NCBI GenBank assembly: GCA_017508965.1
Contig: JAFWQT010000013.1
Coordinates: forward strand, 1 to 37,205
Direction of reading: 5' to 3'
Origin: Prevotella sp.
GTDB lineage: Bacteria > Bacteroidota > Bacteroidia > Bacteroidales > Bacteroidaceae
DNA length: 37,205 nt
Shown here: positions 1 to 37,205 of the stretch, one piece after another
How positions within the stretch are numbered: position 1 is the stretch's first letter
How the letters are laid out: each line of letters begins with the position of its first letter
The notes under the pieces: generated by a model
The model's database searches: none
What the model was told of the DNA's origin: nothing
The model's input: the letters and a program-made list of their open reading frames with translations, nothing else
Position numbers and translations under genes: made by a program

Positions 1-87
1 CAGTATAGAAACCAATTTGGAGGATTGATTGAATTTTCTGTGGGTAGTATCTTCTACAAAGCCGAAGAACCAGGCTGCGGAGTCTAA
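1..87 (+). CDS. C-terminal end of a truncated upstream gene
   Basis: Frame 1 is open from the window edge for 28 codons and stops with TAA at 85-87. The tail reads QYRNQFGGLIEF, then SVGSIFYKAEEPGCGV. It is too short to assign. It ends 32 bp before the next start on the same strand, so the two could share a transcript. A chance open frame cannot be excluded. Confidence 0.4.
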   Translation, partial: QYRNQFGGLIEFSVGSIFYKAEEPGCGV

Positions 88-119
88 CTGAAAAACGATG
101 CCGAAGGCAAGCAAAGATA

Positions 120-803
120 ATGAAAAAGGCTGAATTGGAAAAAGTCATCGTTAAGTCTTTCCCCATTTTTGAACTGCTGCAGATTCGCATCGAGGGACAT
201 CGGTATCCTCGCCGGCGAATCTGTCAGCAGCGGTTAGGTTTCTTCGACACGAAGGAACATGCCGAGGATGCCATGCTTTCGACTATCGAGTTTCAAAAGC
301 GGGTATGTCAGGAAAGGAGGAAGAATTACTATGAGGACTGTTTCGGGTTCTTTCTGCTTGAGCAGTTTGTACATAATAGGGAAAGCTCATTCTATAGGAA
401 CGAACGGCCTCAGAAATGTTTCTCTTTTAACGCAGATGGGGAACTCAATGACTTTGTCGCATTGGATGAGATGGGATTGTATCGTGGTCGCAAGAAAGAG
501 GATATCCGCTTCAAAGTGGGCGACATTGTGGAGACCATTGACGGGAACTATTCTGACCTGGGCATCGTGGGTGCCCAGCCTCTCACAACAGACACTTACC
601 ACCAAATGGAAGAGGATCCCGAAGAGTGTGAGCATCCAAGCCATTTCCTCGATGAGAGTGACGACTGCTATCTGGTTTACACCCTTGGCAAAGTAGGCTC
701 ACATTTCCATCCCGTCTGCTATAGCGTATTTCCGCCAGCCCTGCCTGTTCCTGAAAGAATTGCAGCCCGACTAAAAACCTGCCTTATACAGAATAATAGT
801 TGA
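120..803 (+). CDS. Hypothetical protein, 227 aa
   Basis: I do not recognise this protein. It has no signal peptide and no membrane segment, so it is probably cytoplasmic. The N-terminal half is basic and aromatic (HRYPRRRICQQRLGFFDTKEHAEDA near residue 27, then RRKNYYEDCFGFF), with a possible helix around residues 44-70. A stretch near residues 130-150 (FKVGDIVETIDGNYSDLGIVG, here cited only as a landmark) has the look of a small beta-barrel of the 'KVGD-V' type, followed by an acidic segment rich in E and D (MEEDPEECEHPSH). It starts with ATG just after AAAGATA and is followed at once by a good terminator, so it is either a single gene or the last gene of an operon begun by the fragment at 1-87. 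Function unknown; codon use is ordinary for the window. Confidence 0.6.
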   Translation: MKKAELEKVIVKSFPIFELLQIRIEGHRYPRRRICQQRLGFFDTKEHAEDAMLSTIEFQKRVCQERRKNYYEDCFGFFLLEQFVHNRESSFYRNERPQKCFSFNADGELNDFVALDEMGLYRGRKKEDIRFKVGDIVETIDGNYSDLGIVGAQPLTTDTYHQMEEDPEECEHPSHFLDESDDCYLVYTLGKVGSHFHPVCYSVFPPALPVPERIAARLKTCLIQNNS

Positions 804-816
804 AAAAACATATATG

Positions 817-858
817 CTCCAAACTGCCTGTAAATAAAGGCGGTTTGGAGGTTTTAAT
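817..858 (+). terminator. Intrinsic terminator after the 227-aa gene
   Basis: Twelve-nt arms at 817-828 (CTCCAAACTGCC) and 839-850 (GGCGGTTTGGAG) pair with a single G-T wobble around a 10-nt A-rich loop and are followed by GTTTTAAT. This lies 13 bp past the stop codon. Confidence 0.8.
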
Positions 859-1007
859 GTAGGATGTATGTTTTTTATGTTATTATGAAGTTTAGTTCAG
901 GATTGTTTGCTGCTTTTGCAAAGTAAACTTTAGAATTCTGTTATGGACATGCAAGTCATTAAACAATAGTATTTGCTGGCTATTTGCATGGCCTATGAAA
1001 AAAATAT

Positions 1008-1141
1008 CGGATTATTTTTTGCGTATCGGTGAATTTGTTGTATTTTTACGTCGTTCCTCCGTGAAGATACTCGCTCTCGGCAAAAAAAAGAATAATTTCT
1101 TTTGTTTTACTCTCATTTATCCGAAATTTTCGTATCTTTGC
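1008..1141 (+). repeat. Promoter-associated repeat, copy 1
   Basis: This matches 3382-3501 almost base for base over about 105 nt: a shared GTATCGGTGAATTTGTTGTA block, then CGTCGTTCCTCCGTGAAGAT, then CTCGGCAAAAAAAAGAAT, ending in the promoter-like TATCTTTG at 1133-1140. Differences include one T in the TTTTTACG run, CGCTCTCGG versus CGGTCTCGG, and a longer spacer before the -7 box. The orientation is the same as copy 2. I recall similar extended promoter blocks dispersed in Prevotella genomes, but have not verified that. Confidence 0.85.
1133..1140 (+). promoter_or_regulatory. Possible -7 box (TATCTTTG) in repeat copy 1
   Basis: TATCTTTG matches the Bacteroidetes -7 consensus TAnnTTTG. The nearest upstream TTTG (1101-1104) is 28 nt away, farther than the usual 19-21, so this copy is probably weaker than the recA copy. 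It points toward a 16-codon frame and no intact gene. Confidence 0.4.
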
Positions 1142-1164
1142 CAAACAATTAGTTGTGATGAACT

Positions 1165-1215
1165 ATGTTTGAGCAGGAAATAAAGCATTATGAGGAAGTG
1201 CGATGCGAATCTTGA
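1165..1215 (+). pseudogene. Possible 5' remnant of a lost gene, 16 codons
   Basis: ATG at 1165 opens a frame reading MFEQEIKHYEEVRCES and stopping with TGA. It sits 24 nt after the TATCTTTG box of repeat copy 1, where a start codon would be expected, and the peptide is hydrophilic and helix-like. It could be the decapitated beginning of a gene whose remainder was lost, a leader peptide, or chance. Confidence 0.2.
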
Positions 1216-1262
1216 AGAAGACTGATTTCCTAGAAACATAACAACACCAGTTCGACAATCGG

Positions 1263-1286
1263 GCGTTCTCCTAAATAGGGGAACGC
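1263..1286. repeat. Short hairpin
   Basis: GCGTTCTCC (1263-1271) and GGGGAACGC (1278-1286) pair with one G-T wobble around TAAATA. No T-run follows, so a terminator role is unlikely. Confidence 0.5.
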
Positions 1287-1337
1287 ATGTGCCTATAAGC
1301 CTTCGCGCGCACGAAAAAGTATTTTCTTCAAAAAAAA

Positions 1338-1405
1338 TGCCACTTTGCCACTTGCCCGGTGTTTATCAGGGTTCGCGCGGTGGCATTATGGTGGCATTAG
1401 TGGCA
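1338..1405. repeat. TGCCAC / GTGGCA cluster
   Basis: TGCCAC occurs at 1338 and 1346, and its reverse complement GTGGCA at 1380, 1391 and 1400. Between them is GGTGTTTATCAGGGTT, the first of three related modules: the second is at about 1466-1489 in reverse orientation and the third at about 1850-1872 in forward orientation. Repeated, symmetrically placed hexamers suggest a protein-binding cluster or a foldable transcript. Confidence 0.6.
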
Positions 1406-1452
1406 TTTTCGGGCGATTTTGGTGAAAATATTGGTATAGAATTTTTCGTTTT

Positions 1453-1571
1453 AAGGGTGTAAGGGTGCGGAACCCCGATAAACACTGGGCTTGCACCCTT
1501 ATTCAGAGGGTGTCAAGGGTGTCATAAGGGTGTAAGGAGTATATCCACCACAGCCCTCCCTGAATAGGGAG
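1453..1571. repeat. Inverted-repeat arm A of a foldback region
   Basis: This arm is the diverged reverse complement of 1777-1888. Shared blocks are AAGGGTGTAAGGGTGC, ACCCCGATAAACAC-GGGC, TTGCACCC, GAGGGTGTCAAGGGTG, a further GGGTGTAA, and the end block CAGCCCTC. Inside the arm GGGTG recurs, giving a G-rich strand. The arm runs into a small hairpin at 1554-1573 (CCCTCCC, TGAATA, GGGAGGG). Confidence 0.8.
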
Positions 1572-1582
1572 GGAGTTTATTG

Positions 1583-1604
1583 TTAGGGTTAGGGTTTGGG
1601 TTAG
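1583..1604 (+). repeat. Telomere-like TTAGGG tract
   Basis: Three and a half imperfect hexamer units of the type TTAGGG/TTTGGG. In a bacterium this is most likely a simple repeat, but it adds G-rich strand character just before the palindrome. Confidence 0.6.
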
Positions 1605-1608
1605 CGTT

Positions 1609-1692
1609 GAAAATTCTCTAGAGAATTTTCGCCAAAACATCATCGGAAGGGCTGCAAACTATCATCGGAAGGAATAAATTCTCTAGAAAATT
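1609..1692. repeat. 22-nt palindrome, twin 12-nt repeats and a partial palindrome
   Basis: Positions 1609-1630 form a perfect 22-nt palindrome centred on CTCTAGAG. The 12-mer ATCATCGGAAGG follows at 1639-1650 and again at 1661-1672, a period of 22 nt (two helical turns). AATTCTCTAGAAAATT at 1677-1692 is a second, imperfect copy of the palindrome core. The layout palindrome-repeat-repeat-palindrome resembles an operator, recombination core or iteron site; no protein partner is evident. Confidence 0.75.
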
Positions 1693-1776
1693 ATGTTTGT
1701 TCTCACGCTGAGCAAACGGATTTCACAGAGTTGTAGTCTTATTGGGCTTCTAATCAAGGCACGTAGGTATTAACTC

Positions 1777-1888
1777 TCTCCCTTAAAGAGGGCTGGGGTG
1801 GGGGTTACACCCTCCTGTCACCCTTGACACCCTCTATAATAGGGTGCAAGCCCTGTGTTTATCGGGGTTTTAGCACCCTTACACCCTC
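1777..1888. repeat. Inverted-repeat arm B of a foldback region
   Basis: This arm is the reverse complement of arm A (1453-1571) with scattered mismatches, separated from it by about 205 bp. It ends about 85 bp before the stop codon of the minus-strand ATPase gene, so a readthrough transcript of that gene would contain both arms and could fold back on itself. Confidence 0.8.
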
Positions 1889-1972
1889 AAACGGGAAAAA
1901 TTATATATGGAAAAAGCTGAAAAATAGTCAGGCGTGGCGAAATTGCAGACTTTCTTTACCGAGTGTGAGACC

Positions 1973-3169
1973 TCAGTACAATAGGCCTACAAGCCATAAA
2001 GGCAACTTCTTGCCGACCGGGAATTCCATGGAGTCGGCCAGGATATATGAGTCTGGAATGTCAGCTATCTGATCGAAAGTCTTGTCTTTTCCCCCTACCT
2101 CAAGGGTAATGCTACCATCTATCAGGAAATCGCCTTGGGTCTTTCCGTATTCCACTGTGTGGCCTACTGAAAGTTGATTCACGACGAAGCACTCTCTCAG
2201 GGTGCCGACGTTCTGTTCTGTCCCAAGAGCAAAAAGCATGTTAGGATTATGGACATAGATTTTATCGGGTTTCTGCATTTTAGTTACCGATTTGTTGTCG
2301 GCATATAGCAAATGTAACAATTCTGCTTTTTTCATGCTTGAGAGATAACTCAGGACTGTGGTCTTGTTGATTTCCAAATAGGAGGAAAGTTTGGCTATAT
2401 TCACATCGTAGGGAAGGTTGTTGGCTAGAAACAGCATCATGGCCTTCAGTTTGCGGGTATAGGAAGCCTCCACTCCGCAAAACTGAGTCATCTCCTGGTC
2501 GATGATAAAACTGACCACATTCTCTAACCGACTGTAGTATTCCTGTTCATCGCCATCGTAAAAAGGATAGTAGCCTACACGGAGATACTCTTCAAACAGC
2601 GCCTGTGGATGACAAAGAGCGCAAACTGTATCGCACACGCCATCTGCATCTTTCAGTATCTTCTCCAGAGAGTAAACGGGCAGTTCGATGTTCTTGTAAA
2701 AATGCAGGTATTCCCGGAATGACAGGCCTGCCATGTCGTAACTGAGCACTCTACGCGACAAATCGGCATCGGCATTGAGAATCTGAATAAGCGACGAACC
2801 TGTAAATGTGATTTTCATGTCAGGCCAAAGGTCGATGATCTCTTTCACCTCCTTGCTCCATGTGGGGTATTTGTGAACCTCATCGAGGAATAGGTGTTTT
2901 CCGCCCATAATATGGAAACGCTCCGCCGTTTCAAGAAGCGTGTGGCTGGTAAAATACATGCTGTCCATCACACAATAGAGAGCCTCACCTGCATTGACAC
3001 CATATTTCTGTTTGATATACTGGCGCATGAGTGTTGTCTTGCCAACTCCACGTGAACCACGAATCGATACAAGTTGTTTCTCCCAATTGACAGACCTCAT
3101 CAACTCGCGGACAATCTCCGTACTTGTCTGCGAGATTAATATACGATGCTTTTTGAATAAAGATTCCAT
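1973..3169 (-). CDS. AAA ATPase of the DUF4143 type
   Basis: This 398-residue protein is an AAA-fold ATPase. Walker A is at residues 38-46 (GSRGVGKTT) and Walker B at 93-97 (LFLDE), followed by VHKYPTWSKE; a sensor-like TFTGSSLIQI comes later. The C-terminal half fits the DUF4143 extension with a winged-helix-like part (INKTTVLSYLSSMKKAELL) and a nuclease-like end (FLIDGSITLEVGGKDK). Members of this family are common, often present in several copies, and their role is poorly known; links to toxin or mobile-DNA functions have been proposed. It has no signal peptide or membrane segment. It is transcribed away from recA from its own promoter (3195-3226) and runs toward the foldback DNA. It is bracketed by two copies of the recA-promoter repeat, which suggests acquisition into this site. 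The ATPase identity is firm; the biological role is not. Confidence 0.88.
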   Translation of the reverse strand: MESLFKKHRILISQTSTEIVRELMRSVNWEKQLVSIRGSRGVGKTTLMRQYIKQKYGVNAGEALYCVMDSMYFTSHTLLETAERFHIMGGKHLFLDEVHKYPTWSKEVKEIIDLWPDMKITFTGSSLIQILNADADLSRRVLSYDMAGLSFREYLHFYKNIELPVYSLEKILKDADGVCDTVCALCHPQALFEEYLRVGYYPFYDGDEQEYYSRLENVVSFIIDQEMTQFCGVEASYTRKLKAMMLFLANNLPYDVNIAKLSSYLEINKTTVLSYLSSMKKAELLHLLYADNKSVTKMQKPDKIYVHNPNMLFALGTEQNVGTLRECFVVNQLSVGHTVEYGKTQGDFLIDGSITLEVGGKDKTFDQIADIPDSYILADSMEFPVGKKLPLWLVGLLY

Positions 3170-3194
3170 ACTTAACTACTCTTGTTTTCAACGG

Positions 3195-3226
3195 CAAAAA
3201 TATAAAAGTTTATTGTAATAACCAAA
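3195..3226 (-). promoter_or_regulatory. Promoter of the DUF4143 ATPase gene
   Basis: On the minus strand TTTG (3223-3226), 20 nt, then TATTTTTG (3195-3202), an exact fit to the Bacteroidetes TTTG-N19-21-TAnnTTTG layout. The start codon lies about 25 nt downstream. Confidence 0.75.
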
Positions 3227-3381
3227 TTTTGATTGAAAAAGGTTACTGCAATAAGCGATATTTCTTGATTTCGGTGATTCCGCTAAGCGTTTTCACACAC
3301 TTTTCAATGATGTAAAGAGTGCTATGGTTTGTTGTATCTTTATGTCATTCTACAATTTGTTCCTGCCGCGAAAAAAGTTTT

Positions 3382-3501
3382 GGATTTTTTTGTGTATCGG
3401 TGAATTTGTTGTATTTTACGTCGTTCCTCCGTGAAGATACTCGGTCTCGGCAAAAAAAAGAATAAATTCTTTTGTTTTGCTCTCAACTTTTTGTATCTTT
3501 G
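3382..3501 (+). repeat. Promoter-associated repeat, copy 2 (recA)
   Basis: The second copy of the repeat at 1008-1141. AAAAGAAT and ATTCTTTT (about 3457-3472) form an inverted repeat that ends on the -33 TTTG, so the -33 element lies at the edge of a potential hairpin or operator. In this copy the spacer gives a proper promoter. Confidence 0.85.
3471..3501 (+). promoter_or_regulatory. recA promoter
   Basis: TTTG at 3471-3474, 19 nt, then TATCTTTG at 3494-3501. The recA ATG follows 32 nt later. No LexA-type box was recognised. Confidence 0.8.
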
Positions 3502-3533
3502 CATGAAATAATCTAAAAATGTAAATTAACGAT

Positions 3534-4559
3534 ATGGCAAAGAAAATTGAAGAGGGGGGGGCTCAGAACCCTCAAAGCGAGAAACTGAAGGCATTGCAGG
3601 CTGCCATCGCCAAGATTGACAAGGATTTTGGTAAAGGCTCCATTATGAAGCTGGGCGACGAACATGTTGAGAATGTGGAGGTTATCCCAACCGGTAGTAT
3701 CGGACTGAATGCTGCGCTCGGCGTGGGCGGCTATCCCAAGGGACGCATTATAGAAATCTACGGTCCGGAGTCGTCGGGTAAGACTACATTGGCTATCCAT
3801 GCCATTGCTGAGGCACAGAAGGCCGGCGGTATTGCTGCCTTCATCGATGCTGAGCATGCCTTCGACCGTTTCTATGCAGCGAAGTTGGGAGTGGATGTGG
3901 AGAACCTCTGGATTTCGCAGCCCGACAATGGTGAGCAGGCCCTGCAGATTGCCGACCAGCTTATTTCTTCGGCTGCCGTTGACATCGTGGTCATCGACTC
4001 TGTGGCCGCCCTTACTCCGAAGAAGGAGATTGAGGGTGACATGGGTGACTCGGCCGTGGGTCTGCAGGCTCGTCTGATGAGTCAGGCTTTGCGCAAGCTC
4101 ACTTCCACCATTTCGAAGACGAACACTACGTGCATCTTCATCAACCAGTTGCGCGAGAAGATTGGTGTTATGTTCGGTAACCCCGAGACTACTACCGGTG
4201 GTAACGCCCTGAAGTTCTATGCATCCGTACGTCTTGACATCCGTCGTGTGTCCAGCATCAAGGACGGCGAGGACGTCATCGGTAATCAGGTGCGTGTGAA
4301 GGTGGTGAAGAACAAGGTGGCTCCTCCTTTCCGCAAATGCGAGTTTGAGATTATGTTTGGCGAGGGTATCTCGAAGATTGGTGAGATTGTGGACCTTGGC
4401 GTCGACTATGGCATTATCCAGAAGAGCGGTAGCTGGTTCTCATACGGAGGCAGCAAACTGGCTCAGGGTCGTGAGGCCGTGAAGGCGCTTCTACGCGATA
4501 ATCCCGAGCTCTGCGAAGAACTGGAAGCACAAATCATGGAAGCTATGAAGCAGAAATAA
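3534..4559 (+). CDS. recA: Recombinase RecA
   Basis: The 341-residue protein has normal RecA length. It forms ATP-dependent filaments on single-stranded DNA for strand exchange and the DNA-damage response. Walker A is at residues 77-85 (GPESSGKTT), with IDAEHAFD, the Walker B strand [11 protein letters not shown], loop 1 (EIEGDMGDS), and [28 protein letters not shown], cited as landmarks of loop 2 and the core. The C-terminus carries the usual acidic/helical tail. The start is ATG at 3534, preceded by AATTAACGAT with no strong Shine-Dalgarno site, as is normal for the phylum. Codons 7-10 contain a run of eight G (3554-3561). The gene stands alone with its own promoter and terminator; its partner recX is 13 kb away in another operon. 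Confidence 0.99.
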
Positions 4560-4584
4560 CTTTTTTCAGCTATTTCTAACTAAT

Positions 4585-4620
4585 AAAGGCCTGGCAGATA
4601 AGCGTTCTGCCAGGCCTTTT
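4585..4620 (+). terminator. recA terminator
   Basis: AAAGGCCTGGCAG (4585-4597) pairs with CTGCCAGGCCTTT after a 9-nt loop and ends in TTTT. It lies between the convergent recA and flavodoxin genes. Confidence 0.9.
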
Positions 4621-4662
4621 ATGTGTTTCAGCTTTTACAAAAAACAGGAAAGAAACGGGATA

Positions 4663-5217
4663 TTATAGGCTTTTTACCCATTCCTGCAGTTCTTCCTGTG
4701 TTGTCCCGTTGAGCAGTTTTCCCGGTTTCCAGTTGATGTCGGGATAGGCGGCTTTCAGGTCATTGCATGCCTTGTCGATGTCGCTACCGCCAGAGGTGGC
4801 GAACGGTATGACCGTCTTTCCCTTCAGATCGTATTGTTCGATGAAGGTGTTGATGATGGTAGGACAGGTGTACCACCAGATGGGGAAGCCCACAAAGATG
4901 ATGTCGTAGTCGGCCATATTGTCCACTTTGCCCTTGATGGCCGGACGCGAAGACTTGTTTTGCATCTCTACCGACGAGCGGCTCTGCTTGTTACGCCAGT
5001 CGAGGTCGGCATCGGTGTAGGGCTGCTCGGGCTGGATTTCGTAGAGCGTTCCGCCGGCTGCCTGAGCCAGTTGCTGGGCGGCACCCTTGGTAACGCCTGT
5101 GGCCGAGAAATAAGCTACTAATGTCTTCATACTTTTCTGTTCTGGTTTCTTACTCTGTGAGCAGGCACTCAGACTTATTGCAAGCAGTGCCGCCATGATG
5201 AATGTGATTTTCTTCAT
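4663..5217 (-). CDS. Lipoprotein flavodoxin
   Basis: This flavodoxin-like protein is 184 residues from the chosen ATG at 5217. That start gives a lipoprotein signal (MKKITFIMAALLAISLSAC, cysteine at residue 19); the frame extends 18 codons further upstream without a better start. The mature part begins MKTLVAYFSATGVTKGAA, the FMN phosphate-binding loop, followed by DIIFVGFPIWWYTCPTIINT and TVIPFATSGGSDIDKA, the two loops that hold the flavin ring. It should carry FMN and transfer electrons. A membrane-anchored flavodoxin outside the cytoplasm is unusual; a start at the internal Met-30 would give a plain cytoplasmic flavodoxin. It lies 32 bp after the GH2 gene on the same strand, so cotranscription is likely, although the link between the two is unclear. 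Confidence 0.85.
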   Translation of the reverse strand: MKKITFIMAALLAISLSACSQSKKPEQKSMKTLVAYFSATGVTKGAAQQLAQAAGGTLYEIQPEQPYTDADLDWRNKQSRSSVEMQNKSSRPAIKGKVDNMADYDIIFVGFPIWWYTCPTIINTFIEQYDLKGKTVIPFATSGGSDIDKACNDLKAAYPDINWKPGKLLNGTTQEELQEWVKSL

Positions 5218-5249
5218 ATCGTTAAAATGATTATTGTGTTGAATATTGG

Positions 5250-7088
5250 TTATTTCTTTCCCTCGTACCATTCTCGCAACACGTAGAAGGCTTTCTTCTT
5301 CTCACCTTTGTCGGAGAAGACTCCCTTCCGGTTGTAGTAGTCCTGGATGCCGTTGAGCACACGGCGTGGAGAGCGGAAGTCTTTCAGAATCCAAGGCGTG
5401 GTGCCGGCCAGTCCGTCGATTTTCTCTATCATCTGCAGGTTCTGGCGATAAAGGTTCTCCTGGAACTCTTCGGTCCAGCGCTGGTTGGCGGGTCCGTGCA
5501 GACCGTATTTTGCTCCGCCACCGAACTCACTGATGATGACGGGTTTGTCGTAGGGGATTTCCCATTGCATCTTCGGCGCGTCGTTCACGTCGCGATACCA
5601 TCCGATGTATTGGTTGAACGAGACTACATCCACGTGGGCGTTCATGTTGTCCTGCAGGCGGTTCTTATAGTTCGAGGCCGAGGTAACTTCCATGGCCATC
5701 GAGATTAGGCGTGATGTGTCGAGGCTGCGGGCATGCTGTGCCAGTCGGCCCAGGAACTGGTCGCGCTCGGCAGAGTGGGGAGTTTCGTTGGCAATCGACC
5801 AGATAATCACGTTGGCACGGTTCTGGTCGCGGCGAATCATGTCGGTCAGTTGCCGTTCAGCATTCTTGAAAGTTTCGGGGTTTTTCCATGCAATGGTCCA
5901 GTAAACGGGAATCTCCGACCACACCAGGATTCCCATACGCTCAGCCTCGCGCACGGCATACTCGTTGTGTGGATAGTGAGCCAGTCGGACGAAGTTGCAG
6001 CCAAGTTCCTTTGCCCAGCTGAGCAGTGTGTGGGCATCTGCTGTGCAATTGGCGCGTCCGCCACCGTTTGCTTTCTCCTCGTGAATGCTGATGCCGCGCA
6101 GGAAGATGGGCTGGCCGTTGAGCAGGAGCTGCTTGCCACGTGTTTCGATGGTGCGGAAACCAATCTCGTCAGCTACAAAATCGCTGACAGCAGAACCATC
6201 GGCGGCCTTTCCGTCGAGCGACAGTTCCGTCCGATAGCATTTAGGATTATCGGGACTCCACAGCGAGAGTCGCTTTGCCGGCACGCGAACCGTGAGACGG
6301 GCAGCGCCCTCGGCATCGGTCGTGCACTGTTGCTTCACCTTCAGTTCAGGTATTTTCAGCGTCAGCTTCTGACCAGCCATCGGCTTGTTCAGTCGTGCCG
6401 TCATCGTTATTTCACGCTGGCGGGCTTTGGCATCAGCCTTTTCCAACTGCAGCTTGAAATTCTCGATATACGTGGGCGATACCCTTACAAGGAGTACGTC
6501 GCGTGTGATGCCGCCATAGTTCCACCAGTCGAATATCTGTGTGGGCACGGCCTCGGCCTTGCGCTTGTTGTCTACTTTCACGATGACAGTGTTTTCTCCG
6601 TTCTGCAACATCTCGGTCACATCGAAGTTGAAGGGTGTGAAACCGCCTACGTGATGCCCTGCCTCGTGACCGTTAACCCATACACGACAGTCGTAGTTGA
6701 CGGCACCGAAATAGAGAATCGTGCGGTAGTTCTCGATGGGAACCTGGGCCTGGAAACTGGTTTTGAACCATACCGTGCCCTCGTAGAAAAAGAGTTTCTC
6801 GTCCTGTGTGTTCCAGTCGCCTGGCACCTGCATGGTGGGTGACTTGTCGAAATCGTACTCGATGAGGTCTTCGGGCCGCTGCGGCTTGGCATTGCGGAAG
6901 AATCCCCAGCGCGTCGGATTCATGCGATAGTCGTAGTAGCCTTCTTCCTGCACATCTACGATGTAGTGCCACTGGCCGTTGAGCGACATCGACTCACGGC
7001 TCAGCACATTGGTTACTTGGGGCACCTCGACGGCTCCCATGACTGCTGTCAGCGAGCAGAGAAACAATAGGATGAAAAGTCTTTTCAT
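5250..7088 (-). CDS. GH2 glycosidase, probable beta-glucuronidase
   Basis: A 612-residue exported glycoside hydrolase family 2 enzyme. The start at 7088 gives a signal peptide (MKRLFILLFLCSLTAVMGA). A sugar-binding jelly-roll domain (about 25-205) and an immunoglobulin-like domain (about 206-310) precede the TIM barrel. The predicted acid/base is Glu435 in WSIANE and the nucleophile Glu521 in IISEFGGG; NFVRLAHYPH is the usual barrel landmark. Near the C-terminus N586-R587-K588 (YYNRKGVF) matches the N-x-K signature that, in characterised gut beta-glucuronidases, contacts the substrate carboxylate. Beta-glucuronidase is therefore favoured over beta-galactosidase. It would release glucuronic acid from plant glycans or host conjugates in the periplasm. 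It precedes the flavodoxin gene and follows the TonB receptor on the same strand. Confidence 0.88.
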   Translation of the reverse strand: MKRLFILLFLCSLTAVMGAVEVPQVTNVLSRESMSLNGQWHYIVDVQEEGYYDYRMNPTRWGFFRNAKPQRPEDLIEYDFDKSPTMQVPGDWNTQDEKLFFYEGTVWFKTSFQAQVPIENYRTILYFGAVNYDCRVWVNGHEAGHHVGGFTPFNFDVTEMLQNGENTVIVKVDNKRKAEAVPTQIFDWWNYGGITRDVLLVRVSPTYIENFKLQLEKADAKARQREITMTARLNKPMAGQKLTLKIPELKVKQQCTTDAEGAARLTVRVPAKRLSLWSPDNPKCYRTELSLDGKAADGSAVSDFVADEIGFRTIETRGKQLLLNGQPIFLRGISIHEEKANGGGRANCTADAHTLLSWAKELGCNFVRLAHYPHNEYAVREAERMGILVWSEIPVYWTIAWKNPETFKNAERQLTDMIRRDQNRANVIIWSIANETPHSAERDQFLGRLAQHARSLDTSRLISMAMEVTSASNYKNRLQDNMNAHVDVVSFNQYIGWYRDVNDAPKMQWEIPYDKPVIISEFGGGAKYGLHGPANQRWTEEFQENLYRQNLQMIEKIDGLAGTTPWILKDFRSPRRVLNGIQDYYNRKGVFSDKGEKKKAFYVLREWYEGKK

Positions 7089-7126
7089 GTTGTGTACGGT
7101 TATTATGTTAAGTAACAAATCAAACA

Positions 7127-7209
7127 ACGAATTTTTCGAATTAAACGAATATCACAGGTTTCACGATTATCCGAGCGTAGCAATTCGTATAATTCGTTGA
7201 ATTCGTTGT
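7127..7209. repeat. ATTCGT-unit inverted repeat
   Basis: AACGAATTTTTCGAATT plus AAACGAAT (7127-7151) is the imperfect reverse complement of 7185-7209, where ATTCGT recurs three times. The 33-nt spacer would make the loop of a long hairpin between the TonB receptor gene and the GH2 gene. Simple unit repeats of this kind occur at several gene borders here. Confidence 0.65.
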
Positions 7210-7225
7210 TGTCATATTTAATGTT

Positions 7226-9097
7226 TCAGAAATTCAGATTCACTCCACCCATGAATGTCGCGCGCGGCATGGGGTAGCCCAGGTTGATTTCGTAGCTCTG
7301 GGCCAGCAGGTTCTCGCCACGCACCCACAGCGAGCAGGCTTTTGTCAGGGCATAGCTGACGCTGGCATTCAGCAGACAGAAGTTTTCCTTGGTTTCCTGG
7401 TCGCCGACTTCGGTGTAGAGGTTGCTGATGAACTGCAGTCCTGCAATGGCCGTCCAACGGTTCTGGTGATAGCTGGCACCGAGGAATCCTTTATATTCTG
7501 GTGCAGCTACAATCTTGTGCTCCATGTGCAGCAGCGAGTGGTTGGTGGTGAGCGAAAGGTTGCTGTTGACGCGCCATGTGGCTTCAATCTCAGCGCCATA
7601 GTTCTCAATCTCGCCCGTATTCACGTTCTTGCGCTGAATGGTCTGAATCATGTTGTCGCCTTTGATATAGAAGATGTTCAGGCCATAGCTGAAAGCATCA
7701 ATACGATGGCGCCACGACAGTTCGTAGTTCCAGATGCGCTCAGGTTCCAGTTCCTCGTTCGATGGGGGATAGAGATACATCTCGCGCATGGTGGGGTTGC
7801 GGAATCCCTTGCTTGCCATGGCCTTCAGTTCGCCTGTGCTGACAGGCCGGATAACGAGGCCTGCCTGCGGAATCCATTCGGTGCCTGTTACGGAATGATG
7901 GTCGAGGCGGATACCGGCATCGACGGTGAGCCACGACAGCAGGTCCTGGCGGAAATCCACGTAGCCGGCAATCTCGTTACGGTAAGAACGTCCGCTCTGC
8001 TTGTTGGGAGTGTCGAGCACGTCGCCCGTCTCCTTTGACGTGTAGTAGGCATTGCCGTAGATGTTCTGGTAGTCTATGCCGACGGTCAGCCGGTTCCCTT
8101 CAAAGAGCTGAGCACTCTGATACCAGGAAATGCCCGTCAGCGCATCTTTCGAACGGAAGTAGCGTGCGGTAGGTTTTGTCGGGTCGGCCGTTCCGTCGTC
8201 AATTTTATGGCGTCCGAAATTGCTATAGGCACTAATGGCACCACTTGTCCATCCATAGTGGTTCTCGAGTGCGGCTGAAATGACGCCGCGTGTAATCCAC
8301 TGGTCGGCATCGAACAGCGGACTGGTCGTTGTGCCGGGGTGGGAGGCATTGAAGTGGGTGATATCGGCATCGATATATGCATTCCAGTGGTCGTTGAAGT
8401 CGTAACCCAGTTTCAGATAACCGCCATACTGTTCAAAACCCATTCGCGGGCGGTGGTTGTCGGTGCGTCCGTATTGTGCCGAGACGGTGCTGCTGAACTT
8501 GCCGCTTCGCAGTTGGTTGGAGGCTTCTGCCTGAACGGTGCCGTAGCTGCCGGCGCCAAGATTAACGCTGGTCTTCATGCCGTCTTCCTTCATCGAACGT
8601 GTCACGATATTCATCACGCCGCCCATGGCGTTCGAGCCGTAGAGCACCGATGCCGGACCGCGAAGCACTTCAACACGCTCTGCCATCAGCGTCTGATAGC
8701 TGTCGGAAATGGGATGTCCGTAGATGCCCTGATATTGAGGGTGCCCGTCGATGAGCACGAGCAGCTGGCCTGCACCGCCGGAAATACCGCGCAGGTTGAT
8801 GCCGCCAGAGCCTCCTGTAGAAACGCCATAGCCCATCATTGAGCGTGAGGTGACAAAGAGTCCCGGTACCTGTTGCATGACCGTGGGCAGCACATTGGTC
8901 TGATATTGCTCCGTAAGTGTTTCCCGCCCGATGACTGTCACCGTCATAGGCAGGTGGCGAACATCGGTAGCATTACGTGTTCCTGTCACTACCACTTCCT
9001 GTAAGGTCAGAGAGTCGGTGACCGATTCGGCATGGGCAGAATATCCCGTAGCTGAAGCCACGAGCATAATGAACAGTCTTGTCATTGATTTCTTCAT
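7226..9097 (-). CDS. TonB-dependent outer-membrane receptor
   Basis: A 623-residue receptor of the BtuB/CirA type. After the signal peptide (MKKSMTRLFIMLVASATGYSAHA region, cleavage near residue 23) the TonB box LQEVVVTGTR appears, then the plug domain with LPMTVTVIGRETL and RVEVLRGPASVLYGSNAMGGVMNIVTR-type landmarks around residues 140-165, and a beta-barrel ending in an aromatic residue (GGVNLNF). There is no N-terminal carboxypeptidase-like domain and no SusD partner, so this is not a SusC protein. Such receptors import haem, cobalamin or siderophores; the sequence alone does not decide which. It lies downstream of the GH3 terminator, so it probably has its own promoter, but none was clearly seen in 9098-9248. 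Confidence 0.92.
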   Translation of the reverse strand: MKKSMTRLFIMLVASATGYSAHAESVTDSLTLQEVVVTGTRNATDVRHLPMTVTVIGRETLTEQYQTNVLPTVMQQVPGLFVTSRSMMGYGVSTGGSGGINLRGISGGAGQLLVLIDGHPQYQGIYGHPISDSYQTLMAERVEVLRGPASVLYGSNAMGGVMNIVTRSMKEDGMKTSVNLGAGSYGTVQAEASNQLRSGKFSSTVSAQYGRTDNHRPRMGFEQYGGYLKLGYDFNDHWNAYIDADITHFNASHPGTTTSPLFDADQWITRGVISAALENHYGWTSGAISAYSNFGRHKIDDGTADPTKPTARYFRSKDALTGISWYQSAQLFEGNRLTVGIDYQNIYGNAYYTSKETGDVLDTPNKQSGRSYRNEIAGYVDFRQDLLSWLTVDAGIRLDHHSVTGTEWIPQAGLVIRPVSTGELKAMASKGFRNPTMREMYLYPPSNEELEPERIWNYELSWRHRIDAFSYGLNIFYIKGDNMIQTIQRKNVNTGEIENYGAEIEATWRVNSNLSLTTNHSLLHMEHKIVAAPEYKGFLGASYHQNRWTAIAGLQFISNLYTEVGDQETKENFCLLNASVSYALTKACSLWVRGENLLAQSYEINLGYPMPRATFMGGVNLNF

Positions 9098-9249
9098 TTT
9101 TTTCAGTGTAATTTTTAATAACTATTCGTATTTGGGTAATTTCTATTTTTACATTTCAATAATAACGTTTGATATACCCACTTTATTGTATGTTCTGTTT
9201 CCCTTTTTTAAGCAGGTTTTGCTGATAGTTTTATGTCGGTTGTTGTATG

Positions 9250-9283
9250 AAAAAAGTCGGGCACCCTCATTTGGATGCCCGAC
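9250..9283 (-). terminator. GH3 terminator
   Basis: On the minus strand GTCGGGCATCC, AAATGA, GGGTGCCCGAC and then six T. It starts 10 nt past the GH3 stop codon and separates GH3 from the TonB receptor gene. Confidence 0.9.
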
Positions 9284-9292
9284 CGCTTGCAG

Positions 9293-11893
9293 TTATTTGA
9301 TGCTTACCTTTATGGATTTCAGGTCACTGGGTTGTGAACTGGTACCGTAGAGTATTTCGTACTCTCCTGGCTTGGTGCGCATGGTGTTGCTCTCGGCATC
9401 CCAGAACTCAAAGCTTTCTTTCGATAGTTGTATCTGGGCTTCGGCGGTTCTACCCGCTCCGATGTTCAACGACTGGAAACCGCGCAGCGACTTCAGCGGT
9501 CCTTCCGTATCGCTCAGGTCACGGATATATACCTGCACAATCTCGGTTCCGGCGCGACTGCCTGTGTTCTTGACCGGTATGGTCAGGGTGTAGAGCATGT
9601 CGGGGTTCTTGCTGGGGTCGCAGGGAATGGCCTTGGTCTCGCCGATTTCGAACGTCGTGTAGCTCAGGCCATAGCCGAAGGCAAACAGCGGGTCGTCGAA
9701 GTAGCGGTAGGTGCGGCCTTTCATCGAATAGTCTTCATAGTCGGGCAGCTGTGCCGTCGACTTATAGAAGGTGATGGGCAGTTTGCCGCCGGGGTTTAGG
9801 TCGCCGAAGAGAACTTCTGCTACAGCCGTTCCGCCTTCTTGGCCGGGATACCATGCCTGAACGATGGCATCGCAGCTCTCTGTTTCAGGCTGCAGGGCGA
9901 TGGCCGAGCCGGAGCAGTTGACGAAGATGACCGTCTTGCCGGCAGCCTTCAGTGCCTTGAGGAAGTCGCGCTGAACCTTTGGCAGTTCGATGTTCGTGCG
10001 GTCGCCGCCTTTGAAACCTTCGATGTTGACAGGCATTTCCTCGCCTTCGAGGGCGGCAGAGATACCACCTACGAAGATCACCTTGTCGATACCCTTCAGC
10101 TGGGCGATGGCTTTCTGGTAGTCAATCTGGAGTTCCTTGGCAATGTTGATTTTCATGTTGGCACCCCATGTCTTTACGAACTCAAAGCGAACCTCGATGT
10201 CGTACGACTTGCCTTTCTCGGCCTGGATGGCCGTGCGTGTCGGTGTGGTGCGCCATGTGTGCTGCACGAACTTGCGCTCGCCGTTGATGTATAGCTCGAA
10301 GTGGCCGCATCCCTCAACGTTCACTACATATTCGCCCGACTCCTTCGGCGTGAACACCGTCTCGTATTTGGCCGAGAAGTCTTCGATTTTCACGCCCGGG
10401 GCGAAGTTGTGCATACCGGCAGTGGTGACTGCCAGCGGCGTGGTGTAATACTGGGTGGTGACAGGCTTGCCTTCCATCTTGACATTGTTCCAGAACGTTC
10501 CGCGCAGTCCTTTCTTGCCGCCTATGGCGCAGTTGGATGCCATCAGACAGTCCATCACCTTGTCGTAGGTGAGGTCACAGCCGGCAAACGACACCAGTTT
10601 CTTCTGTTTTGCCTTGATGCCGTCGAGGATGGTGACGGTGTGGTTGGGCGTTCCGTTGTAGTTACCCCACATAAGCGGTTTGTCGTCGGCATTTGGACCG
10701 ATGACGGCAATCTTCTCCTTGTTTTTCTGCAATGGCAGCACGTTGCCCTTGTTCTGCAGCAGCACGATGGTCTGGCGTGCCATGTCGAGTGCCAGCTGAC
10801 GGTGTGCCTTGGAGTCCATGGCAGAGTAGGGAATCTTCGACCATTCCACGAGCGACGGGTCGTCCATCTCGCCAAGGTCGAAGCGGCCTTCAAGCAGTCG
10901 GATGACGTGCTTGTCGACCTCAGCCTCGGTGAGCAGACCGCGCTTGACGGCTTCGGGAATGCTCTTGTAGGCGTAGTCGAAACCGCATTCCACGTCGGTG
11001 CCGGCTAAGACGGCTTTCGATGAACCATGAACGGCGTCCGACGAGCTCTTGTGGTTCATATAGAAGTCGGTGACGGCTCCGCAGTCGCTCACCACGAGAT
11101 ATTTGAATCCCCATTCGTCGCGCAGAATCTGCTGTAACAGTCGGTTTGAACCGCAGCAGGGGTCGTCGTCGAGCCGCTGATAGGCACACATCACCTCGCG
11201 CACCTTGCTCTTCTCGACAAGATATTTAAAGGCGGGCATGTAGGTTTCCCAGAAATCGCGAACGGGCACATCGGCCAGGTTGGCCGTATGGCGCGTATAC
11301 TCAGGACCGCTGTGCACGGCATAGTGCTTGGCACAGGCCCACAGCTTGCGGTATTTGGCGTCTTCGGGTCCCTGCAGTCCAGTCACCACGGCATGTCCCA
11401 TCATCGAGGTCAGATAGGGGTCTTCGCCGTAGGTCTCCTGTCCGCGTCCCCAGCGCGGATCGCGGAAAATGTTCACGTTCGGTGTCCATACCGACAGGCT
11501 GTGGAACTTCTCGTCCTCACCCGAACCCCTGTACATTCGTTCGTTGTACTGTGCCCTGAACTCGGTGCTGGCGGCGTCGAACACCTTGTTCACCAGCGTC
11601 GGGTTCCATGACGACGCCATGGCAATGGGTTCGGGAAACACCGTGACGTTGCCCATGTTGGCGGCACCGTGCAGTGCTTCGCTCCACCAGAAGAATTTCT
11701 TGATGCCCATGCGTGGAATGGCAGGACTCTCGTCGAGCATCAGCATGGCTTTTTCTTCGAGCGTCAGCCGTGAACACAAGTCAACGGCCCGTTCGTGCGC
11801 ACTTAAAGCTGTGTTTTTGTAGGGTGGCGTCTGTGCAGTTGCGTTCATGCAGCCACAGATTACCAATGCGATTGAAAGTAAGTTTTTCTTCAT
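9293..11893 (-). CDS. GH3 beta-glycosidase with PA14 insert (xylosidase/glucosidase type)
   Basis: An 866-residue exported glycoside hydrolase family 3 enzyme. The start at 11893 gives a signal peptide (MKKNLLSIALVICGCMNATA); the longer frame would translate the upstream hairpin and is rejected. The N-terminal barrel carries GRGQETYGEDPYL, KHYAVHSGPE and the nucleophile Asp270 in VVSDCGAV. The second domain is split by a PA14 carbohydrate-binding insert at about 460-575 (GLRGTFWNN to YDIEVRFEF), followed by YPGQEGGTAVAEVLFGD and a fibronectin type III end (about 755-855). PA14-bearing GH3 enzymes of Prevotella include beta-xylosidases, so removal of xylose or glucose from oligosaccharides is likely; the exact sugar is not certain. 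It is transcribed divergently from the hybrid sensor-regulator, its probable controller. Confidence 0.93.
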   Translation of the reverse strand: MKKNLLSIALVICGCMNATAQTPPYKNTALSAHERAVDLCSRLTLEEKAMLMLDESPAIPRMGIKKFFWWSEALHGAANMGNVTVFPEPIAMASSWNPTLVNKVFDAASTEFRAQYNERMYRGSGEDEKFHSLSVWTPNVNIFRDPRWGRGQETYGEDPYLTSMMGHAVVTGLQGPEDAKYRKLWACAKHYAVHSGPEYTRHTANLADVPVRDFWETYMPAFKYLVEKSKVREVMCAYQRLDDDPCCGSNRLLQQILRDEWGFKYLVVSDCGAVTDFYMNHKSSSDAVHGSSKAVLAGTDVECGFDYAYKSIPEAVKRGLLTEAEVDKHVIRLLEGRFDLGEMDDPSLVEWSKIPYSAMDSKAHRQLALDMARQTIVLLQNKGNVLPLQKNKEKIAVIGPNADDKPLMWGNYNGTPNHTVTILDGIKAKQKKLVSFAGCDLTYDKVMDCLMASNCAIGGKKGLRGTFWNNVKMEGKPVTTQYYTTPLAVTTAGMHNFAPGVKIEDFSAKYETVFTPKESGEYVVNVEGCGHFELYINGERKFVQHTWRTTPTRTAIQAEKGKSYDIEVRFEFVKTWGANMKINIAKELQIDYQKAIAQLKGIDKVIFVGGISAALEGEEMPVNIEGFKGGDRTNIELPKVQRDFLKALKAAGKTVIFVNCSGSAIALQPETESCDAIVQAWYPGQEGGTAVAEVLFGDLNPGGKLPITFYKSTAQLPDYEDYSMKGRTYRYFDDPLFAFGYGLSYTTFEIGETKAIPCDPSKNPDMLYTLTIPVKNTGSRAGTEIVQVYIRDLSDTEGPLKSLRGFQSLNIGAGRTAEAQIQLSKESFEFWDAESNTMRTKPGEYEILYGTSSQPSDLKSIKVSIK

Positions 11894-11918
11894 ATATAAC
11901 TGTTTTGTTTTTTTTCTG

Positions 11919-12098
11919 AAAAAGAGTCCGGACTTTCCCAAGCCCGGACTCCGCACAATGTAAAGTTCTTAGATTGCCCAAAAATGGACAATGGCTTGCC
12001 GATGGGCTATAGCCCTTTCTGAGGGCGGGTAGTCTGCATGGCAGGCATACCCCCATCGGTTTATGGAGAAGAGGATATTTCTGCACAGTATCTTGTCG
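11919..12098 (-). ncRNA. Structured RNA leader or small RNA upstream of GH3
   Basis: The minus-strand transcript toward GH3 can fold as a three-way junction. P1 pairs 11999-12005 with 12053-12059, P2 pairs 12012-12016 with 12022-12026, and P3 pairs 12027-12031 with 12048-12052 and 12034-12037 with 12041-12044. A further hairpin pairs 11973-11979 with 11986-11992. The last element is a GC-rich hairpin (11924-11931 with 11944-11951) followed by five U, resembling an intrinsic terminator, 26 nt before the GH3 start codon. A -7 box lies at 12102-12109. It fits a riboswitch/attenuator or a small RNA with readthrough. I do not recognise it as a named family. Confidence 0.5.
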
Positions 12099-12101
12099 TT
12101 G

Positions 12102-12109
12102 CAAAATTA
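12102..12109 (-). promoter_or_regulatory. Possible -7 box for the GH3 leader
   Basis: On the minus strand TAATTTTG fits TAnnTTTG and is followed by C. No good TTTG is seen 20 nt upstream, which would suit a promoter needing an activator such as the neighbouring hybrid regulator. Confidence 0.45.
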
Positions 12110-12257
12110 CATATTTTATTTATAATTAGCTCATCTATAAGTATCATAGACGGGTCTTATTGTATCAGCGCGTGTCATATGTTCAAGATATTATGAATCT
12201 GTAATGAAACCTATGCGGCCTGTTTTTTCCTCAAAAATGGAAAAAATGTAACATTTT

Positions 12258-12289
12258 CTTGTTACTTTCCCAATATTCAATTATCTTTG
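12258..12289 (+). promoter_or_regulatory. Promoter of the hybrid regulator gene
   Basis: CTTG (12258-12261), 20 nt, TATCTTTG (12282-12289). The -7 box is ideal and the -33 has one mismatch. The ATG is 45 nt downstream, preceded by GAAGGAAA, a fair ribosome binding site. Confidence 0.7.
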
Positions 12290-12334
12290 CAGTCAAAATT
12301 GTAACATTCGTGTATTTTTATTATTCGAAGGAAA

Positions 12335-15300
12335 ATGAAATGTAGGGTTCTTAGACATGCGAGACGATACGGCCTGTCGTTTGCCGTTTTCCTCTCGTTG
12401 GCAACTGTCGGATCTTTTGCCCAGACCGGGAAGCTGTTCGATACCGACAAACAGCTTTCCAGCAGTTTTACCAGTCAGGTCTATCTCGACCGCGACGGGT
12501 TCATCTGGGTTGCCACGCGCAACGGCCTGAACAAATACGATGGCTATCAGTTCCAGATTATCAAAAAGGAACTGGCCAAGAAGAGTGGCATGGCCAGCAA
12601 CTATGTCAACAATGTCATTCAAGACGACAACGGACTGTTCTATCTTGGAATGTATGGCGCCCTGCAGACCTACGACGGGCGTGAGTTTCACGACGTTGAG
12701 GTGAAAGACCTCGAAGGCCGCACGGTGCCAAGCTACATCACTTGCTTCCTGAAACGCAAGGACGGACGGATTCTTGCCGGCACGTCAGGTCACGGACTGC
12801 TCGAAATAACCGATACCCGCCATGCCGTACAGATAGGCGGACCGCTGAAAGAAATCGTGACCATCAATGCCTTGGCTGAAGACAAGCGCGGACATATCTG
12901 GATTGTCACCCGTAGCCTAGGACTCCTCGAATATGACGGCAAGACCGTGAAGCGGCATTTTGCCGACGAAGTCATGAAAGACAAAATGGTGCGCATCTGC
13001 ATCGATGCAAAAGACAATATATATGTGGGTACCTCTGACAGGGGAATCTTCCTGCGCCCTGCAGGTGCTGCCGATTTCCGTCATCTCGACGTGACTGGCA
13101 CCAAACATGTTTCTTCGCTCTATTCCACTCACGACGGACAGCTGATGATAGGCTACGACGGCAACGGTGTGAGCATCTATAATCCCCAGACCGGTGAAAT
13201 GACCGACAATCCCTATTTCAGTCGCGATGTCGACCTCTCTAAAAGCAAGGTCTACAGCATTGTTGAAGATTCCAACGGTTGTGTCTGGCTCGGACTGCTG
13301 CAGAAAGGTGTCTTCATGCAGCCGAAGAAAATCTCCACCTTCCGCTATATAGGCAACAAAATAGGCGATAAGAACATTATCGGTCAGGCTTGCGTCATCA
13401 GCACTATGATTGACAGCCGCGGACGCTGTTGGGTGGGTACCGACAAGGACGGCCTTTATTGTCTCGACAGTAACCAGAACCTTCTCCACCACTATGTGGG
13501 CAATGGTTTCCCCGCCTCGGTGATGAGCATGGTCGAGGATTCGTCAGGCCGCATTTGGGTGGGTAGCTATAGCGAGGGATTTGGCTATATCGATGCTGGC
13601 GGAGGCAGTTACCATAAGTTCCCGCATTACCAAAATGTCAGCGGCTTCTCTATGGTCGTCACTGCTGGCGATGAACTGTGGGTGGGTACCATGGGCCAGG
13701 GACTCCTGCGCATCGATAGTAAGTCTGGCACCGTGAAGAAAGCCTATACCATGCAGCGACTCGCCGATGAAAAGCCGCAGACCAACAGTATCGTCAACGA
13801 CTATATCTCGAAGATGTCTGTCTCGCCCGACGGCAAGCGCATTTTTATTGCCACCACGATGGGTGCCTGCTGTTACGACATCCAGAAAGACAGCTGGACC
13901 ACCGCCTTCGGAAAGAATTGTCTCAACTACGGGACGCCCTGCCGCATCGTTAAGATGTTCGACGGACGTCTGTGGATAGGTACTAACGACGGACTTTACT
14001 GCTACAACTTCCAACAGCGTAAACTGAACCTTTACACTACCGAGGAGGGACTCGCTGACAATGGTATCTCCTCCATCGAGCAGGACCTGAAGGGTCGCCT
14101 CTGGATTGGTACCGACCACGGTCTCTGCTGTTATGATCCCAATACGGGCCTCACCCAGAGTTTCTTTGTCGACAACGGCCTGCAGTCGAATGAGTTCAGC
14201 GACGGTGCCTCCTACACCGTAAAGCTCGACAACCGGGTGGTTCATATCTTCGGTGGTGTGGGTGGCATCACCTGGTTCCATCCTGAAGACATTGTACAGA
14301 CCAAGTGGAACGCACAAGTAAGTCTTGTTGACTTCCTTGTCGGCGGCATCTCCGTCAGCAGTCCCCAACTCGAGTCAGGCTATCAAATCTGTGACACCAC
14401 CGTGATTGCCGCCAAACGCTTCGTGCTGGCCCACAACGACAACTCGTTCTCTATCCGTTTCTCTACGCTTACTTACGACAGTCCTGAGCACATCACCTAT
14501 CTTTATAGTATCAACGATGAGTCCTACACGCGACTGCAACCTGGTACTAACGAGCTGACCATCTCCCACCTGCCACCTGGCACCTACCGTTTCAAGGTAA
14601 TTGCCGAGCGCAACAACCAGAAGACACCCGAGCGCGAGTTCACCGTCGTTGTCCGTGCACCCTGGTGGCGTACGCCATGGGCTTATGCCTTCTATCTTTT
14701 GCTGGCTGCTGCCCTTGTGTGGTATTTATACAACGACCGTCGCCGAAAGGAACAGACACGTCTACGTCTTCAGGAGCATATCCATGCCGAGGAGATGGGC
14801 GAGGCCAAGCTGCGTTTCTTCATGAATATCAGTCATGAGATTCGCACCCCTATGACGCTTATCGTTACCCCGCTGCTCTCACTGATGAAACAAGACAGCG
14901 ACCCACAGCGACAGGGCGTATATAAGACCATTAAGCGAAATGCCGAGCGTATCATCCACCTCATCAACCAGATGATGGACCTGCGTAAAATAGACAAGGG
15001 TATGATGCGCATGCACATGCAGGAGACCGACCTTGTGGACTTTGTAGGCGACATCCATTCACTCTTCGAGCAGCAGGCTAAGGCCCGCAGCATCACACTG
15101 CGTTACGATCACGACGTGCCAAGCCTGCCTGTGTGGATTGACCGTCAGAACTTCGACAAGGTCATTGTCAATATCCTTTCCAACGCCTTCAAGTTCACCC
15201 CCACGGGTGGCGACATCCACATCAATGTCACCCACGACGACCAGCAGGCCTGCATTGCCATCAGCGACAACGGCGAACAGATACCCGAGGACCAGCAGGA

Positions 15301-16354
15301 GAAAATCTTCCAGCGGTTCTATCAGAATCATTCCACGTCCGAGTCTCGCAACGTTGGTACAGGCATCGGCCTCGACCTGACACGTTCGCTCGTAGAACTC
15401 CACTATGGTTCCATCAGCGTGCATAACCTCGACAAGGGTTGTGAGTTCGTTGTCACTATTCCACTGGGCAATGCCCACTTGAAGCCTGAGGAGATGATTA
15501 CCGAGGCACCAAAGCAGGAACAGGTGATGATGGACTGGGAGGGAACCGTTCCAGAACCTGCTCCCGCCGAAGAGCAGAAATCACCGAAGGGACAGCGCTC
15601 TACCATCGTCATTGCCGAAGACGATGACGAGATACGCCGTTACCTGGAGACTGAGCTCTCTGCCGACTACGACGTGTATGCCGCCACAAATGGTCGAGAG
15701 GCCTTGAACATCATCTACCGCAACCGTCCCGATGTCATCATCTCAGATGTGATGATGCCCGAGATGGACGGTAACGCCCTATGTGCCCAGGTCAAGGCCA
15801 ACAGCGTCACCAGTCATATTCCTGTCATTATGCTGACGGCCAAGAACCGTGACGAAGATAAACTGGAGGGACTTGCCACTGGCGCCGATGCCTATATCGT
15901 GAAACCTTTCAACATGGATATTCTGCGACACACCATTATTAATATGCTGCACTCGCAGAAGATTTTGCAGCAGAAGTATCGCAAGACCGAACCGCTGGAG
16001 CAACAGGTTACAGAAGTGAAAATGAAGTCGCCCGATGAGAAGCTTCTGGAGCGCGTCATGAGTGTCATCAACAAGAATGTCACCAATTCCGACCTTAACG
16101 TAGATATGATTGCCGAAGAGGTTGGCATCAGCCGTGTGCACCTGCACCGTAAGATGAAGGAACTGACGGGACAGACACCTCACGATTTCGTCCGCAACAT
16201 CCGTCTAAAACAGGCAGCCAACCTGTTGACCAACCAAGGCATGAATATCACTGAGGTGGCCTATGCCTGCGGCTTCTCTAATGCTGGCACCTTCTCCAAG
16301 ATTTTCAAGACCGTATATGGCATGTCGCCGCGTGAGTTCATGGAGGGCCATTAG
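12335..16354 (+). CDS. Hybrid two-component system sensor-regulator (HTCS)
   Basis: At 1339 residues, this one-protein two-component system has the usual HTCS length. Order of parts: signal peptide (1-30), periplasmic propeller repeats (about 35-690, seen as recurring DGxxWIGT-like motifs), a Y_Y_Y domain (about 715-778), a membrane segment (about 779-800), HisKA with phosphorylatable His834 in FMNISHEIRTPM, HATPase with the N box near residue 949 (NILSNAFKF) and G boxes ISDNGE and GTGIGLDL, a receiver domain with Asp1138 (IISDVMMPEMDG), and an AraC-type DNA-binding domain (about 1239-1339). Such proteins bind a specific oligosaccharide in the periplasm and activate neighbouring glycan-utilisation genes. 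The likely targets are GH3, divergently placed, and perhaps the GH2 group. No SusCD pair lies beside it; the nearest is 11 kb away. All key residues are present, so it should be functional. Confidence 0.97.
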   Translation: MKCRVLRHARRYGLSFAVFLSLATVGSFAQTGKLFDTDKQLSSSFTSQVYLDRDGFIWVATRNGLNKYDGYQFQIIKKELAKKSGMASNYVNNVIQDDNGLFYLGMYGALQTYDGREFHDVEVKDLEGRTVPSYITCFLKRKDGRILAGTSGHGLLEITDTRHAVQIGGPLKEIVTINALAEDKRGHIWIVTRSLGLLEYDGKTVKRHFADEVMKDKMVRICIDAKDNIYVGTSDRGIFLRPAGAADFRHLDVTGTKHVSSLYSTHDGQLMIGYDGNGVSIYNPQTGEMTDNPYFSRDVDLSKSKVYSIVEDSNGCVWLGLLQKGVFMQPKKISTFRYIGNKIGDKNIIGQACVISTMIDSRGRCWVGTDKDGLYCLDSNQNLLHHYVGNGFPASVMSMVEDSSGRIWVGSYSEGFGYIDAGGGSYHKFPHYQNVSGFSMVVTAGDELWVGTMGQGLLRIDSKSGTVKKAYTMQRLADEKPQTNSIVNDYISKMSVSPDGKRIFIATTMGACCYDIQKDSWTTAFGKNCLNYGTPCRIVKMFDGRLWIGTNDGLYCYNFQQRKLNLYTTEEGLADNGISSIEQDLKGRLWIGTDHGLCCYDPNTGLTQSFFVDNGLQSNEFSDGASYTVKLDNRVVHIFGGVGGITWFHPEDIVQTKWNAQVSLVDFLVGGISVSSPQLESGYQICDTTVIAAKRFVLAHNDNSFSIRFSTLTYDSPEHITYLYSINDESYTRLQPGTNELTISHLPPGTYRFKVIAERNNQKTPEREFTVVVRAPWWRTPWAYAFYLLLAAALVWYLYNDRRRKEQTRLRLQEHIHAEEMGEAKLRFFMNISHEIRTPMTLIVTPLLSLMKQDSDPQRQGVYKTIKRNAERIIHLINQMMDLRKIDKGMMRMHMQETDLVDFVGDIHSLFEQQAKARSITLRYDHDVPSLPVWIDRQNFDKVIVNILSNAFKFTPTGGDIHINVTHDDQQACIAISDNGEQIPEDQQEKIFQRFYQNHSTSESRNVGTGIGLDLTRSLVELHYGSISVHNLDKGCEFVVTIPLGNAHLKPEEMITEAPKQEQVMMDWEGTVPEPAPAEEQKSPKGQRSTIVIAEDDDEIRRYLETELSADYDVYAATNGREALNIIYRNRPDVIISDVMMPEMDGNALCAQVKANSVTSHIPVIMLTAKNRDEDKLEGLATGADAYIVKPFNMDILRHTIINMLHSQKILQQKYRKTEPLEQQVTEVKMKSPDEKLLERVMSVINKNVTNSDLNVDMIAEEVGISRVHLHRKMKELTGQTPHDFVRNIRLKQAANLLTNQGMNITEVAYACGFSNAGTFSKIFKTVYGMSPREFMEGH

Positions 16355-16364
16355 TGCCGTCCGG

Positions 16365-17060
16365 TCAACTTCTGGCCAAGCCCATACAGATAATACTCGT
16401 TTTTTCAGTGCCTGCCTCTATCAATTGTCTGAGGCAGGCGCTCATCGTTGCGCCCGTGGTCACAATGTCGTCCACCAATAGCACATGGCGGTTTTTCACC
16501 AGGTCGCCATCCCCCTTTTCGAATGCATCTTTCACATTCTCCTCTCGCTCTGTGTGGGCTGAGCGTGCCTGACTGACCTTGAAGGTTGTTCTCCTCACAG
16601 CATCGGCAGCTATGGGCAGTCCCGTTATCCCGCTGATTCCCTTTGCTAGCTCCATGCTTTGGTTGAAACCGCGCTGACGCAGACGGGTTGGAGCCAGTGG
16701 CATGGGCACAATGACCTCAATGCCTTCGAAGAATCCGTAGCGGGAGAATTCTGTGGCGGCCAATCTTCCAAGAAAAACGCCATAGTCAGGGTGGTTGTGG
16801 TATTTCATCTCCTTGACAACGCGGGTGACGCAAGAACCAGGCTCATAGTAGAACAGGGCGGCAGCGCGCTCAACAGGCACCGTACGATAGAATAGTTGTG
16901 ATAGTTCGTTGTCGTAAGGCGATTCAGCGTGATTAGTGCGCGGCAAATGCAGGGTGCAACTGGCACAAAGCACCTCTTCTCCGATGGCCAGCCGCCGCTG
17001 GCAAATGGCACAGGAACGGGGAGCAATGAGGTCGAGCAGACGGGAAAGAAGAGAAGGCAT
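16365..17060 (-). CDS. comF: ComF family phosphoribosyltransferase-like protein
   Basis: 231 residues, typical for ComF proteins. The N-terminus has a zinc-binding pair of CxxC motifs (Cys17, Cys20, Cys32, Cys35). The C-terminus is a type I phosphoribosyltransferase fold with the PRPP loop at 193-205 (VLLVDDIVTTGAT), preceded by VPMPLAPTRLRQRGFNQ. In competent bacteria ComF takes part in uptake or processing of transforming DNA; in most Bacteroidetes its role is untested. It is last in a minus-strand run surE-lpxB-recX-comF, 41 bp after recX. Its stop lies 10 bp from the stop of the convergent HTCS gene, with no evident terminator between. Confidence 0.93.
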   Translation of the reverse strand: MPSLLSRLLDLIAPRSCAICQRRLAIGEEVLCASCTLHLPRTNHAESPYDNELSQLFYRTVPVERAAALFYYEPGSCVTRVVKEMKYHNHPDYGVFLGRLAATEFSRYGFFEGIEVIVPMPLAPTRLRQRGFNQSMELAKGISGITGLPIAADAVRRTTFKVSQARSAHTEREENVKDAFEKGDGDLVKNRHVLLVDDIVTTGATMSACLRQLIEAGTEKTSIICMGLARS

Positions 17061-17090
17061 GGAGAGTTAGGAATTAGGAGATAGGAGTTG
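17061..17090. repeat. GGAGTTAGGA-unit tract
   Basis: Four imperfect repeats of the unit TTAGGAG/TAGGAGTT fill the short gap between recX and comF. The same unit appears in reverse at 36413-36433 (CTCCTAA repeats) before alaS. Confidence 0.6.
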
Positions 17091-17101
17091 GTGATGAAGA
17101 A

Positions 17102-17569
17102 TTAAAGGGGGATTTCCTCAGCACCGTCAATGCATTGGTAGATGAGATCGGGAGTGAAGCCGCGGCTGAGGGCGAATCGCATTAGTTTCACTTTTTCTTC
17201 GTAGGCATTCGCGGCTTTGATGCTGCGGCGTTTGGCGGCGAGCAGCGGGCGCAGCACGCTGAGGTATTCGCTATTGTCAATCTCGTTGAGTACACTGTTC
17301 ATAGTTTCTTGGGGAATACGTTTTGCCCAAAGTGCCTGTTCGATTTTCCTCCGTCCCCATTTGTTGTATTTAATCTTGTCATTGACGAAGGCGCGTGTGA
17401 AGCGCTCGTCGTCGATGTACTTATGCTGGGTGAGGTATTCCATGACGCGGGCCTGGGCAGTCTGTTCTACCTCCCATCTAGCCATCTTGTCGAGCATCTC
17501 CTGTGAACAATGCTCTCCTCGGGCGCAGAGAGCGGTAAGAGTTGCCAGTGCTTCTTGTTCGGTCTTCAT
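17102..17569 (-). CDS. recX: Regulatory protein RecX
   Basis: 155 residues, in the normal range for RecX, an all-helical protein that binds RecA filaments and limits or adjusts their activity. Landmarks are YLTQHKYIDDERFTRAFVND, KIKYNKWGRRKIEQALWAK with the conserved K-x-G-RRI-type turn, and FALSRGFTPDLIYQCI near the C-terminus, matching three tandem three-helix units. It starts one base after the lpxB stop codon, so it is surely cotranscribed and perhaps translationally coupled. It is far from recA, whereas in many bacteria the two genes are adjacent. Confidence 0.93.
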   Translation of the reverse strand: MKTEQEALATLTALCARGEHCSQEMLDKMARWEVEQTAQARVMEYLTQHKYIDDERFTRAFVNDKIKYNKWGRRKIEQALWAKRIPQETMNSVLNEIDNSEYLSVLRPLLAAKRRSIKAANAYEEKVKLMRFALSRGFTPDLIYQCIDGAEEIPL

Positions 17570-17570
17570 T

Positions 17571-18743
17571 TTATATCTTCACTTTACATAGTTCTTCGGT
17601 CATCAGCCGGGCGGCATTGTCGGGGGCGCTTTCGGTTCCGAGCATATCAGTGATGTGCTGGTAGTCGGCGAGCATCTGTGCGCGCTTACTGCCTCCTGGA
17701 AGGATAGCGCGGAGCTCGGTGCGGATGTTGTCGACGGTAAAACGGTCGGCCAGTAGTTCCTGCACTACTTCGCGGTCAGCGATGAGGTTGACCAATGAGA
17801 TGTATTTTACCTTGATAATGTGGTTGAAAGCAAAGCGGATGAGACGGGGGAGGGGAGTCTCGTAACACACCACCTGCGGAACGCCGAAAAGGGCAGTCTC
17901 GAGGGTGGCCGTCCCGCTGGTGACGAGCGCGGCCTGAGCCTGGGAGAGCAAGGCGTAGGTGTCGTTGTCTATAAGTGTTATGGGGGCGTTGTCCAGGAAT
18001 TGCCGATAGTACTCGTGCGGGATGCTGGGTGCGCCTGCCAGGAGCAACTGATAGTCGGCGGTTAGGTCGGCTGTAGCCTGGATCATAGCGGGCAGGTTAT
18101 CTTTGATTTCCTGCTTGCGGCTTCCTGCCAATAGGGCAATGATGGGTTTGTTTTGTAATGAATATCTTTTACAAAACCCGTCAAATGTCTCTTCGTGCTG
18201 AGTACGGAACTTGCGGACTTCATCGGCCGTGGGATTGCCCACATAATGGATAGGGTAGTGGTGTTTCTGCTCATAGAAAGGAACCTCGAAGGGCAGGATA
18301 GAGTAGAGCTGGTCGACGTCGCGCTTGATACGCTTGATGCGGTATTCTTTCCAAGCCCATATCTTGGGTGAAATATAGTAGAAAACCTGCGGTCTGCATG
18401 CCATTCCGCTGTTATCCGGTGTGAGACTATGGACGAACTTGGCTATGTCGAGATTGAAACCGGGATAGTCGACAAGTATGACCACGTCGGGCTGCCATTC
18501 GAGGATGTCTTTCTTGCACATGGCCATGTTGCGGAAGATGGTGGGCAGGTGGAGCAGCACGGGGATGAATCCCATGTAGGCAAGTTCGCGAAAATGTTTT
18601 ACACGTGTTCCGCCTTCGGCCGTCATCAGGTCACCGCCAAAGTAGCGGAACTCAGCCGCTTTGTCGTATGTCTTCAGCGACTGCATCAGATGGCTGGCAT
18701 GAAGGTCGCCAGAGGCTTCGCCCACAATGAGGTAGTATTTCAT
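17571..18743 (-). CDS. lpxB: Lipid-A-disaccharide synthase LpxB
   Basis: 390 residues from ATG at 18743, as usual for LpxB. It joins UDP-2,3-diacylglucosamine and lipid X to form the lipid A disaccharide at the inner face of the inner membrane (glycosyltransferase family 19). Diagnostic motifs are GEASGDLHA at residues 8-16, RYFGGDLM, VDYPGFN, YYISPKIWAWKE, ALLAGSRKQEI and the C-terminal SGTATLE. The frame extends 21 codons upstream, but that stretch lacks homologous character and overlaps the spacer hairpin. The gene lies between surE and recX on the minus strand. Confidence 0.97.
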   Translation of the reverse strand: MKYYLIVGEASGDLHASHLMQSLKTYDKAAEFRYFGGDLMTAEGGTRVKHFRELAYMGFIPVLLHLPTIFRNMAMCKKDILEWQPDVVILVDYPGFNLDIAKFVHSLTPDNSGMACRPQVFYYISPKIWAWKEYRIKRIKRDVDQLYSILPFEVPFYEQKHHYPIHYVGNPTADEVRKFRTQHEETFDGFCKRYSLQNKPIIALLAGSRKQEIKDNLPAMIQATADLTADYQLLLAGAPSIPHEYYRQFLDNAPITLIDNDTYALLSQAQAALVTSGTATLETALFGVPQVVCYETPLPRLIRFAFNHIIKVKYISLVNLIADREVVQELLADRFTVDNIRTELRAILPGGSKRAQMLADYQHITDMLGTESAPDNAARLMTEELCKVKI

Positions 18744-18771
18744 TTTTTTTGAGATTTTGAGGTTAATGATT

Positions 18772-18794
18772 GTTCTGCGGTGCGACCGCAGAAC
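18772..18794. repeat. Perfect 10-bp hairpin between surE and lpxB
   Basis: GTTCTGCGGT and ACCGCAGAAC flank a GCG loop. The stem is GC-rich but is not followed by a T-run on the minus strand, so it is more likely a processing, stabilising or attenuating hairpin than a terminator. Confidence 0.65.
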
Positions 18795-18802
18795 ACCAAA
18801 CT

Positions 18803-19576
18803 TCATTCTTCACTTAACTCTTTCTTGAGTTTCTCCAGCAGGGGATAGTTGGTGACGTCCATCTGGGTGGGGGTGATGGCGATGTAGCCGTGGGTGAGCG
18901 CCCAGTTGTCGGTATCGTCAGCCTCTGGCTCATCGTTGGTGTATTCGCCCACCATCCAATAATAGTCGTAGCCGCGGGGATGGCGGCACTTGACGACCTC
19001 TTTACCCCATGTGCCAAAAGCCATGCGGCACACTTTGATACCCTTGTACTGCTCGACCAGCGGGAAGTTGACGTTCAGGCAGACACCCTTGGGCAGTCCT
19101 TCGGACAGTATCTTCTTGACGAGCATCCTGACGTAGGGACGAAGGGGCTCGAAGTCGGCGTCTTCGCTGAAGTCGCAGAGGGAAAAGGCGATGCTGGGGA
19201 TGTATTTCATGCATCCTTCCATGGCTACGCCCATCGTTCCGCTGTAGTGCGTGTTCACCGATGCATTGTCGCCATGATTGATGCCTGCTAGCACGATGTC
19301 GGGCGTGCGGGGCACCACCCGGTTGAGGGCAATCTTCAAGTTGTCGACAGGCGTGCCTGTGCATGTCCATACCTCTACGCCAGGTTCGCTGCTCACCTGT
19401 TCGAGCCGCAGATAGTCTTTTGCGGAGAAGGCACAGGCATAGCCTGAGCGGCCGCCGTCGGGTGCGCAGACGATGATGTCGCCCAGGTCGCGCACCATGT
19501 CTACAAGACAGTTGATGCCCTTTGCTTGATAGCCGTCGTCATTCGAAATAAGTATTAACGGTGTTTTATTTTTCAT
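18803..19576 (-). CDS. surE: 5'/3'-nucleotidase SurE
   Basis: 257 residues from ATG at 19576, typical of SurE. It removes phosphate from nucleoside monophosphates and needs a divalent metal. Metal ligands are in LILISNDDGYQAKG (Asp13, Asp14), with GINHGDNASV and the SGTMGVAMEG loop completing the site. The eight-codon upstream extension is rejected because ATG at 19576 gives the conserved N-terminus. It is the first gene of the minus-strand run that continues with lpxB, recX and comF. In many Bacteroidetes surE and lpxB are neighbours, as here. Confidence 0.96.
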   Translation of the reverse strand: MKNKTPLILISNDDGYQAKGINCLVDMVRDLGDIIVCAPDGGRSGYACAFSAKDYLRLEQVSSEPGVEVWTCTGTPVDNLKIALNRVVPRTPDIVLAGINHGDNASVNTHYSGTMGVAMEGCMKYIPSIAFSLCDFSEDADFEPLRPYVRMLVKKILSEGLPKGVCLNVNFPLVEQYKGIKVCRMAFGTWGKEVVKCRHPRGYDYYWMVGEYTNDEPEADDTDNWALTHGYIAITPTQMDVTNYPLLEKLKKELSEE

Positions 19577-19597
19577 AAATATATCAAGTTTTGGGTG

Positions 19598-19605
19598 CAA
19601 ATTTA
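19598..19605 (-). promoter_or_regulatory. -7 box upstream of surE
   Basis: On the minus strand TAAATTTG followed by C, 21 nt before the surE ATG. The -33 region is not clear. Confidence 0.55.
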
Positions 19606-19647
19606 CTAAATTTTGAATGAAAATAACCGATTCTCATAGATTATTTG

Positions 19648-19655
19648 TAACTTTG
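19648..19655 (+). promoter_or_regulatory. -7 box upstream of parA
   Basis: TAACTTTG followed by C, 21 nt before the parA ATG. The -33 region is not clear. It is divergent from the surE promoter, and the two boxes lie 42 bp apart. Confidence 0.6.
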
Positions 19656-19676
19656 CAACCTATTTTAGATTGTAAT

Positions 19677-20441
19677 ATGGGAAAGATTATAGCTTTAGCA
19701 AACCAGAAGGGCGGCGTGGGCAAGACCACCACGACGATTAATCTGGCAGCCTCGCTGGCCACTCTGGAAAAGAAAGTCCTCGTCATCGACGCCGACCCTC
19801 AGGCCAATGCCTCGAGCGGACTGGGCGTGAACACAAAAGAAGTGGACTGTTCTCTTTATGAATGTATCATCGACAATGCCGACGTTCGTAATGCGATGTA
19901 TACAACCGACATTGATGGACTGGACATCATTCCGAGCCATATCGACTTGGTCGGAGCCGAAATCGAGATGCTCAACATCGACCACCGTGAACAGGTTATC
20001 AAAAACCTGCTGGCCCCCATTCAGGATGATTACGACTATATACTCATCGACTGTTCGCCCTCGCTAGGCCTGATTACGGTAAATGCCCTGACAGCCGCCG
20101 ACTCGGTGATTATCCCTGTGCAGTGTGAGTACTTCGCATTAGAGGGTATATCCAAGTTGCTCAACACCATCCGCATCATCAAGAGCAAGCTGAACCCGAA
20201 GCTCGAGATTGAGGGATTCCTCTTGACGATGTATGACTCGCGTCTGCGTCTGGCCAACCAGATATACGATGAGGTGAAGCGCCATTTCCAGGAACTGGTG
20301 TTCAAGACTGTCATCCAGCGCAACGTGAAACTCTCGGAAGCACCATCTCACGGACTTCCAGCCATTCTTTACGACGCAGAGTCGACAGGAAGCAAGAACC
20401 ATCTGGCCCTGGCCAAGGAGATTATTAACAAAAACATGTAG
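19677..20441 (+). CDS. parA: Chromosome-partitioning ATPase ParA (Soj)
   Basis: 254 residues from ATG at 19677, the usual chromosomal ParA size. It is a deviant Walker A ATPase (KGGVGKTTT at residues 11-19), with VIDADPQANASSGLG and YILIDCSPSLGLITVNAL as further signature segments. With ParB it drives separation of replicated origins along the nucleoid. The frame opens 20 codons earlier, but that stretch contains the promoter box and is rejected. It precedes parB by 53 bp. The pair plus the following three genes form an order familiar in Bacteroidetes. Confidence 0.96.
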   Translation: MGKIIALANQKGGVGKTTTTINLAASLATLEKKVLVIDADPQANASSGLGVNTKEVDCSLYECIIDNADVRNAMYTTDIDGLDIIPSHIDLVGAEIEMLNIDHREQVIKNLLAPIQDDYDYILIDCSPSLGLITVNALTAADSVIIPVQCEYFALEGISKLLNTIRIIKSKLNPKLEIEGFLLTMYDSRLRLANQIYDEVKRHFQELVFKTVIQRNVKLSEAPSHGLPAILYDAESTGSKNHLALAKEIINKNM

Positions 20442-20494
20442 GATTTAGTACCCGCGGCCGTCTGACCGCAGGTCGTTTTATTTATCATTTTACC

Positions 20495-21385
20495 GTGGCA
20501 GTACATAAGAAATATAACGCACTGGGTCGTGGACTCGATGCCCTCATCTCTACCGAGGAAGTGAAGCCCCAGGGCTCGTCGACCATTAACGAAATACCGC
20601 TCAGTCAGATAGAAGCCAACCCCAACCAGCCTCGTCGGGAGTTCGATGCCGAGGCGCTGCAGGAGCTGGCCAATAGTATTCGCGAACTGGGCATCATCAC
20701 CCCCATCACGTTGCGGCAGGTTGACACAAGCCGCTTCCAGATTATTGCTGGAGAGCGCCGATGGCGGGCCTCGCAAATGGTGGGACTGCAGACAATTCCC
20801 GCCTATATTCGCACCATCAACGACGAGAACGTGATGGAGATGGCGCTGGTGGAGAACATCCAGCGCGAAGACCTGAACGCCATCGAGATTGCACTGGCCT
20901 ATCAGCACCTGATGGATTCCACCGGAATGACACAGGAGAAGGTGAGCGAGCGTGTGGGCAAGAGCCGTACCGCAGTGGCCAACTATTTGCGTCTGCTGAA
21001 GTTGCCGGCCCAGGTGCAGATGGCTCTGCAGAACAAGAGCATCGACATGGGGCATGCTCGTGCATTACTTGCCTTGGATTCGCCGGCCATGCAGATCAAG
21101 CTCTTCAAGGAGGTTGAGAAGAACGGATATTCCGTGCGCAAGGTGGAGGAGATGGTGAAAAGCCTGAACAATGGTGACGACACGGATACCGCCAAGAAGA
21201 AGGTTGCTGCAAAGACTTCGATGCCCGAAGAGTTCACCATGCTGAAGAACCGGCTGAGTGATTTCTTCCGCACTAAGGTGCAGTTGGTCTGCTCGGCCAA
21301 GGGCAAGGGAAAAATCAGTATTCCGTTCAGCAATGAAGAGGAACTGGAGCATATCATGAATGTGTTCGACAAACTGAAGAACTAA
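20495..21385 (+). CDS. parB: Chromosome-partitioning protein ParB (Spo0J)
   Basis: 296 residues. It uses GTG at 20495 as start; the following MAVHKKYNALGRGLDALIS-type N-terminus is the conserved ParA-stimulating end. The CTPase/nuclease-like fold carries GERRWRA at 86-92 and ENIQREDLNAIE, followed by a helix-turn-helix (TQEKVSERVGKSRTAVANYL, about 145-164) that reads parS. The C-terminal dimerisation domain is present. It binds parS sites, loads onto DNA with CTP and recruits ParA and SMC. I found no parS-like palindrome (TGTTTCACGTGAAACA type) in this window. Confidence 0.96.
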   Translation: MAVHKKYNALGRGLDALISTEEVKPQGSSTINEIPLSQIEANPNQPRREFDAEALQELANSIRELGIITPITLRQVDTSRFQIIAGERRWRASQMVGLQTIPAYIRTINDENVMEMALVENIQREDLNAIEIALAYQHLMDSTGMTQEKVSERVGKSRTAVANYLRLLKLPAQVQMALQNKSIDMGHARALLALDSPAMQIKLFKEVEKNGYSVRKVEEMVKSLNNGDDTDTAKKKVAAKTSMPEEFTMLKNRLSDFFRTKVQLVCSAKGKGKISIPFSNEEELEHIMNVFDKLKN

Positions 21386-21404
21386 AGAAAATTAGAATTG
21401 TATC

Positions 21405-22124
21405 TTGAAAACGTTCAGCAACATCATCAGATACTTCTTCATGGCCTGTGCGCTGCTATGGACGGTGGGAACCCAAGCCCAGACGGAAGTGGGCGACTCC
21501 GTCATCACGCTGACCGACGACGAGATGGCAATCATCAGCGATACTGCGCTGGTGGGCACGCTCATGGGCGACACCATTCAGATGGTGAAGACGCCGCGCG
21601 ACTGGACAAAATGGCGTCCCAGTTCGAAGCGGGCCATGTGGCTGGCAGCAGTGATTCCGGGTGCAGGCCAGATCTATAACCGCAAATTCTGGAAGCTTCC
21701 CATCATCTACGGCGGTTTCGTGGGGTGTATCTATGCGTGGCGATGGAACAACATGATGTATCACGACTACTCGCAGGCCTTCATGGACATCATGGACGAT
21801 GACCCCAACACCAAGAGCTACGAGAGTTTCCTGCATCTGGGTACCAGCATCGACATGAGCAATAAGGAGCAGCTGGATATCTGGCAGAACAAGTTCAAGA
21901 AGCGTAAAGACTACTACCGGCGCTACCGCGACATGAGCATTTTCATACTCATCGGTGTCTATGCACTCTCGGTGATTGATGCCTATGTGGATGCCTCGCT
22001 CTCGGAATTCGACATCAGCGACGACATCAGTTTTAAAGTGGAGCCAGCCATCATCAATGACCGTTCATCGGCCAACCCCCTGAAGTCGTCGGCACTCGGA
22101 CTGCAGTGCTCCATACACTTCTGA
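21405..22124 (+). CDS. DUF5683 membrane protein
   Basis: 239 residues, using TTG at 21405; this gives a signal-like N-terminus (MKTFSNIIRYFFMACALLWTVGTQAQ region). A later in-frame ATG (FFMACALL) would cut into it. The core SKRAMWLAAVIPGAGQIYNRKFWKLPIIYGG (landmarks only) matches the DUF5683 pattern, with two or three membrane segments near residues 80-110 and 185-205. Function unknown; the family is typical of Bacteroidetes and is often found between parB and a lytic transglycosylase gene, which suggests a cell-envelope role coordinated with chromosome segregation (inference). It starts 19 bp after parB. Confidence 0.85.
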   Translation: MKTFSNIIRYFFMACALLWTVGTQAQTEVGDSVITLTDDEMAIISDTALVGTLMGDTIQMVKTPRDWTKWRPSSKRAMWLAAVIPGAGQIYNRKFWKLPIIYGGFVGCIYAWRWNNMMYHDYSQAFMDIMDDDPNTKSYESFLHLGTSIDMSNKEQLDIWQNKFKKRKDYYRRYRDMSIFILIGVYALSVIDAYVDASLSEFDISDDISFKVEPAIINDRSSANPLKSSALGLQCSIHF

Positions 22125-22162
22125 TTCCCGGCAACTATAAATCAGCAACCAATTAAGAAATT

Positions 22163-23644
22163 ATGATATACAACAATATGATTAAAAAGTTAGGCCAAGG
22201 CTTAAAAAGCCTGGTGCCCGTCTGCGTCTTGACTATCGCCCCACTGGCGGCAAGCGCACAGAATAATGACGATGAGATAACTATTATCGACCCTAACGGT
22301 CAGCAGGAGGTGTTCGAGGTGCCCGAAGCATTGACCAACGAGGTGGACTCGCTGCTGAAACTCTATCACTCGCAAATGTATCTGACACCCGATGGTGACT
22401 GTCAGTATCGCGACGAGAATCCCTATTTCTCTGATGAGGTGTACAAGGAGCGTCTCATGCGCATGCCAAATATTATGGAGATGCCCTACAACGAAGTGGT
22501 GCGCAAGTTCATCGACCGCTATGCTTCGCGGATGCGCAGGGCCGTGGGCTACTGGCTGGGAGCCAGCAATTTCTACATGCCCATTTTCGAGCAGGCACTC
22601 GAGACCTACAACATGCCGCTCGAACTGCGCTACCTGCCCGTCATCGAGTCGGGACTGAACCCAAAAGCAACGTCACGCGTAGGTGCTGCAGGCCTTTGGC
22701 AGTTCATGCTCGTCACAGGCAAGCAGTACGGACTGACGGTGAACTCGCTCGTCGATGAGCGCCGCGACCCCATTAAGTCGTCGTATGCCGCTGCCCATTT
22801 CCTGAGCGACCTCTATAAAATCTTCGGCGACTGGAATCTCGTGATTGCCGCTTATAACTGCGGTCCAGAGAACATCAACCGTGCCATACACCGTGCTGGC
22901 GGAGAGCGCGACTACTGGAAGATATATCCCTATCTGCCTAAGGAGACGCGCGGCTATGTGCCTGCCTTCATCGCAGCCAACTATATCATGAACTACTATT
23001 GCGAGCACAACATCTGTCCTATGCGCACTCAGTTGCCCGCAAAGTCAGATACCGTAGTGGTGAACCGTGACGTGCACCTGAAGCAGGTGGCTGCCGTCTG
23101 CCAGCTTTCTCTCGAGGAATTGCGCACGCTGAACCCCCAGTATCGCCGCGACATCGTGAACGGCAGTTCAGCTCCATCAATCATCCGTTTGCCCGAAATG
23201 GCTGTCAATACATTTATCGACTACGAGGACTCCATCTACAACTACAATACGGAGACGCTGCTCACCAAGCGCTCGGAAGTAGCCGTAGAGGAAGCCAAGC
23301 CCGAAGTGATGCGCTATACTCCGACCACCTATACTGCCCCCAGGCAGATGAGTCGTCATGAGCGCAGGGCACTTGCCGCCAGCAACAAGAGTTCCCGCCA
23401 CGACCGCAAGGTGTCGAGAGAGGAACGTCGCTCAAAACACAAGGCCGACCGCGAGGACCGTCATTCCAAGAAAGGTAAGCGCGGCAAGGGCAAGCGCGAG
23501 GTTAGCCAGAGCGTCACTATCAAAGAAGGCCAGACGCTCTCCGAGATAGCACGCAAGAACCACACCACGGTCGACAAGCTTAAGAAGCTGAATGGCATCA
23601 AGGGCTCTAACATCCGCGCCGGCAAGAAGCTGAAGGTGAAGTAG
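22163..23644 (+). CDS. Membrane-bound lytic transglycosylase (MltD-like) with LysM
   Basis: 493 residues. Signal peptide near residues 6-33 (ATG at 22178 is an alternative start). The SLT domain (about 140-280) carries the catalytic Glu162 in LPVIESGLNP, followed by GLWQFM and ALNCGP-like AAYNCGPENINRAI. It cleaves the glycan strands of peptidoglycan to form 1,6-anhydro ends. A degenerate LysM-like stretch (about 300-345) and one clear C-terminal LysM (about 449-493, VTIKEGQTLSEIARKNHTT) bind the wall. Residues 395-447 form a very basic, low-complexity linker rich in R, K, H and S. It lies 38 bp after the DUF5683 gene and 64 bp before rsh. Confidence 0.93.
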   Translation: MIYNNMIKKLGQGLKSLVPVCVLTIAPLAASAQNNDDEITIIDPNGQQEVFEVPEALTNEVDSLLKLYHSQMYLTPDGDCQYRDENPYFSDEVYKERLMRMPNIMEMPYNEVVRKFIDRYASRMRRAVGYWLGASNFYMPIFEQALETYNMPLELRYLPVIESGLNPKATSRVGAAGLWQFMLVTGKQYGLTVNSLVDERRDPIKSSYAAAHFLSDLYKIFGDWNLVIAAYNCGPENINRAIHRAGGERDYWKIYPYLPKETRGYVPAFIAANYIMNYYCEHNICPMRTQLPAKSDTVVVNRDVHLKQVAAVCQLSLEELRTLNPQYRRDIVNGSSAPSIIRLPEMAVNTFIDYEDSIYNYNTETLLTKRSEVAVEEAKPEVMRYTPTTYTAPRQMSRHERRALAASNKSSRHDRKVSREERRSKHKADREDRHSKKGKRGKGKREVSQSVTIKEGQTLSEIARKNHTTVDKLKKLNGIKGSNIRAGKKLKVK

Positions 23645-23708
23645 CCCTCAGGCCGCTGGGCCGGCTGCCGCATTTGTTCTTTAAACATCAAACTAAGAGA
23701 CTATACTT

Positions 23709-25994
23709 ATGGAAGAGCAGAAGAAACAATACCCCATCACAGAGGAAGAGGGGGAGAAAATGGTTGACGAGGCTTTCCAGCATTTGCTCGACAGCTATGT
23801 GGCATCGCCTCACCGAAAGAAGGTGGACATCATCACCAAGGCATTCCACTTCGCCCGTCAGGCACACAAAGGTGTGCGCCGTCTCTCGGGAGAGCCCTAC
23901 ATCATGCACCCCATCGCCGTGGCACAGATAGCCTGTTCCGAAATGGGACTGGGCTCCACCAGTATCTGCTCTGCATTGCTCCACGACGTGGTCGAGGACA
24001 CCGACTACACCGTGGAAGACATTTCCAACATCTTCGGGCCGAAGATAGCACAAATCGTCGACGGACTGACCAAGATCTCGGGCGGCATCTTCGGCGAGCA
24101 GGCATCGGCACAGGCCGAGAACTTCAAGAAGCTGCTGCTCACCATGAGCGAGGACATCCGCGTCATCCTCATCAAGATATGCGACCGTCTGCACAACATG
24201 CGCACGCTCGCCTCGCAGCCCGCCAACAAGCAGTATAAGATTGCCGGCGAGACGCTCTACATCTATGCGCCGCTGGCCAACCGTCTCGGCCTCAACAAGA
24301 TCAAGTCGGAGCTGGAGAACCTCTCCTTCCGGTTCGAGCATCCCGAGGAATATGCCAAGATAGAGATGCAGCTCAGCGAGACCGCCGGCAAGCGCAACGA
24401 GCTGTTCAACGACTTCATCGCACCCATCGAGGCCGCCCTCAACAAGATGGGACTGAAGTATCGCATCATGAAGCGCGTCAAGACTCCTTATTCCATCTGG
24501 AACAAGATGCAGGCCAAGCACGTCAACTTCGACCAGATCTACGACATACTTGCCGTGCGCATCATCTTCACCCCCAGCAGCGAGGAAGTGGAAATCAACG
24601 AGTGCTTCGATATCTACGTGGCACTCTCCAAGATATACAAGAGCCATCCCGACCGCATGCGCGAGTGGCTCAACCATCCCAAGGCCAACGGCTACCAGGC
24701 GCTCCACGTGACGCTCATGTCGAACCAGGGTCGTTGGATAGAGGTGCAGATTCGTTCCGAGCGCATGGACGAAGTGGCCGAGCAGGGATTTGCCGCCCAC
24801 TGGAAATACAAGGAGGGCGCAGAGATCACCGAGGACGAAGGCGAGCTGGGCGACTGGCTCTCCACCATCAAGGAGATACTCGACGATCCGCAGCCCGACG
24901 CCATGGATTTCCTCGACGCCATCAAGCTCAATCTCTTTGCATCCGAAATCTTCGTGTTCACGCCCAAGGGTGAAATCAAGACCATGCCCGCCGGCTGCAC
25001 CGCCCTCGATTTCGCTTTCCAGATACACACCTTCCTGGGCAGCCATTGTATTGGCGCCAAGGTCAATCATAAACTCGTGCCTCTCAGCCACAAACTCGAG
25101 AGTGGCGACCAGGTGGAAATCCTCACCAGCAACTCTCAGCACGTGGATCCATCGTGGGTGAACTTCGTGTCTACGGCCAAGGCCAAGGGCAAGATACAGG
25201 CCATACTGCGCCGCGACAACCGTGAGTCGCAGAAGGAGGGCGAGCGCATACTCACTGAATTCCTGGCCCGCCACGACATGGAAGTGACCACTTCGGCTCT
25301 CGACAAACTCTGCGAGCTCCATGAAGTGCGCCGCCACGAAGACCTCTTCCTGGCCATCGGACTGAAGAACATCATCCTCGGCGACAAGGACATCGACGAA
25401 ATCTACGGCCGGCGCTCGCGCGACGGCGAGCAGAAGTCAAAGGGCTGGCGCCGCTATGTGCCTTTCGTGGGCAAGAAGAAAAGCGACAAGGAGAAGGAGG
25501 AAAAAGACGACCGCAGCTATTTCGTCGTGGGCAAGGACTTCAACCGCAAGAAGCCTGTTGTCATCACCGACGAGAACCTCGGCCAGTTCATCTTCCCCTC
25601 GTGCTGCCATGCCATCCCCGGCGACGATGCGCTCGGCTTCATCGACGGCCGCAACCGCATCGTCATCCACCAGCGCAACTGCCCCGTGGCCTCCAAGCTG
25701 AAGTCCACCTACGGCAAGCGCATCCTCGACGCCAAGTGGGACATGCACAAGCGCCTCTTCTTCGATGCCACCATCACCATCAGCGGTATCGACCGCATCG
25801 GACTGCTCAACGAAGTCACGCAGGTCATCTCCGGCCAACTGAACGTTAACATCCACCGCATCGACATCACCTGCGACGAGGGCATCTTCAACGGGAAAAT
25901 TGAGCTCCGCATCCACGACCGCGAAGACGTGACCACCATCATCTCTCTGCTGAAAGGCATCAATGGACTTCAGGAAATCAATCAGATCATCTAA
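23709..25994 (+). CDS. Bifunctional (p)ppGpp synthetase/hydrolase, RelA/SpoT family
   Basis: 761 residues, full-length RSH. Order of parts: HD hydrolase (about 40-200) with His53, His67 and His92-Asp93 and the ED pair in LLHDVVEDTD, all present, so hydrolysis is probably active; synthetase (about 255-370) with YDILAVRIIF and GYQALHVT near residue 328; TGS (about 415-478); helical and conserved-cysteine regions (FPSCCHAIPGD); and ACT (about 685-760). It makes and removes the alarmone (p)ppGpp in response to starvation. It starts from ATG at 23709 after AGACTATACTT. The pectinesterase gene begins only 15 bp after its stop. The gene is GC-rich and has very long antisense open frames, which are shadows. 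Confidence 0.97.
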   Translation: MEEQKKQYPITEEEGEKMVDEAFQHLLDSYVASPHRKKVDIITKAFHFARQAHKGVRRLSGEPYIMHPIAVAQIACSEMGLGSTSICSALLHDVVEDTDYTVEDISNIFGPKIAQIVDGLTKISGGIFGEQASAQAENFKKLLLTMSEDIRVILIKICDRLHNMRTLASQPANKQYKIAGETLYIYAPLANRLGLNKIKSELENLSFRFEHPEEYAKIEMQLSETAGKRNELFNDFIAPIEAALNKMGLKYRIMKRVKTPYSIWNKMQAKHVNFDQIYDILAVRIIFTPSSEEVEINECFDIYVALSKIYKSHPDRMREWLNHPKANGYQALHVTLMSNQGRWIEVQIRSERMDEVAEQGFAAHWKYKEGAEITEDEGELGDWLSTIKEILDDPQPDAMDFLDAIKLNLFASEIFVFTPKGEIKTMPAGCTALDFAFQIHTFLGSHCIGAKVNHKLVPLSHKLESGDQVEILTSNSQHVDPSWVNFVSTAKAKGKIQAILRRDNRESQKEGERILTEFLARHDMEVTTSALDKLCELHEVRRHEDLFLAIGLKNIILGDKDIDEIYGRRSRDGEQKSKGWRRYVPFVGKKKSDKEKEEKDDRSYFVVGKDFNRKKPVVITDENLGQFIFPSCCHAIPGDDALGFIDGRNRIVIHQRNCPVASKLKSTYGKRILDAKWDMHKRLFFDATITISGIDRIGLLNEVTQVISGQLNVNIHRIDITCDEGIFNGKIELRIHDREDVTTIISLLKGINGLQEINQII

Positions 25995-26009
25995 AAATAA
26001 ACTACCATT

Positions 26010-26996
26010 ATGAACAAACTACTGATTCTTGCCGCTGCCCTGCTCACAGCTGTCAGCTCAACGGCCGCTAACAAGTACGACAATCCTGATACGCTCTTCG
26101 TGGCACGCGACGGCACCGGAGAATTCCGCACCGTCAATGAGGCCGTCGAGGTGTGTCGTGCCTTCATGGAATATCATAAGGTCATCTTCGTGAAGAAAGG
26201 AGTCTATAAGGAAAAAGTCATTATTCCCTCATGGCTTACCAACATTGAGATCTGTGGCGAGGATGCCCAGCAGACCATCATTACCTACGACGACCATGCC
26301 AATATCCGCATTCCGAAAATCGGCGACGAGGGAGCTGCCACCCAGCCCATGGGAACCTTCCGTACCTACACTGTCAAAGTAGAGGGGCAGGATATCACTT
26401 TCAAGAACATCACCATCGAGAATAATTCGGCACGATTGGGCCAGGCTGTGGCACTCCATACCGAGGGCGACCGTCTGAAGTTCATCAATGTCCGCTTCCT
26501 CGGCCATCAGGACACGGTCTATACTGGTGTGGGTGGCACCCGCTGCTATTTCGACCACTGCTACATCGAGGGAACAACCGACTTCATCTTCGGTCCTAGC
26601 ACCGCTTGGTTTGAGCAGTGCACAATTAAGAGCAAGGCCAATTCGTACATCACCGCCGCCTCCACGCCAAAGGACGTGAAATACGGCTACGTATTCAATC
26701 GTTGTAAACTAATTGCCGCCGAGGGAGCCGACAAAGTATTCCTTGGCCGTCCCTGGCGCCCCTACGCCTACACCTTATTTATAAATACAGAAATGGGCAG
26801 CCACATTGTACCCCAAGGATGGGAAAACTGGCGCAATCCCGAAAACGAAAAGACAGCCCGCTATGCTGAATATGGCAGCACAGGCCCCGGAGCCAATGCC
26901 AAAGCCCGTGTGTCATGGGCCCGCCAACTCACTAAGAAGGAAATACAGCAAATCACCCTCCAGGCCGTCATGGGCGACTGGGAGATCAAGAGATAG
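26010..26996 (+). CDS. Pectin methylesterase, CE8 family
   Basis: 328 residues with a signal peptide (MNKLLILAAALLTAVSSTAA). It is a carbohydrate esterase family 8 beta-helix enzyme that removes methyl groups from homogalacturonan. The expected motifs are present: KKGVYKEKV, GQAVALHTEGD, GHQDTVY with Asp168, TTDFIFG with Asp191, and LGRPWR with Arg247, the usual acid, nucleophile and arginine. It acts in the periplasm or at the cell surface, opening pectin to the GH28 enzyme encoded 6 kb downstream. It sits 15 bp after rsh and probably shares its transcript at least in part. SusC follows after 327 bp. Confidence 0.95.
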   Translation: MNKLLILAAALLTAVSSTAANKYDNPDTLFVARDGTGEFRTVNEAVEVCRAFMEYHKVIFVKKGVYKEKVIIPSWLTNIEICGEDAQQTIITYDDHANIRIPKIGDEGAATQPMGTFRTYTVKVEGQDITFKNITIENNSARLGQAVALHTEGDRLKFINVRFLGHQDTVYTGVGGTRCYFDHCYIEGTTDFIFGPSTAWFEQCTIKSKANSYITAASTPKDVKYGYVFNRCKLIAAEGADKVFLGRPWRPYAYTLFINTEMGSHIVPQGWENWRNPENEKTARYAEYGSTGPGANAKARVSWARQLTKKEIQQITLQAVMGDWEIKR

Positions 26997-27042
26997 AGAG
27001 TCATCCTTCCATCCCTTGCATCTAAAGGAATAAGCAGACCGG

Positions 27043-27131
27043 GTACAAACTAATTTACTTTGTTCTCCATCCGATGATGTTTTGCAGGTCATCCGATGCG
27101 TAGTTGAAGAACAAACTAAATTAGTTTGTAC
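27043..27131. repeat. 24-bp inverted repeat upstream of susC
   Basis: Positions 27043-27066 and 27108-27131 are reverse complements at 23 of 24 positions (the sole mismatch is C/G at the 16th base); each includes GTACAAACTAATTTA or its complement. The 41-nt spacer carries two ATCCGATG copies. Either a long transcript hairpin ending CE8 transcription or a double operator for the susC promoter would fit. Confidence 0.8.
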
Positions 27132-27194
27132 TCGACGTTATAAATGCAACAATGACCTTTTATAATAGGCAAACTAAAAAAAACTATAAAAATA

Positions 27195-27226
27195 TTTGAT
27201 TAATCAAAAGAAAGTTCGTACCTTTG
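27195..27226 (+). promoter_or_regulatory. susC promoter
   Basis: TTTG (27195-27198), 20 nt, TACCTTTG (27219-27226), followed by C: an exact consensus promoter. The -33 box is the left half of the perfect 14-nt palindrome TTTGATTAATCAAA (27195-27208), a candidate operator. Confidence 0.85.
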
Positions 27227-27323
27227 CACTACAAAACATGCTACTACAACGGACAAATCCGAATTAAGATTGCCCTAACGCGATTTTATTTAACAAACCT
27301 AAGTATAACTAAAACAAAAATCT

Positions 27324-30300
27324 ATGTATCAACAAATCAGAAGAGCCATTATGGCTTCACTCCTGACCATGTTCTGCTTCGTGGCGTTCGCGCAGAAGAC
27401 AGTGACGGGTACAGTGAAAGACGCTAATGGAGAACCCATGATTGGTGTGACTATTGCCACAGGCACAGGTACTGGTGCGGTTACCGACATTGATGGTAAC
27501 TTCACCATTCAGAATGCCTCGCCATCGACAGTGCTGAACATCTCCTACGTGGGTTACAAGTCGCAAACCGTCAAGGTGGGCAGCAGCAATGCGCTGAACA
27601 TCGTGCTGCAGGAAGACAACACCACGCTGGAAGACGTCGTCGTGATCGGTTACGGCACGATGAAACGCCGCGACCTGACTGGTGCCGTGGCATCAGTAAC
27701 GGGTGAAAAGCTGGCCGCTAACCCTGTATCCAATGTGGCACAGGCACTCCAGGGACAGCTTCCCGGTGTGAGCGTAGCCGCACAGGACGGACGCCCGGGT
27801 GCCACCATGTCAATCCGTGTACGTGGAGGTGGTTCAATCACCCAGTCGAACGACCCACTGTTTATCGTTGACGGTGTACAGGTGAGCGACATCAGCGACA
27901 TCCCTGCCGACAACATCGAGAGTATCGACGTGCTGAAGGATGCTGCCTCAACGGCCATCTACGGTGCCCGCGGTGCCAACGGTGTGATTCTCGTCACTAC
28001 CAAGGGCTCAAAGGGTGAAGGAACAGCCAAGGTGAAGTACAATATGTATTATCAGATTAAGACTCCGTCGTACAAGCCCGAGGTGCAGGATGCCTACGAT
28101 TATGTGCTCCACAACTGGAGTTATGCCAAGGCATACGGTGAGACCTACGGTCAGGGCGTGGCTTCTTATTTCGGACTTGGCAGTGCCAACGGCAACCACC
28201 TGAACGAATACAAGAACATCGGCGTTCACAACTACGTGGACGATGTCCTGGAGACAGCCCATTCCTGGAACCACGACTTGTCTCTCTCTGGTGGTAACCA
28301 GAATACGAAGTACTACGCATCCCTCAACTACGTGACCGACGAAGGTAACCGAATCAAGACCGGTATGAACCGCTGGAATGCAAACTTCAAGATTTCCCAG
28401 AAGATTACAAAGAACCTGAACTTCGATGCCGACCTCCGCTATTCGGAAATGAAGTTCGAAGGCACCAGTTTCGACTATGCCGCCGGTAACTCGGTATACG
28501 GTTTCCGTCCCATCGACAATCCGCTGGGCAGCGGTGAGCCTTCCGACCTCGGTATGGGTAGTGCCAGCGTCGAGGACATTAGCAATCCTTTGTCGATCAT
28601 CGACAACTACAGCAGTGTTAACCGCCGACAGCGCATCCGCGCCATGGGCACGCTGACCTGGAACGTTATCAAGGGTCTCACGGCCAAGACGGAACTCTCG
28701 CTGAGCCGCAACTGGAGCAAGCGTGAAGAGTGGGACGGCGGAAAGTCATCCACTCCCTACAACAAGGCTACCCTGACACAAGGCGACGGATACGGCGTCC
28801 GCTGGGCTTCTACGCTGAACTATCAGGTGCAAGGCCTGGGCGAAAATCATGACCTCTCTTTCCTGGCCGGTAACGAGGTGCTTGCTTCGAAATCCAACAG
28901 CAGCAGCATGATTGGTGCAGGCTATCCTGCGGAATACACTCAGGATCAGGCATTCGGTTTCTTCCAGATGTTCAACATGATTGGCGACAGCCAGATTGCC
29001 AGCGCCGCCCAGAAGGTTACCAACTCCACCTATACTATCGGTGAGCCTAAGCACACGCTCTCCTGGTTCGGACGTGCCAACTACAATTTCCTTGGGCGCT
29101 ACCTCTTTACCGCCACGTTCCGTGCAGACGGTAGCTCTAACTTCGCCCCCAACCACCACTGGGGCTACTTCCCTGCAGCTGCCGTGGCATGGCGCATTAA
29201 CGATGAGCCTTTCATGGAAAGCAGCAAGGAATGGCTCGACAACCTGAAACTGCGTCTCTCATTCGGTACTTCCGGTAATGACAACATCGACGCTTCGCTT
29301 TGGAAAGAATATTGGGAACCCGCAGTGGATTGGTCGAGCGGCAGCCGCAAGGTGACGTTCTCGCCCGGTGCTGTGCTGGCTAACCCCGACCTGAAGTGGG
29401 AGACCACCATCAGCCGCAACCTCGGTATCGACTTCGGTTTCTGGAACGGTAAGCTGCGCGGTAGCCTCGATGTGTATTGGAATTCCACCAAGGATATTCT
29501 GATGCGCGTCCCCGTTGCCGAAAGCACCGGTCACAGCTACCAGTACCAGAATGTTGGCGAGACCTCAAACAAGGGTGTCGAATTGGCCATCTTCTATGAG
29601 ATTATCCGTTCGAAGGACTTCAATCTGAGCGTCAATGCCACTTACAACTACAATAAGAATAATGTGGAGAAGGTGCTCGAAGGCGTGAATGCCGACACCA
29701 ACACCAACTGGGGTTCTTCCATGAAACGTCCCTACAACGACTATATCATCCGCGAAGGTGAGCCCGTGGGAACCATTTACGGCTACAAGAGCGCTGGATT
29801 CTATACCGTTGACGACTTTACCGTGAGCAACGGCGTATGGACGCTGAAGCCTGGGGTGGCCGACATGGGTAGCAACGTGACCAACTATCCCGGCAGCGTC
29901 TCCGCACTTTACAACCTTCCCGAAGGTCAGGTGGCTTTCCCGGGTATGGTCAAGTTTGAAGATACCGACGGCGACGGCACCATCACCGAGGAAGACTGCC
30001 AGGTGGTAGGCCACACCATGGCCCAGCACACCGGCGGCATCAATCTCAATGCCAGCTACAAGGGCTTCGACTTCTCGGCAGGCTTCACCTATCAGATTGG
30101 CGGTGATGTGTATAACGCCAATGCCATGCACTCCATGATGGGTAACAAAGACACCAGCTTCGGATGGAACCGTCTCGGTCTCATCTCCGACTGCTGGAAG
30201 ATTTATGACGTCGATGCCAGCGGCGATCTCTATGCCGTGACCGACCCGAGCGCCCTCGCTGCGCTGAATGCCGGTGCAGCTCATGCCCTGCCTTATGCAG

Positions 30301-30590
30301 AGTACGGTCTCGTTTCTTCTGAGTTTATCGAAGATGCTTCTTACCTCCGACTGAACACCCTTACCCTGGGCTACACGCTGCCACGCGCACTGACAAAGAA
30401 AGTGGGCATCAGCAACCTGCGCGTTTACTTCACCGGTGGTAATCTCTTCTGCATCACAGGTTACGACGGAAGCGACCCCGACGTGAACACACGTCCCGGC
30501 GGCAACAACGGTTTCCCCACTCCTAACTATGACTGGAACTCTTACCCCCGGGCAAGAACCTATACCTTCGGTCTTAACGTAACATTCTAA
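27324..30590 (+). CDS. SusC/RagA family TonB-linked outer-membrane transporter
   Basis: 1088 residues, normal for SusC. Signal peptide (about 1-23), carboxypeptidase-like regulatory domain (about 25-100, TVTGTVKDANGEPMIGV), TonB box region (LEDVVVIGYGTMKR at about 108), plug with ANPVSNVAQALQGQLPGV and the D-A-A-S-T-A-I-Y-G-A-R-G-A-N-G-V landmark near residue 210, and a beta-barrel ending in an aromatic residue (TFGLNVTF). It forms the barrel of a SusCD complex that imports oligosaccharides with TonB energy. It pairs with the SusD gene 20 bp downstream. With CE8, GH28 and GH43 around it, the cargo is probably pectin-derived oligosaccharide; that is inference. Confidence 0.97.
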   Translation: MYQQIRRAIMASLLTMFCFVAFAQKTVTGTVKDANGEPMIGVTIATGTGTGAVTDIDGNFTIQNASPSTVLNISYVGYKSQTVKVGSSNALNIVLQEDNTTLEDVVVIGYGTMKRRDLTGAVASVTGEKLAANPVSNVAQALQGQLPGVSVAAQDGRPGATMSIRVRGGGSITQSNDPLFIVDGVQVSDISDIPADNIESIDVLKDAASTAIYGARGANGVILVTTKGSKGEGTAKVKYNMYYQIKTPSYKPEVQDAYDYVLHNWSYAKAYGETYGQGVASYFGLGSANGNHLNEYKNIGVHNYVDDVLETAHSWNHDLSLSGGNQNTKYYASLNYVTDEGNRIKTGMNRWNANFKISQKITKNLNFDADLRYSEMKFEGTSFDYAAGNSVYGFRPIDNPLGSGEPSDLGMGSASVEDISNPLSIIDNYSSVNRRQRIRAMGTLTWNVIKGLTAKTELSLSRNWSKREEWDGGKSSTPYNKATLTQGDGYGVRWASTLNYQVQGLGENHDLSFLAGNEVLASKSNSSSMIGAGYPAEYTQDQAFGFFQMFNMIGDSQIASAAQKVTNSTYTIGEPKHTLSWFGRANYNFLGRYLFTATFRADGSSNFAPNHHWGYFPAAAVAWRINDEPFMESSKEWLDNLKLRLSFGTSGNDNIDASLWKEYWEPAVDWSSGSRKVTFSPGAVLANPDLKWETTISRNLGIDFGFWNGKLRGSLDVYWNSTKDILMRVPVAESTGHSYQYQNVGETSNKGVELAIFYEIIRSKDFNLSVNATYNYNKNNVEKVLEGVNADTNTNWGSSMKRPYNDYIIREGEPVGTIYGYKSAGFYTVDDFTVSNGVWTLKPGVADMGSNVTNYPGSVSALYNLPEGQVAFPGMVKFEDTDGDGTITEEDCQVVGHTMAQHTGGINLNASYKGFDFSAGFTYQIGGDVYNANAMHSMMGNKDTSFGWNRLGLISDCWKIYDVDASGDLYAVTDPSALAALNAGAAHALPYAEYGLVSSEFIEDASYLRLNTLTLGYTLPRALTKKVGISNLRVYFTGGNLFCITGYDGSDPDVNTRPGGNNGFPTPNYDWNSYPRARTYTFGLNVTF

Positions 30591-30610
30591 ATCATAAGGA
30601 GAAAACAAAT

Positions 30611-32731
30611 ATGAAAAAGATAATATATTCATTCGCTCTTGCAGCAGGCGTTCTCGCTCTGAATACTTCATGCAGTGATTATCTGGAGACCGATACGCCT
30701 TCAAAGGCCGATGCTGCTTTCGTGTTCTCCACCACTGAGACTTCACGTGCCGCCATCGACGGTGCTTACTCTTCATGGGCTAACGCTGCACAGAACAAAG
30801 TGTTCGGCGACGGTCTCTTCTATGCAGCCGACGTTGCCGGTTCCGACATTGAGCGCCACCCGGAGAACTTTGCCAACCAACCCGGCCGCCACTATCCCGA
30901 ACAGTTCTATCAGAACGGCAACTTCGCCGGCCAGTACACTCTGTTGAGCTACCAGAAGGAGAACGATACCTATGCAGCTCTTTATGAAGTCATTAGCAAG
31001 GCTTGCATCGTGATGAACCTTGTTGAGGAGTCGGAAGGTTTCGACGAGATGATAGCATCCGGCACGGAAAGCACGTCCGGCCAACTCTATGGCGAGGCAG
31101 TTGCCCTGAAGGCTACAGCCTATCGCGAACTGATCAAATACTTTGGCGACGTGCCCTACGTCAGCGGCAAGAGCACCGACCACGATGGGCTTGTGGGCCG
31201 TGATTCCATCTACGACGTCATCCTCGCTGAACTGCAGAAGGTAGCTCCCGTGATGTACCGTGTGGGATCCATTCCCGGTGTTACGGGCAAGAACTACTTC
31301 TCACGCACCTACGTGGAGGGCCTTATCGGACGCATCGCCCTGGAGGCCGGTGGATACCAGACCCGTCGTGGCGACATCCAGCGCGTCGACGGAAACGGCA
31401 ATCCCCTCTCCTTCGAGAACATGGGAACCGAGAACAACGGTGCCACATACGGACGCCGCAGCGACTGGAAGTCATACTACCAGTTGGCACAGCAGTATTT
31501 CAAGGCTGTCATCGACAATCCTGGCTCGGCCAAGTTCATTACCACCGACGGACGCACCACACCGAACCCCTATCAGGTGTTCTTCCAGCAGATGCACATG
31601 CCAGATGAGACCTACGCCGATGAATCCATCTATGAGGTGGCCATCTCGCAGGGCGCCGGCAACGATGCACGTCCTTATTCTTTCGGCCGTCCCACCACTG
31701 GTGGCAGCAAGGACAACTATCCCTGCAAGAACTACGGTCAGGGACGCATCAATCCTGCTTTCTACTATGGTGTGTTCGATCCTAACGACATGCGCCGTGA
31801 CGTAAGCTGCACCGTGACGGCCACGGCTGGTGCCACTGGCACGGAAATCCTGCTCCCCTTCGTACCCGGTTCTCAGGGTAAGGGCGGTGGTATCGCATTC
31901 AACAAATGGGATGAGAACCGTCAGGATGTGGTGTGGACTGCCAACCAGCGTAAGTCGGGCATCAATGGTCCCTACATGCGCATGTCTGAAATCTATCTTG
32001 GCTATGCAGAGGCTTGCGCTGCCCTGGGTGACAACACCAATGCCCGCACCTACCTTGATATCATCCGCAACCGTGCCTTCGGCGGTGCGGCAGCAGCCAA
32101 GACCGATGCCTTCATTGCTCAGGAAGGTTCTCTGTTGAACGCCATCATCCAGGAGCGTGGATTTGAGTTTGCCGGTGAGGGCGACCGCCGCAACACACTG
32201 ATCCGTACAGGTCTGCTGCCTGCAAAGATCAAGTACATCAAGGAACTCACACGCAAGATGCTTGACGGACTGAAAAACGACGGCTACTATACATTCGACA
32301 ACGGCAACACCATCTCCAATTATGTATGGACAAAGTCAGTGGATGGTTCTGCCAAGGAATGGGGAGGAGCACGCCTCACTCAGGAGTGTCCCGCCGACAT
32401 GCGCAGCAATGCCGTGATGTATCCCGGCTGGCGTGGCGTGAACAACGACTGGAGCAAATACGGTCTGAAGATTCCTGAAGGATATGCACCCAACCTGGCT
32501 ATCAAGGGTCTCTTCGAAAAACTCTCCGACAATGAGATTGCCGCTCTGGAGGCCGATGGTTACAAGAAGCAGAAATGGGGTATTGACCTCGTCAACAACG
32601 ATGACGAGTACTACAAGTACCTATTCCTCGACTACGACTACGTGAAAGCTCCTATCCATCTCTGGCCGTTCACTCCGAACGTGCTCGCTAATGGTGGCTT
32701 CACCAATGGTTACGGTTTCAAGAACGAATAA
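30611..32731 (+). CDS. SusD/RagB family glycan-binding lipoprotein
   Basis: 706 residues, at the longer end for SusD. The N-terminus is a lipoprotein signal ending in LNTSC (acylated Cys21) followed by SDYLETDTPSKAD, the familiar start of mature SusD proteins. The helical TPR-like core includes AIDGAYSSW, LKATAYRELIKYFGDVPYV, and RMSEIYLGYAEACAALGDNTNA, typical of RagB/SusD. It forms the lid over the SusC barrel and binds the incoming glycan at the cell surface. It ends in a strong terminator 10 bp downstream, so the unit ends here. Confidence 0.96.
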   Translation: MKKIIYSFALAAGVLALNTSCSDYLETDTPSKADAAFVFSTTETSRAAIDGAYSSWANAAQNKVFGDGLFYAADVAGSDIERHPENFANQPGRHYPEQFYQNGNFAGQYTLLSYQKENDTYAALYEVISKACIVMNLVEESEGFDEMIASGTESTSGQLYGEAVALKATAYRELIKYFGDVPYVSGKSTDHDGLVGRDSIYDVILAELQKVAPVMYRVGSIPGVTGKNYFSRTYVEGLIGRIALEAGGYQTRRGDIQRVDGNGNPLSFENMGTENNGATYGRRSDWKSYYQLAQQYFKAVIDNPGSAKFITTDGRTTPNPYQVFFQQMHMPDETYADESIYEVAISQGAGNDARPYSFGRPTTGGSKDNYPCKNYGQGRINPAFYYGVFDPNDMRRDVSCTVTATAGATGTEILLPFVPGSQGKGGGIAFNKWDENRQDVVWTANQRKSGINGPYMRMSEIYLGYAEACAALGDNTNARTYLDIIRNRAFGGAAAAKTDAFIAQEGSLLNAIIQERGFEFAGEGDRRNTLIRTGLLPAKIKYIKELTRKMLDGLKNDGYYTFDNGNTISNYVWTKSVDGSAKEWGGARLTQECPADMRSNAVMYPGWRGVNNDWSKYGLKIPEGYAPNLAIKGLFEKLSDNEIAALEADGYKKQKWGIDLVNNDDEYYKYLFLDYDYVKAPIHLWPFTPNVLANGGFTNGYGFKNE

Positions 32732-32740
32732 ACACTGTGA

Positions 32741-32784
32741 ATATCCTAAAAAAGGCTCGCCTCGGCGGGCCTTTTTTAGGATAT
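32741..32784. terminator. Strong bidirectional terminator after susD
   Basis: Arms of 21 nt (32741-32761 and 32764-32784) pair with one mismatch. The outer part supplies an A-run before and a T-run after the GC core (GGCTCGCC / GGCGGGCC), so it can stop transcripts from susD and, in reverse, from the convergent GH28 gene. Confidence 0.9.
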
Positions 32785-32810
32785 TATCTCCGCAAACTCG
32801 TATACCCTTT

Positions 32811-32895
32811 GGAGTTTAAAGTTATGTAGAAGATTTTAGCCTCCAACTGTAATCATAACTCTACACTCTACATTCTACACTCTAAACTCTAAACA
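32811..32895. repeat. CTCTACA/CTCTAAA-unit tract with inverted partner
   Basis: Five to six heptamer-like units (CTCTACA, TTCTACA, CTCTAAA) fill about 32862-32895, and GAGTTTAAAGTTATGTAGAA at about 32811-32830 is an imperfect reverse complement of the last units. It lies between the convergent susD and GH28 genes. Confidence 0.6.
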
Positions 32896-32918
32896 ACACC
32901 GCATAGGCTTGAGTGCCC

Positions 32919-34256
32919 CTATTCGCAGTCCTGCTTGAAGAAGAGCGGGCGCTGGTCGGGACTGAGGGTTTTCACGCAGACATTGTCGAAATGGACGTTG
33001 CGGGCATGGTTCACCCAGAATCCTTTGGCCGGCAGGATGCCCCACATCGTGGCTTCGGGATATTCCGCCAGTTTCTCATCGGTGGGGGCTGCCGTTTCGG
33101 GCTGTCCTCCCTGCTGTGTGATAAAGATGTCGCGCAGAAAGATGTTCTCCACGGGATGGCCCTCCATGCCTGTTATGGAACACCCCGTAGGCCCTGCATT
33201 GCTGACCATGAAGTTGGAGATGCGCACATTGCGGATGCTCCCCACCTTCGTAATCTTCACCGAGTCGCAATAACTGCGGGCGCGATTGGCCAAACGTACA
33301 AAGATTGGACTTTCAGTACCTTCCACCGTAAAGTCGGAGATGTTCACATTCTCCATCACGCCGCCATCGACAATCTCCAGCGAGAGGGCACTCGTGCCAC
33401 GTTTCGACTCATGGCCGAAGAACTGCGAACTTTGGTCGTAGCTGGGTTTCACGCAGATGTTCTGAATCGTGATGTTGCGGAAGCCGCCATTGGTCTCGGT
33501 GCCCAGTTTCACGGCATTACAATGGCTGCTCACCACGCAGTTCGTGATGCAGATGTTTTCACAAAGCCTTGGCGAAGTGCTCTTCAGTGTGATGCCGTCG
33601 TCGTCGGAGTCGCAGATCATGTTGCTCACCGTCACTTCATGACAGCCGTCCAGATCCAGTGCATCGTTGTTGTAGTTGTTGCGGTTGTTGACCGTGATGC
33701 CGTCAATCTTCACGCGGTCGCAGGCCAGCCAATGCTGCATCCAACAGCCTGAATTGCGGAGGGTTATACCCTTCAGCTGCACATCGCGACTCTGCACGAA
33801 CCGCAACAGGTGTGGACGTGTGATACCTTCATCATTCCATGAGAGTTTGGGGAACGACTTGCCCCGTCCGTCTATCACTCCTTCGCCATCGATGGTGACG
33901 TCCTCTACATTGTCTGCCCATATCAGCTGCACGGTAGGCGTGTTCGTTCGCAGGGACACATAGCTGGTGCGCTGTGGCGTATAGTCATTAATGTCCGTAC
34001 TGCCAAAGAGTACGGCTCCTTTCTCCAAATGCAGGTTCACCTTGCTGCGGAGCACGATGGTTCCTATCTTGTAGTGGCCGGCAGGCACCAGCACTTGTCC
34101 GCCGCCTTCCTGCGAGCAACGGTCGATGGCGGTTTGTATGGCCTTTGTGGAAAGAACCGTGGTGTCATTCTTAGCACCGAAATCCCTGATGTTATAGACG
34201 GCAGCTTCAGCCTGAAGGCCGCAAGTCAGCAGTAATAGTGACAGTATTTGTTTCAT
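32919..34256 (-). CDS. GH28 polygalacturonase-like enzyme
   Basis: 445 residues with a signal peptide (MKQILSLLLLTCGLQAEA). It is a right-handed beta-helix of glycoside hydrolase family 28, which hydrolyses alpha-1,4-linked galacturonic acid in pectin. The N-terminal YNIRDFGAKNDTT is typical, and the active site shows N196-N197-D198, D219-D220 in SDDDGI and His245 in SSHCNA, corresponding to the NTD, DD and GHG motifs; the usual RxK pair was not placed with confidence. The CxxD-type variations suggest a rhamnogalacturonan or exo-acting relative rather than a classical endo-enzyme. It diverges from the GH43 gene and converges on susD. Confidence 0.9.
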   Translation of the reverse strand: MKQILSLLLLTCGLQAEAAVYNIRDFGAKNDTTVLSTKAIQTAIDRCSQEGGGQVLVPAGHYKIGTIVLRSKVNLHLEKGAVLFGSTDINDYTPQRTSYVSLRTNTPTVQLIWADNVEDVTIDGEGVIDGRGKSFPKLSWNDEGITRPHLLRFVQSRDVQLKGITLRNSGCWMQHWLACDRVKIDGITVNNRNNYNNDALDLDGCHEVTVSNMICDSDDDGITLKSTSPRLCENICITNCVVSSHCNAVKLGTETNGGFRNITIQNICVKPSYDQSSQFFGHESKRGTSALSLEIVDGGVMENVNISDFTVEGTESPIFVRLANRARSYCDSVKITKVGSIRNVRISNFMVSNAGPTGCSITGMEGHPVENIFLRDIFITQQGGQPETAAPTDEKLAEYPEATMWGILPAKGFWVNHARNVHFDNVCVKTLSPDQRPLFFKQDCE

Positions 34257-34259
34257 GCT

Positions 34260-34267
34260 GCGAAGAT
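34260..34267 (-). promoter_or_regulatory. Possible -7 box immediately before GH28
   Basis: On the minus strand TATCTTCG, one base from TAnnTTTG, ends only 3 nt before the ATG. If used, transcription would begin at or inside the start codon. Confidence 0.35.
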
Positions 34268-34304
34268 AATAAAAAAATCGGAAATGAGTTGAACCAGTTA
34301 CATA

Positions 34305-34337
34305 AATTCTTCACTCTTCACTCTTCATTCTTCATTT
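34305..34337. repeat. TTCACTC/TTCATTC tract
   Basis: Heptamer units of CTTCACT/CTTCATT type repeated about four times, directly upstream of the GH43 promoter box. This is one of several simple-unit tracts at gene borders in this window. Confidence 0.55.
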
Positions 34338-34342
34338 TTTAT

Positions 34343-34350
34343 TATCTTTG
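34343..34350 (+). promoter_or_regulatory. -7 box immediately before GH43
   Basis: TATCTTTG ends 4 nt before the chosen ATG at 34355. The region where a -33 box would lie is CTTCA-rich with no clear TTTG. A start site about 7 nt past the box would make the mRNA leaderless or nearly so. Confidence 0.5.
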
Positions 34351-34354
34351 CAAC

Positions 34355-35887
34355 ATGAAAAAAATATTCACTATCCTTCTTCTGACTATTGCCGTCTCGC
34401 TGCAGGCACAACATTGGGGAGACCAAGGCGACGGTACTTTCCGCAACCCTATCCTGCCAACCGACTTGAGCGATCCCGACGTGATTCGGGTAGGGGAGAA
34501 ATACTATATGGTGGCCAGCGATTTTCATTTCCTGGGCATGCAGATTCTGGAGTCCGACGATTTGGTGAACTGGCATGTCGTGACACAGCTCTATCACCGC
34601 TTCGATTTTCCGGGATGGGACACGATGGAACATTATGCCGGCGGTTCGTGGGCTCCTAGCATCCGCTGGCACGGCGGGCGCTTCTGGGTGTATTTCTGCA
34701 CGCCCGACGAAGGACTTTTCATGACCAGTGCCGAGCGGGCGGAAGGACCATGGAGCCAATTACATTTGGTGAAGGCCGTCGCGAAATGGGAAGACCCGTG
34801 TCCATTCTGGGACGACGATGGGAAAGCATACCTGGGGCATAGCCTCTATGGCGCTGGTCCTATCATCATTCACCGCATGAGCGACGACGGCACGCAGTTG
34901 CTCGACGACGGCACCACGGTCTATACAGGCCCTGTGGCCGAAGGAACGAAAATCCACAAATGGAATGGCTACTACTATATGAGCATCCCCGAAGGTGGCG
35001 TCTGCTGCGGATGGCAGACCATTCTGCGCTCCAAAAGCATCTATGGTCCCTATGAGCGGAAGGTGGTCCTCGAACAAGGCACAACCGACATCAACGGTCC
35101 TCATCAGGGAGCCATCGTTGACACCCCCGGCGGCAGCTGGTGGTTTTACCATTTCCAGGAATGGAGTCCGCTGGGTCGTATCGTCCATCTGCAGCCCGTG
35201 CGCTGGGAAGACGGATGGCCGCTGATGGGTGTCGACGCTGACGGTAACGGCATTGGCGAACCAGTTGCCGGATGGAAGATGCCGCTCGGAAACAGCAGTA
35301 AAAGAAAAACAGGTGATGTGGTATGGAAGGATGATTTCGGCAGCACGGTCCTAAAACCCGAATGGCAGTGGAATCATAATCCGAATGACGAGGCCTGGTC
35401 GCTGACGGAGAATCCCGGCCGAATGACGTTCTACGCGCAGCAGTCGCCTGCTTTTATGCTTGCCCGCAACACGCTTACGCTGAGAACCTTAGGCTATCAC
35501 GGAACAGCTTCCGTTATGCTCGATTTCAGTCAGGCGGCCGATGGAATGCGCTGTGGCCTTGGCTGCATGGGAAAGAAAAACCATCTGATTGGCGTTAAGA
35601 AGGAAAATGGCCAAGCGTGGCTCTACGTGGAAGACAATTTCCAGGAAGAGACAAGCATCGCCTTAAAAGGAAAAAAGGTTTTCCTGCGCCTGCAATTGGA
35701 TGCCACAAATAATGTCTATCGTTTCGAATACAGCACCAACGGCCGCCACTACCGTCAGCTGGGCAAGGGATTCTATATGCGATGGGGTAACTGGAAAGGC
35801 GCGCGCATTGCCCTTTATGCATACAATAATATCGCCGCGCAAGGCACAGCGATATTCGATGATTTCGTTTATGCGGTAAAGCGATAA
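34355..35887 (+). CDS. GH43 glycosidase (beta-xylosidase/arabinofuranosidase type)
   Basis: 510 residues from ATG at 34355, which gives a signal peptide (MKKIFTILLLTIAVSLQAQ); the frame opens 39 codons earlier across the promoter and repeat and is rejected. It is a five-bladed propeller of glycoside hydrolase family 43. The catalytic trio is visible as Asp40 in LSDPDV (base), Asp147 in WEDPCPFWDDDG (pKa modulator) and Glu196 in VAEGTKIHK (acid). A C-terminal lectin-like beta-sandwich (about 330-510) follows, as in many two-domain members. It likely removes arabinose or xylose from pectic or hemicellulosic side chains in the periplasm or at the surface. It diverges from GH28 and is encoded within the pectin locus. 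Confidence 0.92.
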   Translation: MKKIFTILLLTIAVSLQAQHWGDQGDGTFRNPILPTDLSDPDVIRVGEKYYMVASDFHFLGMQILESDDLVNWHVVTQLYHRFDFPGWDTMEHYAGGSWAPSIRWHGGRFWVYFCTPDEGLFMTSAERAEGPWSQLHLVKAVAKWEDPCPFWDDDGKAYLGHSLYGAGPIIIHRMSDDGTQLLDDGTTVYTGPVAEGTKIHKWNGYYYMSIPEGGVCCGWQTILRSKSIYGPYERKVVLEQGTTDINGPHQGAIVDTPGGSWWFYHFQEWSPLGRIVHLQPVRWEDGWPLMGVDADGNGIGEPVAGWKMPLGNSSKRKTGDVVWKDDFGSTVLKPEWQWNHNPNDEAWSLTENPGRMTFYAQQSPAFMLARNTLTLRTLGYHGTASVMLDFSQAADGMRCGLGCMGKKNHLIGVKKENGQAWLYVEDNFQEETSIALKGKKVFLRLQLDATNNVYRFEYSTNGRHYRQLGKGFYMRWGNWKGARIALYAYNNIAAQGTAIFDDFVYAVKR

Positions 35888-35893
35888 GGTGTT

Positions 35894-35968
35894 AGGTGAT
35901 GGGTGTTGGGTGTTAGTGGTTTCTGATAATCCTATTTGGTATCCACCATCACCCAACACCCATCACCT
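35894..35968. repeat. 19-bp inverted repeat between GH43 and merR
   Basis: AGGTGATGGGTGTTGGGTG at 35894-35912 is perfectly complementary to 35950-35968, with GGTGTT-type units extending both arms imperfectly. Lying between convergent genes and built of a repeated GGTGATGGGTGTT-like unit, it may act as a bidirectional transcription stop, though no T-run follows. Confidence 0.75.
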
Positions 35969-35981
35969 GTCATCCAACACC

Positions 35982-36329
35982 TCACACCAGATAATCCAGC
36001 TGGTGCTTCAGCTCTTTCAGCTCGTCGCGCACCTTCATCAGTCCCTCTATGACACGCGCACTTTTCTCCACCCCCTCTTTGTTGGTGGCAAGCATTTTCT
36101 TGGCGGCGGCGATTTTGAACCCGCGCACTTTCACCAGGTTATAGACGGCCTTCAGGTTCTCAATGTCTTTTTCCGTGTATTGGCGGATACCGTTGCCGGT
36201 GGTCTTCGGCTTGAGCGAAGGAATCTCTTTCTCCCAGAATCGGAGGTTGCTCTCCGTCAGGCCTACCATCTCTGCTGCTTCCTTGATGGAATAGTAGAGC
36301 TTCAGGTTCTTTTCAGTATTCAGTGCCAT
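35982..36329 (-). CDS. MerR family transcriptional regulator
   Basis: 115 residues. The N-terminal winged helix-turn-helix (about 13-80) is typical of MerR proteins: LYYSIKEAAEMVGLTESNLRFWEKEIPSL, followed by RQYTEKDIENLKAVYNLV as landmarks. The remaining 35 residues form a short coiled coil for dimerisation (ARVIEGLMKVRDELKELKHQL). No ligand-binding domain and no cysteine metal site are present, so it is not a metal sensor. MerR proteins remodel promoters with long spacers. This small form is widespread in Bacteroidetes beside tRNA-synthetase or lipoprotein genes; its targets are unknown. Confidence 0.9.
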   Translation of the reverse strand: MALNTEKNLKLYYSIKEAAEMVGLTESNLRFWEKEIPSLKPKTTGNGIRQYTEKDIENLKAVYNLVKVRGFKIAAAKKMLATNKEGVEKSARVIEGLMKVRDELKELKHQLDYLV

Positions 36330-36358
36330 CTTGAATTGTTGTTATAGTGATTTGGGTG

Positions 36359-36390
36359 CAAATATACGAATTAGTGAGAACAAATGCAAA
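36359..36390 (-). promoter_or_regulatory. merR promoter
   Basis: On the minus strand TTTG (36387-36390), 20 nt, TATATTTG (36359-36366), followed by C. It exactly fits the Bacteroidetes layout; the start codon is about 30 nt downstream. Confidence 0.8.
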
Positions 36391-36410
36391 TAAAAACAAG
36401 TTTTATTTTT

Positions 36411-36467
36411 CAAACTCCTAACTCCTAACTCCAAAAAAATCAGCAATAAAGAACGAAGAACGAAGAT
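36411..36467. repeat. CTCCTAA and GAACGAA tracts
   Basis: Three CTCCTAA-type units (about 36413-36433) echo the recX-comF spacer in reverse orientation, and AGAACGAAGAACGAAGA follows at about 36450-36467. They occupy the merR-alaS divergent spacer. Confidence 0.6.
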
Positions 36468-36526
36468 TTTTCTTTATTTTTATTAATTCTCTGTGCCTCA
36501 GTATCTCTAAATACTAAAAATTTGAC

Positions 36527-36534
36527 TACCTTTG
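36527..36534 (+). promoter_or_regulatory. -7 box of alaS
   Basis: TACCTTTG followed by C, about 41 nt before the alaS ATG. No clear TTTG occurs 20 nt upstream. Confidence 0.6.
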
Positions 36535-36575
36535 CAGCCAAATTATTGAAAATAAAAAATTCCGAAGATTACAAA

Positions 36576-37205
36576 ATGGCAAAAAACATGATGACAGCTA
36601 ACGAAATCCGTGACTCCTATAAGAAATATTTTGAGTCGAAAGGTCATGCCATCGTAGCATCGGCACCAATGGTTATCAAGGATGACCCCACGCTGATGTT
36701 CACCAACGCAGGTATGAACCAGTGGAAAGACATTATACTCGGCACACGCGACCCCGAGCCGCGCCGCCGTGCCGACTCCCAGAAATGCCTGCGCGTAAGC
36801 GGTAAGCACAACGACCTCGAGGAAGTGGGCCACGACACCTACCACCACACCATGTTCGAGATGCTAGGCAACTGGTCGTTTGGCGACTACTTCAAAGAGG
36901 GTGCCATCGACATGGCCTGGGAATATCTCGTGGATGTGTTGAAATGAATCCCGCAGACCTCTACGTGACGGTGTTCGAGGGTTCTCCCGAGGAGAATATC
37001 CCCCGTGACGACGAGGCCGCAAAATACTGGGCCAAGCATGTGCCCGAGGATCATATCATCAACGGCAATAAGCACGACAACTTCTGGGAGATGGGCGATA
37101 CGGGTCCTTGCGGTCCCTGCTCCGAGATCCATGTCGACTCTCGTACCCCCGAGCAGCGCGCCGCCTCTGGCAAGAGCGGCCGTGAGCTTGTGAATCAGGA
37201 CGATC
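36576..37205 (+). CDS. alaS: Alanyl-tRNA synthetase, N-terminal part, with apparent frameshift
   Basis: The chosen ATG at 36576 gives [20 protein letters not shown], the normal AlaRS N-terminus. Class II motif 1-2 landmarks follow ([47 protein letters not shown]). The frame then stops at TGA 36945-36947 after VDVLK. The protein clearly continues in the -1 frame from 36944 ([17 protein letters not shown], then [16 protein letters not shown]) to the window edge. The parsimonious explanation is one A missing from an AAAATG run. The site is not a canonical -1 slippery heptamer. As alaS is essential, a sequencing or assembly error is most likely. The gene is cut by the window end; full AlaRS is about 870 residues. 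Confidence 0.92.

Follow-up and report, generated by a model that had tools for sequence, protein, structure and literature searches.

Upstream of recA in a contig of Prevotella sp. (JAFWQT010000013.1, assembly GCA_017508965.1) lies an intergenic foldback, the two arms of which read as diverged reverse complements of one another. What is this element? A first-pass annotation of the window, by which we mean the whole stretch of 37,205 nucleotides that was analysed, had offered three answers: a miniature foldback mobile element, a replication or recombination site, or an RNA that folds on itself. With a probability that we put at roughly 0.7, we hypothesize that it is the gene-less derivative of an element carrying a BT4734_N/VapE gene, that its arms are iteron-like loading sites, and that gene-less copies are mobilised in trans.

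Anatomy of the foldback

A repeat search of the window gave two inverted pairs, 1471-1535/1805-1869 (65 nt, 88% complementary) and 1442-1476/1865-1899 (35 nt, 80% complementary), and a family profile searched with nhmmer sets the arms at 1437-1542 on the plus strand and 1803-1905 on the minus strand, the whole element spanning approximately 1437-1905. The complementarity of the arms, which had been drawn at 1453-1571 and 1777-1888, is thus borne out with altered limits. Each arm consists of six short units at near-fixed spacing (two units, a core, one inverted unit and three more units), an array-like nature that the first-pass annotation had not recorded; the features that it listed between the arms (hairpin, tract, palindrome, direct repeats and partial palindrome) are all found in the sequence. 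In the following list, L146 and L151 are the VapE loci of RUG249, the closest relative, and of RUG030, respectively.

1437..1542, plus strand: left arm (nhmmer 98.4 bits; inverted repeat; VapE genes show the same layout)
1453 and 1461, plus strand: left-arm units AAGGGTG, spacing 8, read from the sequence
1473-1490: left-arm core CCCCGATAAACACTGGGC, read from the sequence
1493-1500: inverted unit of the left arm, read from the sequence
1507, 1516 and 1527: left-arm units AGGGTGT, spacing 9 and 11, read from the sequence
1554..1573, no strand: GC hairpin CCCTCCCT-GAAT-AGGGAGGG, which belongs to the VapE leader in RUG249 and RUG030
1583..1604, plus strand: TTAGGG-like tract, present in a shorter form in the RUG249 and RUG030 VapE leaders
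1609..1630, no strand: perfect 22-nt palindrome, the first of a pair known from VapE leaders
1639-1650 and 1661-1672, plus strand: two ATCATCGGAAGG direct repeats, spacing 22, also in the L146 and L151 leaders
1676..1692, no strand: second palindrome, imperfect; similarity to the VapE leader stops at 1695-1696, and the gene is absent
1697..1802, no strand: stretch occupying the position of the VapE gene; at about 1773-1797 it contains a second GC hairpin, now degraded
1803..1905, minus strand: right arm, mirroring the left (nhmmer 101.0 bits); 1808 corresponds to the first base past the L146 VapE stop

Within 1697-1802 the arm-side hairpin is the sole match to leader or arm, and the flanks outside the arms are of two end types, TATA..GGATTTTT or a GCGCGC hairpin. 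The statement that no gene explains the symmetry holds: the element contains none of the listed ORFs of at least 60 aa, and one TTG-started ORF (1824-2072, plus strand) overlaps the right arm. So does the statement that a minus-strand ATPase ORF (1973-3169) is directed into the element. Because neither the sequence nor the ORF list contains a BT4734_N/VapE gene within 1543-1802, we regard the window copy as a gene-less derivative and not as a full member of the family, whose defining features it otherwise displays (two inverted arms with the unit layout, and the palindrome pair inward of the left arm).

Several of these sequences and their surroundings also occur in other settings. The GC hairpin CCCTCCCTNNNNAGGGAGGG (window 1554-1573) is found at many sites of the window's own genome outside these elements, and the palindrome AATTCTCTAGAGAATT occurs alone, without arms, at several places (L038, L051, L055) of another Prevotella-group genome, G038. 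A promoter-like direct repeat (window 1031-1140 and 3386-3502) has many occurrences in related genomes. In RUG249, window 1923-3402, the region of the AAA_14/DUF4143 ATPase gene, is missing, with 1922 joined to 3403 and the rest 98% identical.

The gene-bearing form

The full form of the element reads arm, palindrome pair, BT4734_N/VapE gene and inverted arm, mostly followed by an HU-HIG gene. A search of genome contigs with an intact homologue from one related genome (G034) gave 39 VapE loci, the record titles of which are Prevotella, Prevotellaceae, Bacteroidales or uncultured bacterium MAGs, many from ruminants. Using a parser that accepts any unit and up to 6 mismatches, we found the array layout upstream of 35 of 37 VapE genes (at two loci the sequence before the gene was shorter than 300 nt) and downstream of 32 of 39. 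No control had it, neither the 37 shuffled upstream regions nor the 214 further stretches taken from these loci (0/251 combined; 14 of the 214 came to 8-10 mismatches). The palindrome is present as a pair in 27 of 37 leaders and singly in 3, is lacking in 7, and is found in 0 of the 214 control stretches. At 32 of the 39 loci an HU-like gene in the same orientation lies no more than 900 nt further on. On contig C79 of G051 the arms enclose a gene with a broken frame, read as two ORFs, one matching both BT4734-like_N and VapE-like and the other a weakly matching piece of DUF3874; an HU-HIG gene adjoins the outer end of one arm. The unit sequences themselves vary among loci (AGGGTGACA, AGGTTGTCA, AGACTGACA, GGGTGCCAC, GGGTGTGG and others). 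At the L147 and L148 loci the core is reversed relative to other families, as though the loop were able to invert.

The left half of the window copy, comprising arm, hairpin, tract, palindromes and direct repeats, is the BT4734_N/VapE leader of RUG249 and RUG030: the L151 leader is 84% identical to window 1487-1695, and the L146 leader 79% over 1447-1612 and 87% over 1577-1696. At L146 the right arm begins directly past the VapE stop and is 84.5% identical to window 1808-1891. From the homology of both leader and right arm it follows that the window element is a VapE element minus its gene, with about 110 nt of other sequence instead. We found no cognate VapE gene in the assembled part of the window's own genome (71% complete, 188 contigs), which we count against our explanation; a PF05272 search there found three genes, with unit types that are different or not clear, and sequences matching the two sides of the RUG249 VapE locus are on separate contigs (C154 and C12), between which there is no such gene. 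When the VapE protein was used as a query, the relatives found were all below 60% identity among plasmids (60 records) and phages (463 records), and mostly at or below 33%, with a maximum of 35%, among viral contigs (80 kept of 139). Of three plasmid records opened, one from Bacteroides finegoldii (L305) has CTGACAATA arrays flanking the gene on both sides, one (L306) has no arrays and one (L307) is ambiguous; among 18 PF08800 loci judged by eye, several, such as L113, L115 and L116, are without arrays.

The L146 protein contains PF08800, PF05272, PF19263 and a weak PF12990 match. By sequence, a profile of 36 VapE proteins matches PriRep1 (7pds) at 1.1e-6, and the best fold match of the VapE structure model is PriRep1 with dsDNA (E 1.2e-7), followed by a weak match to full-length ASFV PrimPol. 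The model is itself weak (pLDDT 77.6, pTM 0.50, with low quality across much of the ATPase domain), which we count against our explanation. Profile and model together suggest a partner protein that resembles the Rep/PriRep helicase initiators. No Walker A or B residue varies among the aligned VapE proteins, and primase motifs I (hhhDhD/E) and II (sxH), as defined in the available portion of PMC5862659, are absent from all 36, a loss that we also count against our explanation; a distant relative, L109, retains DFD and GYH at these motifs, judged by eye.

The arms and the protein covary. Identity between arms averages 90.4% (0.904) within a locus vs 76.6% (0.766) between loci, the downstream arm of the same locus is the best match in 21 of 33 cases, and on sequence comparison the units change together, in concert, in both arms. 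Loci with more divergent arms also have more divergent proteins (Mantel r 0.448 between the two sets of distances, 0 of 2000 permutations, n=32). When each of four protein regions is tested with the remaining three controlled for (n=36), the partial correlation is 0.328 for C-terminal residues 601-694 (0 of 1000 permutations), 0.129 for the primase-like region (67 of 1000), 0.048 for the middle region (273 of 1000) and -0.126 for the AAA+ ATPase region (917 of 1000); Mantel tests of this type remove shared ancestry only in part. As judged by this covariation, arm sequence follows the C-terminus of VapE.

Dispersal and the sites occupied

Arms are found at eight places in the window's own genome (contigs C81, C163, C127, C95, C120, C53, C110 and C170), and related rumen Prevotella have them at many. 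Those on C95 and C120 are near-identical and both at contig ends, and may therefore be one copy; C170 has a single arm that reaches the contig end. The similarity is not due to chance, the best other place in this genome having an E value of 1.5e-63 and several being at or below 1e-20. Matches occur in 11 of 100 genomes searched, a set that includes the window's own, and among those 11 we read arms in five (G000, the window's own genome, and G001, G032, G034 and G051), G038 having just the palindrome. RUG249 and RUG030 (G100 and G101) have many element matches, and 28 arms from 14 loci were read out from RUG249. With arms shorter than 70 nt left out, the dispersed arms are closest to VapE arms of their own genome in 23 of 24 cases in G034, 20 of 28 in RUG249 and 2 of 6 in G051, the last of which counts against our explanation; in the window's genome, 14 of 15 arms are best matched by the VapE arms of RUG249. 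A single-arm element of a second type, with TGCCAC/GTGGCA units round the same core as the window arms, lies at 1331..1410 (no strand) and makes up 11 of the 28 core hits in the window's genome; we identified no gene-bearing partner for it.

Among the pairs of VapE loci, at most 25 of 741 share any flanking ORF other than HU, several of these being ORFs antisense to HU. The many copies looked for were found, and so was a gene-bearing form with the same leader and arms, which makes the miniature foldback mobile element the best supported of the three answers given at the outset. Sharp ends and clean empty sites were also sought and were not found. No target-site duplication was recognised in the arm flanks of 8 loci of the window's genome, 3 of G051 and 25 of G034, and in G034 the far end is undefined since most copies have one full arm only. 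At the recA site, RUG249 has an element 98% identical to that of the window, and RUG030, which has no arm there, carries an intact Fic-family gene. Just the beginning of that gene survives in the window, near 1140-1218, which makes this an unclean empty site: the arms present in the window's genome and RUG249 are absent from RUG030, but the Fic gene was lost too. We considered a regulatory site of recA and rejected it; with a Fic-family gene and no arm upstream of recA in RUG030, the position of the window element is incidental.

An AraC-like gene and a thiC-type leader (names by eye) border the C127 site, which is occupied by the window's family in its own genome and in RUG249. In RUG030 this site is not empty, since a gene-less foldback with different, CCGTCAT units sits there (C16; L281, 1678-2109). 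This foldback is 83% identical over 432 nt to one beside the VapE gene on C119 of the window's genome (L117, 2840-3290), so that gene-less copies exist in a second family too, at an intergenic site that both families share. The blocks beside C53 3215-3518 of the window's genome and C102 35122-37290 of RUG249 lie on different contigs of relatives, marking synteny breakpoints. At the C91 site of G051, G106 is also occupied and four other genomes share one flank only. None of the five sites compared (recA, C127, C53, C102 of RUG249 and C91 of G051) is a clean empty site. We thus infer mobility from dispersal and differing contexts, and count the missing target-site duplication, defined end and clean empty site against our explanation.

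These traits bear on two further explanations. The element could be an ordinary MITE, moved by a conventional transposase encoded elsewhere in the genome, with the VapE elements as passengers that use the same ends. Its terminal inverted repeats, small size, intergenic position, multiple copies and lack of a gene are as in MITEs, and two arm pairs in RUG249 enclose other genes: one pair 2.0 kb apart (L291, 2126-4284) encloses DuOB and DUF488, and another 3.3 kb apart (L297, 2043-5526) a BspA-type LRR gene (LRR_5). We nevertheless consider this unlikely, as there is no transposase ORF between the arms where these were read (the partner codes for VapE, and the cargo is DuOB, DUF488 and LRR_5), the arms are unit arrays that track the VapE C-terminus, and the flanks read have no target-site duplication. 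Slightly less probable still is that the arms are operators of the VapE and HU genes and that the dispersed copies serve for titration or for structuring the nucleoid, having spread through recombination among the repeats with no dedicated mobility. Arms do directly precede the starts of VapE and HU, and copies do sit at the two synteny breakpoints, but recombination alone would not easily raise the copy number at new sites, gene-less copies have kept the leader and both arms, and the same intergenic site holds different families in different species. As for a structured RNA or terminator-type element in transcripts of neighbouring genes, the strong foldback and the ATPase gene running into it speak for it, but the whole window has no Rfam match at gathering score, the same layout lies on both sides of VapE genes and most VapE loci share no neighbouring gene except HU, so that we think this very improbable.

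A possible role for the arms

The second of the three answers, a replication site, survives as a proposal for what the arms do: they are iteron-like arrays beside a gene for a PriRep1-like helicase. In our preferred reading, that of a gene-less VapE element, VapE would be a self-loading helicase initiator whose C-terminal domain recognises the arm units. Loaded at both arms, it would cause the DNA between them to be copied locally, and the copy would be re-inserted elsewhere by host recombination or repair; HU-HIG would help to shape the foldback. Gene-less copies with matching units would be mobilised in trans, like MITEs. That each arm has six units would suit a hexameric helicase, which is no more than suggestive. 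The insertion step is the weakest, since the arm-VapE-arm unit has no integrase, nuclease or transposase and this step is left with no enzyme. What comparison of sequences shows is the homology with the gene missing, the multicopy dispersal, the conserved array layout, the concerted units and the C-terminal covariation.

In REP/RAYT systems, palindromic repeats are scattered through the genome and also flank a single-copy gene for their cognate protein, a Y1 transposase. The present family shares the dispersed repeats and the cognate protein gene between them, but its partner is a helicase of the AAA+ type whose primase domain is degenerate, and not a Y1 (HUH) transposase. The nearest parallel to the putative arm function is the SaPI rep-ori, together with SCCmec Cch2 and its putative origin, which likewise place a self-loading helicase initiator beside iterons near its own gene; SaPI Rep and Cch2 each use a C-terminal domain to bind repeats located downstream of the gene that encodes them (both from the available portion of PMC7581432). 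PriRep1, as the best structural match of the VapE model, points in the same direction, and what a SaPI-type rep-ori comprises, an initiator related to Rep/PriRep and adjoining iterons, is what the partner gene appears to have; a role as replication origin is putative. Unlike in SaPI and Cch2, there are inverted arrays on both sides of the gene and many gene-less copies, no integrase or recombinase accompanies it, and the primase motifs are lost.

The BrickBuilt MITE of Porphyromonas gingivalis is likewise a multicopy, intergenic, non-coding element with inverted ends, and contains a 23-nt tandem repeat and ends like those of ISPg1/ISPg9 (PMC4596501, available portion); the ends of the window's family, in contrast, are unit arrays about 100 nt long, and its gene-bearing partner encodes a primase-derived helicase. 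BT4734-like/VirE_N primase-helicases have the same Pfam domains, PF08800 and PF05272, and the portions of PMC5862659 and PMC8211822 available to us do not mention flanking arms for them; they differ from the VapE clade studied here, in which motifs I and II are absent from 36 of 36.

A broader possibility, which we advance tentatively and hold to be distinctly less probable than our reading of the window, is that of a class of mobile elements free of transposase and integrase. A helicase initiator with a dead primase would read the unit code and copy the DNA between the arms, spreading itself, gene-less copies and occasionally neighbouring genes; the code would switch with the reader domain across lineages, giving many separate families per genome. 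VapE primase-helicases in mobile elements, iteron-type origins and MITEs are each known, and their combination here appears to be new. In the open-access literature, the coverage of which is incomplete, we recognised no description of these foldbacks.

BT4734/VapE genes are widely annotated in Bacteroidota, with plasmid, phage and chromosome matches and no stated job. If the arms are loading sites, these genes would become replication-type movers of a large family of non-coding repeats, one at which assemblies break and which occurs at synteny breakpoints. The pairing of units with the VapE C-terminus offers a natural set for studying how the specificities of an initiator and its origin change jointly. 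From the repeat in the window comes a hint that a replication starter, instead of a transposase, may help DNA elements to spread.
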